Shown one piece after another: positions 1-58,365 of a stretch of DNA of 58,365 nt (within the stretch, counting starts at the first letter, position 1; each line of letters starts with the position of its first letter). Position numbers and translations under genes: made by a program. The notes beneath the pieces were generated by a model. That model was given only the letters and a program-made list of their open reading frames with translations. It did no database searches and was not told where the DNA came from. The stretch comes from a virus. The stretch covers positions 1 to 58,365 of the IMG/VR virus record IMGVR_UViG_3300037189_006964, one strand, 5' to 3'.

Positions 1-306
1 ATCCCAAACATACAAATACCATTTACCATTCTTTTTAAAAGGAACTTCTTTTCCTCCAGAACCAATCTTCATGGGGAATTCAAAACCTTTATCCCAATTA
101 ACAGGAAATGCATCTCTTCTATCTTCGCTTTTGTTATATTCATCACGAACAACATCTCCTTTTAAATTAACCTTTCCTCCTAATGTCATTTTATGCTTTG
201 GTTGTTTTTTAACAACATCTCCGTTTAAATTCACATAATGATCGTCTTCTTTTAATACTTCTTTAGAATATAAACTCTCCAGTAAGACTTGGTCTTTGTT
301 TTTCAT
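1..306 (-). CDS. Putative capsid-targeted cargo protein A (partial, runs off left edge)
   Basis: The first 102 codons of a minus-strand gene are present; the 3' end lies outside the window. The protein begins MKNKDQVLLE-SLY, the same decapeptide leader found on five other proteins within 5 kb, ending in LLE, which matches the (L/I)xE cleavage signal of T4-type prohead proteases. By analogy with T4 internal head proteins it may be packaged in the capsid, trimmed after E10 and injected. The body is polar and unrecognised; it carries an internal near-repeat (VNLNGDVV about residues 25-32, VNLKGDVV about residues 46-53). A TAAATATA box ends 6 nt before the ATG. Leader and reading frame are seen; packaging is inferred; the function of the body is unknown. 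Confidence 0.75.
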   Translation of the reverse strand, partial: MKNKDQVLLESLYSKEVLKEDDHYVNLNGDVVKKQPKHKMTLGGKVNLKGDVVRDEYNKSEDRRDAFPVNWDKGFEFPMKIGSGGKEVPFKKNGKWYLYVWD

Positions 307-312
307 ATTTTA

Positions 313-320
313 TATATTTA
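313..320 (-). promoter_or_regulatory. Late-type box TAAATATA upstream of cargo gene A
   Basis: Minus-strand TAAATATA ends 6 nt before the ATG at 306. The same box precedes 5852(-), 16799(+) and 52760(-), and resembles the T4 late promoter core TATAAATA. No -35 element is visible. Confidence 0.45.
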
Positions 321-401
321 TCTTGTATTTGTCATTTCTATCAATATACTAATAATATTGTACATAATAAATGTTAATATAATGAATAATAAAAAATCCA
401 T
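318..401 (-). CDS. Possible 27-residue hydrophobic peptide
   Basis: A minus-strand ORF from an ATG at 401 encodes a 27-residue, almost wholly hydrophobic peptide (starts MDFLLFIILTF, ends EMTNTR) that could be a single membrane segment. It lies in the 230-bp gap between cargo genes and ends just upstream of the late-type box of the gene at 306. No Shine-Dalgarno sequence is seen, and AT-rich DNA readily gives hydrophobic ORFs by chance, so this is only a candidate. Confidence 0.2.
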   Translation of the reverse strand: MDFLLFIILTFIMYNIISILIEMTNTR

Positions 402-478
402 AATCTCTTATATACTTAGTTTCTTTCGCAAGGAATTCAATAATTTGCTTCTTTATGGCTTTTATCTATAGATGCTAA

Positions 479-517
479 AATACCACACCCTGTATTGATT
501 TTACATAGTGTGGTATT
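479..517 (-). terminator. Hairpin terminator after the 536-946 gene
   Basis: A perfect 10-bp inverted repeat, AATACCACAC (479-488) with GTGTGGTATT (508-517), plus an inner 4-bp TGTA/TACA stem. Read on the minus strand it lies just downstream of the stop of the gene at 536-946 and is followed by TTTTAG, as in an intrinsic terminator. Confidence 0.65.
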
Positions 518-535
518 AAAACTTGTTTATTTATA

Positions 536-946
536 TTAAACTGGTTCTCCCTTTCCATTAAAAGCAGGGGGATTGACTTCATATGGATTTTTCATATTGT
601 CTTTATAGTTTTTTCTAATATATCTTCTTAGGTCCAATCTCTCTTCAAATGTTAATTGATGTCCATCAACCCAAACTTCTTGACCTTCGCTTTCTATATT
701 AATAATTTGGTTTGCATATTTTAATTGTGCCGACCAATTATCAAATTCACTTGTATTTAATTTTATTCCTTGGAATCTTCCATCTCCATCTCTATCCCAA
801 TCACTTTTATCATTTATATGAGTAAATGAATTGTTTGGTCTTATTCTTGTTCCTATTCCTTGTACTCCATGGGGATTAATCATCAATGGATTTTTAACTA
901 CTTTATCGTATTCTTGTTCTAATAATAGTTGGTCTTTGTTTTTCAT
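536..946 (-). CDS. Putative capsid-targeted cargo protein B
   Basis: 136 residues starting MKNKDQLLLE-QEY: the shared decapeptide leader with a predicted prohead-protease site after E10. The mature part would be about 126 residues, rich in Asn, Asp and Arg, with a DRDGDG stretch near residue 52 that resembles a calcium-binding loop, and a basic helix (ERLDLRRYIRKNYK) near residues 102-115. No enzyme family is recognised. The gene follows 950-1771 with a 3-nt gap (same strand, likely co-transcribed) and ends at the hairpin at 479-517. Function unknown; injection is inferred from the leader only. Confidence 0.75.
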   Translation of the reverse strand: MKNKDQLLLEQEYDKVVKNPLMINPHGVQGIGTRIRPNNSFTHINDKSDWDRDGDGRFQGIKLNTSEFDNWSAQLKYANQIINIESEGQEVWVDGHQLTFEERLDLRRYIRKNYKDNMKNPYEVNPPAFNGKGEPV

Positions 947-949
947 AGA

Positions 950-1771
950 TTATTTTGCTCTTGTATATTTAGATGTATACCATGCTTTCAATTCGGGATC
1001 GCTATTCATTCTTTTCTTGAATGCTACTTCTGCCGCTTTTGAATTTAGGACTTGTTTCAATTCTTCTCTTGATACCTCTGGATTACCAAACACTCTTTCC
1101 ACACTTGCATTTAATGGAATTGTTCCCTTTGGCTTTTTCCCTTCAAATTTAACTGGTTTGACTGGTTTTCCTTCTTCATCTTTAATTTGATCCACCTGTA
1201 TTCCCTTGAATCTATTTGTTCTTAAAAATATTGTACCATGAACCTTATCCTCTGCATCAAAGCTAAGTCTTGTGACATATGGTAATCTATCTGTTCCGAA
1301 ATAGAAAATCTCATCTGGTTCTGGAACTTGTTCTTGGCTTATACTTCTTCTATCCACTGCCTTGAACTTAACGTGATTGCTATATAAATTAAACCATGGT
1401 CTATATACCAAAGGCCAGCTTGTAACTTTTGTTTCTGGAGTAATCTTTGTATAATCGTGTTCTGGTCTATTGGAAATTTGTAATGCTCTTTGGATTTCCC
1501 CCCGAACATCTAAACTTTTCCCTGCTTTTGTTGTTAATCTTGGACCAAATTCATTTAGAATATTTATAATTTCAATTGTAACCTTTAGGGATTCATTATC
1601 CAATCTATAGTTTTCAGGATGGGTTTTTAAAACGGCAGCATTTCTTTCCAATGTTTTGAAATTGTCTGCCAGTTTTTTTATTGCTTCTTCTACTGACTTA
1701 ATACCAGTTGATCCTCCCATGTATCCCCCTGCCTCATTTAACAGTTGGCTTATTCTTTTATTGAAATTCAT
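950..1771 (-). CDS. Putative capsid-associated protein with LNE leader
   Basis: 273 residues. The N-terminus MNFNKRISQLLNEAGG is unlike the KDQ decapeptide but also ends in LxE followed by Ala-Gly (LNE|AG), the favoured (L/I)xE|A type of T4 prohead protease site. The rest has a helical N-terminal third (residues 25-110) and a basic C-terminal half containing VKPVKFEGKKPKG and a Lys-rich end. No known family is recognised. It could be an internal head protein, a scaffold-like protein or another injected factor. A TAAGTAAT box ends 10 nt before the ATG, a layout shared with 40969(-). Confidence is high for the gene and moderate for the capsid inference. Confidence 0.75.
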   Translation of the reverse strand: MNFNKRISQLLNEAGGYMGGSTGIKSVEEAIKKLADNFKTLERNAAVLKTHPENYRLDNESLKVTIEIINILNEFGPRLTTKAGKSLDVRGEIQRALQISNRPEHDYTKITPETKVTSWPLVYRPWFNLYSNHVKFKAVDRRSISQEQVPEPDEIFYFGTDRLPYVTRLSFDAEDKVHGTIFLRTNRFKGIQVDQIKDEEGKPVKPVKFEGKKPKGTIPLNASVERVFGNPEVSREELKQVLNSKAAEVAFKKRMNSDPELKAWYTSKYTRAK

Positions 1772-1781
1772 ATATGATATT

Positions 1782-1789
1782 ATTACTTA
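1782..1789 (-). promoter_or_regulatory. Late-type box TAAGTAAT
   Basis: Minus-strand TAAGTAAT ends 10 nt before the ATG at 1771, overlapping the stop codon of the small gene 1787-1966. The same sequence and spacing occur before 40969(-). Confidence 0.35.
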
Positions 1790-1966
1790 CAAAAATTCTT
1801 TCAAAATTGCACAAACAAATATGATTGCCAAAAATGCAATTATTATCAATCCCGATATCCAGATTGGACTGAATACCCAAAACCAAGACCAGTCGATTTT
1901 GTCGAATGCTTTAAGTAAAACAAACAAGCATGTTAGTAGAGTTACTCCAGAAAAATTGATTTTCAT
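1787..1966 (-). CDS. Small membrane protein (59 residues)
   Basis: A 59-codon minus-strand ORF. The product has two probable membrane segments (about residues 7-19 and 37-54) joined by an aromatic stretch, WSWFWVFSPIWI, at residues 26-37. This Trp-rich WSWxWVxxPxWI pattern is common in short phage-encoded membrane proteins of unknown role. A good sigma70-like promoter (1973-2001) sits directly upstream, with its -10 box 6 nt before the ATG, which strengthens the case for a real gene and suggests early expression. It lies between two cargo genes but lacks the LLE leader. Confidence 0.7.
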   Translation of the reverse strand: MKINFSGVTLLTCLFVLLKAFDKIDWSWFWVFSPIWISGLIIIAFLAIIFVCAILKEFL

Positions 1967-1972
1967 TCCTAG

Positions 1973-2001
1973 ATTTTATGTTATTAAGAGATTAAAGTCA
2001 A
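1973..2001 (-). promoter_or_regulatory. Sigma70-like promoter for the small membrane gene
   Basis: On the minus strand TTGACT (1996-2001), a 17-nt spacer, and TAAAAT (1973-1978). The -10 box ends 6 nt before the ATG at 1966, so the transcript would be leaderless or nearly so. Confidence 0.6.
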
Positions 2002-2023
2002 TTATTTTTTTATTTATTTTTGT

Positions 2024-2050
2024 AATACATTGTTAATCAACAAATGTATT
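2024..2050. other. Imperfect hairpin in intergenic region
   Basis: Inverted repeat AATACATTGTT / AACAAATGTATT around a short AATC loop, with one bulged T. A T-run follows on the plus side (CATTTTTTTAA), so it would terminate plus-strand transcripts best, though no plus-strand gene is evident here. It may instead protect the 3' end of the minus-strand transcript of 2137-2808. Confidence 0.35.
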
Positions 2051-2082
2051 CATTTTTTTAATTCAAAAAATAGGATTTTTTC

Positions 2083-2134
2083 CCCACTTTTTCCCACTTT
2101 TGATTACTTTTTTCCGATTTTTGATTACTTTTTT
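2083..2134 (-). repeat. Short direct repeats in the 1967-2136 gap
   Basis: On the minus strand AAAAAAGTAATCAAAA occurs twice (2119-2134 and 2098-2113), followed by two copies of AAAAGTGGG (within 2083-2100). The block lies directly after the stop of the kinase-like gene. No ORF explains it. It could be a regulatory or recombination element or simple slippage. Confidence 0.5.
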
Positions 2135-2136
2135 AC

Positions 2137-2808
2137 TCAATTTACCTTATAATAATCGTCCCAAACCGACTCCGTAAGACCAAAATCAACCAAAACCACA
2201 CTAGGACTCCCTTCTCTTAGAACCTCTCCATATGAATTAACCCTACCAAAATCCCCCGGATATTTCATTCCAAAATTCATAATCATATCTACAAGGGAAG
2301 TTAAAAATTCATTGTTGTTTACCTTTTCTGCAAACTCATTTTGCAAATCTTTTAATTGTTCAGGGCTTAAATATTTTCTCCTAGAACTATTATTTAATGT
2401 TTCCATGACACGAAGAATATCCTGTACTTCATTTACACTCACACCAGTTAATTGCTTAAATCTATTTGGTGATATTTTCTTTGCTAGTTCCATCTCTACC
2501 CAAAAATGATCTTCGTTTGTATCAAATATCTTTGCAACTATGTCTGACATTCTTTGTAATCCCCAATCTGATTCTATTGAGTTTTGCCCCAAACCTTTTT
2601 TATTCTTGGCAATTTTTAAAACCTTTTCTTCATCAACCTTATATACAACCCTTGCACTACCGGAAGATATTTTTTTTAATCTTTCATTTGCATATTTCAA
2701 TTTACCATTATACGTATTTATCTTATTAAACTCTTCAAAAGAAAAACTTACAGGATATGCCATCTCTGTATATAAATTCTCCAGTAATATTTGATCCTTG
2801 TTTTTCAT
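2137..2808 (-). CDS. Putative capsid-targeted protein kinase-like protein
   Basis: 223 residues beginning MKNKDQILLE-NLY, the shared predicted capsid-targeting leader. The body has a kinase-like order of motifs: a Gly/Ser loop and strand (GSARVVYKVD, 50-59), a candidate ATP lysine in VLKIA (K65), an acidic helix region, then D186 and N191 in PGDFGRVNSYG resembling a degenerate catalytic loop, and a metal-binding VDFG at 207-210. Spacing between the last two motifs is short, and a canonical HRD is absent, so this is a minimal or divergent kinase fold. If packaged, it would be a kinase delivered at infection, functionally comparable to injected modifying enzymes such as T4 Alt. It overlaps the 2805-3677 gene by 4 nt (ATGA), indicating translational coupling. 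The leader is seen; kinase activity is inferred. Confidence 0.7.
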   Translation of the reverse strand: MKNKDQILLENLYTEMAYPVSFSFEEFNKINTYNGKLKYANERLKKISSGSARVVYKVDEEKVLKIAKNKKGLGQNSIESDWGLQRMSDIVAKIFDTNEDHFWVEMELAKKISPNRFKQLTGVSVNEVQDILRVMETLNNSSRRKYLSPEQLKDLQNEFAEKVNNNEFLTSLVDMIMNFGMKYPGDFGRVNSYGEVLREGSPSVVLVDFGLTESVWDDYYKVN

Positions 2809-3677
2809 CTTATACTATTTATGGTTTTTTTCATATATGGATAAGGTTCTTCTCTTGGACGTTCTCTTTTATAAAATCTTAAAGTTTTATCTATTTCATT
2901 TGCTATATCCAACATCTGACTATGAGTTCCGCGTCCCTTGAAGTCTTCCACGAATGATAACATTTTTAAATTTGGGTTTTTCTTATTGTTATTTATTATA
3001 AATTGTTTAATAACATTTCCCAATAATTTAATACATTCTTGTTGTAAACTTGCATCAAATGGAGTCTGAAGTCTGGAATTTACATTAAACAATTTTTTCC
3101 AATCATCTGTCATTAAACCCGATCTCTGAACTGGATCGGAAAATAAACCTGGGTTGTCATATTGCGGAAAAGATCCCCACATATCGGAAGGAACTATAGC
3201 AAGTGGCTCGGAAATTGTAACGAAATATAAATTACCATATTCTTTTCTAATTTGATTATAACTTTTATAATTTCCTTTACAGGCATTTTCCCAAGGTTTG
3301 GTTTTCGCACAAGGAACAAATATAACGGTATCATATTCTCTTGGAACTATATGATTTACTATGTCAGTGTGCCATTTTTTAATTATTGGATTGTTAAATA
3401 AATTCCAAGTTTCTCCAGGAGTATATGCTGTTAGACTTGGATCAGTCTTTGAATTTGATTCTAAACTTCTCAATAGCATATATTTTCTAAAATAAGGCCA
3501 TTGCTCTTTAGACACAAAGTTACTTGTTCCCAATTGACTTATTTCAATTTCCGAAAGATTCTTAAATGAATTTGCCTTTTCTTCTTCTGTTAAATTTGTT
3601 GGATATTGGACGCCACGTTGAGATTCAAATATAGAAATATACAAATTCTCTAGTAAGATTTGGTCCTTGCTTCTCAT
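2805..3677 (-). CDS. Putative capsid-targeted DUF5591-like protein
   Basis: 290 residues starting MRSKDQILLE-NLY (shared leader). The central part (about 115-200) holds VIFVPCAKTKPWENA with C123, then LYFVTISEPLAIVPSDMW (150-167) and a PQYDNPG segment. This arrangement (VPCxxxKP ... SEPLxxVP ... P.YD) is characteristic of the DUF5591 domain found at the C-terminus of archaeosine tRNA-guanine transglycosylases and in standalone phage or bacterial proteins. A C-terminal basic region follows. The biochemical role of the domain is not established; a link to nucleotide or tRNA modification is a guess. A 1-nt gap separates it from 3679-4335. Confidence 0.7.
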   Translation of the reverse strand: MRSKDQILLENLYISIFESQRGVQYPTNLTEEEKANSFKNLSEIEISQLGTSNFVSKEQWPYFRKYMLLRSLESNSKTDPSLTAYTPGETWNLFNNPIIKKWHTDIVNHIVPREYDTVIFVPCAKTKPWENACKGNYKSYNQIRKEYGNLYFVTISEPLAIVPSDMWGSFPQYDNPGLFSDPVQRSGLMTDDWKKLFNVNSRLQTPFDASLQQECIKLLGNVIKQFIINNNKKNPNLKMLSFVEDFKGRGTHSQMLDIANEIDKTLRFYKRERPREEPYPYMKKTINSIR

Positions 3678-3678
3678 A

Positions 3679-4335
3679 TTATTTTACGCCTTTGACCCAC
3701 ATATAATCTTCTCCTCTATTCATATATTGTTTTAGTAATATTTCATCACAATTAAAACTTGATAGGTTTGGAGAAATTTTTTTGCTAACTTCATTATATT
3801 CAAAATTTTCTCTTCCTCTTTCTTCTCTTGCTTTAATTCTATTTATAAGCATATCGGGAATTCTTCTATTGTCATGTGGAAATCTTTCGTCCGAATTCCA
3901 CCATTCCGGTAGTTTATCTTTATATATGTATTCAGAATGTTTATGAGGATTATATGTAACAGATTTCCAATCTCCGCTAGAAATTATATTTGGTATTTTA
4001 TCAAAACCAAAATCCAAATCGACTATAGTTCCCGTTACCAGTATGTTAGGAGTCTTTTGTCCCAACTTTGGATTTAGTTGAACTGCATTAATTTTATCAT
4101 GTTTTATTGTAGATGTGCAATTTTTTAACAACAAGGTTTTTGTATTATGAACAACAATTTTATTTAATTTTATAGACCATGCCATATATAAAGGTTGTTT
4201 TTCTGGTGTACCTTGAATTGCTGGGTGTACTTCAACTTTCTCTCCAATCAATTCATGTGAATTAGCCATAATAGCCTTTTCTTCATAAATTAATTCATAA
4301 ATATTCTCCAGTAATATTTGGTCTTTGTCTTTCAT
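3679..4335 (-). CDS. Putative capsid-targeted cargo protein C
   Basis: 218 residues starting MKDKDQILLE-NIY, with the predicted (L/I)xE site after E10. The body appears to have a beta-rich central region (about 50-125) with alternating hydrophobics, e.g. NILVTGTIVDLDFGFD, and a charged helical stretch (RIKAREERGRENFEY) near residues 168-182. No family is recognised. The gene overlaps 4332-4706 by 4 nt (ATGA), so the two are probably translated together. Function unknown; capsid delivery is inferred from the leader. Confidence 0.75.
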   Translation of the reverse strand: MKDKDQILLENIYELIYEEKAIMANSHELIGEKVEVHPAIQGTPEKQPLYMAWSIKLNKIVVHNTKTLLLKNCTSTIKHDKINAVQLNPKLGQKTPNILVTGTIVDLDFGFDKIPNIISSGDWKSVTYNPHKHSEYIYKDKLPEWWNSDERFPHDNRRIPDMLINRIKAREERGRENFEYNEVSKKISPNLSSFNCDEILLKQYMNRGEDYMWVKGVK

Positions 4336-4706
4336 GATAAACTATTTGGTTTTTTAATCTTTATAACAATTTCACCATATGCTTCCAACACACCCATATA
4401 ATGTTGGAAATCTCTTTGTGACATTTCTTTCCAATTCTTTAACTTATCAAATACCTCATCCGCTTTCTTTGCAATATTTTCAAGACTATCAAAATTATTT
4501 GAACAATATTCGTATGGTTTTTCCTTTGCCTTAAAATGTACAGAAGTTAATAATGCTGGTCCACCTTTTGCTTGTGCTTGTTGCTGAATTTTTTTTGCAC
4601 CAGCAGAACGTTTATCGATAAATTCATCAATCGCAATACTTTCTTTTTTTTCTAAAAGAATTTCATTATAAATATTTTCCAATAGTATTTGATCCTTGCT
4701 TCTCAT
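4332..4706 (-). CDS. Putative capsid-targeted cargo protein D
   Basis: 124 residues starting MRSKDQILLE-NIY; its first ten residues are identical to the leader of 2805-3677. A second LLE follows at residues 17-19 (EILLEKK), giving two possible prohead-protease sites. The remainder is small, basic and helical (KKIQQQAQAKGG; NIAKKADEVFDKLKNW), reminiscent in size and charge of T4 internal proteins, with no recognisable fold. First gene of the cargo run after the GP88-like gene, 9 nt downstream of it. Confidence 0.75.
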   Translation of the reverse strand: MRSKDQILLENIYNEILLEKKESIAIDEFIDKRSAGAKKIQQQAQAKGGPALLTSVHFKAKEKPYEYCSNNFDSLENIAKKADEVFDKLKNWKEMSQRDFQHYMGVLEAYGEIVIKIKKPNSLS

Positions 4707-4715
4707 TTATATTAT

Positions 4716-5852
4716 TTAATGTATTATCAAATATGTACCTCTAACATCTCTTCTACTTGCGGAAAGATCTGATTCGCCAGGCAACACTATTACATTATAT
4801 TGTCCACTAGCACCTTCTGGCGTTTTGCTCAATTCGTCGATGGTGAGAATTGTTTTTGGATCTAGTTTATATCTTTGTGCTATAACTTGTTTAGTTGCGT
4901 CTGAATCATTATATTCCCAATTCTTTCCTTTCTTCTCTATGTATTTAAATCTAATAATAGCACTAAGAACTGGTTCTTTGATTTTATCTTTAGTATCAAC
5001 AATGTAAGAAACCTTATCTTTTACGGGGTCGATTAGTTTTTCTTGATCTCTTTTAGCGCCATAAGAGTAATTGAATATTACATTTTGTGGTGGGTTTGGA
5101 TATGCTTTTATCATGGCAACTTCCTTGGTATAAATATAATGATCTACCATAGGCGTGTTGTTAACAATACCCATAACAATATCGAAAAATTTTGGAGAAA
5201 GCAAATCACCCGAATCATTCCACCTAATCTGTACTTTCTTTTTACCTTTAAATCTTTTTGCAACCTTCACTATTTCATTTTCCAATTGTCGTTTGAATCC
5301 ATCAGAATCATTAAAAAGATAGTTCAATGCTTTATTCTGTGATATTGAAACTTCTGGAAACAAAACATAAGATCCGTGTTTTGCATAACAAACTAATTGA
5401 CAGTTACCAGCAGATGGACATGTGTCAACGATTTTAAATTCACCAGTGCCTTCATCTACGACCAATCCCTTCAATGCTGGTAATGATGTATTAAAAAACT
5501 CCGTATCGAATGTACGGCTTTTTATCATTTTTTCATTTTGTCTCAGTAATGCATCGGGTCTTTGCATCAATATTTGTCTAAATTTATCAATATCAACTGT
5601 TTCTCCTTCAGCAGTTTGAACTAAAACTTTATTTGCAATAGATGCATGTATATGAGGCATCGTCAAATAGTCTGATGTTTTCTTAGGATTTTCTTTATTA
5701 GTTCTTTTTTTTGTTATCACTCTATTGATATATTCTATCAATTTTCCGGAATCTAGGGGTCTTGTTCCTCCCATCGAAGAATCAAATGCTTCGTTTATGT
5801 GTGTTTTACTTGTTGATCCCAACACCTCTTCAATCAATAATCTAAGATTCAT
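4716..5852 (-). CDS. GP88-family Cys-cluster protein with predicted capsid-targeting N-terminus
   Basis: 378 residues. A Cys cluster C145-x5-C151-x3-C155 (CPSAGNCQLVCYA) is followed by a long region with IRWNDSGDLLSPKFF (209-223), IYTKE and NVIFNYSYG. This order matches the GP88-type phage protein family (named after mycobacteriophage gp88), whose Cys cluster is thought to bind an iron-sulfur cluster; biochemical function is unknown. The first residues MNLRLLIEE contain LIE|E, and HINEAFD contains INE|A (18-21), both fitting the (L/I)xE prohead-protease rule, so it may be trimmed and packaged like its neighbours. Upstream on the minus strand is a TAAATATA box 4 nt before the ATG. It is divergent from 5936-6241. 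Confidence 0.75.
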   Translation of the reverse strand: MNLRLLIEEVLGSTSKTHINEAFDSSMGGTRPLDSGKLIEYINRVITKKRTNKENPKKTSDYLTMPHIHASIANKVLVQTAEGETVDIDKFRQILMQRPDALLRQNEKMIKSRTFDTEFFNTSLPALKGLVVDEGTGEFKIVDTCPSAGNCQLVCYAKHGSYVLFPEVSISQNKALNYLFNDSDGFKRQLENEIVKVAKRFKGKKKVQIRWNDSGDLLSPKFFDIVMGIVNNTPMVDHYIYTKEVAMIKAYPNPPQNVIFNYSYGAKRDQEKLIDPVKDKVSYIVDTKDKIKEPVLSAIIRFKYIEKKGKNWEYNDSDATKQVIAQRYKLDPKTILTIDELSKTPEGASGQYNVIVLPGESDLSASRRDVRGTYLIIH

Positions 5853-5856
5853 ATTT

Positions 5857-5864
5857 TATATTTA
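5857..5864 (-). promoter_or_regulatory. Late-type box TAAATATA
   Basis: Minus-strand TAAATATA ending 4 nt before the ATG at 5852. Probably drives the GP88-like gene and the cargo run to its left. Confidence 0.45.
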
Positions 5865-5895
5865 CACAACTTCAATATTTTTTTATAAAAATATC

Positions 5896-5923
5896 TTTAC
5901 ACCTCACATTTTGGTGATAATAT
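5896..5923 (+). promoter_or_regulatory. Sigma70-like promoter for the 5936 operon
   Basis: TTTACA (5896-5901), 16-nt spacer, TAATAT (5918-5923); the ATG at 5936 is 12 nt after the -10 box. It faces away from the late-type box at 5857-5864, making 5853-5935 a divergent early/late promoter region. Confidence 0.5.
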
Positions 5924-5935
5924 CGTAGCTCTATT

Positions 5936-6241
5936 ATGAATTCAATCATCACAATTTTGGACAAAAGCGGAGCAGTTTACATTGGAGAATATTTTGGACA
6001 ATCAGAAAATGGATGCCTAGATATTAAAAATCCTGCACAAATTATCTTCAACGTCGATAACGATAACAAAGATGTGGAGATCACAATCTTTCCAGTTTGC
6101 TTTCCAGAAATTCTTTCAGATGAATCCAGAGCGGAAGGTTGCCGTTGGGACTACTATGAAAAGAATGCAAAGTTTATTGGAACAAAAGTTCAACTCAACG
6201 AGCGTATTATTTCTCAATACAATAAAGTTTTTAATAATTAA
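5936..6241 (+). CDS. Conserved-looking small phage protein, possibly Sm-like fold
   Basis: 101 residues. The pattern hydrophobic strand - GEYFGQSENG - LDIKNPAQIIFNV - VEITIFPVCFPEIL resembles small Sm-fold-like proteins found in T4-like marine phages, where a strand is followed by L.NP and a later PxxxPE segment. The resemblance is weak, and no RNA-binding role is claimed. It is first in a plus-strand run behind a sigma70-like promoter, and its stop overlaps the next ATG by one base (TAATG). Confidence 0.65.
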   Translation: MNSIITILDKSGAVYIGEYFGQSENGCLDIKNPAQIIFNVDNDNKDVEITIFPVCFPEILSDESRAEGCRWDYYEKNAKFIGTKVQLNERIISQYNKVFNN

Positions 6242-6462
6242 TGTATACCGCTACTAAAATATTTTTAGTATTGGATCTATTTTATTCAATAGTATTACCT
6301 TATACTTTGTACTTTTGTGCAAAATATTATGATAATAATGCGGAAGAAATGTGGAAACATCAACCCCCAATATATTTGAATATTGTATCTTGGGGCATAA
6401 TTATTATTATGTTACAAATAATATATTTCCCGATTGCATACTTTACAACAGGAAAATTATAA
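6241..6462 (+). CDS. Small membrane protein
   Basis: 73 residues with two strong hydrophobic segments (about 6-26 and 47-69) and a short polar loop between (YDNNAEEMWKHQPP). It is therefore a probable two-helix inner-membrane protein. No family recognised. The start overlaps the preceding stop (TAATG), and the stop precedes the next ATG by one base, so it is tightly coupled to both neighbours. Confidence 0.65.
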   Translation: MYTATKIFLVLDLFYSIVLPYTLYFCAKYYDNNAEEMWKHQPPIYLNIVSWGIIIIMLQIIYFPIAYFTTGKL

Positions 6463-6463
6463 T

Positions 6464-6757
6464 ATGGATAATATAATTTTAAATGCAGATGAGTCTGATA
6501 GTAATTTAAATAATGGGTTGAATAACATATCTAATCTATTAGAAAGTTATGGAAAATCTATAAATGAACAAAAAGAAATTGTAAATCAGCATCTTCTCTT
6601 ATTCGATGCTGTTTTGGAATCTCTGGAAAGAGATAGAAAGAAAATAAAACAACTTGAAGAAGATGTATTTTATTTAGATTTATATTTTAATATAGCATTA
6701 TACTTAGGATCTTTCATATTCCTCTTATTTCTTTTGTATGGAATTTTTCATAAATGA
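6464..6757 (+). CDS. Coiled-coil protein with C-terminal membrane anchor
   Basis: 97 residues. Residues 15-70 are polar and heptad-like (LLESYGKSINEQKEIVNQ; LERDRKKIKQLEEDVF), followed by one hydrophobic segment (about 72-95) and a short basic tail HK. This is a tail-anchored, coiled-coil membrane protein of unknown role. The start at 6464 is chosen because it directly follows the previous stop; a longer in-frame start at 6434 would overlap that gene. The stop overlaps the thyX ATG (ATGA). Confidence 0.65.
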   Translation: MDNIILNADESDSNLNNGLNNISNLLESYGKSINEQKEIVNQHLLLFDAVLESLERDRKKIKQLEEDVFYLDLYFNIALYLGSFIFLLFLLYGIFHK

Positions 6758-7395
6758 ACACTAAACTAATATCAATAACCAAACCAAACATTGAAGGGAT
6801 CGAAAGTGCAGAAGATTTAATATCTTATTGTGCAAGAGTTTCTAATCCAAACAACCAATTAAATACAGAAATAGCACCAAGATTATTAAAGTATTTGATT
6901 GATCACAAGCATTGGAGTCCATATGAAATGGTTTCTTTTACAGTAGAGATTAAAACATCCAGAGCAATTGCCGCTCAAATTTTAAGACATAGAAGCTTTA
7001 GTTTCCAAGAATTCTCTCAAAGATATTCGAGCATTGTTGGTATGGAAAAAATTGAATGGAGACTTCAAGGAAAAACCAATAGACAGGTGGGAGATGAAGA
7101 GTTTCAAATTTCCAAAGAACTAATGGATGAGTTTCAATGGGTTCAGGATAAGTGTGAAGATCTTTACAATGATTTGCTTAAAGAAGGAGTTGCTAAAGAA
7201 TGTGCAAGAATGGTTCTTCCTTTGAATACATCTACCACTCTTTATATGTCTGGTACAGTTCGTTCATGGATTCATTATTTGGACCTGAGAACAAAAGAAG
7301 ATACACAAAAAGAACATAGAATTATTGCAGATGAAATCAAAAAGATATTCATCAAAGAATTTCCAATTACATCTTGTGCATTGAACTGGTTGTAA
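6754..7395 (+). CDS. thyX: FAD-dependent thymidylate synthase ThyX
   Basis: 213 residues, normal for ThyX. The family signature RHRxxSxxxxSxRY is complete at residues 78-91 (RHRSFSFQEFSQRY). Other conserved parts are HWSPYE (53-58), ARMVLP near residue 151, and RSWIHYLDLR near 170 with the C-terminal helix. It makes dTMP from dUMP with methylene-tetrahydrofolate, FAD and NADPH, supplying dNTPs for phage replication; large phages often carry thyX. The ATG overlaps the preceding stop (ATGA), so it is translated with the membrane proteins upstream. All signature residues are present, suggesting an active enzyme. Confidence 0.95.
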   Translation: MNTKLISITKPNIEGIESAEDLISYCARVSNPNNQLNTEIAPRLLKYLIDHKHWSPYEMVSFTVEIKTSRAIAAQILRHRSFSFQEFSQRYSSIVGMEKIEWRLQGKTNRQVGDEEFQISKELMDEFQWVQDKCEDLYNDLLKEGVAKECARMVLPLNTSTTLYMSGTVRSWIHYLDLRTKEDTQKEHRIIADEIKKIFIKEFPITSCALNWL

Positions 7396-7419
7396 AAAAA
7401 TTTGAATAAATAAAAAACA

Positions 7420-7815
7420 ATGGCAATATATAAAGAAATGACAATAACAGATACTTTTCTGGATTCCAATCCAAATGCTTATTTTGTATTTGGCGACAAT
7501 TTGATTAGGGAAGGTATGGGTGGTGCTGCTGCATTAAGATATCATCCCCATGCAATAGGTTTCATAACAAAAAAATATCCAGACAATAGAGTTGAATCTT
7601 TTTACAAACCAGAAGAATACAGTGCTGTCTTCTTCGAAGAACTGGAAAAATTAAAAAAGATTATAGAAAAAAGACCAAATAAAACATTCTACATATCACA
7701 ACTTGGTGGTGGATTAGCTAATAAGTTTTTGATTTGGCAAAAGCTAATAAGACATAACTTAGTAAAAGCATTAGAAAAATTCGATAATGTTGTATTTTGT
7801 TGGTCAGATTTTTAA
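7420..7815 (+). CDS. Conserved phage protein with VFGDN motif
   Basis: 131 residues. The N-terminal half reads AYFVFGDNLIREGMGGAAAL followed by HAIGFITKKYPD, and the C-terminal half FYISQLGGGLAN. Proteins with this FGDNL.R.G.GGAA.IR...NA.GI.TK pattern are widespread in T4-like and other large phages and bacteria, annotated as hypothetical. The glycine-rich loops suggest a nucleotide- or ADP-ribose-binding, macro-domain-like fold, but this is an inference. A TAAATAAA box (7407-7414) precedes the ATG. Confidence 0.75.
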   Translation: MAIYKEMTITDTFLDSNPNAYFVFGDNLIREGMGGAAALRYHPHAIGFITKKYPDNRVESFYKPEEYSAVFFEELEKLKKIIEKRPNKTFYISQLGGGLANKFLIWQKLIRHNLVKALEKFDNVVFCWSDF

Positions 7816-7855
7816 TTTAAATAAAAATACACAATATTATTTCTAAAAAATTATA

Positions 7856-8776
7856 ATGTGGATCAATTACCATTTTTTATATAAGTCAAAAAATACAGTT
7901 TTTTTATTTTTGGTATTTCCACCAAAAAAAGAATATCCAGAATATTTTATAAATAATTTTAAAAATTTAAGAAAAACATATAAAAACATTCATATTTTTA
8001 TAATATCTTGGTTTTATAGGGATGGATATATGCAAGCTAATCTCGTAAAAGAATATTGTGATTCATATACCATATTAGCAAATAGCATGGATGAATATTT
8101 ATTTTATAAATTAAATAAATTAAATTCAATATATTGTCACCATAATGCTTTTTTGGATGAAAATTTATTTAAGTTAATGGATGTTGATAAAAAATATGAT
8201 ATTGTGTTAAATGCAAACAATGAATTAATTAAAAAACATTATTTGCTGAAAAATTTAACAAGTAAATATAATACATTATTTATCACGTATGACAGTGCGC
8301 CTAATCATATAAACGACTTAACGACATATGGGGTGGATATACTAAAAAATATCAATTCAACTTTGGTTGCTAGTTATTTAAATATATGCAAAATAGGTTT
8401 ATATTTTACATATATTGATGGTGGGTGTTATGCATCTTCAGAATATTTATTATGTGGATTACCAGTAATAAGCACAATTAGTAAAGGTGGAAGGGATATT
8501 TGGTATAATAAAAAAAATTCAATTATTATAAATCCAAATGAAATTGAATTAGATGATGCTATAAAATATATTTTAGATAACTATGATAGTTATGATAAAA
8601 ATGAAATTCGCAAAGAACACATATTAAAACAATTTATTTTCCGAAACCATTTAATTACATATATACAAAATATGTTTAATGATTTAAGTTTAAATGAGGA
8701 TGTGAAAAATATTTTTGAAGAAAATTTTATAAATAAAATGTTAGATTCTAAACCCGCAACAAGCGACTTTTTTTAA
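7856..8776 (+). CDS. GT-B-type glycosyltransferase-like protein
   Basis: 306 residues. The C-terminal half contains DGGCYASSEYLLCGLPVISTISKGGRD split around E197. It corresponds to the donor-binding E...GxPV(I/V) region of GT-B glycosyltransferases (GT4/GT1-like), followed by the usual helix NEIELDDAIKYIL. The N-terminal half (residues 1-115) is a Rossmann-like alternation of strands and helices. Substrate unknown. It stands apart from the main glycosyltransferase island at 19.5-27 kb and is unusually AT-rich, so separate acquisition is possible. The TATAAT just before the ATG overlaps the start and cannot be a normal -10 for it. Confidence 0.65.
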   Translation: MWINYHFLYKSKNTVFLFLVFPPKKEYPEYFINNFKNLRKTYKNIHIFIISWFYRDGYMQANLVKEYCDSYTILANSMDEYLFYKLNKLNSIYCHHNAFLDENLFKLMDVDKKYDIVLNANNELIKKHYLLKNLTSKYNTLFITYDSAPNHINDLTTYGVDILKNINSTLVASYLNICKIGLYFTYIDGGCYASSEYLLCGLPVISTISKGGRDIWYNKKNSIIINPNEIELDDAIKYILDNYDSYDKNEIRKEHILKQFIFRNHLITYIQNMFNDLSLNEDVKNIFEENFINKMLDSKPATSDFF

Positions 8777-8784
8777 AATAAAAT

Positions 8785-8813
8785 TTGACATGAACAGAAA
8801 AAATATGTAATAT
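8785..8813 (+). promoter_or_regulatory. Consensus sigma70-like promoter for the RNA ligase gene
   Basis: TTGACA (8785-8790), exactly 17 nt, then TAATAT (8808-8813). The ATG at 8822 is 8 nt after the -10 box, so the transcript start would fall within a few bases of the start codon. A TATATTTG (8811-8818), similar to the Bacteroidota -7 box TAnnTTTG, overlaps it. Confidence 0.7.
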
Positions 8814-8821
8814 ATTTGAAT

Positions 8822-9835
8822 ATGAAACTCGCATCTATTGAAGTCATAAAAAATATCAAAGTACATCCAAATGCCGATTCTTTAGAAATCGCTGAAGTTC
8901 TTGGCTGGCAAACAGTAGTAAAAAAGGGTATCCACAAAGAAGGAGATAAAGTTGTATTTATTACAATTGATACAATTGTACCTCGTTGTCAATGGTCTGA
9001 ATTTTTGGTTGATCAAAAGAATCCAGATAGACCTATTAGACTAAAAAATATTAAACTTCGTGGAGAATATAGTTCTGGTTTGGTTATTCCTTTGGGTGAA
9101 TTCCCTGCACAATTTACGGAAACTGCTGTGGTAGGAGAGGATTTAACCACTCTACTTGGTATTCAAAAATATGTCAAAGAGATTCCTGCCAATCTTTCTG
9201 GCGAAACATTAGGAGATTTTCCAACAAGTATTATATCAAAAACAGATGAGGATAATGGACTGAATGATCCAGAGTTGGTCGATAAGGTTCTTAATCACGA
9301 TAACCATATCATTATTACCCAAAAACTGGATGGTAGTTCAATAACTATTATTGCTGAAAATGGACAAATCGCCCAAGTTTGTACAAGAAATCTTTCCAAG
9401 AAGGAAACAGAAAATAATACATTTTGGAAAGCGGCAAGAAAACTTAATATTCCAGAAAATTGGACAGGTATAATCCAAGGCGAGCTTTGTGGAAATGGCA
9501 TTCAACGCAATCAACTTAAACTGGAAGATGTTAAGATCTTTGTATTTCAAATCAGCCAAAACAAAAAATACATGACATATGAGGAGATGAAAGATTTTTG
9601 CAAAAATTCTTTACATTGCGATGTTGTTCCTTTAATATCAAAAATGGAAGTGAATGCTACAGTTAAGCTGTGGACAAATCCATTACAGAAACTACAAGAA
9701 CTAGCAGATAAACAAAAATATTCAAGTGGCTTGGATGGGGAAGGAATTGTAGTAAGACCTTCTTCATACCCAAGAAGTTATGCTTCTCGTCGTCCACTTG
9801 GATTCAAACTCATCAATAGAAACTATAAAGACTAA
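8822..9835 (+). CDS. RNA ligase (DRB0094/Rnl-like nucleotidyltransferase)
   Basis: 337 residues from the ATG at 8822. N-terminal residues 1-110 form an OB-fold-like, tRNA-binding-type domain (IKVHPNADSLEIAEVLGW, GDKVVFI, RLKNIKLRGEYSSGLVIPL). The ligase domain follows with the nucleotidyltransferase motif I KLDGSS (catalytic K168), a later EGIVVRP motif IV and a C-terminal GFKLINRNY motif V. This architecture matches the DRB0094-type RNA ligase family, which seals RNA breaks through an AMP-lysine intermediate. In phages such ligases commonly repair tRNAs cut by host defence nucleases. The consensus sigma70-like promoter upstream suggests early expression, consistent with that role. Confidence 0.85.
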   Translation: MKLASIEVIKNIKVHPNADSLEIAEVLGWQTVVKKGIHKEGDKVVFITIDTIVPRCQWSEFLVDQKNPDRPIRLKNIKLRGEYSSGLVIPLGEFPAQFTETAVVGEDLTTLLGIQKYVKEIPANLSGETLGDFPTSIISKTDEDNGLNDPELVDKVLNHDNHIIITQKLDGSSITIIAENGQIAQVCTRNLSKKETENNTFWKAARKLNIPENWTGIIQGELCGNGIQRNQLKLEDVKIFVFQISQNKKYMTYEEMKDFCKNSLHCDVVPLISKMEVNATVKLWTNPLQKLQELADKQKYSSGLDGEGIVVRPSSYPRSYASRRPLGFKLINRNYKD

Positions 9836-9836
9836 T

Positions 9837-10016
9837 ATGTATAAACTAGAAAGAAAAGAAAGTGTAGGAAATTGGTATCAAGTTATGTTATCTCCATTTA
9901 AAACAAGGGAGGAAATTAAAATATATCATGCAAAATATAGCAAATACTATCCAAATACGAATACTATGTATAGAGTTACTAATTTAGAAACTGGTGGAAT
10001 GAAAGTAATTCGATGA
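9837..10016 (+). CDS. Small hypothetical protein
   Basis: 59 residues from ATG 9837, one base after the RNA ligase stop. The sequence is basic and aromatic (YKLERKESVGNWYQVML; HAKYSKYYPNTNTMYRV), resembling a short alpha/beta domain of the kind that reports how parameters are taken from a phage SPOR-like or DUF fold, but no family can be named. Its stop overlaps the next ATG (ATGA), so it belongs to the same transcript as the ligase. Confidence 0.6.
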   Translation: MYKLERKESVGNWYQVMLSPFKTREEIKIYHAKYSKYYPNTNTMYRVTNLETGGMKVIR

Positions 10017-10207
10017 TAAACATATATCAAGAAGCATCAGAGGTTGGTGAATATAAAGATAAACTATCAAACATGTTTGATAATGTTTTAGATCATTATA
10101 AAATAGATAAAAATAAAAGCAAAAAACTTTTATTGGAACTAAATAAACTTAATAAAGAATTAGATGAATTAGAAGAAGAATATGAATCACTTTTAAATCA
10201 ATTGTAA
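10013..10207 (+). CDS. Small coiled-coil protein
   Basis: 64 residues. The C-terminal two thirds are a charged, Leu-spaced helix (LLLELNKLNKELDELEEEYE), a probable coiled coil. It overlaps the preceding gene by 4 nt. Function unknown. Confidence 0.6.
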   Translation: MINIYQEASEVGEYKDKLSNMFDNVLDHYKIDKNKSKKLLLELNKLNKELDELEEEYESLLNQL

Positions 10208-10211
10208 TTTG

Positions 10212-10219
10212 TAAATATT
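10212..10219 (+). promoter_or_regulatory. Late-type box TAAATATT
   Basis: TAAATATT ending 3 nt before the ATG at 10223, in the 15-bp gap after the coiled-coil gene. Confidence 0.3.
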
Positions 10220-10222
10220 ATT

Positions 10223-10717
10223 ATGTTAAACAATAATAATTTTTTAGATCCTGAAAATTTTCCATTTTTAAAACAAATAAAAGATAATTTTCAAATAATT
10301 CATGATGAATTTATTAAAGCAACTGATGTTTCCCAACCATGGGAAGATGAACTTTTATATGATGGTAAATGGGACGTTATTGGACTTAAATATGAAAATA
10401 TAAATATACTAGATTTTCAACGTGTTTTCCCCAAAACAACAGAAATTTTTAATTCTTTACCTAATAAAATTTATACATATGGGTTTTCTATAATGAGGCC
10501 GAGTTGCGAAATTCATCCACACGTTAATATTATAAATTATGTCCTGAGAGGACATTTATGTTTATCTACAAATGATAATTGTGCTTTAATCGTAAATGAG
10601 GAATCAAGGAATTGGCAAGTTGGTGAATTATTAGTATTTGATGATACCATGTTACATTCTGCTTACAATAGAGGAAATACTGATAGAGTAGTTTTATTAT
10701 TTGATTTTTATAAATAA
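10223..10717 (+). CDS. Aspartyl/asparaginyl beta-hydroxylase-like 2-oxoglutarate oxygenase
   Basis: 164 residues with the family's core layout: SIMRPSCEIHPHVNIINYVLRGHLCL split around H100 (first iron ligand, in a PH pair), WQVGELLVFDDTMLHSAYN with H145 (second iron ligand), and NTDRVVLLFDF with R155 (2-oxoglutarate contact). Asp/Asn hydroxylases (PF05118-like) use this two-histidine site without the carboxylate ligand; relatives also hydroxylate proline and other residues. The usual Gly after the first His is replaced by Asn. The substrate is unknown; a virion or host protein is possible. The gene meets the convergent gene at 10719 with one base between, and no terminator is seen. Confidence 0.8.
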   Translation: MLNNNNFLDPENFPFLKQIKDNFQIIHDEFIKATDVSQPWEDELLYDGKWDVIGLKYENINILDFQRVFPKTTEIFNSLPNKIYTYGFSIMRPSCEIHPHVNIINYVLRGHLCLSTNDNCALIVNEESRNWQVGELLVFDDTMLHSAYNRGNTDRVVLLFDFYK

Positions 10718-10718
10718 T

Positions 10719-11012
10719 TTACCATTCTAAATTATGTTTAGTTGCTGCTTCTTCAAAACCCTCATCTTGAAGATATCTTTTTAATACATCAACTTCTCCT
10801 TGATCAACTTTTACGTTTGATTTAGCTGTAATTTTAAATTCATCATAAGCTATATTATCTATTGTAATATCCCATTGAATTCCTTTAAATATAAAGTTGA
10901 CATTATAAAGTCCACGTGGATTTTTTTTTAGTCTTTTTGATTTTTTATGATAAGACTTTTTCTTTTCATAAAAAGAACCATCATCATCTGAATCGTTATA
11001 TGAGCCAAACAT
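10719..11012 (-). CDS. Small hypothetical protein with charged N-terminus
   Basis: 97 residues: an acidic stretch (NDSDDDG, 5-11), a very basic one (KKKSYHKKSKRLKKNPRG, 17-34), then a compact alpha/beta domain (YNVNFIFKGIQWDITID... VDVLKRYLQDEGFEEAA). The basic region could bind nucleic acid. No family recognised. It lies 3 nt downstream of 11016-11225 and probably shares the promoter at 11232-11259. Confidence 0.6.
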   Translation of the reverse strand: MFGSYNDSDDDGSFYEKKKSYHKKSKRLKKNPRGLYNVNFIFKGIQWDITIDNIAYDEFKITAKSNVKVDQGEVDVLKRYLQDEGFEEAATKHNLEW

Positions 11013-11015
11013 ATA

Positions 11016-11225
11016 TTAATTTAATTTTTGAAAAACAAAGTTAACTGTTGCGTGTGTTGATGTTTTGTTTACAATATCTTTACCTATAACAGTAAAGCCC
11101 TTTTGATTATATGAATCAATAATTTTTTGAATCTCTACACTGATATGTCTTTCTCTTTCATTGAAAGAAACATTTAATCCATTAGGGAGATCAATTTTAA
11201 TTAATTGTTTTTCTATTTTTTGCAT
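11016..11225 (-). CDS. Small hypothetical protein
   Basis: 69 residues with an alpha/beta pattern (IKIDLPNGLNVSF, ISVEIQKIIDSYNQKGFTVIG, THATVNFVFQKL). Not recognised. It lies directly behind a sigma70-like promoter whose -10 box ends 6 nt before the ATG, so it is likely an early gene with a near-leaderless transcript. Confidence 0.6.
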   Translation of the reverse strand: MQKIEKQLIKIDLPNGLNVSFNERERHISVEIQKIIDSYNQKGFTVIGKDIVNKTSTHATVNFVFQKLN

Positions 11226-11231
11226 AAAAAT

Positions 11232-11259
11232 ATATTATAACAATTTAAGTAAAAGTCAA
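11232..11259 (-). promoter_or_regulatory. Sigma70-like promoter for 11225-10719 genes
   Basis: Minus strand: TTGACT (11254-11259), 16-nt spacer, TAATAT (11232-11237), with an overlapping perfect TATAAT. The ATG at 11225 follows after 6 nt. Confidence 0.55.
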
Positions 11260-11263
11260 ATTA

Positions 11264-11956
11264 TTACTTTTTTTGTTGTTTTAAAAATGTATTGTAATCT
11301 CTCCAATATCTTAAAGGCTCAGATACATCTTCCTTTGCTGGACCTGTCATAATAGCCATTAACACCATAGGGTTGTTGTTGCTATCTCTAACAATGCCAT
11401 CATCGGGTTCATTAAAATATCCTTCCTCTTCTTCCATTTTAATGTTCTGTATAGGTAATTTACTTTTATCGTAAATTTGCCAATATGGTGCTTCTTCTGT
11501 TTGAGAAAAAACATATTTCTGAGAAGGGTTTCCCTTCTCATCAGTTAAAGCTATTCCGTAGTTACCAGAGCTATCCATCGTTTTTGTAACTTTTCCAAAA
11601 ACAGTTGCATTTGGCATTATTGTAACCACTGGAGGTGGAAATGTTTTGGGGTTTTCTGGATCATTAGCTAATGCTGGATCTGGATTAAATTTTGGATTAG
11701 GTTTTGCTTTACCAACACCAAGTATAGGTGCTATTGTAACAGCTATTTGATTTAATTTGGGTTGATTTTTTAAAGAAAATGATTGGCTTTTTAATTGTTC
11801 TTTATTTGCATTTAATTGACTAATTCCACTAGCTATGGTTTTAATTCCTTGTGATGGATCTTTAGCAGCATTTAAAGCAGCACCAACACCAGTTGCTATG
11901 TTGCCAAGTATATTTTCTTGCAACAACGCATTAACTCTTAAATCAAAATTATTCAT
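11264..11956 (-). CDS. Putative capsid-associated protein with LQE leader
   Basis: 230 residues from the ATG at 11956 (an upstream in-frame ATG at 11980 would add eight residues and hide the leader). The N-terminus MNNFDLRVNALLQE-NIL contains LQE|N, an (L/I)xE prohead-protease type site at residues 12-14, like the cargo cluster at 1-6 kb. After it comes a Gly/Ala-rich hydrophobic stretch (NIATGVGAALNAA), a Pro/Asn-rich middle (about 85-125), and an acidic C-terminal domain. No family is recognised. It faces the plus-strand adhesin module across a 63-bp divergent region with two late-type boxes, which fits a late, packaged protein. Confidence 0.65.
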   Translation of the reverse strand: MNNFDLRVNALLQENILGNIATGVGAALNAAKDPSQGIKTIASGISQLNANKEQLKSQSFSLKNQPKLNQIAVTIAPILGVGKAKPNPKFNPDPALANDPENPKTFPPPVVTIMPNATVFGKVTKTMDSSGNYGIALTDEKGNPSQKYVFSQTEEAPYWQIYDKSKLPIQNIKMEEEEGYFNEPDDGIVRDSNNNPMVLMAIMTGPAKEDVSEPLRYWRDYNTFLKQQKK

Positions 11957-11961
11957 AAAAT

Positions 11962-11969
11962 TATACTTA
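11962..11969 (-). promoter_or_regulatory. Late-type box TAAGTATA (leftward)
   Basis: Minus-strand TAAGTATA ends 5 nt before the ATG at 11956. It pairs with the rightward TAAGTATT at 12001-12008, so both divergent genes have the same box. Confidence 0.45.
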
Positions 11970-12000
11970 CATTCAACCACAAATAAATCATATTTTCTAG

Positions 12001-12008
12001 TAAGTATT
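12001..12008 (+). promoter_or_regulatory. Late-type box TAAGTATT (rightward)
   Basis: Plus-strand TAAGTATT, 11 nt before the ATG at 12020, preceding the four-gene adhesin module. Confidence 0.4.
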
Positions 12009-12019
12009 TTACAATTAAA

Positions 12020-12202
12020 ATGAACGCATCAACGGTAAAAACAACAACACCAGAAGATTTTGTAATATTAACAAAATATATAAATCAAAATCAACAAGTT
12101 GTGGATGGAAATTTTCCTATTTATATTTCAACCGCATCCGAATGTTGTTTAGATTCAAATAAAAATCAAGAAATTACACCAATAGTTATACCAGTACAAT
12201 AA
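12020..12202 (+). CDS. Small hypothetical protein at head of adhesin module
   Basis: 60 residues, Thr/Val/Ile-rich with a CC pair (SECCLDSNK) and a hydrophobic C-terminus (ITPIVIPVQ). Not recognised. Its stop overlaps the ATG of the 1524-residue vWA protein (TAATG), so the two are translationally coupled. It may be a chaperone or a small virion part of that protein. Confidence 0.6.
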   Translation: MNASTVKTTTPEDFVILTKYINQNQQVVDGNFPIYISTASECCLDSNKNQEITPIVIPVQ

Positions 12203-15200
12203 TGAATAACAACAATTTACAATCACCAATGACATATCCCGATTGGTTGAATACAATTGGATATAATGCAGATACTTCACAGCAAGCTTATTTGGCTTAT
12301 TTAACTTCTTGGTATAATGCTAATAATAAAATTTATAACTATGATGACACATCTAAAACCACAAGAGAAGAATATATACAATTAATAAAAGATTTAATAT
12401 TTCTTTTCGATAAAGATGAAAGAGATCTATTTTTATCTGATATAGATTATAACAATGATGAAGACTTAATGTATATCATTCCTTATGTTGTAAACAAATT
12501 AAAGCAAATAACACAAGTAATAGCAAAAAATAGAGAAGATTTAAAAAACACAAAGGAAAAAAATAAATTAGTAGGATCTCAAGATGGTATTGAAAAAATA
12601 TTGTATCAACACATATTAAAAAATTTTACAAATAAACCTTATCAATGGACCAAAATTCCAGTATCACCATTATCAAACCAATTACCTCAATTATCATCTA
12701 TAGGTGAAAATTTTTATATAGAAATTGAAGAATTATATGACACAAACAATTATCACGATTCGGATCCATCAATTCCAATAGAGAACTATATAAATTTTAA
12801 AGATTTATTATCAACTGAACCATTTTCAAATTTATCGGACGAAGAACTTACTGCAATTATAACTTCTAGATTAATGCTAAAAGTTGCTCCAACACCTTTA
12901 TCTAAAATTTTTAATCAGTATTTAACAACATTGTCCAATCTATCTACAACGATAACATCGGATTTATCTTCAAATTATACATCTTCCATTTATAATCAAA
13001 TAGCAACTAATAAAAAATATTTAGGAGAAACGGTTTATGGTTTAACTGCAATAAGAAATAATCAAATTAATGAAGCTGATTTTGTTTTATCTTTAAACTT
13101 TGAAAATGGAAATAATTGGTTTTATTGGCCGAGTGGTAGCAATTTACCCACAACCAGTATATTGGGAAATATATATAAACCAATTCCAATCAACCAATCA
13201 AATTTAATTTTAAATAGATCTGTATCTGGATCTAATTATAAAAATTCAGATTTATTTTTTGCGGAAAAAGATGGTGTAATAGGGGGAGCTTGGTTGCAAG
13301 GTCATAGAAATGAAATTATAAATGATAAAATGAATGTCATTTTAAATTCAAACGATATAAGTGAATTTATATTTCCTTGGGTTGGTTTTAATATAAATTC
13401 AACCGACCTAAGTTTTGAAAGTTATAGTTTAAATGATTCTAGTAAAAAAGTTTATCAAAAATTAAGCAATCAATTAAAAGAAAAGGTATTAACATCTTAT
13501 TACAATAATACATTACCAAATTCTTCGGTTTATGATATTTATTTAAATCAAACCAATTTAGTTGATAGTGGTTCAAATTCAGCATTCCTATCAGATGAAG
13601 CGGATTCTTTAACCGTATCACCAAGTAGTAGGGAATTTTATGTTTGGAATGAATCTACCCGTGGAAAAGTTAATGAAGCATTCTTATATAAATTCATAAA
13701 AACAGACATTTATGTTGGAAATAATCTTACGGATATACATTGGCCTATACAAAGTTTTGAGGGAAATACGGATAACTTAACATTAACTTTATCATCAGAC
13801 ACATGTGTTCCGATTGTTTTAGGTTCTTTAGATCCTTCAAAAACCATGATAGGTTCTGTTGCTGGCACAAACATCAATACATCAGATGTAATATACAAAC
13901 TATTAGATAACAGTAATACTCCTGTTGAAGCAGCTTGGTTGGGTTCTGGTTCTATAAATCAATTAAATCAAATTAAAAATTCCATACCAATATATGACAC
14001 AGAGGCAATAAATTGTGCGGAATATTTAGAAGGTCCAATTCAACCAGCATTATATCAAAAAATGAATTCTGGTGAATTTACTTCTTTTGTGTGGATGGAT
14101 AGAGATACTCCAGCGGATGATGTTTTTTATTACCACCAACATGAATCGACGTGTGAATATGGAAATTCATTTCCACATAATTTTTATAAAGATCAAGATT
14201 ATCAAAACCCAACACCTTTAAATGATGGGAAAAAGTTTCCGTTAAATTATAAACCATGTACATGTAGGGCTGTTAATTATTCTCCTATAGGAACGGAAGG
14301 AAATGTTTCAACTGATTATCACTCAATGGCGGATTTGTTATTTGCTGATCCTCAAGGTTTAGGTGCTGACTTTTCATACGCTACTTGGAGAGATACTAGA
14401 AATTTCCCATATTCAAACAGTCCTCAATTTTCATTTTATAAAATAGATGGAAACTTGGATAAAGATGTTGGGTTTGGGAAAGGAACTTGGGTTACTGGTA
14501 ATGGAAAAAAGATGATTCTTAAAACTGGTAGAAGATATACATATTATAGAAGCAATTTAAGAATTAATCCTAACAGTACAACGGAGTCACCTTATTTATT
14601 TGTAAATTATCCATATGAAAATATATCTTTAACTTGTGGAAATGATTATAATAATTTAATAGATTTGGTAATATTAATAGACAACAGTAGAACTCAATAT
14701 TTTGATATAGAAATAGTTAAATCTATGGCTAAAAAAATATGCGAATTATCATTAAACAATAATCCAAAAGCACAAATATCAATTATTTCATTTTCTGAAC
14801 ATGGCTTAATTTTAAATTATTTAACTAGTGATTTATCGAATTTGTTGACCAGTATAGAATCTATAAAAATACCAGAAAGATATCCTTATTGGTTAACTAA
14901 TATAACTGAAGGTTTAATATTGGCAAATAATGTTTTATATACAACACAACCTTTTGATAATGATTGTAATTATGGCGATACTAAAAATTTATGTAAAAAT
15001 TTAAATTCACAAATTATAAACAAAAGTAAAATAGGAAGTGTTTCAAATTGTCCATTACCGAATTCAACTAAAAAAATATTGATATTTAGTGATGGTCAAG
15101 AAACTGTAAATGAAGGAACTGCTGAAACTTATGCTCAAATAATTAAACAAAACGGAGCAATAATAACATCTATTGATATTGGTTATTATTCATTAAAAAA

Positions 15201-16776
15201 TAAGTTAATGGAAAATATTGCAAATGATGATTTGTATTTTAACTTACAAGAATATTTGCTGTATAGTGATATAAACATAGAAAGGTTTATTCAAAATATA
15301 TCAACTTTGTTGATGGGATGTTTTCCTTCAATGCCAGTTTGGTGTAAGGCCAGAAGAGACTCTTCTGGTAATTGGATTGGATTAAATGTTCCTTCCAATA
15401 TGGTTTTGAGGGCTGGTGACTATCTGGCTTATGTTCACAAGAATACTATATCTTACATTTCACAAAATAATTCCCTTTCTTTTAATATACCATCTTTATC
15501 ATTCACTATCAACGTTAAATTAGATGGTTGGGATTATTATACAAACACTTTCAATCTTTCTTCACGTGGAAAAACATATGGAGCTAAACCGTTTTGGGGC
15601 AAAACTATTAATTCTTCTATGTCAGCATTACCTTATGCTGGTGGTGGAAGGATAATGGATGAATATGTTATATTGCATCAACCAGAAGTTTCAGATATTG
15701 TATTAAAAAATGGAAATTATGTAAGATATAAAAATTCTGGAAAAAAATTTATAAATTGGAATCAAGATTTAACATTTAATGTAACATATACAGATCAACA
15801 GTGGAATAAATTAATTGTTAAAAAAGAAACTTCAAACTTATCTTCATCACTAAACACTAGAAATGTTGAAGATTATATAATAAACCAAACTAATGAACCT
15901 AGTGATTTATATTTGGAAAGTTATTCAACTTTAAATCCAACAAAATATAATTTTTATTTGGGTTCACAAAATGAATCTTTTACATATACCGAAAATTTAT
16001 TTTTTATAGATAGATGTGACTCATCTTTTGTCGAGTTTACTAGTGGAAAGTTAATAGAGGCATTATATCCATATTTGAATTTAGATAATGTTCATTTCCC
16101 AACCGTAGCTAATATAGGATTTCCCTCTTCATTTGTTACCGAAAAGCAAACAGGAACTTATTTATTACCAGATAGACTTGGGGTTTCTTATTATAGAGGC
16201 GTTAATTATGATATAAAATTAGATCCTAAAAAAATTTCACTTTTAGATTCTTTGGATTTAGAATATATGTTTTTAGATATTCAAAAGTATGGTTCTAGAA
16301 ATAGAGGTCTTACTAAAAAGGATCAATTAACTCCAGTTGAAATAAAAAACATAAACAATAAATGGATGATAGAGCCATACGGATCTGGAAATTACTCCGG
16401 AACTATTATAGATACTGTTAAAAATCAAAAATTTACACCTTATCAATCAAATTATGAGGTAAATGAAAAAGATCAAATTGGAATTTGTTTACAAAAAGAT
16501 TCTTTTTATTTTTGGAGTCCTTTATTTTATAATGATTTGAATTACGATAATAATAATCCAATTACATTTAGAAATGAATTAGATTTAGAAAAATTCTTAT
16601 ATAAAGTAGATACTCTTTTATCTGATATTGGTATACAATCTAATTGGAGAACTGATATATACGGAAATGATTTTGGAATATTTAAAGGATATGGTTTAGA
16701 AACATCTAACTATATATTATCCGAAGATGGTTATACTTTTATAACAGAATACGGTTTACGTATTGAAACTGAATAA
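12202..16776 (+). CDS. Giant vWA-domain virion or adhesin protein
   Basis: 1524 residues. About residues 820-1035 form a von Willebrand factor A domain: LVILIDNSRT (MIDAS DxSxT), ISIISFSEHG, a WLTNITEGL segment supplying the conserved Thr, and KKILIFSDGQET with the second Asp. The MIDAS is therefore nearly complete, with Thr in place of the last Ser. The N-terminal 300 residues are helical/polar; two large Asn/Ser-rich beta regions flank the vWA domain, one containing a His/Cys-rich patch (YHQHESTCEYG and PCTCRAV, about 635-690). No signal peptide is seen. vWA domains bind proteins through a metal ion, so a tail-associated adhesin or hub is likely; exact place unknown. On the opposite strand from the main tail operon. 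Confidence 0.75.
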   Translation: MNNNNLQSPMTYPDWLNTIGYNADTSQQAYLAYLTSWYNANNKIYNYDDTSKTTREEYIQLIKDLIFLFDKDERDLFLSDIDYNNDEDLMYIIPYVVNKLKQITQVIAKNREDLKNTKEKNKLVGSQDGIEKILYQHILKNFTNKPYQWTKIPVSPLSNQLPQLSSIGENFYIEIEELYDTNNYHDSDPSIPIENYINFKDLLSTEPFSNLSDEELTAIITSRLMLKVAPTPLSKIFNQYLTTLSNLSTTITSDLSSNYTSSIYNQIATNKKYLGETVYGLTAIRNNQINEADFVLSLNFENGNNWFYWPSGSNLPTTSILGNIYKPIPINQSNLILNRSVSGSNYKNSDLFFAEKDGVIGGAWLQGHRNEIINDKMNVILNSNDISEFIFPWVGFNINSTDLSFESYSLNDSSKKVYQKLSNQLKEKVLTSYYNNTLPNSSVYDIYLNQTNLVDSGSNSAFLSDEADSLTVSPSSREFYVWNESTRGKVNEAFLYKFIKTDIYVGNNLTDIHWPIQSFEGNTDNLTLTLSSDTCVPIVLGSLDPSKTMIGSVAGTNINTSDVIYKLLDNSNTPVEAAWLGSGSINQLNQIKNSIPIYDTEAINCAEYLEGPIQPALYQKMNSGEFTSFVWMDRDTPADDVFYYHQHESTCEYGNSFPHNFYKDQDYQNPTPLNDGKKFPLNYKPCTCRAVNYSPIGTEGNVSTDYHSMADLLFADPQGLGADFSYATWRDTRNFPYSNSPQFSFYKIDGNLDKDVGFGKGTWVTGNGKKMILKTGRRYTYYRSNLRINPNSTTESPYLFVNYPYENISLTCGNDYNNLIDLVILIDNSRTQYFDIEIVKSMAKKICELSLNNNPKAQISIISFSEHGLILNYLTSDLSNLLTSIESIKIPERYPYWLTNITEGLILANNVLYTTQPFDNDCNYGDTKNLCKNLNSQIINKSKIGSVSNCPLPNSTKKILIFSDGQETVNEGTAETYAQIIKQNGAIITSIDIGYYSLKNKLMENIANDDLYFNLQEYLLYSDINIERFIQNISTLLMGCFPSMPVWCKARRDSSGNWIGLNVPSNMVLRAGDYLAYVHKNTISYISQNNSLSFNIPSLSFTINVKLDGWDYYTNTFNLSSRGKTYGAKPFWGKTINSSMSALPYAGGGRIMDEYVILHQPEVSDIVLKNGNYVRYKNSGKKFINWNQDLTFNVTYTDQQWNKLIVKKETSNLSSSLNTRNVEDYIINQTNEPSDLYLESYSTLNPTKYNFYLGSQNESFTYTENLFFIDRCDSSFVEFTSGKLIEALYPYLNLDNVHFPTVANIGFPSSFVTEKQTGTYLLPDRLGVSYYRGVNYDIKLDPKKISLLDSLDLEYMFLDIQKYGSRNRGLTKKDQLTPVEIKNINNKWMIEPYGSGNYSGTIIDTVKNQKFTPYQSNYEVNEKDQIGICLQKDSFYFWSPLFYNDLNYDNNNPITFRNELDLEKFLYKVDTLLSDIGIQSNWRTDIYGNDFGIFKGYGLETSNYILSEDGYTFITEYGLRIETE

Positions 16777-16783
16777 ACAATAG

Positions 16784-16791
16784 TAAATATA
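16784..16791 (+). promoter_or_regulatory. Late-type box TAAATATA
   Basis: TAAATATA ending 7 nt before the ATG at 16799, in the 22-bp gap after the vWA gene. Confidence 0.45.
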
Positions 16792-16798
16792 AAAAACA

Positions 16799-17281
16799 AT
16801 GAATTTAAAATTTTCACAATTACCATTAAAAGAGGAATTGTCAAATCAAGACATTTTTCCAATTTTAAGTGATGGAAACAATTATGTAACACCTATAAAT
16901 GCAATATTTAATTTTTTATCTGGTGATAAATTAATAGAAGTATACACATCATATGTTTCAAATAGCGGAACTTGGACAAATGATACTAAAATTTTAAATA
17001 GTGTATATACAACATATTATAAAAATAGCTCAAATTATGTTTTAAAAGATTCACCAGAAGTTGCAAAATGGAATTCAAATTATTCTACAACTAGTAGTTT
17101 AAGTTCCAATTGGAATGATGTATCAACTTATGTAAATAAAATTTCTTCTAATTTTATTTTTAGTGATTCGACATTAGTTCCAAATTCTAGTTCAATTACA
17201 AATATAATAGCTATTACACAAAGCAATTACAATCAACTCACATATATTGATCCTTCAACGTTTTACGTAATTGCTTCATAA
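16799..17281 (+). CDS. Small fibre-like structural protein
   Basis: 160 residues. The N-terminus [23 protein letters not shown] and [16 protein letters not shown] has the shape SxLPxxxxLxxxDxFPIxxxGxxxxxT seen at the start of many tail-fibre proteins. The rest is Ser/Asn/Tyr-rich repeats ([22 protein letters not shown]). It probably attaches to or forms a stalk with the LamG protein encoded next; the stop is one base from the next ATG. Confidence 0.65.
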
Positions 17282-17282
17282 T

Positions 17283-19418
17283 ATGCCGAAAGTTATTCCA
17301 GCAGGTTTTTTTGGTGGTTCCAATACAAATAATGACACAGGTTATTTTGGTAATAATCCAGTTTTACCAACTCCAACATCAACACCAACACAAACAGCCA
17401 GTAGAACTCCAACACCATCTATCACTCCATCACTGTCACCAACCGTATCTGTGACGTCATCAAGAACTCCTACGATATCAGTAACCCCTTCCATAACACC
17501 ATCTCTTTCGCAAACATGTACGCCAACCAAAACATACCCAACAACACCTACGCAAACAGTTACTAAATCTGCGAGAAAAAACCCATCAACGCCTCCACCA
17601 AAAAGACAGAATGAAATAGATGTAATAGGAATTAAAAAAAATCAAATAGATTCTCCAATTATTTATATAACTCAGACTTCAACACCAACTCAGACTCCAA
17701 CTCAAACCAGAACTCCTACACAGACGCCAACGAACACGGCTACACCAACGCAAACAAGAACTCAAACTAGAACCTCTACTCCAACCGCAACTCCAACCGC
17801 AACTGCAACCCCAACGAGTACTCAGACGCCAACGCAAACCCCTTCAAGAACGATGTCTCAAACTCCAACTAAGACGCCGACCCCAACCAAAACTTCAACA
17901 CAGACTCCAACTGGTACTTCAACAAATACCCCAACACAAACACCTACGCAAACGCAGACCCCAACGCAAACTAGAACTCAAACACCAACACCATCTCAAA
18001 CGGATACTCCCGATGCAACTAAAACGCAAACACCAACGCCCACGAAAACGGGAACTCCAACGGCAACGGCAACAGCGTCAAGGACTCCAACTCAAACCAG
18101 AACTAAAACGCCAACTCCGTCTCAAACAAAAACACAGACTCCAACCATTACAAAAACTTCAACGCCAACAAAAACTCCACCAAATACAGGAACTCCAACT
18201 CCAACTTCATCTCCAACATTATCGCCTTCACCAACAAGAACGCCAACAAATTCAAATACAGCATCACCAACACCAACACCAACAAAAGAACCATTACTTT
18301 CTGTAAAAAATATAGCTTTTTGGAGATTTAATAAAAACTTATATGATAGTTCTTGCTATTATTATGATCTAACACAAAATCCTAATTACACAACTCCGGT
18401 TTATGGTGATGGTTATTTTGCAGGTAATTCTTCTTTAAATCTTGACACTAATTTTTCGGTGCAAAGAATAAATAATGATTTTCCAAATTGCAGACAAATA
18501 ACGGTAGCTGGATATGTAAAAATTCCAAGTGATGGATGGACATCGTTGAATAATAATGCTATATTCAAAACCAAAATAGGTTCTTCAAATATATATGAAT
18601 TTGGTGTAGATTATGATGGTTATATTTACATGAGCCTTTTCCAAGGCTCATCTAAGCCAGTATATATAAGCGGAAAAACTTATAATACGCCTCAATTAAA
18701 TAATAATTTATGGCATACCGTAGTTTTTCAGTTTGATGCCACAAATCCAGCAAATTGCAAATTCACCTTACTTGTAGATAATGTGGGAATAAAAAGCGGT
18801 TCCAATACCGATACAGTAAGCATATCACCAAACACGGTTCCAGTATCCAATAATAGTAATATATATGTTGGAACTGGTGGATTTAATGGATTTATTGATG
18901 AATTAATGGCATGGGATAGAATTTTAAATAGCCAGTCAATAAACACTGCATTACAAAACCCAACAACTGTAGAGGTTTGTCTGACACAAACACCAACACC
19001 TACTCCAACCAGAACTTCTTCACAAACACCTACACCAACAAAAACGAAGCCGCCATCTGTATTGCCATCTATTAGCCTTAGATCAGCAAATGCTCCAACC
19101 ACATGTCCTCCTGCTTATGGTAATATATGTCCCGGCGGAACTATAGCAATTAATCTGCTTGATTATGGAACATTTGTTGGATCTAAAGGCACAAAACTTG
19201 ATCTGTATATATCAGAATCATATGATTCTAATGAGGTTGGATTAGGATATGGATTCCAAATCGCTACTGCATATTCACCAACAAATCTGTATACATATGG
19301 CCAAACATCAAATTACACTTTATATTCCGGAAAAACATATTATGTTGCTGTTAAAAATGATTACGGTCAATGGAGTAAAATATTAACAATAACGCTTCCG
19401 GGATATGTGAGGCTATAA
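17283..19418 (+). CDS. Mucin-like Thr/Pro-repeat protein with LamG-type lectin domain
   Basis: 711 residues from the ATG at 17283, directly after the previous stop. Order: short Gly/Asn N-terminus (1-25); Thr/Pro/Gln/Ser low-complexity tract (about 29-336) built from TPTQTP- and TRTPTQT-like units, interrupted by a basic KSARKNP...KKNQID segment (about 98-123); concanavalin/LamG-type jelly-roll domain (about 340-555: [39 protein letters not shown]); a second short TP hinge (about 567-590); and a C-terminal domain with [12 protein letters not shown] and [15 protein letters not shown]. This is a typical long flexible stalk with a carbohydrate-binding head, most likely on the tail or capsid surface. 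The Thr density makes it a candidate for O-glycosylation by the adjacent glycosyltransferases; that is inference. It ends 20 bp before the hairpin at 19440-19469. Confidence 0.8.
17370..18290 (+). repeat. Degenerate Thr/Pro-coding repeat tract
   Basis: About 0.9 kb of imperfect 6-, 9- and 12-bp units (such as ACTCCAACG, CAAACACCA) coding TPTQT-like peptides. The tract is visibly richer in C than its surroundings and lacks the usual TTA/AAT codons. Units vary in third positions, so this is not recent perfect duplication, but it is a likely site for recombination and length variation. Confidence 0.85.
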
Positions 19419-19439
19419 ATTGATTTTCTTATATTTTAT

Positions 19440-19469
19440 TAACTCAATAGAAACAAATCTATTGAGTTA
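19440..19469. terminator. Bidirectional hairpin between convergent genes
   Basis: Perfect inverted repeat AACTCAATAG / CTATTGAGTT (19441-19450 and 19459-19468, plus one flanking T-A pair) with an 8-nt loop, lying between the convergent stops at 19418 and 19480. No strong T-run, but position and perfect symmetry support termination in both directions. Confidence 0.7.
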
Positions 19470-19479
19470 TATGTAAGAA

Positions 19480-21813
19480 TTAATTTTCTCTTCTTTCATC
19501 GGAACCATAGAAGTCAAATCTATCGTGTTCCGTTGGAGTCATGAGTAATATTCCACCATTCAATTCACCTTTTATCGATAATTGAAACATATGAGACATC
19601 CAAGTTTGTTCAAATGGATAAGCCCAAGTTGTATTTATAAACATTTTCTTATTTCCCGCTTTACTAACAATCTGAGGCCAATTGCAATAATATATTTCTC
19701 CCATTGTATAAGGTATGCCCTCGTAAGTTTTTATACAATTAAAAACTGTTTTAGGTGCATTGGGATCTAATCCTTGCACTGGTAATTTTTTCTTATTGGG
19801 CCAATGTTGTTCTCTAATGTTTTGTGGTACATTATACCAAGCCCACTGAGTACCATTATCTCCATATAACTCAGTAAAGTTTAATTTTAAAAAATCAAAA
19901 TTCTCTTTATTTATTATGTGTAATGATTTATTATAAAGGTCAGGATCAAATCTATTAAACCCATTTCTACATAATTCTTTTTTAGGATAAAAGAACATAT
20001 CATCTTCAAAAAATAACATATAATCACAATCAGATTTATCAAAATGTTCAGCTATAAATTGCCTACCACCACAAATTCCAATATTATCTTTTTGTATGTG
20101 TTCAAATCCATATTCCAAACACAATCTTTCATATTCTGGTAAAGTTTCTTTATTTGTTGAATTGTTTAATAAAACTTTTTTAGTGTTTAATAGATAGTTT
20201 TTATCATAACTTTCCATTGAAGCAAGAAGAGTTTTAAATTGTTTTGGACTATTAAAAGTTATTACATATAATGCAACCTTTGGATTATGTATTATATTTT
20301 TATTACTTTTATTTTTTATAAAAGGAGTGTTATCATTTTTTAATCCTTCAAAAAAAGTATTAATTAAACCATTTCCATCAATAGCAAAAACATTATATCC
20401 ATCTTCATCCAAATAAGTCATGAGAGTAAAAATGCTTTCTTCGGTTCCCATGAATCCCTCTTTTAATGATGTTTCTAGTAGATTATAATATAATGCATTA
20501 GCTTGATTTATGTTTGTTTTATTTCCACCAAAAAATCCACCCCTACAAACATATTCAACATTTTCAGTTTGCGCAAACCTATTCATTTCCGTTCTCGTAA
20601 ATCCATGTATTTCGTTTCCATCTGGATATGGAAATGCCAAAAACATAAAGTTGTTTGAAATGCTTGGTAATTTCAATTGCACTTTATCGTGTGTAAAATA
20701 TCCCCAATGAACTGTATTGGTTATGCCAGCATCTATCCAATAAAAATATTCGGACTCAAAGGGATTCCAAACAGTAACATTGTTTAACATGAACATTTTA
20801 CTCATCACTAAAGGATTGTACATCTTTAGCCTTGCTTGTGTTGATTCCGGAAGCCATCCCGCTTGATTTAGCCATTCTGGTTTTTGTCTAATGCTATCTG
20901 TTAAATTTGTAAAGGGAAACCATTCAGCTAATTCATCAACACTCATAATGTGAACTTTTGTGTTTGATTTACTTCTATGTTTCCATATAAATTCTTCATC
21001 GGATTTATCAATGAAGATATACATATTAATTGGAGCTTTTAATAATTCAGAAAATTTTTCTAAATATGTTTCATAACTTCTACCAAAAGTTTCTCCTAAC
21101 TGATCCCTTTTTATATTCCACAAAGCTGTAACAAAAGTTATTTCATTGTTATCAGATTTTGGAAAATTGTCTTCATTTTGGCTTTCAGTAACATTTACAA
21201 TTTCGTTATTAAGATTTATTATTTTTCTATCTATAGAATAATCTTCAACATCTTTAGTGTTTTCCAAATCAATTATATAAATGTCCTGAGTTATGTTTAA
21301 ACTATTAACATTTAAAAATACGCCATAATCATATCTAACACAAAATGGTACGAATGTTTTATATTTTTCTAAAAAATTATTAAAGGTTAATTTATCTTGT
21401 AAATGTGTTTCATATATATTATCATAATGCTCTCCTTGTGGGGCCATGAAAGGAACACATACAATCACATTTGTTCTATTCTTAATTTTACTAAATAATT
21501 TTAATGAATCCTCTTCTGTTATATGTTCGATAACATCTCCGAAAATTATCAAATCATAAGAATTCAATACACTCTCATCTAAATTAACAACATTTTCATT
21601 TATTACTTTATTGTATTTTGATTTAAGATCAAATAATTGTATATAATTTTCAAAAATTTCAACGCAATCTATATTTTTGTAACCTTTTGGTTTAAGTAAA
21701 TCTGAATATGTTCCTATTCCAGCACCTACATCTAAAATTTTAATATTAATATTAAAATTGTTTATTATATAATCTATGGTTTGTTTTTTAAAAAATGATG
21801 TCGATGAAGGCAT
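19480..21813 (-). CDS. Three-domain methyltransferase / HtrL-YibB-like / GT-A glycosyltransferase
   Basis: 777 residues. Domain 1 (about 1-170) is a class I SAM methyltransferase: ILDVGAGIGTYSDLL (motif I), DCVEIFENY (motif II), DLIIFGDVIEHI (motif IV). Domain 2 (about 222-505), starting EITFVTALWNIKRDQLG, with the inner segments YFYWIDAGITNTVHWGYF and CRGGFFGGNK, resembles the HtrL/YibB family of lipopolysaccharide-locus proteins. Domain 3 (about 510-777) is a GT-A fold: VALYVITFNSP, LLNNSTN, IGICGGRQF, and the metal-binding region MLFFEDDMFF near residue 600. Such a fusion suggests a single enzyme building and capping a glycan, or methylating it. Substrate unknown. It is the last gene of the island, with the convergent hairpin downstream and TATAAATT 5 nt before the ATG. 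Confidence 0.75.
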   Translation of the reverse strand: MPSSTSFFKKQTIDYIINNFNINIKILDVGAGIGTYSDLLKPKGYKNIDCVEIFENYIQLFDLKSKYNKVINENVVNLDESVLNSYDLIIFGDVIEHITEEDSLKLFSKIKNRTNVIVCVPFMAPQGEHYDNIYETHLQDKLTFNNFLEKYKTFVPFCVRYDYGVFLNVNSLNITQDIYIIDLENTKDVEDYSIDRKIINLNNEIVNVTESQNEDNFPKSDNNEITFVTALWNIKRDQLGETFGRSYETYLEKFSELLKAPINMYIFIDKSDEEFIWKHRSKSNTKVHIMSVDELAEWFPFTNLTDSIRQKPEWLNQAGWLPESTQARLKMYNPLVMSKMFMLNNVTVWNPFESEYFYWIDAGITNTVHWGYFTHDKVQLKLPSISNNFMFLAFPYPDGNEIHGFTRTEMNRFAQTENVEYVCRGGFFGGNKTNINQANALYYNLLETSLKEGFMGTEESIFTLMTYLDEDGYNVFAIDGNGLINTFFEGLKNDNTPFIKNKSNKNIIHNPKVALYVITFNSPKQFKTLLASMESYDKNYLLNTKKVLLNNSTNKETLPEYERLCLEYGFEHIQKDNIGICGGRQFIAEHFDKSDCDYMLFFEDDMFFYPKKELCRNGFNRFDPDLYNKSLHIINKENFDFLKLNFTELYGDNGTQWAWYNVPQNIREQHWPNKKKLPVQGLDPNAPKTVFNCIKTYEGIPYTMGEIYYCNWPQIVSKAGNKKMFINTTWAYPFEQTWMSHMFQLSIKGELNGGILLMTPTEHDRFDFYGSDERREN

Positions 21814-21818
21814 ACTTA

Positions 21819-21826
21819 AATTTATA
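21819..21826 (-). promoter_or_regulatory. T4-late-like box TATAAATT
   Basis: Minus-strand TATAAATT, one base from the T4 late promoter core TATAAATA, ending 5 nt before the ATG at 21813. Confidence 0.35.
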
Positions 21827-21848
21827 ACAAATTAAAAAATATTCAATA

Positions 21849-22754
21849 TTAAAAATTTAAAAATATTTTATAAAAACTATTAGCATCTTCTGATAGCATA
21901 TGACATGGTTCATTTGGCATATAAAACCACCAATGATCAAATGTTTTAAGATTAAAAATTTCAGGATATGCTGCATTAATACAACTAAACAAAGGTTCTT
22001 CTAAAAATAAAATTTCATTATCAACGCAATGCTTAACCAGCTTTTCATATAAATTAAAAAATTTTAAAAAATCTTCTTTATATCCTCCGAATATACCACC
22101 AATAACATGAATGCTTATATTTGTTATATTTTTCTTAAAAACTATATTAGCAATGTTACATATTTCTTGAGAACAACCTTGCCAACCAAGAGCGCATCCA
22201 AATATTTTTTTTGATTTTATTTGTTTTATTAATTTTTTACCAAATTCTGGTGTAAAAATATTATTTTTATTTTCTGGATAATAAAATGAATCAGGTATAT
22301 CGGATCTATACAATTCAACTCCACCATGTTTTTCTGGTATAATGCCGTGATGAAAAAGACCACTATCAATCCATAAAAACTTTTCAGAATTGTAATAGTT
22401 TTTTTCGATACAAAGTTTTACCCAATATGCTTTATTGTAACATAGTATATGATTTCTATCATTGAGATCAATTGTATTTAAAATCTTCTCTTTATATTTT
22501 AATACCTTTTTAGCAAATTTAGCTTTATTTAAATCATATGGTATGATTTTATAATCTTCAAAATACTGTGAAGCATAATATTCAACATTCTCCACATTTT
22601 CTTTATTAGTATAAATTACAATGGGAATTTTAAGATTACCTATATTTTTAAGAGTTGTTTTATAAAATTCAACGCCTCTGCCTCTGCCACCAGACACGGT
22701 ATCTAAACCATTACCATAGATAGCAGTGACAAAAGTTAATGGAAATTTTTTCAT
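21849..22754 (-). CDS. HtrL/YibB-family putative glycosyltransferase
   Basis: 301 residues. Start PLTFVTAIYGNG parallels domain 2 of the 777-residue protein (EITFVTALWN). Family-type landmarks: PIVIYTNKENVE (about 45-56), NKAYWVKLCIEKN, FLWIDSGLFHHGII (DSG, near 126-128), GGIFGGYKEDF (about 218-228) and LEEPLFSCI. HtrL/YibB proteins are found in bacterial LPS/capsule loci and are treated as putative glycosyltransferases; their exact reaction is not settled. Its start lies 3 nt beyond the stop of 22758-23465, within an unbroken minus-strand run. Confidence 0.7.
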   Translation of the reverse strand: MKKFPLTFVTAIYGNGLDTVSGGRGRGVEFYKTTLKNIGNLKIPIVIYTNKENVENVEYYASQYFEDYKIIPYDLNKAKFAKKVLKYKEKILNTIDLNDRNHILCYNKAYWVKLCIEKNYYNSEKFLWIDSGLFHHGIIPEKHGGVELYRSDIPDSFYYPENKNNIFTPEFGKKLIKQIKSKKIFGCALGWQGCSQEICNIANIVFKKNITNISIHVIGGIFGGYKEDFLKFFNLYEKLVKHCVDNEILFLEEPLFSCINAAYPEIFNLKTFDHWWFYMPNEPCHMLSEDANSFYKIFLNF

Positions 22755-22757
22755 ATA

Positions 22758-23465
22758 TTAAAATCTATTACCATAAAGAGGGTTATTGTAATCAGCAAAA
22801 TGAGGCAGATGATATGGTGAAAACAATTTATTTGAAAATATTCTTTTACCGGAATTATATATCCTCGCCATAAATTCACCATCTTCTTCACCCCAACCTT
22901 TATATTTTTCATCAAATCCCCCAAAATCAATCAGCATTTGCGTGTCCGCTATAAAAACTCCACCCAACCCCCCAATGAAACCATTTGCTAATGGTCCAAG
23001 CTCTCTTGGACCGGAATAAGCATAAGCCCAATCTGCCTTGTCTTTATTAAATACGCCACCTTCAAAATATTCACTTATGTTTCCATTCAGTTTAGCTAAA
23101 TCAAATGTTTGAACCGATTCTTCTTTTAAATTTTTCAATACATTTAAAAGTTTTTCATAATCTTCTTCCGCAAAAAAAGTATCACAATCCATCATCATAA
23201 AAAATTTATACTTTGATTTTTGATTAAGAATAATGTTTAATTTTTCTGCTTTTTTAAAAGTACCTATAGGATATGGTATATGAATAGAATCTGATATAAT
23301 TTTCTCTAGAGAGAAATCATAAAGTTCAATATCAACATCTAAACCATTATCGATTAAATAAGTTTTAAGTTTTTTAAGTTCATTCCACGTTATTATTACA
23401 TTTCTTATCCTATCGGATTGTTCTCTCCCATCACTCCAAAATGGTACATTTATAGATATACTCAT
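22758..23465 (-). CDS. GT-A glycosyltransferase with galactosyltransferase-type C-terminal motif
   Basis: 235 residues from the ATG at 23465 (an alternative ATG at 23477 overlaps the preceding gene). MMMDCDTFF carries the metal-binding DxD (D93, D95). GGVFIADTQMLIDFGGFDE followed by KYKGWGEEDGEF (about 180-190) is the WGxEDxE-type motif of the galactosyltransferase/GT7-like C-terminal domain that recognises the acceptor. It should transfer a sugar from a nucleotide donor; donor and acceptor unknown. Context TTAAT-ATG matches other starts of this operon. Confidence 0.75.
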   Translation of the reverse strand: MSISINVPFWSDGREQSDRIRNVIITWNELKKLKTYLIDNGLDVDIELYDFSLEKIISDSIHIPYPIGTFKKAEKLNIILNQKSKYKFFMMMDCDTFFAEEDYEKLLNVLKNLKEESVQTFDLAKLNGNISEYFEGGVFNKDKADWAYAYSGPRELGPLANGFIGGLGGVFIADTQMLIDFGGFDEKYKGWGEEDGEFMARIYNSGKRIFSNKLFSPYHLPHFADYNNPLYGNRF

Positions 23466-23466
23466 A

Positions 23467-24405
23467 TTAATTATCATTTATTTCAAATTTTATTTTTTCC
23501 CATAAGTTGTATTTTATATTTTTAAAAAATTCTTGTTTTAAATTTTGAATAATTTCTTTTTTTTCAAAATAAATTTCATCTGCATTTAAATTAATTTCTT
23601 TTATTTTTTGAATTATTTCTTCTTGTGATTTGTTGTTTATGTTAATAAATGATTCTTTTGGAATATATTCTTCTATATTAGAACATCCCAAATAAATTGG
23701 AACGGTATCGGTAAGAATACAATCCCAAAATTTTTCACTAATATAATTTTTTTGCAAACAATTTTCAGCGCAAACAGAAAACTTATAATCATTTAATGCG
23801 ACATGTTTGTTCCAAACATCACCAAAAACATTATCTCCGGTTTTTTCACACCATCTTCCATATATATGAATATTGGTTTCACGCGACAAAGAAACACTTA
23901 AATCAGTTCTAAATTTATTATTTATTTTAAAAAATTCAATTTTTTCAAATGTATCATAATATGATGAATAATTTTGTGATATTATACATGAAATATTTTT
24001 ATTTTTTGGAAATTTTCTATTAACGATATTTAAATCCCAACTATATTCTTCTCTATAATCACTTTCACTAGAACCACCATAAAACATCGGAACTAGTGTT
24101 TCTATGTATTCTTCTTTATCGGGATACATTCTTTTATCAGCTATAAATATTTTTGAACAATAATCATGAACAATCCCTCTTTCTTCGTTTGGTGAAAAAA
24201 GTGGTTCTTGTGTAAAGAAAAATGTTCTCTCTTTAGGGGTTCCTAACTTATGCCAGTCGGTTTTACCAAAAACAATAGTATAATCTGGATCGCTTTCAAC
24301 TAAACAATATGATTCAAGATCTTGTTTTGAAATAAACTGTTCTATTATTCTATTGTTTATTGATGGTGTATTTGTCCACCAACATTCTAATTTTATTTTA
24401 ATCAT
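23467..24405 (-). CDS. GT10-like fucosyltransferase
   Basis: 312 residues. The C-terminal half holds YKFSVCAENCLQ, then NYISEKFWDCILTDTVPIYLG, then SNIEEYIPKESFINI (about 207-255), the classic GT10 alpha-1,3/1,4-fucosyltransferase block (YKF...EN......YxTEK..D......VPIY.G......PxxSFI). The N-terminal half has FFFTQEPLFSPNEE, as in the acceptor domain. Expected donor GDP-fucose; no GDP-fucose synthesis genes are in this window, so the host or another phage region must supply it. Overlaps the gene upstream (24402-25001) by 4 nt. Confidence 0.8.
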   Translation of the reverse strand: MIKIKLECWWTNTPSINNRIIEQFISKQDLESYCLVESDPDYTIVFGKTDWHKLGTPKERTFFFTQEPLFSPNEERGIVHDYCSKIFIADKRMYPDKEEYIETLVPMFYGGSSESDYREEYSWDLNIVNRKFPKNKNISCIISQNYSSYYDTFEKIEFFKINNKFRTDLSVSLSRETNIHIYGRWCEKTGDNVFGDVWNKHVALNDYKFSVCAENCLQKNYISEKFWDCILTDTVPIYLGCSNIEEYIPKESFININNKSQEEIIQKIKEINLNADEIYFEKKEIIQNLKQEFFKNIKYNLWEKIKFEINDN

Positions 24406-25001
24406 ATTATTCTTAAAGATAAAGCGTTATATCTTACAAATTTATCGGGGCAATATAAAAATTTATGCTCACTGCTAAGAGGGGCGATACTTTCAGCATA
24501 AGCTCCATCCCCATTGTGGTAAGGGAAATAGTGTATAAAAGTTTTTTTCATCATTTTATATTTCATAGCGAAAGAACCTGTGTCAAATGAACCCATTTTT
24601 AATCTATGAATCCCATCACCATGTAATCTAATTTTTTCAGTCAATCCAGCTTTTTGAGAAAATAAAATAAAATCTACATCTGTGTTTTGATATTCTTCGC
24701 ATGTTGTTATTAAATCATGTGTCACAATGTTATCATCATCTAACCAATAACACCAATCATTGTCATCGGCTCCTATATTTGTTATAAAATAGTTACGTTG
24801 TTCGTAACCATAAAAATGAGATGTTTCTATTTTGTAAAATTTAACTCTCGCATCTTCTTTGAGAAAATCTAATGAAGCCTCACCAGTTGCATTAGTTCCT
24901 TCTATTAAATGCCAAATAAAATTGTCGGTTTGATGTTTTATGCTTGAGTATATTATCTCAATATTATTATATCTTGAAAGTGAAGTAATTATGTTAATCA
25001 T
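24402..25001 (-). CDS. Short GT-A glycosyltransferase
   Basis: 199 residues. N-terminus INIITSLSRYNNIEIIYSSI followed by WHLIEGTN resembles GT2-type nucleotide-sugar binding, and WCYWLDDDNIVTHD carries the metal-binding acidic triplet D88-D90. The protein is shorter than usual GT2 enzymes and has a reduced acceptor domain (SMAMKYK... HNGDGAYAES is seen in the C-terminal part as GSFAMKYKMM and HNGDGAYAES). Probably active but substrate unknown. Overlaps the GT10-like gene by 4 nt. Confidence 0.7.
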   Translation of the reverse strand: MINIITSLSRYNNIEIIYSSIKHQTDNFIWHLIEGTNATGEASLDFLKEDARVKFYKIETSHFYGYEQRNYFITNIGADDNDWCYWLDDDNIVTHDLITTCEEYQNTDVDFILFSQKAGLTEKIRLHGDGIHRLKMGSFDTGSFAMKYKMMKKTFIHYFPYHNGDGAYAESIAPLSSEHKFLYCPDKFVRYNALSLRII

Positions 25002-25013
25002 ATTATCTATTTA

Positions 25014-25760
25014 TTATAATTTATATTTATTTTCTCTAAAAAATTTTTCATATGGATATTGCTGTTCGTCTCTCAAATTTTTTGACATAGGAGTACTAAA
25101 ACTTCCCGAAATACCTTCAGACACTTGGACGTATTTTGGATTTTCAATTAAAAATGCAAAATCTCTATTAAATTTTGAGTATTTCCACACTCCCGGCGTA
25201 ATATTTTCATCTCTAATATCACTAACAATATTAATAAATCCATGAACATATAATTCTTGAATCCAAGAATTATATTTTTCAATATATCTGTAAATCATAT
25301 CACCGTCTTCTTCACCAAATCCCAAAAAACGTTCATCAAAATAACCTAAATCATCTAAACAAACTTTATGTATTAAAAAATGTGAAAATGAACCATTAAT
25401 TCTACGTAAATCGGGTTTGTCACCTAAACTTGGTATTGTTTGAGAAAAAATCTCATCCCGTGTTAATTCAACATCATCATTAAGAATTAAACACCAATCA
25501 GTTTTACTATGAATAACAAGTTCGTTCCACATTTTTGCTAAACCTCTTTGTTCAATAAAAAATAATGGATAAATATTATCATATTTTAAACATAAATTTA
25601 ATATTTGTTTTCTATATTCATTATTAAATTCTTGTTTATAGTCGCCATTTATTGATATTAAAATATCACAATTTGAAAATGACCTAATTTGAGATACTAA
25701 TTTTTCTAAAAAGTTAAATCTTTTAGAAAAAGTTGTTATACATACTGAATAATTAATCAT
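25014..25760 (-). CDS. GT2-like glycosyltransferase
   Basis: 248 residues. YSVCITTFSKRFNFLEKLV is the typical start of a GT2 domain; WCLILNDDVEL carries the NDD metal-binding motif (94-96), and YFDERFLGFGEEDGDMI is the acceptor/ED motif shared in shape with 22758-23465. The two genes may have arisen by duplication. Substrate unknown. Overlaps the GlcNAc-transferase-like gene upstream by 4 nt. Confidence 0.75.
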   Translation of the reverse strand: MINYSVCITTFSKRFNFLEKLVSQIRSFSNCDILISINGDYKQEFNNEYRKQILNLCLKYDNIYPLFFIEQRGLAKMWNELVIHSKTDWCLILNDDVELTRDEIFSQTIPSLGDKPDLRRINGSFSHFLIHKVCLDDLGYFDERFLGFGEEDGDMIYRYIEKYNSWIQELYVHGFINIVSDIRDENITPGVWKYSKFNRDFAFLIENPKYVQVSEGISGSFSTPMSKNLRDEQQYPYEKFFRENKYKL

Positions 25761-27001
25761 AAATTTCCGGTAATCCTTTCACACCAACCTTTTGATTTAG
25801 AAAATGGCCAAACTACCCAATAAGCTGGTCTTTCTTTGGTTTGAAATTCTCTCCACACTTTACAGTAACCATCTGGATCTTTGAAATATTCAGCGATTTC
25901 ATATTCATCAGAATCTTTTCTATACATAGTATTGTCATTTTTATCGTGAAATGCTACAACCCAAAACTCATAATCTTTTTCAGGAACACTTTCATATCCG
26001 ACATCAATACAATGTTTAAAAATATTTAAAAATGATTCATCATATTCTTTTGAATCCGATATAACTGGATTTGGTGCTAAGTTATTATCTAATGTATATT
26101 GCTGTACAGATCTTGTATTGAAACGCAATCCAGCATATGCTTCGTAATCTGATAGTGTTCTAACATTACCAAAACCATAGACTCCAAAATCTGTTGCTGG
26201 CGTTTCACCATCCATACCAAACAATTTTCTATTTTTGGCGTGACATTTGCTATTTCTATCACCCCAAACTCTATCATCATCCCATTGTTTTGGTCTTCCC
26301 TTTCTAGTGTATTCATGCCATGCTACTACTTTGTGAGGGTGAAATAGATCGTATCCGTTTGTGTATGCCCTAACCGCTATTGATATTTCTTCACCATGAA
26401 AATAATATTCTGGATCATGGGGAACTTCTCTACAAAATTCACCTAAAGTAAAACAGAAATGCGCAGAATAAAATCTAGCTGGAACTGGTTCATTTCTTTC
26501 TTTATAATCATCTATAGATGCTGGTAAGAAGAAAACAGCACCTTCGGGAATAAATCTATCAAAATTCATTTTCCAAGGAATTTCAATTCTTTCCGCTGGA
26601 TCATTTTCCGGATTAAAGCTTGAAATATAAGCAGTCAATAAAGGTTTTTTATGACCTTTCTTTTTTAGCTGTTTAATCATTTTGATTAATTCATGATCCC
26701 AATTTTGAATAAATCTATGATGACTATCTAATTGAAAAGTATATTCTTCATCATCGTATAATTCTTGAATTCTACTTCTCGCCCAACAAGCACCTTGGCT
26801 TTCTAGATATGGAATATCTATAATTTTAAACCTCTTATCTCCCCTATATTCATTTAATACGTTTTCATCATCATATTGGTTTGCTATACATATAATTAAA
26901 TTTTCGGGTTTTTTTGCATTTTCTAATAGAGATTTAATTGTTGGAACTAATTGAGGATCTCTGTATGCTGCGATTTGTACGAATATTTTATTTTTTTTCA
27001 T
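25757..27001 (-). CDS. GlcNAc-transferase-like protein (PF11397-type)
   Basis: 414 residues. Start KIFVQIAAYRDPQLVPTIKSL, then SQGACWARSRIQELY (68-82), YTFQLDSHHRFIQNWD (87-102; D92-S-H94 is the DxH-type metal motif), and AHFCFTLGEFCREVPHDPEYYFHGEE, split near residues 189-216, followed by WHEYTRKGRPK. This pattern fits the GlcNAc family (PF11397), whose characterised members add GlcNAc to hydroxyproline of Skp1 in Dictyostelium. Relatives occur in many large viruses and bacteria. Here the acceptor could be a virion protein; see the findings. It is the first gene of the seven-gene island, 1 nt after the stop of 27003-27464. Confidence 0.8.
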   Translation of the reverse strand: MKKNKIFVQIAAYRDPQLVPTIKSLLENAKKPENLIICIANQYDDENVLNEYRGDKRFKIIDIPYLESQGACWARSRIQELYDDEEYTFQLDSHHRFIQNWDHELIKMIKQLKKKGHKKPLLTAYISSFNPENDPAERIEIPWKMNFDRFIPEGAVFFLPASIDDYKERNEPVPARFYSAHFCFTLGEFCREVPHDPEYYFHGEEISIAVRAYTNGYDLFHPHKVVAWHEYTRKGRPKQWDDDRVWGDRNSKCHAKNRKLFGMDGETPATDFGVYGFGNVRTLSDYEAYAGLRFNTRSVQQYTLDNNLAPNPVISDSKEYDESFLNIFKHCIDVGYESVPEKDYEFWVVAFHDKNDNTMYRKDSDEYEIAEYFKDPDGYCKVWREFQTKERPAYWVVWPFSKSKGWCERITGNL

Positions 27002-27002
27002 T

Positions 27003-27464
27003 TTAATTTTTGATCATTGATAGTAGATATATTGATTTGTTGATTCTTGATATTATCTCTTCTTTAGTATTAGTCAATCCGGATTTTACCGTGTCGATAA
27101 AACCATTAAACTCCAAACAAGTTAAAAGTTCTTTTAATTTATCAGAAGTGTTATAAAAATGATTTATAATGGATTCATCGTCTCTATAAAGATTAATATC
27201 TTTATCTACAAATATTTCAAAATTGAATAATGGAAAAATTGAATCATAACTATTAACGGTTCCAATAACTTCTTCTTGAAGTTTATCGAATAAATTGGTC
27301 AAGTCATCATATAAATCTCCAAGTATCACGTGCATATTATAGTTGCAAGAATACCAATGAGACATTTTAATGCTAGAAACAATTCGATTTAATGCGATTG
27401 CAAAATTTCTAGTTGGATCAAGCTTATTATCTACCGCTGATGTTGTTATTATTTCTATTTCCAT
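27003..27464 (-). CDS. Ferritin-like DUF5856-type phage protein
   Basis: 153 residues, mostly helical. IKMSHWYSCNYNMHVILGDLYDDLTNLFDKL, split near residues 33-62, resembles the helix pair (HW....Y..H..L..FY..L) of Dps/ferritin-like phage proteins such as DUF5856, common in T4-like phages. A di-metal site is not certain from the sequence. Function unknown. Start context TTAATAT-ATG; sits 3 nt after 27468-27809. Confidence 0.6.
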   Translation of the reverse strand: MEIEIITTSAVDNKLDPTRNFAIALNRIVSSIKMSHWYSCNYNMHVILGDLYDDLTNLFDKLQEEVIGTVNSYDSIFPLFNFEIFVDKDINLYRDDESIINHFYNTSDKLKELLTCLEFNGFIDTVKSGLTNTKEEIISRINKSIYLLSMIKN

Positions 27465-27467
27465 ATA

Positions 27468-27809
27468 TTAATCATTTTTAAATTCTGTAAATTCGGCTTT
27501 TGAGACTGAAATTTTATTAGTTTCAAGATTTACCTCTACATCATAACTCATGCCCCTATATTCAGCAGCTAATTGTTCTAATAAATCTTTTTTATTTTTA
27601 AAAAATATTTTCCAAAACGGAATCGGCATTATTACATTTAATGCATGTCTTCTCTCGGAACAAGTAAAGCATGGTTTATCTTTTCCTGTTATGAAATGGG
27701 TTAACCAGCCAACTAAACGACAATGTAAGAAGCAAGCAACTATATCACCCAATCCAGCAGCATATTTAAATTTTAAATCTGGTGAATTTTTACTAAAAGA
27801 GTTATTCAT
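27468..27809 (-). CDS. Hypothetical phage protein with CxxC motif
   Basis: 113 residues. A hydrophobic/Gly-rich N-terminal part (YAAGLGDIVACFLHCRLVG, about 16-34) is followed by CFTCSERRHALNVI (47-60), a CxxC pair that could bind zinc or an iron-sulfur cluster, and a charged C-terminal region. No family named. The upstream minus-strand gap contains TATAAGATAA, a weak late-like box. Confidence 0.55.
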   Translation of the reverse strand: MNNSFSKNSPDLKFKYAAGLGDIVACFLHCRLVGWLTHFITGKDKPCFTCSERRHALNVIMPIPFWKIFFKNKKDLLEQLAAEYRGMSYDVEVNLETNKISVSKAEFTEFKND

Positions 27810-27841
27810 GTTATATTATCTTATAATATTTTTAAAAAAAT

Positions 27842-28015
27842 TCAATTGTTTATTTTCACCATTTTTCCAGAAAACATATCACCTTCCCATTTCCATTTAG
27901 ATAAATCTTTTTTATCATCAGGTATTTTTAGTTTAAAAATATTAAGAGTTGGTGTATCTGGAATATCTTCACTATAACCTACAAGTTTTTTATCTTTATT
28001 AAACAAAACAAACAT
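27842..28015 (-). CDS. Small fibre-associated protein (57 residues)
   Basis: A 57-codon ORF on the minus strand, start 28015, stop 27842. The product starts MFVLFNKDKKLVGYSEDIPD and ends with WKWEGDMFSGKMVKINN. The pattern NKDxxLxGYSxDIP...WxWEGDxxxGxM is typical of short proteins found beside tail-fibre genes in large phages. It directly follows the gene 28017-29189 with one base between, so it is likely the last gene of the tail operon segment. Confidence 0.7.
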   Translation of the reverse strand: MFVLFNKDKKLVGYSEDIPDTPTLNIFKLKIPDDKKDLSKWKWEGDMFSGKMVKINN

Positions 28016-28016
28016 A

Positions 28017-29189
28017 TTAAACTATACTAGTAGATCCACAGAGAGTAAATGATACGCCATTATTATCAAATGTATATTTAAAATTTACATCTTCTTTGTA
28101 TTTATATGGATAAACCCAAGAGTAAACTAATGTTTTTTGTAATGGGTATTGTTCATACACGTTAATGGTGTCACCATTAAATTCCATGTAAACATCAGTA
28201 CCACCTGTATTTGTTGAAGGATTATATCCATTAGCTTTATAGCTAAATGTTGATGTTTCATTGTTAGAAGTTCTGAACGTCATTGTTATTTTTCCCAATT
28301 TATTAGATGTTCCCGAATATAATGAATTGCTATAAACATATTTTTTTGTAGAATACCATGTGTTTGGTTCTATTTCTTTACAATTGTTTAAAAAATTATT
28401 AATATTTTTATTGGTAGAATTTAAAACATTAGATTCACTTGGTTTTATTGCTGAAACATTTATATTTGGTTTAGCTGAATATATTTTGTCATTTAAAATA
28501 TATCCCATATAATTCCATTTTTTATCTTTTACATAAAATCTTAATATTAATCCTGTTGATACATAGACAGTATCTCTACTATATGCTGCATTTATAACTC
28601 TATTTGTATAATTATAACTTTGTGTTGGTGAGTATTTAATTTTAATTAAAGGATCGACATTGTTATTTTGATCTTTAATTGTGGGAGCTAAATTATACAA
28701 TAGAACGTTAACGTTTATTATTGTATAGTTGGGATATTTCAATGGACTGTAGTTATTATTTAATTCTATTTCAGAAATATACTTTAAAGTCGTACTAGCA
28801 ATTCTAGAAACATTATTTTCATTTAATGTTGAAAGAACAGGAGTTAATAAATAGATATCTTGGTTATTTAGTGATACTGTATTAATCGGTAAACTGATAG
28901 AAAATTCATAATTACCCCAAAAAGAACTCAACAGATTTACTATTGTTGCTGCTTTTTTAAATTCATTTGCGTATTCTAATGTATATTCATAACGTAACCC
29001 ATAATAATTAAAAACTAAACTTTCTAAATCATATATTGCTTTGGATACATTTATTTCATTAACATAAAATAAACTTGATAAATTACATAATGTTGTGTCT
29101 AATGCTAATGCGTTGTAATTATGTTTACCGACAGAATCTCCTACACATTCATCAGGATTAATATTTAAAATAGGTATAGTGCATCTCAT
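28017..29189 (-). CDS. Tail structural protein, paralogue 1 of DSLxxINxNF family
   Basis: 390 residues. N-terminus NPDECVGDSVGKHNYNALALDTTLC, split at the GDS, matches the (G)DSLxxINxNFxxL motif shared with the next two upstream genes. Residues 90-100 read FWGNYEFSISLP, paralleling QWGSKEFSVYYP of 30003-30860. The C-terminal 150 residues have Ser/Asn-rich beta repeats ending GVSFTLCGSTSIV. Probably a virion protein in the baseplate/fibre region. It lacks the Cys-rich insert of its two paralogues. Confidence 0.65.
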   Translation of the reverse strand: MRCTIPILNINPDECVGDSVGKHNYNALALDTTLCNLSSLFYVNEINVSKAIYDLESLVFNYYGLRYEYTLEYANEFKKAATIVNLLSSFWGNYEFSISLPINTVSLNNQDIYLLTPVLSTLNENNVSRIASTTLKYISEIELNNNYSPLKYPNYTIINVNVLLYNLAPTIKDQNNNVDPLIKIKYSPTQSYNYTNRVINAAYSRDTVYVSTGLILRFYVKDKKWNYMGYILNDKIYSAKPNINVSAIKPSESNVLNSTNKNINNFLNNCKEIEPNTWYSTKKYVYSNSLYSGTSNKLGKITMTFRTSNNETSTFSYKANGYNPSTNTGGTDVYMEFNGDTINVYEQYPLQKTLVYSWVYPYKYKEDVNFKYTFDNNGVSFTLCGSTSIV

Positions 29190-29191
29190 AA

Positions 29192-30001
29192 TTATATGGT
29201 TGTTCCTCTATATTCCCAATCACATTGGGATACTCTAAAAATAAAAGTTTTAATTGAATTTTCTCTTCTATCTGTATATTCCATAGATATATTAGCTTGT
29301 ATTTTTGATATAGATTTTCTTTTAGTTGCAGTTGCATCAGTTGGTTTAATTACATTTCCATTTTCATGCAAATATGGACTTTCGTACCAACAGTCTACAT
29401 CTTTTGTTGGATAACAATTAATAACTTTGTCGCAATTATAGCTACCTTGATTGCAATTAATCCAACCTCCAGTTATTCTGGTTTGACAATGTAATGCTAT
29501 TCTTCCGGAATAAGTTTGACAATTACAATATGAATATGGTTGATTTAGAACTTTAATTGGTTCAGAATATTCATAGGTATAACAATTAACTATAAAAATT
29601 TGACCATCAACATAATTTGATGTATCATCAGAATTTTTAATTGGAAAAAACTTCCTAAGCCAATTATTTACATCATATATATCATCGTCGGAGATAGGAT
29701 CTTCTATTATAGTTGGATAAAAAATTGTCATTGGTGTTAACCATTTTGAACTGTTACTAATTACGGTTGTTAAAAAATCATTCCACTCATTTTTATATGT
29801 TTCATATAAGTTAAATGATTCTTTTAATTGATAATAATAATTTTCATAATATTGAACTAATGGACTCAGCGAAAGGTTATATTCATCTTCAAGTCCACTT
29901 GTTGCTAAAAATAAACTATTGTAATTATTGTTAATTGTTTCTAATGAATCAGCTATATTGTCTGTGGCCGAATTTACGGATGTTATTGTTAATTCTAGCA
30001 T
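29192..30001 (-). CDS. Tail structural protein, paralogue 2, with Cys-rich insert
   Basis: 269 residues. ADSLETINNNYNSL at 17-30 is the shared motif. A Cys-rich insert spans C140-C204 with eight cysteines, including CNC, GWINCNQGSYNCDKVINC and DC, so disulfides or metal ions are likely. The flanks match 30003-30860: GQIFIVNCYTY against GQIINIFITLSY, and a C-terminal strand SQCDWEYRGTTI against LSWEVI. A virion protein by context. Confidence 0.65.
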   Translation of the reverse strand: MLELTITSVNSATDNIADSLETINNNYNSLFLATSGLEDEYNLSLSPLVQYYENYYYQLKESFNLYETYKNEWNDFLTTVISNSSKWLTPMTIFYPTIIEDPISDDDIYDVNNWLRKFFPIKNSDDTSNYVDGQIFIVNCYTYEYSEPIKVLNQPYSYCNCQTYSGRIALHCQTRITGGWINCNQGSYNCDKVINCYPTKDVDCWYESPYLHENGNVIKPTDATATKRKSISKIQANISMEYTDRRENSIKTFIFRVSQCDWEYRGTTI

Positions 30002-30002
30002 A

Positions 30003-30860
30003 TTAAATTACCTCCCATGATAAATAACCATCGTTAATTTTATTTTTTGCTTTAAATTTTACTATTCTTGATACAAATCTATCTTCTATGTTAGGTATTT
30101 GATAATTTATTTGCAAATATCCACTATTGCCCACAGAATATAACCCATTGTATGTATCATAATCAAATGTTTCACCAACATATCCAGTGCAACTATATGT
30201 GTTTGCTGTTTGTTTTTGTAAATCTTGTTTACAATAAGAATAAGCATTATCGCACCAATGTCTATTTCCCGCATCATGATTACAGCCAGCATTTCTAGAG
30301 TCACCACCACAACCGTTACAGGATAAGTTATTATCGCTGTGAGATGTGGGTGAGCAATTTTCATTGTAACTGGAATTAAAAGTAAAATCGAAATAATTGC
30401 TATAGCTTAATGTAATAAAAATATTTATAATTTGTCCTTCGGAAAAATTATCAGGAGGAAATGTATTGATAAACCAATAAGTGATTTGTTCATTGATTAT
30501 ACTGGTGTTTGAATAATAATACACTAAGTCTATAATTTCGGGATAATAAACCGAAAATTCTTTAGATCCCCACTGCGAACTTAGACTTTGAATAGTTGAA
30601 TATGGGGATTTATATACATCATTAATTGTTTGAATGTTGTACATCATAGAAATTAATTTGGAACTAACTGCGTGAAAATATGAAGTTATTCCAAAATCAG
30701 CAGTCCAAAAATCAACTGAATTTATCATACGTCTTGTTGTTTTTTCTAAATTTGAAAAATTTTTATTTATTACAATTAAAGAATCCCCTAAACAAGAATT
30801 AGAATCAATTAAATCGACATTAGAACATAATGAGTTTGTTTTTTTTAAAATTGTTGACAT
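30003..30860 (-). CDS. Tail structural protein, paralogue 3, with Cys/His-rich insert
   Basis: 285 residues. SCLGDSLIVINKNFSNLEK (22-40) is the clearest copy of the shared N-terminal motif. A Cys/His-rich insert spans C169-C224 (seven cysteines and three histidines: CNGCGGDSRNAGCNHD, HWCDNAYSYC), placed at the equivalent site to the insert in 29192-30001. The spacing suggests zinc binding or a disulfide-knotted loop. Ends 1 nt before 30862-34368 begins its stop; same operon. Confidence 0.65.
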   Translation of the reverse strand: MSTILKKTNSLCSNVDLIDSNSCLGDSLIVINKNFSNLEKTTRRMINSVDFWTADFGITSYFHAVSSKLISMMYNIQTINDVYKSPYSTIQSLSSQWGSKEFSVYYPEIIDLVYYYSNTSIINEQITYWFINTFPPDNFSEGQIINIFITLSYSNYFDFTFNSSYNENCSPTSHSDNNLSCNGCGGDSRNAGCNHDAGNRHWCDNAYSYCKQDLQKQTANTYSCTGYVGETFDYDTYNGLYSVGNSGYLQINYQIPNIEDRFVSRIVKFKAKNKINDGYLSWEVI

Positions 30861-30861
30861 A

Positions 30862-33800
30862 TTATTTCCAATTAATTTTATTTAAAGATGTGTGTGCTGG
30901 AGACAACTTACTTATAATGTTGTTTATTGCTAGTTCTATACTATTTTTTAATTTATCATCAACATTTAAATTGTGAATATTTATATTATAATATTTGCTT
31001 TTATTTGTTGGTAATTGAAATTGAAACCATTCTGTTATCTCTTCAACATAATTCCTATAACCAACAGGCATATTCCAATTTAAATCTTTAACTCTAGGAG
31101 CAAATGGTGATGAATAATATAAATTTTCAATATCTCCTTTATTTAAAACTATATTATACATTTTTAAATCAGCAACGGAACCAATCATTCTATAACCATC
31201 ATTTATATTTAAAAAATTATTTAATAATGTATTTTTTACGGTTGTAGCTCCCAAGATTAACGAAGTCCTATAAATGTAATGTATAACATCTCCCGGATTA
31301 AAGAATTTAGTGTCTATTAAGATAGAATCTATATAATATTTAGCATTTCCCGCTTTTGAATCAAAAGTAAATGTGAAATTATGCCACCCTTTAGATAGTC
31401 TACTAACATCAGCACTAATAATATTTGAATTACTGTAAATTGCATTAGAATTTGATAGTTTTGCTGTTTGATATTTCCAAGAAAATGTAGTGTTTTTTGT
31501 TTTTTTAAATTTTCTTATATTTTGATAACCTGTGAAATCACCACCCGTATTAAATTTCACATCCTCTCCCTCTAAAATTAAATTTTCTAAATTTATTTTT
31601 AAGTAAAGTTGCCCTAATTGATTTATTATATATGCTTGATTATCATTTAAATCTACCATTACCATGTTATCATCTTGAATAGATGATAATCCACATATTG
31701 ATGTTAAATCGGTTTTATTTTCAATTGGTGTGGGTATTGTAACAAAATTAATTAATCTTTTTCTTGTCGTTGTGGGAAATATAGGCTCTCTTTCTTTTTC
31801 TTCTGGTGGAGTAACTAATATTTGTTGATAATCATCATATGTTAAAATATAACGATAATCATTTGTTGATAGAAATGGAAGATCTTCATCCAAGACTTTT
31901 AATTTTGGTGGTTGAGGTGGTAGGGATGGTGGGCAATTGTTTTCTGCCAATAAAGGCGCTTTACTAAAACTATATCTAAACAAAAAATTACCGTTATTAT
32001 CTATTTTTGTATAAGAATCATCATTTGATAAAATCCATATATTATTATAAACGTCACATGATATTTGATTTGATGCGCCGACAGTTCCAACCACATTTGT
32101 ATCTTTATATAAATTTGGTCCAATTATTTGCCACAATGAATTATTACAATCAACAACGGAACAATTACCATACACATCTAAAACATTATTAAATAAATCA
32201 ATTTCTATTCTTTTTGAATTTTGAGAAGCTTTACTATAAGTTACATCATTACCATTTTTATCAAAAACAAAATAATTTTTAGATTTACTATCATACAAAT
32301 ATAAATTTTCATTAGAATCTATTTCAACTTGATCTATTCTTGAAATATTTTTATTTGTTAATAGTTTTGGACCTATTTTTTCATCAAAACCAATGCTTAC
32401 TATTGAATTATTTACATTATATTTTATAGCTAATAAATTACTAGAATCAAAAACCCAATAACTCATATCGGAAAGTCTTTGAACAAAATCACAATTAATT
32501 GTTGTTTTTATTTTAGATGATTCTATAAAATTAAAATTAATATTATATATAGTTTTTGATGCATTATTTATTAATGTTATCAATGGCGCTATAGATTTAG
32601 CATCATTAATTAACCCAAACCCGCTATTATAATAATTTCCAAAAATTTGATAACCATTTACATTACTCCAATCATCAAAATTTAACCATAATGATGTTGT
32701 AAATTTAGTAGGCTCAAGAAGTGTGTCGTTTGCTTGAAAAATTGCATAATTACTACCATCAAGTTTCCAATAATCTCCAAAAAAGTTTCCAGAATTACCA
32801 AAAACTAATCCATTGTTATTGTATGGTGATTGATCATATAATTGATTAGATGTCCAGCTAGTTATATTCAAAAAATTAGAATATTTTAGCCCATTGTCAT
32901 ATTTGTAATTTAAATCATTTAAGAAATTTAAACTATCTCTATTTCCTACATGATAGTATTTATATAAAACTCCCGGAGATAATATGATTTCGGATGGCAC
33001 ATCATAAATTAATCCTTTGTCTTTATCCAATAAATTGTGATATAACATGTGAGTTGCTGATAATGCTTCATCTACTGTATAATATGCTGGATTGTAGTAT
33101 CTATCATACCAAATTTTTTCACCTTCTTCTTTAGTTCCACACAACCAAGAACATAATAATTTATTTTCATTAAAATTATTAGCATTAACAATGCTTTTTA
33201 ATTCAGGTATTTCTTCGAAAATATTTTGTTTATTTGTATATAATCTATCAGAAACACTTGGATAATTGCCAGCGGATGCACCCGATTCTACCAAACCAGC
33301 TTGGCTTAAAGGCATAAAATCGCTAGTTGGACTAAAATAAAAATCCGTAAAAGTGTTTGGTTTAAATTTTAAAATTAATGAATTTGCTGTATAATTTAAA
33401 TAAATTTTATTTAAACCATTTTTTTGATTTGTGCCAGAATAGATTTTATAATATTCTCTATTATTTTTACCATTTAAATATGTATATTCCGCAGTTTGAT
33501 AATTTTTGAGTGGGTGAAAATAAAAATTGAATGTTCCATCATCATTTATATTTTCATAAGGAAAAATTCCTAAATAATTTTGCTTATAATCATAACTTTG
33601 TTTTATCGATAAAATATCATTTTCATTTATTATTGGATTTGCATTATATTTTACAAGAAAACTGTCAGTTATGCTGTTATACGATTTTAATTTATTTTTA
33701 TAAGAATTTAAAAACAAAAATGAATTACTTGGTAAATTTGAATTTGAATTTATTGCCAATTCTACAACTTCTAAACGGTCAAAATTATTTTTAATAATTG

Positions 33801-34368
33801 CATTTTTAAAATTAGAATCATATTCAAATAATATAATAATATTATCGGACATGACATAATCCCATTTTTGATATTTTGTTAAATTTCCAAATTTTCCAGT
33901 AAAAAATAACTGATTATTACCAAATCCACTATTAGTTAAAACATTTCCATAATAATCTTCAACATAGACGTATGAATCCACAAAATTTAAAATTAATTCA
34001 TCTTGAATTTTAAATTTATCATTTGATACAGTTAATCCGGACAAATTACCAGTAATCGAATAATGTTTATATACATTGCTTTGTTCATCAGTTAATATAG
34101 TTTGTAATTTTTTTAAATTTTGACCTATTTCCGGTAAATTATTATCTATTATTATTTCATTATTATTTTTTAAATTAGTTAAAAAAATACCACTTTTATT
34201 ATTAAAAGAAAAATCATTAGAATCCTGTAAAAATGAAAATAAATTAAATTTCATACCATTACTAAATGTAATGGGCGTCTTGATAAAATCACACTGTTCA
34301 CCTATAACTTTAAAATCTACAGGTTTCCAATTTATCGCTGATATATTATAAAAATTAAAAGTGAACAT
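30862..34368 (-). CDS. Large tail protein: LamG-type fold interrupted by a propeller-like segment
   Basis: 1168 residues. A LamG-like half (about 505-580: LYDQSPYNNNGLVFG, TTSLWLNFDDWSN, GYQIFGNYYNSGFG) is followed by a stretch with repeated short beta hairpins of NHL/streptogramin-lyase propeller type (about 590-850: IDQVEIDSNENLYLYD, ISCDVYNNIWILSNDDSY). A Pro-rich linker (CPPSLPPQPPK) and a return to LamG-like strands follow (about 985-1080: GWHNFTFTFDSKAGNAKYYID, SVADLKMYNIVLNKGDI). The N-terminal 500 residues are Asn/Tyr-rich beta. Likely a baseplate-peripheral or fibre protein that binds glycans. TAAATATT lies 7 nt before the ATG. Confidence 0.7.
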   Translation of the reverse strand: MFTFNFYNISAINWKPVDFKVIGEQCDFIKTPITFSNGMKFNLFSFLQDSNDFSFNNKSGIFLTNLKNNNEIIIDNNLPEIGQNLKKLQTILTDEQSNVYKHYSITGNLSGLTVSNDKFKIQDELILNFVDSYVYVEDYYGNVLTNSGFGNNQLFFTGKFGNLTKYQKWDYVMSDNIIILFEYDSNFKNAIIKNNFDRLEVVELAINSNSNLPSNSFLFLNSYKNKLKSYNSITDSFLVKYNANPIINENDILSIKQSYDYKQNYLGIFPYENINDDGTFNFYFHPLKNYQTAEYTYLNGKNNREYYKIYSGTNQKNGLNKIYLNYTANSLILKFKPNTFTDFYFSPTSDFMPLSQAGLVESGASAGNYPSVSDRLYTNKQNIFEEIPELKSIVNANNFNENKLLCSWLCGTKEEGEKIWYDRYYNPAYYTVDEALSATHMLYHNLLDKDKGLIYDVPSEIILSPGVLYKYYHVGNRDSLNFLNDLNYKYDNGLKYSNFLNITSWTSNQLYDQSPYNNNGLVFGNSGNFFGDYWKLDGSNYAIFQANDTLLEPTKFTTSLWLNFDDWSNVNGYQIFGNYYNSGFGLINDAKSIAPLITLINNASKTIYNINFNFIESSKIKTTINCDFVQRLSDMSYWVFDSSNLLAIKYNVNNSIVSIGFDEKIGPKLLTNKNISRIDQVEIDSNENLYLYDSKSKNYFVFDKNGNDVTYSKASQNSKRIEIDLFNNVLDVYGNCSVVDCNNSLWQIIGPNLYKDTNVVGTVGASNQISCDVYNNIWILSNDDSYTKIDNNGNFLFRYSFSKAPLLAENNCPPSLPPQPPKLKVLDEDLPFLSTNDYRYILTYDDYQQILVTPPEEKEREPIFPTTTRKRLINFVTIPTPIENKTDLTSICGLSSIQDDNMVMVDLNDNQAYIINQLGQLYLKINLENLILEGEDVKFNTGGDFTGYQNIRKFKKTKNTTFSWKYQTAKLSNSNAIYSNSNIISADVSRLSKGWHNFTFTFDSKAGNAKYYIDSILIDTKFFNPGDVIHYIYRTSLILGATTVKNTLLNNFLNINDGYRMIGSVADLKMYNIVLNKGDIENLYYSSPFAPRVKDLNWNMPVGYRNYVEEITEWFQFQLPTNKSKYYNINIHNLNVDDKLKNSIELAINNIISKLSPAHTSLNKINWK

Positions 34369-34375
34369 CTATAAT

Positions 34376-34383
34376 AATATTTA
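34376..34383 (-). promoter_or_regulatory. Late-type box TAAATATT
   Basis: Minus-strand TAAATATT, 7 nt before the ATG at 34368, overlapping one arm of the hairpin at 34377-34402. Confidence 0.35.
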
Positions 34384-34402
34384 GATTTAAAAATCTAAAT
34401 AT
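34377..34402 (-). terminator. Perfect 12-bp AT-rich hairpin between fibre genes
   Basis: ATATTTAGATTT, 2-nt loop, AAATCTAAATAT. It lies 13 nt after the stop of the 1204-residue fibre gene and directly before the late-type box of the next gene. It may act as terminator or processing site for the upstream gene, or as a palindromic operator for the downstream one. Confidence 0.5.
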
Positions 34403-34415
34403 CAAAATTAATCGT

Positions 34416-37400
34416 TTATAAACTAGAAGTATAAAAATTTAAAGTATAAGTTGAAATTTCATCTATTGGACTGATTAATGAGTATATACCAGCTAAATTA
34501 TAAGAAGGTAATTCGTTTGGTTCTTTATATTCATATAGATTAAAACTATCATTTAATGGCATAGCTTGATGTAATATATTTTTTTGATAATCTTGAAAAA
34601 GAATACCAGAAACGCATATTGTTTTAGTTGTGGTATTAAAAATATATTTAGGATCTTGTTGACTTATTAATTTTGATGAAAATATATTTTTATCAAGTTG
34701 ATATAACAAAACTTGTTCAGAATTTTTAAATGTCCATTGCGCTAATGTAAAATATTCAGGATAAAATGTAGAAAATGATTCTAAGAAATTGAAATAATAA
34801 AAATTACCTCTATTTGTGTTTTGAAACACGTTTATATATTTTCCATTATATTGAGATCTATCATAAACATTAGCATTATAATTACTTAAAGAAAAATTAT
34901 TTGTTATAAAGATATGTGTGTTTGCAAACACTTTAGCATGATCTTTTAATTCGTAAAACGACTGAGAACTAAATTTTCCATCCAATATTAAACTAGCATT
35001 TAAATAAGAATCTCTTCCAATTTTTCTATTTACATCATAATCCATAACGTAAATATTAGATCTCCAAGCTTTTAAAAATGCGGTGCTAAATAATGTTGGA
35101 ATTGATTGTGTTGTAGAATTTCCTACTATAGCCAAACCATATCCCGGATAATAGTTTTGATCCACCGCACCTTTCAATAATGTCCATTTACCCCAATTCG
35201 CTGGCGTCAATAAATAAGGATCGGTTTGTTGTGTTCCGCAAATATAAACATTTGATTTAGGCCAAGCTAGAACAGCACCATGTTCATAATTAGATGCCCC
35301 CAATGCTGCCACTGTAACATTTATTATATAAGAATTTCCGGATTTAAAATATAAGCAAGTGGAATCGGTGGCGTTAGAATTAAATTCAAAACACAAATTT
35401 TGAATATTAACATCCATTTCATCACCATTAAAGTATATAGGTCTGTTAAAAACATTAGATGAAGGTTTTACGTATAATGATGTCCATGCTGAAGCATCTG
35501 TTCCAAAATCACCCACGGTTAATGCTGGATTTGAACAAACGTAAGTGTTAAAAGATATTTTTCTAGGAGAATAGTTAAATGGTTTATTATATGAATATTG
35601 TTTTTTTAAGTTTGAATTTATAGAAGTGCCAATTTCATACATTCCCAAAAAATTAACATTTTTAAAATTTAAACGATCTACGCCCCAATAAGAAATTTTA
35701 CCATTAATATCTGATGTACTATTTTGATTCCAAACATAATCTCCAGTTTTTAAACCAGCCGATTGTAAAGATGTTGGCAAATTCTCTTTTCTATAATATC
35801 TGGCTTCTATATTTCCATTAAAAGAACAACCACCACTTGAATTAGTTCCATCATTATTAATATTATTTTGAATTAAATCATCATATATTAATATGTTTAA
35901 ATCTTCGCCGTAAAGTTTGTTAACTGATACATAATCAAAAACTTGTTTTATGTTTTTAAAATATGGTTTATATACAGGAAGGGTTTCTATAATTGATCCA
36001 TCACCACCATCCCATGCTCCAGTTAAAGATCTAACGACACTAATATTATCGGTTGCATTTACCGTATCCGATGGTTTAACTCCAAAAAAATATGTAGCTG
36101 ACAATCTTGTGCTTATAGAATTTCCGTTGTAATATAATAATGATAATGGATCTATTTGTACATAACCATGTATATAAGTGGAAGATATGCTTGAAATTGA
36201 TGTTAAATTTGAAATTACTGTAAAATTATCAGAAGTTAAACTATTAAAATAAGAATTTTTTGATGATAAAAACGTTGATATTAAACTATCTTTAGTTCTT
36301 ATGTTTCTAGCTGAAACTGAGCCGCCAGCTGTAACATTCCAAGTAATTGAAGAAAATACAATATCGGCTGATGTTGATGGTACGCTTATATAATCAAAAC
36401 GAGTGGATAATGATGATAATGATGTTATAAAAACATTATTAGCTGAAATATAATTGGCAAAAGGAACTTTTTTAAATGTAACATCAGAATCAAATACAAT
36501 ATTTTGAAAATCATTAAAATATAAATCAATACCTTTAAAATAATTTGTTGATAATGTTGGTATAAATGCACTTAATGCATGAAATGTACCAGATATATCA
36601 ATATTATATTTTGGATTGTTGTTTTTATAGCTTAAATATTTTCCCGATAAAAATATAGTGTCATTTCCAGTAAATCTTCTGCTATTTTGGATTGATTTAT
36701 TTTTAGTGTCTGCAAATAATGGAAAATAATAAGATGAAATATAATCAGTAGATGATGATATATCAGTATAAGATATTCCGGTTTTGTTTTTAGAATTAGT
36801 CTCAATGTATTTGGATGTATTTGCACCTTTTTCTAGTTGCGAACCCCAAATTAAAATATGGGAATTATTATTACCAGTAAATGTCATACTGGAAATTGCA
36901 AATGCACCAGAATATATCTGACAATTAAAATTTCTAAAAGACGAATATGTTCCAGTGATACTAAATCTGTACCATTTATTTTCGTATTGTGTAATTTTGG
37001 CATTACCATCAAATACGTTATTTCCAGTCAAAGATAATATGTTTCCTGCACTTATATCAGCAACGCCAGTAAGATATGTAGAATTATTGTCTTCTAATGT
37101 GCTTATTTTTAATGCAGCATAACGATAAGCTGATGCTTTAAAAAATGTGCTAAATGTATAAGGAGCATTTGGACTATTTACCTTTGCTGACAATGAAATA
37201 AAATGCGTTCCATTGACGCTGTTCGGTATAATTTTATAAGAATCAAAATTATTGTTTGGAGATAATGTTGTTTTTTGTTCTCCGGATAATGATACATTTG
37301 AAGAATTCCAAGAAGAATATGTTTGACTATAAGTTAAAATATTTTTTATATATGGTAATCCCAAAGATGGTTCTACTTTCTTTGAATTTACAAAACCATG

Positions 37401-38030
37401 TTCAATTAAAGATATTTTTGGTTCTTTTGAAGTTTTAACATAAGTTCCATAATTTTTACCCTTCTCTAATTGCGCACCCCATGCAATTAAATTGCCTGTT
37501 AATGCGGTTGAAATGTTATAATATGCCTCACACCTTATTGCTGTCTCTACAGACGAAATTTGAGTAGTTGTGATTGAATATCTGTACCAACCATTTCCTG
37601 CATATTCCGAATGATAGGAATCTAATGGTAGCGTTCCATTAGTACTCAAAAACTTTCCAGTTTTTACATTAAAAGAACAACCAGCTGCGCAACTAACAGG
37701 ATTTAATACCCAAATTGTAGGAGAAATCGTTGACGATGCTGTATTACTACTAACATTAACATATATGCTAAATGTATATTGACCAACACTATTAATTTTA
37801 TTAAATTTTTCAGTATCTTGTAAAATGGATGAAGTTCCAGAAATAGCACTTACAGTGGATGTTCCAAAGGGATTTAAAATATTAGTAGATGATAATTTTT
37901 TTGTTCCCAAATACCCATTCCATTTATCGTTTCCAAAATCTTCACTATAAGACAATAAATTGCTATCAGTAACAGTTTTTAAACTTTCCAGTTTTACTTT
38001 TTTTGATAGTGGGATTATTTCTACATCCAT
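34416..38030 (-). CDS. Long tail fibre A with two N-terminal carbohydrate-binding-like domains
   Basis: 1204 residues. Two tandem modules (about 22-200 and 226-412) each start NLLSYSEDFG / NILTYSQTYSSW and end WGAQLEKG...Y / WGSQLEKGANTSKYIET, the pattern of concanavalin-like modules common in phage fibres. Then comes YYFPLF...RRFTGND...NPKYNIDISGTFHALSA (about 430-500), a registration segment also in the next gene, a coiled/beta stretch, and a beta-helix-like C-terminal region (about 680-1150: PYFKNIKQVFDYV, RKISFNTYVCS, NLCFEFNSNATDST, YYPGYGLAIVGNS). It is a paralogue of 38039-40564 from about residue 420 onward. Likely host-recognition fibre. Confidence 0.75.
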   Translation of the reverse strand: MDVEIIPLSKKVKLESLKTVTDSNLLSYSEDFGNDKWNGYLGTKKLSSTNILNPFGTSTVSAISGTSSILQDTEKFNKINSVGQYTFSIYVNVSSNTASSTISPTIWVLNPVSCAAGCSFNVKTGKFLSTNGTLPLDSYHSEYAGNGWYRYSITTTQISSVETAIRCEAYYNISTALTGNLIAWGAQLEKGKNYGTYVKTSKEPKISLIEHGFVNSKKVEPSLGLPYIKNILTYSQTYSSWNSSNVSLSGEQKTTLSPNNNFDSYKIIPNSVNGTHFISLSAKVNSPNAPYTFSTFFKASAYRYAALKISTLEDNNSTYLTGVADISAGNILSLTGNNVFDGNAKITQYENKWYRFSITGTYSSFRNFNCQIYSGAFAISSMTFTGNNNSHILIWGSQLEKGANTSKYIETNSKNKTGISYTDISSSTDYISSYYFPLFADTKNKSIQNSRRFTGNDTIFLSGKYLSYKNNNPKYNIDISGTFHALSAFIPTLSTNYFKGIDLYFNDFQNIVFDSDVTFKKVPFANYISANNVFITSLSSLSTRFDYISVPSTSADIVFSSITWNVTAGGSVSARNIRTKDSLISTFLSSKNSYFNSLTSDNFTVISNLTSISSISSTYIHGYVQIDPLSLLYYNGNSISTRLSATYFFGVKPSDTVNATDNISVVRSLTGAWDGGDGSIIETLPVYKPYFKNIKQVFDYVSVNKLYGEDLNILIYDDLIQNNINNDGTNSSGGCSFNGNIEARYYRKENLPTSLQSAGLKTGDYVWNQNSTSDINGKISYWGVDRLNFKNVNFLGMYEIGTSINSNLKKQYSYNKPFNYSPRKISFNTYVCSNPALTVGDFGTDASAWTSLYVKPSSNVFNRPIYFNGDEMDVNIQNLCFEFNSNATDSTCLYFKSGNSYIINVTVAALGASNYEHGAVLAWPKSNVYICGTQQTDPYLLTPANWGKWTLLKGAVDQNYYPGYGLAIVGNSTTQSIPTLFSTAFLKAWRSNIYVMDYDVNRKIGRDSYLNASLILDGKFSSQSFYELKDHAKVFANTHIFITNNFSLSNYNANVYDRSQYNGKYINVFQNTNRGNFYYFNFLESFSTFYPEYFTLAQWTFKNSEQVLLYQLDKNIFSSKLISQQDPKYIFNTTTKTICVSGILFQDYQKNILHQAMPLNDSFNLYEYKEPNELPSYNLAGIYSLISPIDEISTYTLNFYTSSL

Positions 38031-38038
38031 ATCACTAC

Positions 38039-40564
38039 TTATCTAACACTTGAGGAATAATAATTTAAAGTGTATATGTTATTGACATTAAACGGAGATT
38101 TTAATTTAAAATAATCATCATATTTAAGTAAGTCTGAAATATTTACATAATACATACTGTTATCAGTATTATATTTAGATTGTACCATTTTATTTATATA
38201 TCCTATGGAAATTAAAGAATTAGTTAAATCTATATATTTTGGAGATGATGTTGTGTAAAAAATATAATTTGGGTCTAATTTATTTCCATTGTATATGTTT
38301 AAAAAAGAATTTTGATAATATGTTGTTATACTTTCTTTTGGAGAAAAGGTCCAATTGGTATATCCATAATAATTTATATTTAATGTTGAGAATGAACCGT
38401 GAAAATTTACATATTTAAAATTAAATTTGTTAGCGGTTTCGTCTATTAGTTGTAATTTAAATGATGGCGTTAATCCAGTTACGGTTACATTATTAGGTGT
38501 TAAATTTTTGCTACTAATAGCTAAATTATTTGTTGAAAATAAATATTCACATCCCTGAATCCTGCAATCCTCTCCAAGTTGAAAATATGCATTAGCATTA
38601 AATTTACCGTCTAATATTATACTAGATTGCAAATATGAATATCTTCCAATTTTTCCAGCTATATTATAGTCAGTAATATCTAAAAATGCTCCATTATTTA
38701 CATTTATTAAACCTGTATATGCTGTTGTATTTCCAAAATTTACTATTGTTGGATATGTATCACTTGAATTTCCTATTATAGCTAAACCATATCCCGGATA
38801 ATAATTGGGAGTTTCGTAATTATAACCATTATAAGTCCAATTTCCCCAATTTGTAGTTGTATATAAAGTTGGATCTCCTAAACCATTTCCACAAATTTGA
38901 ACATAAGTGTCTTTTGAGTTTATATTTAAAGCGCCATAAGTGTAAACACCAGTTCCCAACAATGCAACTGATATGTTGGAAATTGTATTTTGACCATTAT
39001 AAAATACTAACCCAGTTGAATCGTTTGAATTTGTGTTAAATTCAAAACATAAATTGTTTAAATTTAAATTAGTATCATGTCTAAATGAAACCTGTCTACC
39101 TTGAACTAAAGTTTTTGTTTTTACGGTTTTCCAAGTAGATAAATTGTTTGTAAATGTACCATATGGTAATTTATATTCCGAGCAGACATAAGTCCTAAAG
39201 GAAATTTTTCTGGGGGCATCATTAAATCTTCTACCAGTAGCAGAATAATATAAAGTTCCATTGTTTTTGACCAAAGAATTTATTTCATATCTACCGCTAA
39301 TGGTTATATTTTTAAATTGTATTGGTGGTAAATTGATGTAAGAAAAAGAACCGCTTATATCAGCACTACTATCATAACCCCACAGGAAATCACCACCCAT
39401 AACACCTCCAGCTGTTAAGTGTGGGTATCTGGAACCCAACCATTCTGTGCTAAAAAATCCTGCCGATAAATTTCCAGTAACTGTGCAACCCGCATAAGTT
39501 CCGCTTTTATCTGTAGTAAAATAATTAACTTTATCTTCACCAGAAACTATATCTTCGTCTACATAAACCGTTACATTGTTTCCAATAATTCCGTTTTTGT
39601 AAATATAATCAAAAACAGCTTGTAAATTTTTAAAATATGGTCTTAAAACATTAGTATCTTCTAAATTGTTACCAAAATCACTCCACCAATCGCCATTAAT
39701 TGTTCTTGGAACATTTATATTATCCGTGGAATATTCGTCGGATGGTCTAACCGCAAAAACATAATTTTGATTTGGATTTAATGAAAGTTGATTTTTATTA
39801 TTATAATATAATTGAGAAAATGGATCTATATCTATTTGTCCATAAATTTTGCTTGCATATAAATCACCACCAACACTAAGAGTTTTATTAATAGTTGCGT
39901 AATTTGCAGTTAATGATGTAAAGGTTGCAGATAAACAAGATAAATATGGAGTTACTACTGAGCTAGTAGCAAAAATGTTTGTTGATGTTAAGCTTCCAGC
40001 TATTATAACATCATGAGTTACATATGCCCCGGTTAATTGAAATATATTATATATTGTTGTTGTTATTTCTCGCTTTGCGCTTAAAAAATCAACATCCACA
40101 GTATCGCATGTTAAATTTTTTATAAATGTTTTTTTATTAAAAAATACATCAGTATTAAAATTTACACCGCCACTATAATTAAAATTTAAAATGTTTGATT
40201 CTGATGATGGTACTATGTATTTGGCTGATAAATTTTCTATATAAGCACTTAATGCTTTAAAATTTCCATTTACATCAATATTATAAACTGGATTTGTTGT
40301 ATTATAACCTAAATTTTTATTTACAAAAACTAAATTATCAGTTCCGGTAAATTTTCTAGATTCTATGTAAGAATCGGAAATACCAAAAACTGGAAAATAA
40401 TAAACTGAATTGGGTTGAGTTAATGTGTAACCATTAGGTAAGCCTAGTGATGGTTCAACTCCATTTAAAGTTATATAACCATTTGTATATGCAAGACTTT
40501 CAACAGCCGAATCTAAGGGATCTAATTTTACATTACCACCTACTGATGGAGGAATCGTTTGCAT
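38039..40564 (-). CDS. Long tail fibre B, paralogue of fibre A
   Basis: 841 residues. YYFPVFGISDSYIESRKFTGTDN and NPVYNIDVNGNFKALSAYIENLSAKY (about 55-115) align with the middle of fibre A, and the C-terminal 550 residues align throughout (PYFKNLQAVFDYI, RKISFRTYVCS, NLCFEFNTNSNDST, YYPGYGLAIIGNS, SYLQSSIILDGKF). It lacks the two carbohydrate-binding-like modules of fibre A. Unlike nearly all genes here, it has a good Shine-Dalgarno sequence (AGGAGGG at 40574-40580, 9 nt before the ATG). Confidence 0.75.
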   Translation of the reverse strand: MQTIPPSVGGNVKLDPLDSAVESLAYTNGYITLNGVEPSLGLPNGYTLTQPNSVYYFPVFGISDSYIESRKFTGTDNLVFVNKNLGYNTTNPVYNIDVNGNFKALSAYIENLSAKYIVPSSESNILNFNYSGGVNFNTDVFFNKKTFIKNLTCDTVDVDFLSAKREITTTIYNIFQLTGAYVTHDVIIAGSLTSTNIFATSSVVTPYLSCLSATFTSLTANYATINKTLSVGGDLYASKIYGQIDIDPFSQLYYNNKNQLSLNPNQNYVFAVRPSDEYSTDNINVPRTINGDWWSDFGNNLEDTNVLRPYFKNLQAVFDYIYKNGIIGNNVTVYVDEDIVSGEDKVNYFTTDKSGTYAGCTVTGNLSAGFFSTEWLGSRYPHLTAGGVMGGDFLWGYDSSADISGSFSYINLPPIQFKNITISGRYEINSLVKNNGTLYYSATGRRFNDAPRKISFRTYVCSEYKLPYGTFTNNLSTWKTVKTKTLVQGRQVSFRHDTNLNLNNLCFEFNTNSNDSTGLVFYNGQNTISNISVALLGTGVYTYGALNINSKDTYVQICGNGLGDPTLYTTTNWGNWTYNGYNYETPNYYPGYGLAIIGNSSDTYPTIVNFGNTTAYTGLINVNNGAFLDITDYNIAGKIGRYSYLQSSIILDGKFNANAYFQLGEDCRIQGCEYLFSTNNLAISSKNLTPNNVTVTGLTPSFKLQLIDETANKFNFKYVNFHGSFSTLNINYYGYTNWTFSPKESITTYYQNSFLNIYNGNKLDPNYIFYTTSSPKYIDLTNSLISIGYINKMVQSKYNTDNSMYYVNISDLLKYDDYFKLKSPFNVNNIYTLNYYSSSVR

Positions 40565-40573
40565 TTATATTAG

Positions 40574-40580
40574 CCCTCCT
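40574..40580 (-). promoter_or_regulatory. Strong Shine-Dalgarno sequence of fibre B
   Basis: Minus-strand AGGAGGG, 9 nt before the ATG at 40564. It is the only clear Shine-Dalgarno of this quality at correct spacing noticed in the window. Confidence 0.7.
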
Positions 40581-40585
40581 ATTTG

Positions 40586-40969
40586 TTATTGAGTATTAAC
40601 TGTTTCTAATACAGATAGTGTTAAATTTACTGCGCCTTGATTATTATCACCAGTCCAAACAAAAAGATTGTCAAATTGACTTAATACCAATTTATTAACA
40701 ACTATATTAACTGTATCATTTGGTGCAATTGGGAAATTGGATATAAAGCTAATAGCTTGTGGCGATGCTTGTGTGATTGGTGTGCCTCTTGTTGATAATG
40801 CAGCATATATAGTATTTGTATTTGTTGTAGAGGTATTTGTAGCTAATGCTGAAATAATAACACTAGCTCTGTCAAATGGTGCTTCATATATAGATGATAA
40901 TGCGCCTATCGTTGCTGGTTGAACTTCTAATGATTTTCTTCTAAAATAGTTTAAGGGTATTTTTGCCAT
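40586..40969 (-). CDS. Small virion structural protein
   Basis: 127 residues. YEAPFDRASVIISALATNTS, a strand-turn pattern, then IAPNDTVNIVVNKLVLSQFDNLFVW and LTLSVLETVNTQ. Short proteins with this PxDTVNIV.NKLVL...D.LF.W pattern sit between fibre genes of T4-like marine and freshwater phages. Probably a trimeric connector or fibre-base protein. TAAGTAAT lies 10 nt before the ATG. Confidence 0.65.
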   Translation of the reverse strand: MAKIPLNYFRRKSLEVQPATIGALSSIYEAPFDRASVIISALATNTSTTNTNTIYAALSTRGTPITQASPQAISFISNFPIAPNDTVNIVVNKLVLSQFDNLFVWTGDNNQGAVNLTLSVLETVNTQ

Positions 40970-40979
40970 ATTATTATAT

Positions 40980-40987
40980 ATTACTTA
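40980..40987 (-). promoter_or_regulatory. Late-type box TAAGTAAT
   Basis: Minus-strand TAAGTAAT, 10 nt before the ATG at 40969, overlapping the stop of the upstream gene. Same sequence and spacing as the box before 1771(-). Confidence 0.35.
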
Positions 40988-43435
40988 CTCTAATACAATG
41001 TTCAAAGGAGTAACTAAAGTTAAAATAGCTCTACTAAAAGTATCGCCTTGAATTGTTCCTGTGCTTTGAACTATTGTAAAATCTTTACCAACTTTAAAGT
41101 TTCCTAATTCATTAGAACTTGTAAAAAATACAGTTCCCGGCGCATTGCCGAAAGGATCATTAAATCCATCAGAAGCACATTCATCGCCGTTATTGGTAAC
41201 GCCACCAAAAGCGGGAATGGCATATTTCATCCTAGTACCAGTACCCATATATTCAAATGTATGACCGCCTGTTTCAATCACGCTTCTTGCGTAAAATTTT
41301 ACAGGAGCATTTGTGAAATCTATAACTTTATTTTTTAAATTATTAATATATTCTGATTGTGCTGTTGGTGAACCGACATTAACAGGGACCAAAGAACCAT
41401 TAGATAGATAACTATAGTTAATTGGTTCAGGTTTCCCCAAATAATTTATTGTAAAATGCATTGGATCTCCATCAACACTGTAAGCTCTAAGTGGAGAATG
41501 ATTTGTTAGATCTAAAGATAAATTAAAACTTAAATTAATATCCCAAGGTAAATTGATATTTGGTTTTGCTGAAGGTAGACTTGGTTTTGATAAGCTATAT
41601 TTATCATAAATATCATAGTTTCCATCTCCAAGAGAACTTCCTCCACTTAATGATGGCACAGGAGCGCCTTGTTCAATGTAAAACAATTTAACTTGATACA
41701 TTCGCGTTGCACTAAGAGGACTGTTTTTGAAAAAATCTCCATAAAATCTATTAATTGTTGGATTTAAGTCAGTTTCCATCAGATAACCGGGACCGGAGTA
41801 AACTGGAATTCCGCCTTCATATCCAGATATCCAAGGCTTGTCGTCCCCAACTATAAAACATAAGGTTGCATATGGTTGTGAAGCAACTGTCATAGATCCT
41901 TGTGCTTGGGCAGCTATATCAGCAACTTCATCATTAGGATATAAGACTGGTTGTGGCGTTACGTCATTTATTGTAAAAAGATTGCTTCCCACAGAATATC
42001 CATACACATTTTGAGTATTTCCATTTGCATATGATGCGCTTGATAGTGGGTAGGCTAATGTATTTGGTATAACAAATCTTCCACTTAATACAGGACTATA
42101 TGATTTTCCGGTAGCAACTAAACCAGATAAACCGAAAGTGGAGTTTGATGTACTGATGGAGCATGTTCCGCCAGCTTCGCAAACTATACCTTGATATGTT
42201 GCAACTGTAAATATACTAACCAATTGAGCGTATCCATGATTTAAAATGTAAACTCCTTTTCCACCTTGATTGACTTGTGTGAATGAATCAAGAACCATAC
42301 TTCTAAAATAACCATTAACAAGTGAACCATCTATTCTCATCCCCATACCAGCATTGTTTGGTGGTGGTTGCGTTGTTTGAGTTAATCTTTCTCCATTCTC
42401 ATTAACATCAAACCAAGTTTCTCTATATAGTGGATTGTTGGTATTATCTCCAACTCTATTATTTGGCATTCTATCCGAAATTGCATAAGAAGTGCAACCC
42501 TGAATATAAGGACTTACGTATATAAAGGGTCTATTTGCGGGAATAACCGATTGATTTATAGCTTGTTGTGATGTGCTTAAATTTAAGTCATTTAATGGGT
42601 AAAGGTAAGCAAAATAATAGCTATCTTGAACCCAGCCAGTACTACCATCAATAACTGGAACGTAATTGGTGGGAGTGTATTGTGTTAATATATTGTTTGC
42701 ATTAGCTATGTCCGCAACGGAAGATGATATTGGAAAGGCCACTGCTGCCGCTGGGTCTTTGTGATCTCTAAATGTAAAGCCCCAAATATAAACCGCACTA
42801 TCCACCCAAAACATATCCAAATTGGGATTAAATGGTCTAATTGTAGTTCTTCTTAAATTGTCACCAATCATTGATGTATTTGGTGGCAAATAAATTGGAT
42901 TTACCTCTACATAATCACCACTTCTAACCATTATGGTGTATTGTTTTCTTACTTTTGCTGAAATTTGAGTTGGCGTCTGTACCGTTGAATCAAGAACTAA
43001 ATTTGGATTTGATGGAACGTAATTAGCGTCTTCGGCTATCAAGTTTGAAATTTGTTGTGCTGCAAATTTTATAGTTCTAAATGGAAGTTGTTCATTTCTT
43101 CCCCTTTCAGCAAAATCAAGTGAATCGACACCACTAACGCTTGATACAAAAAATACAACATCAACAACATTTAAATGTGTATTGATATATTTCATCAAAT
43201 TATCAATTGTCAAATTTGATGCATATGTTGAACCTAAATCAGATAATGGGATTGCGTTCTCGCCAGTTATAGTATCAGTTAATATTAATTGCGGTATGCT
43301 GCTAGATAAAAAACTAAGAGGAGTAATTTTTCTAGTTATATCTTGTTCCAAAACCAATAAATTTTTATTAACATCTACTGGTCTGCCGTTTTCTGGACCA
43401 CCTTTGGGTAAATCTGGTATAATTGTATATGACAT
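40985..43435 (-). CDS. Beta-helix virion structural protein (tail fibre/baseplate)
   Basis: 816 residues. MSYTIIPDLP...PVDVNKNLLVLEQD at the N-terminus, then RNEQLPFRTIKFAAQQI, and a right-handed beta-helix stretch (about 160-480), starting with YTIMVRSGDYVEVNPIYLPP, NTSMIGDNLRRTTIRPFNP and DSAVYIWGFTFRDH. The last is a hallmark of a large structural protein conserved in T4-like cyanophages and pelagiphages. C-terminal half has FYIEQGAPVPSLSGG and GGHTFEYMGTGTRM. Best taken as a tail-fibre or baseplate-spike-associated protein. TAAATATT lies 5 nt before the ATG. Confidence 0.75.
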   Translation of the reverse strand: MSYTIIPDLPKGGPENGRPVDVNKNLLVLEQDITRKITPLSFLSSSIPQLILTDTITGENAIPLSDLGSTYASNLTIDNLMKYINTHLNVVDVVFFVSSVSGVDSLDFAERGRNEQLPFRTIKFAAQQISNLIAEDANYVPSNPNLVLDSTVQTPTQISAKVRKQYTIMVRSGDYVEVNPIYLPPNTSMIGDNLRRTTIRPFNPNLDMFWVDSAVYIWGFTFRDHKDPAAAVAFPISSSVADIANANNILTQYTPTNYVPVIDGSTGWVQDSYYFAYLYPLNDLNLSTSQQAINQSVIPANRPFIYVSPYIQGCTSYAISDRMPNNRVGDNTNNPLYRETWFDVNENGERLTQTTQPPPNNAGMGMRIDGSLVNGYFRSMVLDSFTQVNQGGKGVYILNHGYAQLVSIFTVATYQGIVCEAGGTCSISTSNSTFGLSGLVATGKSYSPVLSGRFVIPNTLAYPLSSASYANGNTQNVYGYSVGSNLFTINDVTPQPVLYPNDEVADIAAQAQGSMTVASQPYATLCFIVGDDKPWISGYEGGIPVYSGPGYLMETDLNPTINRFYGDFFKNSPLSATRMYQVKLFYIEQGAPVPSLSGGSSLGDGNYDIYDKYSLSKPSLPSAKPNINLPWDINLSFNLSLDLTNHSPLRAYSVDGDPMHFTINYLGKPEPINYSYLSNGSLVPVNVGSPTAQSEYINNLKNKVIDFTNAPVKFYARSVIETGGHTFEYMGTGTRMKYAIPAFGGVTNNGDECASDGFNDPFGNAPGTVFFTSSNELGNFKVGKDFTIVQSTGTIQGDTFSRAILTLVTPLNIVLE

Positions 43436-43440
43436 TTGTT

Positions 43441-43448
43441 AATATTTA
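43441..43448 (-). promoter_or_regulatory. Late-type box TAAATATT
   Basis: Minus-strand TAAATATT in the 43-bp gap, 5 nt before the ATG at 43435. Confidence 0.35.
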
Positions 43449-43478
43449 TTCTTGGATTTGACTGAAATTAAGTTATTT

Positions 43479-44954
43479 TTATAAATCTTCAATTATTACG
43501 TTTTTTATTCTAACACTAGGCCCAATTCTCAATCCAACATATCCTTGAGTTGCGCTTATAAAAGGTCTTGTTATTGTGATTGCACTAAATCCAGTTTCTT
43601 GGAGAGATAGTGTATTTCCGTTTTTAATGAAAGTTCTCCTTCTCCAAGTCTGTTTACTTTGTGGAATAGAACTCCATGCATTCAAAGGATCTTCTATGTA
43701 ACAAGTTGAATCATAAAGTGGGTCGATTGAGATTCTTGGTACTGTATTACTAAAATCCGAAGACCAGCTTCCAAATTGAAAAGATTTATTTCCAGTAACC
43801 GAATTTTGAGTTTTAGCTAATACAACTAAATGTTTTCCACCACTTCTACAATTTTCAATATCACTGTAATCTGTTAAATAAAAATCATAACTAATTTTAA
43901 AATTCTTTTTTATTACATTATTAAAAAATATAAAAGAATCATCAGCAACATATGGACTTCCATCATTACCACAACTCTGTTTAATAATATATTCCGAGTT
44001 TAATACAATAGTAGTTCCGGATTCACCTGGGACCACAGTCATGCCATTTAAATTAGAACAACTATAAGAAAATGTTCCATTTATTGGGGTTAAAACATCA
44101 AACTCCATCATAGTTTTAAATCCATTAAAACCAGATGTTGTATTTACATCATATCCACAAACAAAAAATGGAGGAATTCTAGATGGTGTTGGTGTTGGTG
44201 TTGGTGTCTGAACTGGTGTTGATGGTGGAGTTGTGGTGGGTGTTGGCGTTGGTGTTGGTATAAATCCATAAGGTTTAACTTTGCCAAAAGGAATATATAC
44301 ATTAACCTCCTTTATTTCTTTTTTATCAAAATTCATACTAATCAATCCAACAGAATTTGATGTATTTTTAATTATAAAAGATGCATTAAATAATTCTGTG
44401 TCTGAATTATATGTTAATTTTGGATCTTCTGTAATTCCATTTGTATTGTCAAAATCTATATAATCAGAAATATAAAATCTAATATTATCTTTTAATAAAT
44501 TTTTAAATTCTCCAGTTTTTGTATCAAATTGTCTAAACGTAAATGCATATTGTATAGTTGCTAAATTCGTATAAGGGTTAATAGGTATATTTGGTGTTTC
44601 TGGAAATGTAAATTCAAATATATATACTATTTTATTTTTTTCGTCGAACCAATAATCTAAATTATTAACTTTATTTGAATTAAAATTATTAATTTTATTA
44701 TAAGGTGATATTGTATCATCGTTTGATGTATATTTTTCAAAAATATATCCAGTTTTGGTTTGTAAAAAAATAGAATCATAAAAAACATCAAAAGATATAA
44801 TATTGTTTGATTGTAATTCTTTATAAAAATTTAAATTAAAAAATTTATATTTTTCATAAATTGATGAAACTTTTTGATTTAAAGTTAAAATATTATCAAA
44901 AGAATCTCTGGTCCAAATTTGTCCAGTATAACTTAATTCATTATAGAAATTCAT
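43479..44954 (-). CDS. Fibre protein with Thr/Pro hinge and lectin-like C-terminal domain
   Basis: 491 residues. The N-terminal 225 residues are beta-rich and contain YIFEFTFPETPN. A Thr/Pro hinge (about 228-256) contains TPTPTPT runs like the 711-residue LamG protein on the other strand. The C-terminal 230 residues look like a concanavalin-type jelly roll (FFNNVIKKNFKISYDFYL, GYVGLRIGPSVRIKNVIIEDL). Probably a short glycan-binding fibre. It overlaps the preceding gene by 4 nt. Confidence 0.65.
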   Translation of the reverse strand: MNFYNELSYTGQIWTRDSFDNILTLNQKVSSIYEKYKFFNLNFYKELQSNNIISFDVFYDSIFLQTKTGYIFEKYTSNDDTISPYNKINNFNSNKVNNLDYWFDEKNKIVYIFEFTFPETPNIPINPYTNLATIQYAFTFRQFDTKTGEFKNLLKDNIRFYISDYIDFDNTNGITEDPKLTYNSDTELFNASFIIKNTSNSVGLISMNFDKKEIKEVNVYIPFGKVKPYGFIPTPTPTPTTTPPSTPVQTPTPTPTPSRIPPFFVCGYDVNTTSGFNGFKTMMEFDVLTPINGTFSYSCSNLNGMTVVPGESGTTIVLNSEYIIKQSCGNDGSPYVADDSFIFFNNVIKKNFKISYDFYLTDYSDIENCRSGGKHLVVLAKTQNSVTGNKSFQFGSWSSDFSNTVPRISIDPLYDSTCYIEDPLNAWSSIPQSKQTWRRRTFIKNGNTLSLQETGFSAITITRPFISATQGYVGLRIGPSVRIKNVIIEDL

Positions 44955-45628
44955 AATTGAACATTTCCTCCATTATCAGGGTTAATTGCTATTTGTGGAA
45001 TATATTTTATTATTTTAACAGCACCGTTAATTGGTGCATTTGAACTAAAAGAACTATCAAATGGTAAAGAATAACCATAAGATTTATTTAAAGGAGATAT
45101 TGAAACTTGTGATATTGGTAAAGATTTCCATTTTACATTTGACATTAATATATAATTTGGGTTTTGTGATTGAAAAACATATAACAATTGATTATCGGGG
45201 CCAAACATTCTAGTTTTAATTAAGTGAAATTCATTAAATTTACTATTAAAAATTGATTGTAAATCTGGATTTTTTAAATTTAATTCAATATTAAAAGTTT
45301 CAAAATCATTAGTTTGGAAAAAATAAATTTTAATAACAATATTATAAATTGATAAATTTAAATCCTTTGAATAATATTCATGTGATTGTGGATAATTTAA
45401 TGGATTTCCAATGTCTGTTGGGAAGGGTAAACTTGTATTGGATACAATAGATGGTTTATAATTTATAAGGGTAGTACTTCCATCTCCCCATATATATTCT
45501 ATAGCTCTTATTTTTTTAGAAAATATTAAATTTTTTGGTTCAATATTTAAAGTAAAAGGACAATAATCTGTTAGATTTGTATTATTGGACTCATTATTTA
45601 AAGCAACTGTTTGATTAAAATTAACCAT
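44951..45628 (-). CDS. PKD-like small structural protein
   Basis: 225 residues. IRAIEYIWGDGSTT (about 42-55) is the WxFGDG-type turn of PKD/Ig-like domains, followed by the paired strands HEYYSKDLNLSIYNIVIKIYFF. The C-terminal part has VKWKSLPISQVSISPL and ends in ALKIIKYIPQIAINPDNGGN-type strands. Likely an adaptor protein in the tail, coupled by a 4-nt overlap to 43479-44954. Confidence 0.6.
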   Translation of the reverse strand: MVNFNQTVALNNESNNTNLTDYCPFTLNIEPKNLIFSKKIRAIEYIWGDGSTTLINYKPSIVSNTSLPFPTDIGNPLNYPQSHEYYSKDLNLSIYNIVIKIYFFQTNDFETFNIELNLKNPDLQSIFNSKFNEFHLIKTRMFGPDNQLLYVFQSQNPNYILMSNVKWKSLPISQVSISPLNKSYGYSLPFDSSFSSNAPINGAVKIIKYIPQIAINPDNGGNVQL

Positions 45629-45632
45629 TTTA

Positions 45633-46691
45633 TTAATTACCAGCCATTATTTGCCAGTAAACACCATCGCAATGTAAATTTGCCCATTTTCCGGGTCCTG
45701 CTGCTAATATTGAATTTGTAGCTGCTCCATTTATATTAACAATATTTGAAGATGCTGATGTGATAGCGCCCGATGTCACACTTTTAAAGAATAATTGTCT
45801 TCCAGGTGATTGTGATGGTGTTGGTAAGGTTACTGTAGTTGCTGCGGTTAAAATTATGCTATAATCTGTTGAAAGTACAGTATATGTTCCTGTAGCTGAT
45901 ATTGGTTTGTTTGTAGAGAAACCGCCATTTGAACTAATAGAACCATTCACTGTTAATTTTTCATTTGGAGTTTTACTACCAATTCCAACACTACCATCAA
46001 ATACGTTGACACCCCCACCAGTAGAAGATAAGGCTAAAATTGGACTACTTGTAATTAATCCTGAGTTTAATGCTTTAACATTTAGTCCAATTTGTGGAGA
46101 GTATATATCAACTCCAAAACTTCCACCGTAGGCGGATAATCCTCTTGATGGACTGTAAAAATTACCACCAAAAGTTCCACCGTATGAATTTACTCCATAA
46201 TTATTTGATTTTACATCTATGCCATATCCAGAACCAAATGCTGTAATGGCTCTTGTTGTGCTTAAAAAACTTCCCGCATATGTTCCACCAGAAGAAGTAA
46301 TACCATAATAAGGAGAATTAGCTTTTATGGATGTATTTGTACCGAATACATCAAGTCCTATTCCAGTAGAATATATATTAGCACCTTGGGTTACACCGTA
46401 AGCCGAAATTGCTGTTCCTGCACTATACACATAAATACCTGTATCACCTGTGCTAAAAATATGTGCGCCTCTTTTTGCAGCAACTGCGCATAATGCTATA
46501 TTATTGCTATAAAAATAACCAGCAACTGCGCTTGTGGGAGCATAACAGCTGAGAGCGCCATTTAAAACCAAGTCACCTTGAAATGGTTGTTCTCTGCTGG
46601 CTATGGGGTCATGTCCAGCATCCGGATTTAATGGATTACTGTATGTGTGGTGATTTTGTCTGTGAAATTTTGAATGGAATCTATTACTCAT
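45633..46691 (-). CDS. Tail fibre with Gly/Ser/Tyr repeats and C-terminal knob
   Basis: 352 residues. Residues about 50-235 are short repeats with GIxxYSxGxA- and GGTFGGNFYSPSRGLSA-like units, as in a triple beta-helix shaft. NEKLTVNGSISSNGGF (about 243-258) is a shaft-knob junction seen in many fibres. The end (VLSTDYSIILTAATTVTLP, GRQLFFKSVTSGAITS, GKWANLHCDGVYWQIMAGN) is a widespread C-terminal knob. Likely a short fibre or whisker. Two small hairpins lie just upstream (46706-46733). Confidence 0.7.
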   Translation of the reverse strand: MSNRFHSKFHRQNHHTYSNPLNPDAGHDPIASREQPFQGDLVLNGALSCYAPTSAVAGYFYSNNIALCAVAAKRGAHIFSTGDTGIYVYSAGTAISAYGVTQGANIYSTGIGLDVFGTNTSIKANSPYYGITSSGGTYAGSFLSTTRAITAFGSGYGIDVKSNNYGVNSYGGTFGGNFYSPSRGLSAYGGSFGVDIYSPQIGLNVKALNSGLITSSPILALSSTGGGVNVFDGSVGIGSKTPNEKLTVNGSISSNGGFSTNKPISATGTYTVLSTDYSIILTAATTVTLPTPSQSPGRQLFFKSVTSGAITSASSNIVNINGAATNSILAAGPGKWANLHCDGVYWQIMAGN

Positions 46692-46705
46692 ATTGTCTCA
46701 AGCCT

Positions 46706-46733
46706 CTGATTTTATCAGGAACCATTTCTGGTT
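46706..46733 (-). other. Two adjacent short hairpins in the 70-bp gap
   Basis: CTGAT-TTT-ATCAG (46706-46718) and AACCA-TTTC-TGGTT (46720-46733) sit back to back between 46762-48897 and 45633-46691. They may mark a processing or pausing site; no T-run follows. Confidence 0.35.
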
Positions 46734-46761
46734 ACTATTATTGATTGTTAATACTTATACA

Positions 46762-48897
46762 TTATGTTATTATTTTTTTACAACATTTAGAAATTGCATC
46801 TTTCCATAAAACATTTGGTGCATAATTTATAATTTCGCTATTATTAAGATATAATTCAGTATAACTTATAGGATTAATTCCACACGTTTTTATAACTGGT
46901 AATTTTAATTTATAACATGAAGTTGCATTCCACGACCAACAAAATCCCTCTAAGCAATCTGAATTTTTAACAAAATAATTTTCAATATTTAAAAATTTTG
47001 TTAATGTTTCTAATGCCGAATAAATCTTATAAAGTTCTTTATTAATAACTGGTGGTAAATGTAATTCATTAACACCAATACCCAAAGTTTCATTTTCAAT
47101 ATCTTCTAAGAATTTAGGAGATTCCAAAATTAAATCTATAGGCATATATGAAAAATATGTAATTACGTTTTCTTGAACATTTTCGGTAGCAATGATAAAT
47201 TTAGCATTTAATGTGTCTCTAAATGATTTAATATTTTGAACAATTCTTTTTAAAGAACGATTATAAACAATATCAGAAGAAAATTCTTCTTTATTTACAG
47301 TTAATTGTTCTTTAGACCAATAATTATAAGGTAATCCACCACCTAATTTAAATATCTGTAATACGTCATGACATTTAAAAACACAATTTTCCGAAGCAAT
47401 TGTTAATGTTTCATTTTTTCCACATCTTATGTTAGTGTATTTTAATTGATCTCCTTTAGGTATAGATAATACTGTTACAAAATATCCTGTTAATGTGTAT
47501 TTGTATACATTGCTTTCTGTTAAAACATAAACAAAATCATTGGAATTTGAAAAGCACAATTTTTTTAATTTCGTACCATCATCAGCATAAGAAACCACAA
47601 ATGATTCAAATAAAATATTTGAAAGATTATCAAATATATACACTTTATAATTTTCACTTAATATATATAATAATCCATTATCTAAAACCGATATACTAAT
47701 AGGTCTATATTCTTTAAATTCAGGTATATGATATGTATACATCCAAGTTAAATCTTGATTATATTGTTTAACACAAAAATTGTTATAATCTAAAACATAA
47801 ACATTATTATTTTTATATACGACATCTGTTGGAGTGTTAAAATTATTATTGTCAATTAATCCACCAAACCCACCAACAAACAATTGTATATTTGATGTAG
47901 CTTTATTGTCCAAATCTATGCTTAACTTTATTTTAAAAACGGTATTGGCGGTTTTATCTACAATATATACTATATCGCCAAGTTCGTTTGTAGCTATCGA
48001 ATTTGGATTCAAAAGCACATTGGTTAATTCATCGCCATTGTTGTTCAAAAGCACATTGGTTAATTCATCGCCATTGTTGTTCAAAAGCACATTGGTTAAT
48101 TCATCGTTATTGGTGGTAGAAGTGATCTCATTAGGTTCTGCTTTATTTTCAAAAATTCTAACTTTATTATCATCTAAAACATAGATGTAATAATCATTTT
48201 CATAAAAATCAATTATATTTTTAAAATATGAAAACCCAGTATTTTTTACCAATTCCGATTTATTTATATATTCCGAGTTATAAGATTGAGTGTGCCATTT
48301 AATCTTGGATGTTTTAGAACCTGAACTATTTCCAAGCCATCCAAAAAATAAAGTTGGTGCATATGTATTTATAGTCTGGGTTTTATTCATCAAATAATCT
48401 AAACATTCTTGCAATCTATAAATTGATGTATTAAATATATCCTCAACTCCCCACTCATTTGGTTGAATATTTATTTGCTCTAAATTATATGGTAGTGTTA
48501 ATTTTATTTGATCATTAAGTCTTATATTAGCTTGATCATAAACTTCCCATTTATCTTTAACTGTAATTGGAGTGTTTGCAGTATAAACATAAAAACTGGA
48601 TGTATTATATTGTTGAAGATATATAGCGGAATATGTTATAAAATATGTACCAGAACTAGTATATTTATGTTTCGCTAATTCTCCCGGATTTGTTCTGTAA
48701 AGAATACTATTATCACCAAAATCTGTTAAATAATGTGATAAATAAAAATTTAAATTTGAATTTAATTCTATTGGATTTTTATAATCTATAAAAATTTCAT
48801 TATTTATTAAACTAAAATATGATGAAATATAATAATCTTGTTTAATTTTATTACTAAATACGCTTAAAGTTTTATCACCAGTTTTAATAACACTCAT
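46762..48897 (-). CDS. Tail protein: PKD-like domain plus NHL-type beta-propeller
   Basis: 711 residues. LTDFGDNSILYRTNPGELAKHKY (about 56-80) is PKD-like. After a linker with TQSYNSEYINKSELVKN, about residues 220-500 form an NHL/YVTN-type propeller (IDFYENDYYIYVLDDNKVRIF, TPTDVVYKNNNVYVLDYNNFCVKQY, SISVLDNGLLYILSENYKVYIFD). A 12-residue unit DELTNVLLNNNG is repeated inside one propeller loop (about 264-296). The C-terminus is Cys-containing (CLEGFCWSWNATSCYKLKLP, SKCCKKI). Probably baseplate-peripheral, part of the assembly behind gp25/gp6. Confidence 0.7.
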   Translation of the reverse strand: MSVIKTGDKTLSVFSNKIKQDYYISSYFSLINNEIFIDYKNPIELNSNLNFYLSHYLTDFGDNSILYRTNPGELAKHKYTSSGTYFITYSAIYLQQYNTSSFYVYTANTPITVKDKWEVYDQANIRLNDQIKLTLPYNLEQINIQPNEWGVEDIFNTSIYRLQECLDYLMNKTQTINTYAPTLFFGWLGNSSGSKTSKIKWHTQSYNSEYINKSELVKNTGFSYFKNIIDFYENDYYIYVLDDNKVRIFENKAEPNEITSTTNNDELTNVLLNNNGDELTNVLLNNNGDELTNVLLNPNSIATNELGDIVYIVDKTANTVFKIKLSIDLDNKATSNIQLFVGGFGGLIDNNNFNTPTDVVYKNNNVYVLDYNNFCVKQYNQDLTWMYTYHIPEFKEYRPISISVLDNGLLYILSENYKVYIFDNLSNILFESFVVSYADDGTKLKKLCFSNSNDFVYVLTESNVYKYTLTGYFVTVLSIPKGDQLKYTNIRCGKNETLTIASENCVFKCHDVLQIFKLGGGLPYNYWSKEQLTVNKEEFSSDIVYNRSLKRIVQNIKSFRDTLNAKFIIATENVQENVITYFSYMPIDLILESPKFLEDIENETLGIGVNELHLPPVINKELYKIYSALETLTKFLNIENYFVKNSDCLEGFCWSWNATSCYKLKLPVIKTCGINPISYTELYLNNSEIINYAPNVLWKDAISKCCKKIIT
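48011..48106 (-). repeat. Perfect 36-bp tandem repeat inside the propeller gene
   Basis: Unit of 36 bp at 48011-48046 and 48047-48082, then 24 bp of a third copy to 48106, all identical. In frame it encodes DELTNVLLNNNG. The perfection, in otherwise diverged surroundings, points to recent slippage. Confidence 0.9.
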
Positions 48898-51800
48898 ATA
48901 TTTATTTTATCCCAAAGATTTGGATTTTTTGGATATTCATTTGTTCCAATGTATTTATCAAAAGTTGTTTCTGGTATTTGTTGTATTAAATTATGATTTG
49001 CATAAAAATAAAGTTCATCTTCTCCTAAGTCACAAACATATAATGGTATTGAGGGATCTCCTTGTTTTAATTCAAATAAATTGTTATAAGTTGAACTAAG
49101 TCCTATTGGTGATGATGGGACGGTTGCGCTAACCTGCCAGTAATGACTAGATAAACAGTATGTGACCGTTCCATCTATAACCTCTGCTGGAGATTTTTCT
49201 GGTATAGTATTAATATATTGAATAACAGAAATTTTTCCACCATCTTGTATGTTAAATCTGTCTTGTAAAATGTCATTGCATAATGGAGAATATGTTAAAG
49301 ATATATTATTATATTCTTTTATTACAGGTGACATGAAAAAATTATCATAAACAGATGTTGTTGGCATTTTTCTAGTGGTTTTCGCTTCTATGTTAAATTT
49401 TAAACTCGTCAAATATGTAGTTCCTGTATCTACGTTTAAATATTCGTCCAAATAATCTATTTTAATATTTTCTGGATAAAATGTATTATTATATGCGATT
49501 AAAGAGATTGGCAATCCTGCTAAAATTCTAAAATCATATGGGTTGTAACCTATTTCTAATAATGAATGCGCTGATGTGGTAGATGTTAAGAAGTAATTTT
49601 GTTTATTTTGATATATATATTCATCAAACCAAGTATTGTTTGCTGACATCCAATATGTTTGACTGTTTGATTTTTTGTTATTATATGAAGATGGCATATA
49701 ACATTTCGTAAAATAATCTTCACTATTTGGGTTTGATTTTAACAAAGTTAAATATCTGTAATCTAAATCAGAATCTCCTATCCATGCATATTCTGGATAT
49801 ATAATAAATTTTAATGGGTTAAAAAAATTAATTGAACTTAATATAAAGATATTTGTTACTGCGCTTACATTGTGCGCACTAGTCCAACCGGGAGCTATTC
49901 CTGAGTTTATAGTCAATCCAACATTAAGGGCTGTGACGGTGATTCCATTTAATGTTGTTTGTGGTAATCCAGATAAAGGGTCTTTTAAGTTTATATTATA
50001 ACTTGTAGAATTAAGTGAATTTTTAACAGAATTAAAAAACCATCTTAAATTTGAATTTTTAATATTTTTTAATACATTTTCATCCGCTGAAAATGTAAAA
50101 TTTAAACTGCTAATTTCAGACCTAGTTATAGTATTTTGATTTAATCTTGTACTAGCTATTATATAATCCGGATTGTCTGAAAAATTGGTAAAATAAGAAT
50201 CAAAATCGCAATTAAAAATACTAGGATCTGGAAAATCATCAACATTGAAAGTGTATGATCCAGTTATCGTTGGTTGAACAACATCTATATTTGCTATAAT
50301 TTTAACACGATGTACTTTTGGTGATGTTTTTGAAAATCCAGGTGTTACGTTAATTTTTATTGCGCTACATAACGTAGATTTCATATTAATACCATAAACA
50401 TAATTTTGATTTTGGTTTAATGTTTGAATAGCTTCTATTGGTTGTAGGGTTGGTTCTACTGTATCATCATATTCCCAAGTCCAATTTATTGGAATTGATG
50501 GTGGCAATGAAAATAATTTATTTCCATATGGTATAGCAGCTGTTAATGTTATATTTCTAGTTAATTCTAAATTATTTAGTTTAGTTATAGGTCCAACTTT
50601 AATTTTTCCTTGTGATAGGAAATCATAAAAACGTGGATTAGTTGTTATGGTTGCAACTTCATTATATTTTTGAGATGATAATGAAATTGTTGTTAAATTT
50701 GGTCCGTAACCAGATAAATTAACTTTCCAAGTTTTATCGCTAAATAAAACTGGTCCGTTTACTGGTGCTAAATAATTTCCCTCATCATCAACATAATTAA
50801 GCGATAACCCTGAATTATTCCCACCATAAAACCAAACAATATTAGAGTCTCTTAAATCTTTATATGGCCAATCCAAAGATGTTACATTAAAAGACGAATC
50901 TAATGTTATTTCGTTTGATTTTTCATCAAGCACATTAAGAGATAATCTATTTCCTATTCCAAAATCAGGATATCCCAAACTAACATTTAAATTGTTAAAT
51001 GAATCCATTTGACCCGATGCAGTATAAATTGTACCTTTTATTGTAAAAGATGCTCCTGTAAAATTAGAATTACTATTGGTTATAACTAAGCTTTGTTTTT
51101 CCGAAACAATTACTAATGGTGAACTTTTTATATCGTAAGGTATTAGATTTAATTCATCACCATAATAACAGGTTATTCCATTTAAAAAAGCATCATTGTC
51201 TTCATTAGAATCAGCTACTATTTCAAACTTTATACTATCTGTTGGTAAAATTGGCATATTTACAGAATTAAAATCTGAAGCTATAAAAGCTGATAATGTT
51301 ACGGAATTAGATGTTTGTTTTATTGCCGATAGTTTAAGGTAAAAATTTAAACCATTTGAATCTAAATAAACGCTATTGGTATCATCTTTAAGATCTACTT
51401 TATAAGAGTAACAATAAGGTGGATAAGTTGTTTCCCACACAATATCATATGTATTGACGGAGTTAACTGATATTGGATTTAATATATTATGATTAAAAGT
51501 ATTAACTCCATCATCTATTATTAAACTTTGATTTGTTAAAGTTGAACTAGCTCGCAGATTTACAGTTTTTAAATTATAACAATTTGCTATATAATCAACT
51601 TTTAATGGATATTTGTTATTAAATTTTATTTTTGCTGGAGCATATTGATTATAAAAATTAAAAGAACCTGTTTTTAAATTAAAATCGGCTTGTAAAACAC
51701 AATTTGAGATGTCTGATAAATTTAAATTAGGATTTAATGGTGCTTGTAATAGTTGAAATGTTTGCTCGTTTGATGATGGATTATATTGTAAAATGAAAGT

Positions 51801-52760
51801 GGGATTAAATTTTTGAATATTATAAAAATAACTGACACTCTTATCGTTTTGTGATAAGGTTTGAATTACATTATTATTGTCTGTAAATATAGCACTATAT
51901 GATATAAACGTAGAATCAGCATCTATATAAGCTAAATCAGAATCTTCTAAATTTAAACTGCAAAAAGTTGGTGCTAATGTTAGACTGTTAGTAGATATTT
52001 TTGTATCAAAACATTTTGTTCTATTTCCATATAAAGAAAAATTCAACTTATTATTTAAAATTGTACTGGGAAGATCTGATATGTTTGTTGGTGGTGTATT
52101 TAATCTATTTACATGTAAATCTACAGCATCTTTTTCTATATTAGTTGATTGTATGTGTACAATATCAGAATTTAAAATTTTAACATTAGTAGTTAATTGC
52201 CATTTATTTCCAACGTAATTTATTGATTTTGGTTTTAAAAATATTCTATTTGGATATATCATATATCCATATGAATTTTTTGTAATATCATTTAATTGAA
52301 TATAGAAAAAATAAAATTCATATGGAGATTTTATATATTTTCTTAAAGAACTAATGGTAAAATTTAAAGATGAATAATTATTTAAAGAGTTGTTTAAAGT
52401 TATTGTTGGTACGTTTTCTATAAATCTGGTATTTTCAACTAAAGGCCCAGTTAATGAAACAACAAATTTCGTAGACTGTCTTTGATATGTTACATTATTG
52501 TAGTTTATAACACTTTTATAAGAAAAATCAGAAAAATCTAAAACTTGGTTTAGTGGGTTTTTATGATATCTTAAATAGTCTCTAGTAATTAAAGATCCTC
52601 CAGTTTGAATAGCAACACCGCTTCCATCTAATTGATTCCAAAATATAGAAGTAAAATCGGTGGGGAGTGTTTGTTGTGTAAATGTTATTGGAGTAGCCAA
52701 ATATCTCTCGTTTGGATAATTTCCATCTGTATTAATATTGAATACTTGTGTATTTGTCAT
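48894..52760 (-). CDS. Very large multidomain beta-rich tail/baseplate protein
   Basis: 1288 residues, Asn/Ser/Thr-rich with Ig-like strand pairs throughout (for example NRLSLNVLDEKSNEITLDSS, IVWFYGGNNSGLSLNYVDDEG, KTWKVNLSGYGPNLTTISLSS). No signal peptide or membrane segment. The function cannot be named; position third after gp25 and gp6-like genes suggests a baseplate or baseplate-fibre connector. It overlaps 46762-48897 by 4 nt. A TAAATATA box lies 8 nt before its ATG. Confidence 0.65.
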   Translation of the reverse strand: MTNTQVFNINTDGNYPNERYLATPITFTQQTLPTDFTSIFWNQLDGSGVAIQTGGSLITRDYLRYHKNPLNQVLDFSDFSYKSVINYNNVTYQRQSTKFVVSLTGPLVENTRFIENVPTITLNNSLNNYSSLNFTISSLRKYIKSPYEFYFFYIQLNDITKNSYGYMIYPNRIFLKPKSINYVGNKWQLTTNVKILNSDIVHIQSTNIEKDAVDLHVNRLNTPPTNISDLPSTILNNKLNFSLYGNRTKCFDTKISTNSLTLAPTFCSLNLEDSDLAYIDADSTFISYSAIFTDNNNVIQTLSQNDKSVSYFYNIQKFNPTFILQYNPSSNEQTFQLLQAPLNPNLNLSDISNCVLQADFNLKTGSFNFYNQYAPAKIKFNNKYPLKVDYIANCYNLKTVNLRASSTLTNQSLIIDDGVNTFNHNILNPISVNSVNTYDIVWETTYPPYCYSYKVDLKDDTNSVYLDSNGLNFYLKLSAIKQTSNSVTLSAFIASDFNSVNMPILPTDSIKFEIVADSNEDNDAFLNGITCYYGDELNLIPYDIKSSPLVIVSEKQSLVITNSNSNFTGASFTIKGTIYTASGQMDSFNNLNVSLGYPDFGIGNRLSLNVLDEKSNEITLDSSFNVTSLDWPYKDLRDSNIVWFYGGNNSGLSLNYVDDEGNYLAPVNGPVLFSDKTWKVNLSGYGPNLTTISLSSQKYNEVATITTNPRFYDFLSQGKIKVGPITKLNNLELTRNITLTAAIPYGNKLFSLPPSIPINWTWEYDDTVEPTLQPIEAIQTLNQNQNYVYGINMKSTLCSAIKINVTPGFSKTSPKVHRVKIIANIDVVQPTITGSYTFNVDDFPDPSIFNCDFDSYFTNFSDNPDYIIASTRLNQNTITRSEISSLNFTFSADENVLKNIKNSNLRWFFNSVKNSLNSTSYNINLKDPLSGLPQTTLNGITVTALNVGLTINSGIAPGWTSAHNVSAVTNIFILSSINFFNPLKFIIYPEYAWIGDSDLDYRYLTLLKSNPNSEDYFTKCYMPSSYNNKKSNSQTYWMSANNTWFDEYIYQNKQNYFLTSTTSAHSLLEIGYNPYDFRILAGLPISLIAYNNTFYPENIKIDYLDEYLNVDTGTTYLTSLKFNIEAKTTRKMPTTSVYDNFFMSPVIKEYNNISLTYSPLCNDILQDRFNIQDGGKISVIQYINTIPEKSPAEVIDGTVTYCLSSHYWQVSATVPSSPIGLSSTYNNLFELKQGDPSIPLYVCDLGEDELYFYANHNLIQQIPETTFDKYIGTNEYPKNPNLWDKINI

Positions 52761-52768
52761 TTTACTGT

Positions 52769-52776
52769 TATATTTA
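52769..52776 (-). promoter_or_regulatory. Late-type box TAAATATA
   Basis: Minus-strand TAAATATA in the 40-bp gap, 8 nt before the ATG at 52760. Confidence 0.45.
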
Positions 52777-52800
52777 GTTTAAACATTTAATTTACAATAT

Positions 52801-55800
52801 TTAAAAAATCCCCAACCCCGAATAGATATTATAAGAAAACAATCCATCCATATATTGCTCATCACCAATCCAATCAAAGACACTAGATATGTTATTATTT
52901 AATGTTGTTTGTGGATTATTCCAATCTATGATGTTGTCTGAAAAAATTTTACTTGTTGTTGGAATAAATTTATAAAATTCATACTGTTTCATCCATTCAC
53001 TATTATTATATGGTAATTTTATATAATCTATTAATTCTATTATGTTATATTGATAATTTCCATTTATAGGCCCAGTTTGAATTAAATCGTATTTATCTAA
53101 CGATTTAGTTCTTAATATTACTGGTGTGCCAGCGGTCACTGTATAATTTAAAGTTAAAATACTACCTCTATTAAAAGAACCGTCTTTATCTGGTTTTTTA
53201 AAATTATTTTGATTTTTTTTGTTAGATCCGAAAATTCTTGATTGATTAATTGACAATACATCCATTAATCTTTTTAATTTTTCTGGATAATTTAACATAT
53301 AGTTATCATCATCAGTAACATTAATGGTTTGTGCTAAACTTTGAATATTTTTAATTTCACACGTATCTATATCAGAGTTATTTATTAAAAAATTTGATAT
53401 TTTTTCATATGCTAAAATTCCCAAATCTTGATGTTCAAATGGATAAATGCCATAAATAGAAGGTAAAAATTTATTAAATAAAAATTCACTATTAAATAAA
53501 GTGGGAGTAAATGCATATGATTTAATTTGTTTTGCCAAATCAAAATTTTCATTAATTTTATAAAAATCCAAAATGGAACCCATATCCGATTCTGTGCTTG
53601 TAGTATATGATACTTTTATTTTTTTTAAATCATTAGTTTCTATATATTTATAAAATGTAGAAGCTAAAAATGAAAATTGATTTTTTAAAGATTTTGATGG
53701 TATTTTTAAAAAATTTAATTTATTAGTTTGACCTTTTATTGAAATTTGTTTTCTTAATTCATTTTTAAATTTATTTACCCATTTAAACCCCGTCCAATCA
53801 CCATGAGCTTGTAGAGATTTATTCCATTTATTATATTCTATTAAGGTTTCATCCTTATACTCTCCATTCATCCCAATACTGATTCCTTTGGGGTTCCAAA
53901 AAGTAAATCCTTTAGGTGTTACATAAAATTTATCAACAAATGTTTTTGTTTTTGTATCATACACATAAATTTGATTTTCTACGGAATTGATAACATATAA
54001 ATTTCCTTTGGCATCACACGCAATTCCCTCCAAAGCGGTTTCATCCGTGTTTTCATTTGGTATTGTTAAATTACTTTGAGCATATTTAGAAAGATCACTA
54101 TTATCTAAAACGTTAAATGTGGTAATTTTACCAGTAACATTGTCAATGCATCCAATTCTACTGTAACTATACGTAAACCATAAATTTTGATTTGGATCTA
54201 GAGTTAATTCGTTAACTCCCATGATTGATTTAAATGAACTTAAAAGAGTTCCGTTAGTATCTCTTTTTTCTATGCTTCCAAAAGATCTCCATATATTATT
54301 TGATAAAGAAACCCAAACATCATTATTTTTATTTATAATAATGTCTTGTGGACAAGAACATATTGGATAAACTATGGTGCTGTGTATGTTATTATTTTTG
54401 TCATATTTAACTAAATATCCACTTGTGTAGTTTGAATAACTAACCCATATGTAATTATTTGTATCTATATCTAAAAATGTTGGTTCTATATATTCTTCCA
54501 CATTAGCTGGATCATAAGGAAATGATTGGTTGCTTTCAAACCATTTACTATTAATTGTTGTTGGTGGTATAGTATCTACAACATTTCCAGTTATATCTAA
54601 AGCGTAAATAAAGTTACCATTTGAATCTAAATTTAAAACATATTTATTATCATATAAAGTTATCCATAAATTTAAATCTTTATCTAATACTATGCTATTT
54701 GGAGATATTTGATTATTAATTAATGTGTCTGGTAAAATTCCAATATTATCTTTATAAATTTTTAATAAATCTATTGATGATAATATTTTTCCATTTGTAT
54801 TAATTTTATAAAGATAATTTAATTCACCATCAATTGCCCATGCTTGATATGATGGTCCGGGCAAAACCGCTATACTATTTATATTATGATAACCTGTTGT
54901 TGAATTTACATCTTCATATAAATTATCACCATTTAATCTATAATTTGGTTTATTTATAATAGGAACTTCGAAATTATAAATATTAGCTTTTTGTAAAAAT
55001 TGAGAAGATAAATTAAAAACATTTGATGAGTTATAATCAATTATGCCCATTAATCCCGCATTAGGATTAGAAACCCACAATTTAGAAGAATCTAAATTTC
55101 CACTTAATACTGGAGAAAAAAATGTAGCCTCTGCTGATAAAATAACATTATTGGAAGCTGTTCCTACGTTAAATAATGTTTTACAATAACCGGGAGACAA
55201 GTATTTATTTTCATCTAAAAATGAGACTTTAACGGGAGCTTTATAATAAATTTGAATATCATTACTAATCGATACAATATCAATAGAATCTTTGTTTGTA
55301 TTTGATGGTAAGGATTTATTAAAACTTAAATTTATAGGTTTTACTTCATTTCCATCATAATATTTTTCTGTATAATTTTCATTCCAATTAAAAGTAAAAA
55401 CCACATGCTGGTTTGTTGCCGTCCATCTAGGATTAATAAAATTTCTTATTCCATTTTCGGTAATTTTTATATAATCCGGATCTCTATAATGAAAAATGTG
55501 TGGTTGATAAGCTATAGCCTTTGAATTGCTGAATTCCGAATTTAAAATATGTTCGGATGTATTATTGTCAAAAAAATTAACACCACTGGTTTGTAAAATT
55601 GCTACTGCTGTGGAATATTTATTTTTGTTAATCGCTAAATCGTAATTATAAATGTCATCCACAAAATAAAATTCAGCATATCCACTAACACCCATAAACG
55701 TCCCACTAACTGTATTTAAAACGCCATTATTGTTTTTATATACTTTAGTATCTTTTGTTATAATTTTATCTATTTCATTACCATCTAAATCCAAAAATCT

Positions 55801-56019
55801 AACTTCCGGTCTTAAAAAAGACCATTTTGATTTATTTTTTTGTGGTTTATATGATTTAGAATATTTTGAATCCAATGTAACCACGTGGATGGAATCATTG
55901 GATGATGTTATATTAATTCTAAATGGATATCTATTTATATGACCAGCAAATGTTGGAACTGGAGCATAATCGAAATAAATTGATTCATTGAAAGAATTTA
56001 AAATATTATATGCTTGCAT
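52801..56019 (-). CDS. Baseplate-associated protein with streptogramin-lyase-like propeller (gp7 position)
   Basis: 1072 residues. N-terminal beta region (1-370), a Vgb/streptogramin-lyase-like propeller (about 375-715: YQAWAIDGELNYLYKINTNG, NSIVLDKDLNLWITLYDNKYVL, NNYIWVSYSNYTSGYLVKYD, NLWFTYSYSRIGCID), and an alpha/beta C-terminal region (about 720-1072) with repeated Leu-rich helices, ending FSYNIYSGLGIF. It directly follows the gp6-like gene, the place of gp7 in T4 (T4 gp7 is 1032 residues, similar length), but sequence homology cannot be judged here. A wedge-peripheral protein is likely. Confidence 0.65.
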   Translation of the reverse strand: MQAYNILNSFNESIYFDYAPVPTFAGHINRYPFRINITSSNDSIHVVTLDSKYSKSYKPQKNKSKWSFLRPEVRFLDLDGNEIDKIITKDTKVYKNNNGVLNTVSGTFMGVSGYAEFYFVDDIYNYDLAINKNKYSTAVAILQTSGVNFFDNNTSEHILNSEFSNSKAIAYQPHIFHYRDPDYIKITENGIRNFINPRWTATNQHVVFTFNWNENYTEKYYDGNEVKPINLSFNKSLPSNTNKDSIDIVSISNDIQIYYKAPVKVSFLDENKYLSPGYCKTLFNVGTASNNVILSAEATFFSPVLSGNLDSSKLWVSNPNAGLMGIIDYNSSNVFNLSSQFLQKANIYNFEVPIINKPNYRLNGDNLYEDVNSTTGYHNINSIAVLPGPSYQAWAIDGELNYLYKINTNGKILSSIDLLKIYKDNIGILPDTLINNQISPNSIVLDKDLNLWITLYDNKYVLNLDSNGNFIYALDITGNVVDTIPPTTINSKWFESNQSFPYDPANVEEYIEPTFLDIDTNNYIWVSYSNYTSGYLVKYDKNNNIHSTIVYPICSCPQDIIINKNNDVWVSLSNNIWRSFGSIEKRDTNGTLLSSFKSIMGVNELTLDPNQNLWFTYSYSRIGCIDNVTGKITTFNVLDNSDLSKYAQSNLTIPNENTDETALEGIACDAKGNLYVINSVENQIYVYDTKTKTFVDKFYVTPKGFTFWNPKGISIGMNGEYKDETLIEYNKWNKSLQAHGDWTGFKWVNKFKNELRKQISIKGQTNKLNFLKIPSKSLKNQFSFLASTFYKYIETNDLKKIKVSYTTSTESDMGSILDFYKINENFDLAKQIKSYAFTPTLFNSEFLFNKFLPSIYGIYPFEHQDLGILAYEKISNFLINNSDIDTCEIKNIQSLAQTINVTDDDNYMLNYPEKLKRLMDVLSINQSRIFGSNKKNQNNFKKPDKDGSFNRGSILTLNYTVTAGTPVILRTKSLDKYDLIQTGPINGNYQYNIIELIDYIKLPYNNSEWMKQYEFYKFIPTTSKIFSDNIIDWNNPQTTLNNNISSVFDWIGDEQYMDGLFSYNIYSGLGIF

Positions 56020-56020
56020 A

Positions 56021-57823
56021 TTAATAATCGGTTACTGATATAGTATTACCTGAATCTATAATTTTTATTCTTTTTATTAAATTTTCAATATCGTTAAAAG
56101 CTGCGTATTGAAAATAATCTAATTTAAAATTAAAATTATGAACTTTTACATCTAAGTTGGGATATGTTTTATTCCAACATAAAAGAGATAAGCCATCTAT
56201 GTATGTGTCAGTGTCACTTCTATAGGTTTTAATTTTATCTACGCCATCTAAATTTATTATATCTGATGAAATTTGATTAATGTCAATATCATAAGATAAC
56301 TTAACTAAATTTTTACTAAAAGCGTTTTTGATTATTTTCATTACATCATTTATAATTCCCAAATTAGATTGTCTAGCATTATTTTTTTTGTAAATTAATA
56401 ATACGCTTTCATTAATATCATTTATTGTTGAATCTGTATATGGTGATTTTGCATAAAAATCAAATAACATATAAATTGGATCCATTGGAATGATTTCAGA
56501 CGTTATAACTTTTTGATCTTGGAGATCGTTGATTAAAATTTCCTTTTGCGCCGATGATATATATTTTTCACTTCCATTTTTTGGAACAATGTATGCATAT
56601 ATATTATTAAAATTACAACTATTTGAAAATTTAATCTGATTATATAATATTGAATTATCTAGTTGTGGCGATTTTATACCAATATCATAAAGATATTTAA
56701 TATGTCCTTTTAAATAATCTTCATTACCGACAACTTTGCAGTCAGAAAAAATATTTGAATAATTTGAAATTATATAATTTTCAAAATCATTTGCAGTAAC
56801 CAATCTTTGTTGATATGAAAAGTTTTTAGGGGCATTTTTCCTTATATCATCAACAGTTTCCTCTGGTGTATATGGGGTTGATGGAAAGTCATTATTTAAT
56901 GTAATCGATGATATATTGTATGAATTTAATATGATTGATTCATTTTTAACTGTGTCTTTTAAAATATTTGAATAACTATTACTGTTATATGTTACAATTT
57001 TAGATTTAGATAACGTGTTAGATGCTATTTGTGAGGAATTTGGATCTATTTTTAGATAATATATTATAATAGTATCTCCTGTGTTTAATTGTTTTCCGTT
57101 AATATTGTCTCCAAATTTAATTTCATAATTTTTATTTGGGTTATATCTTACTTCAAATGCATTATCTGTAGATTTCTTTAAAAATAAATTTTCACATCTT
57201 TCCCATTCTTTCCAAGTATTAGTATTAACTTCTTTTACATAAACATAAATGTTATTATGGTCTATATATGTTTCTTCTCCTAGATTTAAAAATATTACTT
57301 CATTAATACTTCCTAAAGCGGAATATGTTGGATATTCGTAAAATAAACCCTCATATAAAAAAAGATCCATTTCTGGATTTTGCATAGCTAGTGTACTGTC
57401 CGCTAAATAAGTAAAATATATATCTTTTGGAAAAGAAAAGAACAATGATCCCACTTTAATATTAGAATATCTTGGAACCATGTAGTTGTCCGATGATAAA
57501 GAAGCGTTTAAAGTAAATTTTACATTTTGTGATGTTTTTCCTTTTGGATTATAATTTAATAATTTTACAATCCTATTCATGTTTTCATATATCTGTGCTT
57601 CTGAAAACATAGTTTCTGATGATGTTTTATTTAAATAATATAACAACATACTGAAAGTGTAACTTATTACATCCATTAAAGATGATAAATTAGACCCTTG
57701 AAAATTTTGATCAGTAAATATTTGACTACTATTTAATTTTTCAATTATTAATTGGTTGATACTTGTGGCATCAAAACTAATGTATGAATTTTTATTATTT
57801 ATTAAATTTGTATTTGTTGCCAT
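56021..57823 (-). CDS. Baseplate wedge protein, gp6/baseplate-J-like
   Basis: 600 residues. N-terminal segment NLSSLMDVISYTFSMLLYYLNKTSSETMF, split near residues 44-72, is the usual helical start of gp6/gpJ-like wedge proteins. The diagnostic central part is DDIRKNAPKNFSYQQRLVTANDFENYI (split near residues 330-356), matching the apxxfrxQxRxVTxxDYexl motif. It forms the inner baseplate wedge ring around the tail tube and transmits the sheath contraction signal. Neighbour of the gp25-like gene, as in T4. Confidence 0.85.
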   Translation of the reverse strand: MATNTNLINNKNSYISFDATSINQLIIEKLNSSQIFTDQNFQGSNLSSLMDVISYTFSMLLYYLNKTSSETMFSEAQIYENMNRIVKLLNYNPKGKTSQNVKFTLNASLSSDNYMVPRYSNIKVGSLFFSFPKDIYFTYLADSTLAMQNPEMDLFLYEGLFYEYPTYSALGSINEVIFLNLGEETYIDHNNIYVYVKEVNTNTWKEWERCENLFLKKSTDNAFEVRYNPNKNYEIKFGDNINGKQLNTGDTIIIYYLKIDPNSSQIASNTLSKSKIVTYNSNSYSNILKDTVKNESIILNSYNISSITLNNDFPSTPYTPEETVDDIRKNAPKNFSYQQRLVTANDFENYIISNYSNIFSDCKVVGNEDYLKGHIKYLYDIGIKSPQLDNSILYNQIKFSNSCNFNNIYAYIVPKNGSEKYISSAQKEILINDLQDQKVITSEIIPMDPIYMLFDFYAKSPYTDSTINDINESVLLIYKKNNARQSNLGIINDVMKIIKNAFSKNLVKLSYDIDINQISSDIINLDGVDKIKTYRSDTDTYIDGLSLLCWNKTYPNLDVKVHNFNFKLDYFQYAAFNDIENLIKRIKIIDSGNTISVTDY

Positions 57824-57838
57824 TATAATAATTATCTT

Positions 57839-58345
57839 TTAAAACGAGACTTGTCCTCCTAATTCAGCAATCATATTTATAACATTTTGTTTATTTAATT
57901 CTAACAATTGATAATATATTGAAATTTTATAAAGATTTTCATCTTTTCTCGGAACAACTTCTACTTGGATAATTTTAACCCTTGGTTCATAATTTGAAAT
58001 ACTGTTTAATATCTCATTTCCTATAACTCTTGCATTTGTTTCGGTTATGGGTGTAAAAAGATACTGCTCTAAAGCGGAACCAAATTCTGGATTTAATATT
58101 TTTTGTCCCTTTTTTGTGGTAAAAATATTTCTAAGAGAATTTTTAATAGCATTTAAATCTAAATCAATTAATATATCATTACTATCAACCGGATTTAACC
58201 CATCTCCTATGTTTTGCGCTGTCACTAAATCTAAATGCAAATCACTATAAGTAAAACTTTTATCCGTAACAACGTTTGACAGTTGTGTGTTTGGATTATA
58301 GGTTTGTTTAGGTCTAATTAAATTATTTAAATCTATAACGGCCAT
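57839..58345 (-). CDS. Baseplate wedge protein gp25-like (gpW/gp25 family)
   Basis: 168 residues. TYSDLHLDLVTAQN (about 32-45), AIKNSLRNIFTTKKGQKILNPEFG and SALEQYLFTPI (about 69-105), and YEPRVKIIQVEVVP (about 129-142) are the conserved parts of the gpW/gp25 family: the strand-helix core with the GxxxxNPxFG turn. It is a small wedge component that nucleates sheath assembly at the baseplate. First gene of the minus-strand tail operon within the window. TAAGTATT lies 6 nt before the ATG. Confidence 0.9.
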   Translation of the reverse strand: MAVIDLNNLIRPKQTYNPNTQLSNVVTDKSFTYSDLHLDLVTAQNIGDGLNPVDSNDILIDLDLNAIKNSLRNIFTTKKGQKILNPEFGSALEQYLFTPITETNARVIGNEILNSISNYEPRVKIIQVEVVPRKDENLYKISIYYQLLELNKQNVINMIAELGGQVSF

Positions 58346-58351
58346 TGTATA

Positions 58352-58359
58352 AATACTTA
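58352..58359 (-). promoter_or_regulatory. Late-type box TAAGTATT
   Basis: Minus-strand TAAGTATT, 6 nt before the ATG at 58345; probably a promoter of the tail operon. The overlapping TATAAATA on the plus strand (58348-58355) points the wrong way for any gene seen here. Confidence 0.4.
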
Positions 58360-58365
58360 TAGCCA

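Follow-up and report, generated by a model that had tools for sequence, protein, structure and literature searches.

A leader of the form M(K/R)xKDQ(I/V/L)LLExxY heads six otherwise unrelated proteins encoded in the window, that is, the whole 58,365-base virus record analysed here (28% G+C). In a group of T4-like phages, this KDQ leader very probably (we put the probability at roughly 0.85) serves as a propeptide that targets proteins to the capsid and can be cleaved off, though packaging, cleavage and injection of the proteins that carry it are inferred. A T4-type capsid tag is what the sequence-only reading of the window had proposed, and it remains the best-supported account, with cleavage and packaging inferred, in view of the gp21-type protease of leader-bearing contigs, the exchange of leaders between genes, the glutamate kept at the junction and a late-promoter-like element upstream. 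The strongest evidence, which comes from sequence comparison, is a set of leader-swap pairs with abrupt DNA breakpoints. The hosts of the group are inferred to be probably Bacteroidota.

Leader genes and their cargo

The six minus-strand starts proposed at the outset (306, 946, 2808, 3677, 4335 and 4706) all belong to real open reading frames, each with an ATG. The N-termini are, in that order, MKNKDQVLLES, MKNKDQLLLEQ, MKNKDQILLEN, MRSKDQILLEN, MKDKDQILLEN and MRSKDQILLEN. The gene starting at 306 is truncated, as it extends past the left contig end. That the bodies are unrelated, as had been claimed, holds: no similarity is detectable among the six and their matches are to different families or to none (a protein search of viral contigs found no relatives of 2805-3677). 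These genes and the neighbours referred to below are as follows.

1..306, minus strand: leader cargo gene 1, at least 102 aa, C-terminus lost at the contig end; MKNKDQVLLESLYSKEVLKE; leader at about 247-306 with TAAATA upstream
536..946, minus strand: leader cargo gene 2, 136 aa; MKNKDQLLLEQEYDKVV; leader at about 887-946
950..1771, minus strand: 273-aa protein; candidate short leader MNFNKRISQLLNE (1733-1771), by motif alone
2137..2808, minus strand: leader cargo gene 3, 223 aa; PHROG 4301; leader MKNKDQILLENLYTE (2764-2808)
2805..3677, minus strand: leader cargo gene 4, 290 aa; leader MRSKDQILLENLYISIFE (3624-3677); DUF5591 / archaeosine-synthase-like stretch at residues 76-174
3679..4335, minus strand: leader cargo gene 5, 218 aa; L5 gp82-like domain (weak); leader MKDKDQILLENIYELIYEE (4279-4335)
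4332..4706, minus strand: leader cargo gene 6, 124 aa; leader MRSKDQILLENIYNEILLE (4650-4706), both LxE sites present
4716..5852, minus strand: GP88-family protein, 378 aa; non-KDQ leader MNLRLLIEEVLGSTSKTHINE (5790-5852)
56021..57823, minus strand: baseplate wedge gp6-like protein, 59% identity to its counterpart on contig G018
57839..58345, minus strand: gp25-like baseplate protein, 53% identity to its G018 counterpart

The gp6-like baseplate wedge protein marks the contig as T4-like.

The search for further KDQxLLE starts, suggested as a check on the sequence-only reading, was productive. A DNA pattern for ATG-(K/R)-x-K-D-Q-x-L-L-E, run on IMG/VR, matched at least 117 stretches. With a position-specific score derived from non-redundant leader members, the fetched DNA yielded 275 leader ORFs above the threshold of 6, against none among shuffled N-termini. 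When whole contigs were added, at least 213 distinct leader proteins were found across IMG/VR contigs, in at least 91 mutually non-matching body clusters. Six contigs of 143-217 kb carry 3-10 leader genes each, and the genes often lie in tandem arrays. Weak scorers with MKLKDQMFLEQQ and close forms (six loci) belong to a different protein family and were excluded. A tblastn search with two 22-residue versions of the leader against 50,697 phage records gave nothing at E ≤10; the leader is either absent from cultured phages or too short to detect. No account of it was found in the literature searched.

Pfam and NCBIfam identify a minority of the cargo. One cargo protein (L032) is a CCA-adding tRNA nucleotidyltransferase (PolyA_pol head, E 6e-24, plus an HD domain), and alignments with its homologues in other phages mostly start at residue 56-59, consistent with an added N-terminus. 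Further cargo includes GP88, GNAT acetyltransferases and the archaeosine-synthase-like stretch. Matches to PARP/ADP-ribosyltransferases (L012, L052) are weak and below the cut-off, and the NCBIfam secreted-effector names in the cargo list are single weak whole-protein matches. The product of 2137-2808 has kinase-like motifs (a glycine-rich GSARVVY, VLKIAK, DFGRVN and VDFGL). Its AlphaFold model (pLDDT 52.8) was inadequate for a fold search, and when the PDB was searched by profile the matches were only weak, the best being the kinase SteC at E 0.066. The suggestion that it is kinase-like is therefore based on motifs alone.

Length and exchange of the leader

The leader was originally taken to be a decapeptide. 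This was too short, the conserved unit being about 18-20 residues and extending past residue 10. As the search pattern fixed K4, D5, Q6, L8, L9 and E10, the conservation of these residues is excluded from the evidence. At positions without this constraint, and among the matches listed, Y13 is kept in 65/67 clusters and I or V at residue 16 in 55/67. A second (L/I)xE ending at about residue 18-20 (sought over residues 16-21) is present in 42 of the 91 clusters, again among the matches listed, compared with a mean of 5.7 and a maximum of 15 in 2,000 shuffling trials and with 3/91 clusters each when positions 28-31 and 38-41 served as controls. A strict second LxE is missing in about half of the clusters. 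Conservation of Y13 and I16, past LLE-10, is not accounted for by a single cut at residue 10. Judged by its residue pattern, the leader is a unit that spans about 18-20 residues and has two candidate sites for cutting; its length is close to the 10-19 residues given for T4 propeptides (PMC9026906). The N-terminus of gp21 (...NLLVETPxYEL.YLVEE) has two LxE-like sites with a spacing similar to that of the leader.

Description of the leader as a detachable tag is supported by its being swapped between cargo, with sharp breakpoints and an (L/I)xE-like glutamate at the junction. The same bodies, at 79-89% identity, are found behind KDQ or behind short leaders such as MKSFKQYIKE. Copies of the 2137-2808 body that are 87-89% identical have MKSFKQYIKE as their leader, and on a gp21-bearing contig (G003) MATFSEYLFEE precedes a version with 55% identity. 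In the DNA, similarity begins with the last leader codon and there is none before it. The DNA breakpoint is likewise the leader end for L096 (KDQ) compared with L011 (MTFKEYFLE), and for the family of 4332-4706 compared with L027 (leader MNFKEYTTLSEE); homologues of 4332-4706 have KDQ, MNFKEYTTLSEE or MKFDLLVES leaders. For GP88, the leader is KDQ in L025 (75% identical to the window protein), RDTILLESLY in L052 and MNLRLLIEE in the window. Both leader types occur together on contigs G006 and G004. The MKSFKQYIKE-, MTFKEYFLE- and MNFKEYTTLSEE-type leaders presumably resemble those of T4 internal proteins, their function being inferred at most. A regular expression for short leaders gave only a modest excess over shuffles, so that class was left uncounted.

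What is retained at the junction is best seen in one cargo family, KRDRC, for which 80 loci were kept from 439 relatives, giving 32 distinct N-termini. A glutamate lies no more than 4 residues from the conserved body in 31 of these 32 leaders. At the junction, 23/32 have a strict (L/I)xE and 29/32 have [LIF]xE (7.4 when shuffled). Constant, while the leaders vary, are the glutamate and a hydrophobic residue two positions before it. Some exchange points carry FLE or YTE, not a strict (L/I)xE.

These data bear on whether the leader is cut at all. Were it an uncleaved docking helix that ties cargo to some structure or complex of the phage, be it the core, the tail or a compartment inside the cell, the LxE matches would just be part of an amphipathic helix, and conservation running on through Y13 and I/V16, past the first LLE, would be accommodated, as would the absence of the strict second site from many clusters. 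However, the enrichment of LxE at the second site, the retention of the junction glutamate behind very different leaders, and swaps with short T4-like leaders that end at that very point, count against such a helix, which is left as an outside chance. Much less plausible is descent of all tagged proteins from a single ancestor, with the N-terminus retained and the rest diverged. Tandem arrays are frequent and some clusters do contain several related members, but the cargo spans unrelated known families (CCA-adding enzyme, GNAT, GP88) and one body can have different leaders at about 79-89% identity.

The DNA of the leaders had been described as very similar, and shuffling had been deduced from this. 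That deduction does not stand, as the similarity is not above what protein conservation and codon usage give: codon usage predicts a synonymous identity of 0.69 among the six window leaders and the observed value is 0.55; for leader pairs it is 0.65 within loci and 0.63 between loci. Leader DNA similarity, being unexceptional, is alone no evidence of recent shuffling; the evidence for exchange is the leader-swap pairs. The rare codon CTG is overrepresented at L9 (23/122, compared with 2% of leucine codons in the window). One might instead suppose that genes have copied a 5′ signal for coding or translation, either an initiation region or a regulatory RNA, and that the leader has no role as protein. 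In favour are the leader's location at the extreme start, its exchange along with the upstream region and this CTG excess. The idea can be practically set aside, as it is the amino acids that are conserved, with synonymous change free, and Y13, I/V16 and LxE at 18-20 are patterns of residues.

Head genes, late expression and a possible pathway

A gp21-type protease had been put forward as a check on the capsid-tag reading. Among leader-bearing contigs of at least 140 kb, 6/6 have gp21, the S77 prohead protease, together with the capsid protein gp23; no gp21 was found in the 58-kb window contig itself, which lacks the protease because it is a fragment. Two shorter leader-bearing contigs also have gp21. 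The gp20-gp21-gp22-gp23 order is unbroken, and the structural genes of the window match the gp21-bearing contig G018 over most of their length. Neither gp21 nor gp23 was found on a 124-kb contig (G020), and lacking both, this contig is uninformative. Maturation of the HK97 type was considered and rejected: its S78 protease was found in 0/36 leader-bearing contigs by a search that was positive in 4 control genomes.

The sequence TAA(A/G)TA is present upstream of 36/48 leader genes (75%), 338/1218 other genes (28%) and 11/17 head genes, and before leader genes it is mostly at −11 to −15 from the start. The T4 late promoter is TATAAATA, and TAA(A/G)TA is close to its core. This suggests, indirectly and without transcript data, that the leader genes are expressed late, like head genes.

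If the KDQ leader is a capsid-targeting propeptide, the tagged proteins would be made late and drawn by their helical leader into the core of the prohead. There, a gp21-family protease may cut after a leader glutamate, at LLE-10 and/or the second LxE at about 18-20, liberating the body within the head. The body would be packaged with the genome and enter the host together with it. The leader, along with its upstream DNA, is swapped as a module among genes that are unrelated and against leaders of other types. No published virion proteomics was found for KDQ-leader phages.

Proteins injected with phage DNA are the first to act against host defences. To our knowledge few are known beyond those of T4, T7 and the giant phages. 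A recognisable leader would permit a list of candidate injected proteins to be drawn up from genomes and metagenomes (at least 91 clusters, mostly of unknown function), with exact and testable predicted N-termini. Leader exchange would be a route by which arsenals of injected proteins can be built, and the set of tags for loading proteins into T4-like capsids may be wider. The evidence is evenly poised on a broader proposal, that aquatic T4-like phages share a pool of exchangeable two-site cleavable capsid tags and that one leader cassette with a late promoter turns a new gene into an injected effector. If this is true, the tag alone marks about 90 candidate injected families, among them a pre-packaged tRNA CCA-repair enzyme.

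Relation to known systems

In T4, propeptides have 10-19 residues and gp21 cleaves after L/I-X-E; for IPIII the N-terminal 10 residues are enough for packaging, and in the internal-protein leader targeting uses residues 4 and 7, and processing uses residues 8 and 10 (PMC9026906). At these positions the KDQ leader has K4, I7, L8 and E10. Like the T4 capsid-targeting sequence, CTS (internal proteins IPI-IPIII and Alt; PMC9026906, PMC3012670), it is a short N-terminal leader on unrelated small proteins and enzymes, with an L/I-X-E motif, a gp21-family protease and fast-changing cargo, and the weak ADP-ribosyltransferase match in its cargo is a parallel to Alt. Features of a T4-type CTS that are fulfilled are an N-terminal leader of 10-20 aa common to unrelated proteins, (L/I)xE at the leader-body junction (with the pattern-imposed first site uncounted) and an S77 protease in the same genome, as in the contigs of at least 140 kb. 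The differences are the longer consensus, KDQxLLExxYxxI, within about 20 residues that often have two LxE sites, the at least 91 cargo clusters, the open swaps with other leader classes and the uncultured hosts.

The giant phages phiKZ and SPN3US also have processed head proteins and host delivery, and the giant-phage paralogues gp53 and gp54 are identical over their first 15 residues, a stretch with candidate cut sites (PMC5694885). However, propeptides in phiKZ and SPN3US are mostly longer than 100 residues, and the cut is made at A-X-E or S-X-E (PMC5694885), whereas the KDQ leader is short and on unrelated proteins.

The cultured Flavobacterium phage vB_FspM_immuto (MW353175) has a T4-like gp20/21/23 module. 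The KDQ leader was not found in it, and no publication on its virion proteomics was found. Four of its proteins have another common leader, FDLKKFLVENKLTxNSxLLKE, with two LxE-like sites, and relatives of KDQ cargo (the KRDRC and KRSAGAKK families) are behind other leaders. Reviews have pointed out that CTS leaders may let T4-like phages take in various proteins (PMC9026906), so the kind of system is already known. What is new, at the level of sequence, is the consensus and length of the leader, its candidate second site, its distribution across about 90 clusters of cargo and the direct evidence for its exchange.

Possible short leaders, chimeric leaders and a second module

Within the window, one further gene has an in-frame start that could be an additional short leader, of the kind exchanged with the KDQ leader on the same protein bodies:

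11264-11980, minus strand: unknown protein with a possible short leader, in-frame start MNNFDLRVNALLQE

The leucine at leader residue 9 is encoded by CTG in 23 of 122 leaders, as against 2% of leucine codons in the window. Elsewhere a KDQ fragment is fused to a short leader (MRSKDQILLDNISFKQYFLEKYKRM) at two starts, likely a snapshot of leader exchange:

L092 at script offset 711 and L081 at script offset 8387, both minus strand: chimeric starts, KDQ fragment plus short leader

At 174-197 kb of contig G002 (loci L150 and L151), about 11 adjacent proteins have a second module in common. It reads NDKLxALKSF or nearly so and stands directly after a KD(Q/L) or MNFKQYLKE leader, or alone.

Apparently fused cargo and an interrupted protease

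The KDQ-leader proteins of loci L052/L210 and L264, of about 290-330 aa, carry at their C-terminal end a complete domain of the small cargo family KRDRC, preceded by an internal FELVE/QLIE site, as if each were a fused precursor carrying an internal cut site. The prohead protease gene of another contig contains an intein:

L157:1357-3135, contig G019, minus strand: gp21 prohead protease gene with intein (Pfam Intein_splicing)

The match (9e-9) is slightly below the Pfam cut-off. Since the insertion point is the conserved GELNHP-S/SPE motif, the protease should be inactive before splicing.

Leaders in a cultured phage

The Flavobacterium phage vB_FspM_immuto (MW353175; L288-L289) has a different leader, (F)DLKKFLVENKLTxNSxLLKE, common to 4 proteins, and MKKSQLRxIIKE-like starts common to further ones. 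Another protein begins MISIYNILKE, ahead of a kinase-like motif:

L288:18366-18806: immuto26A_178, annotated hypothetical, kinase-like glycine loop LGEGDYGAVF

Immuto provides a cultured test case for such leader tags.
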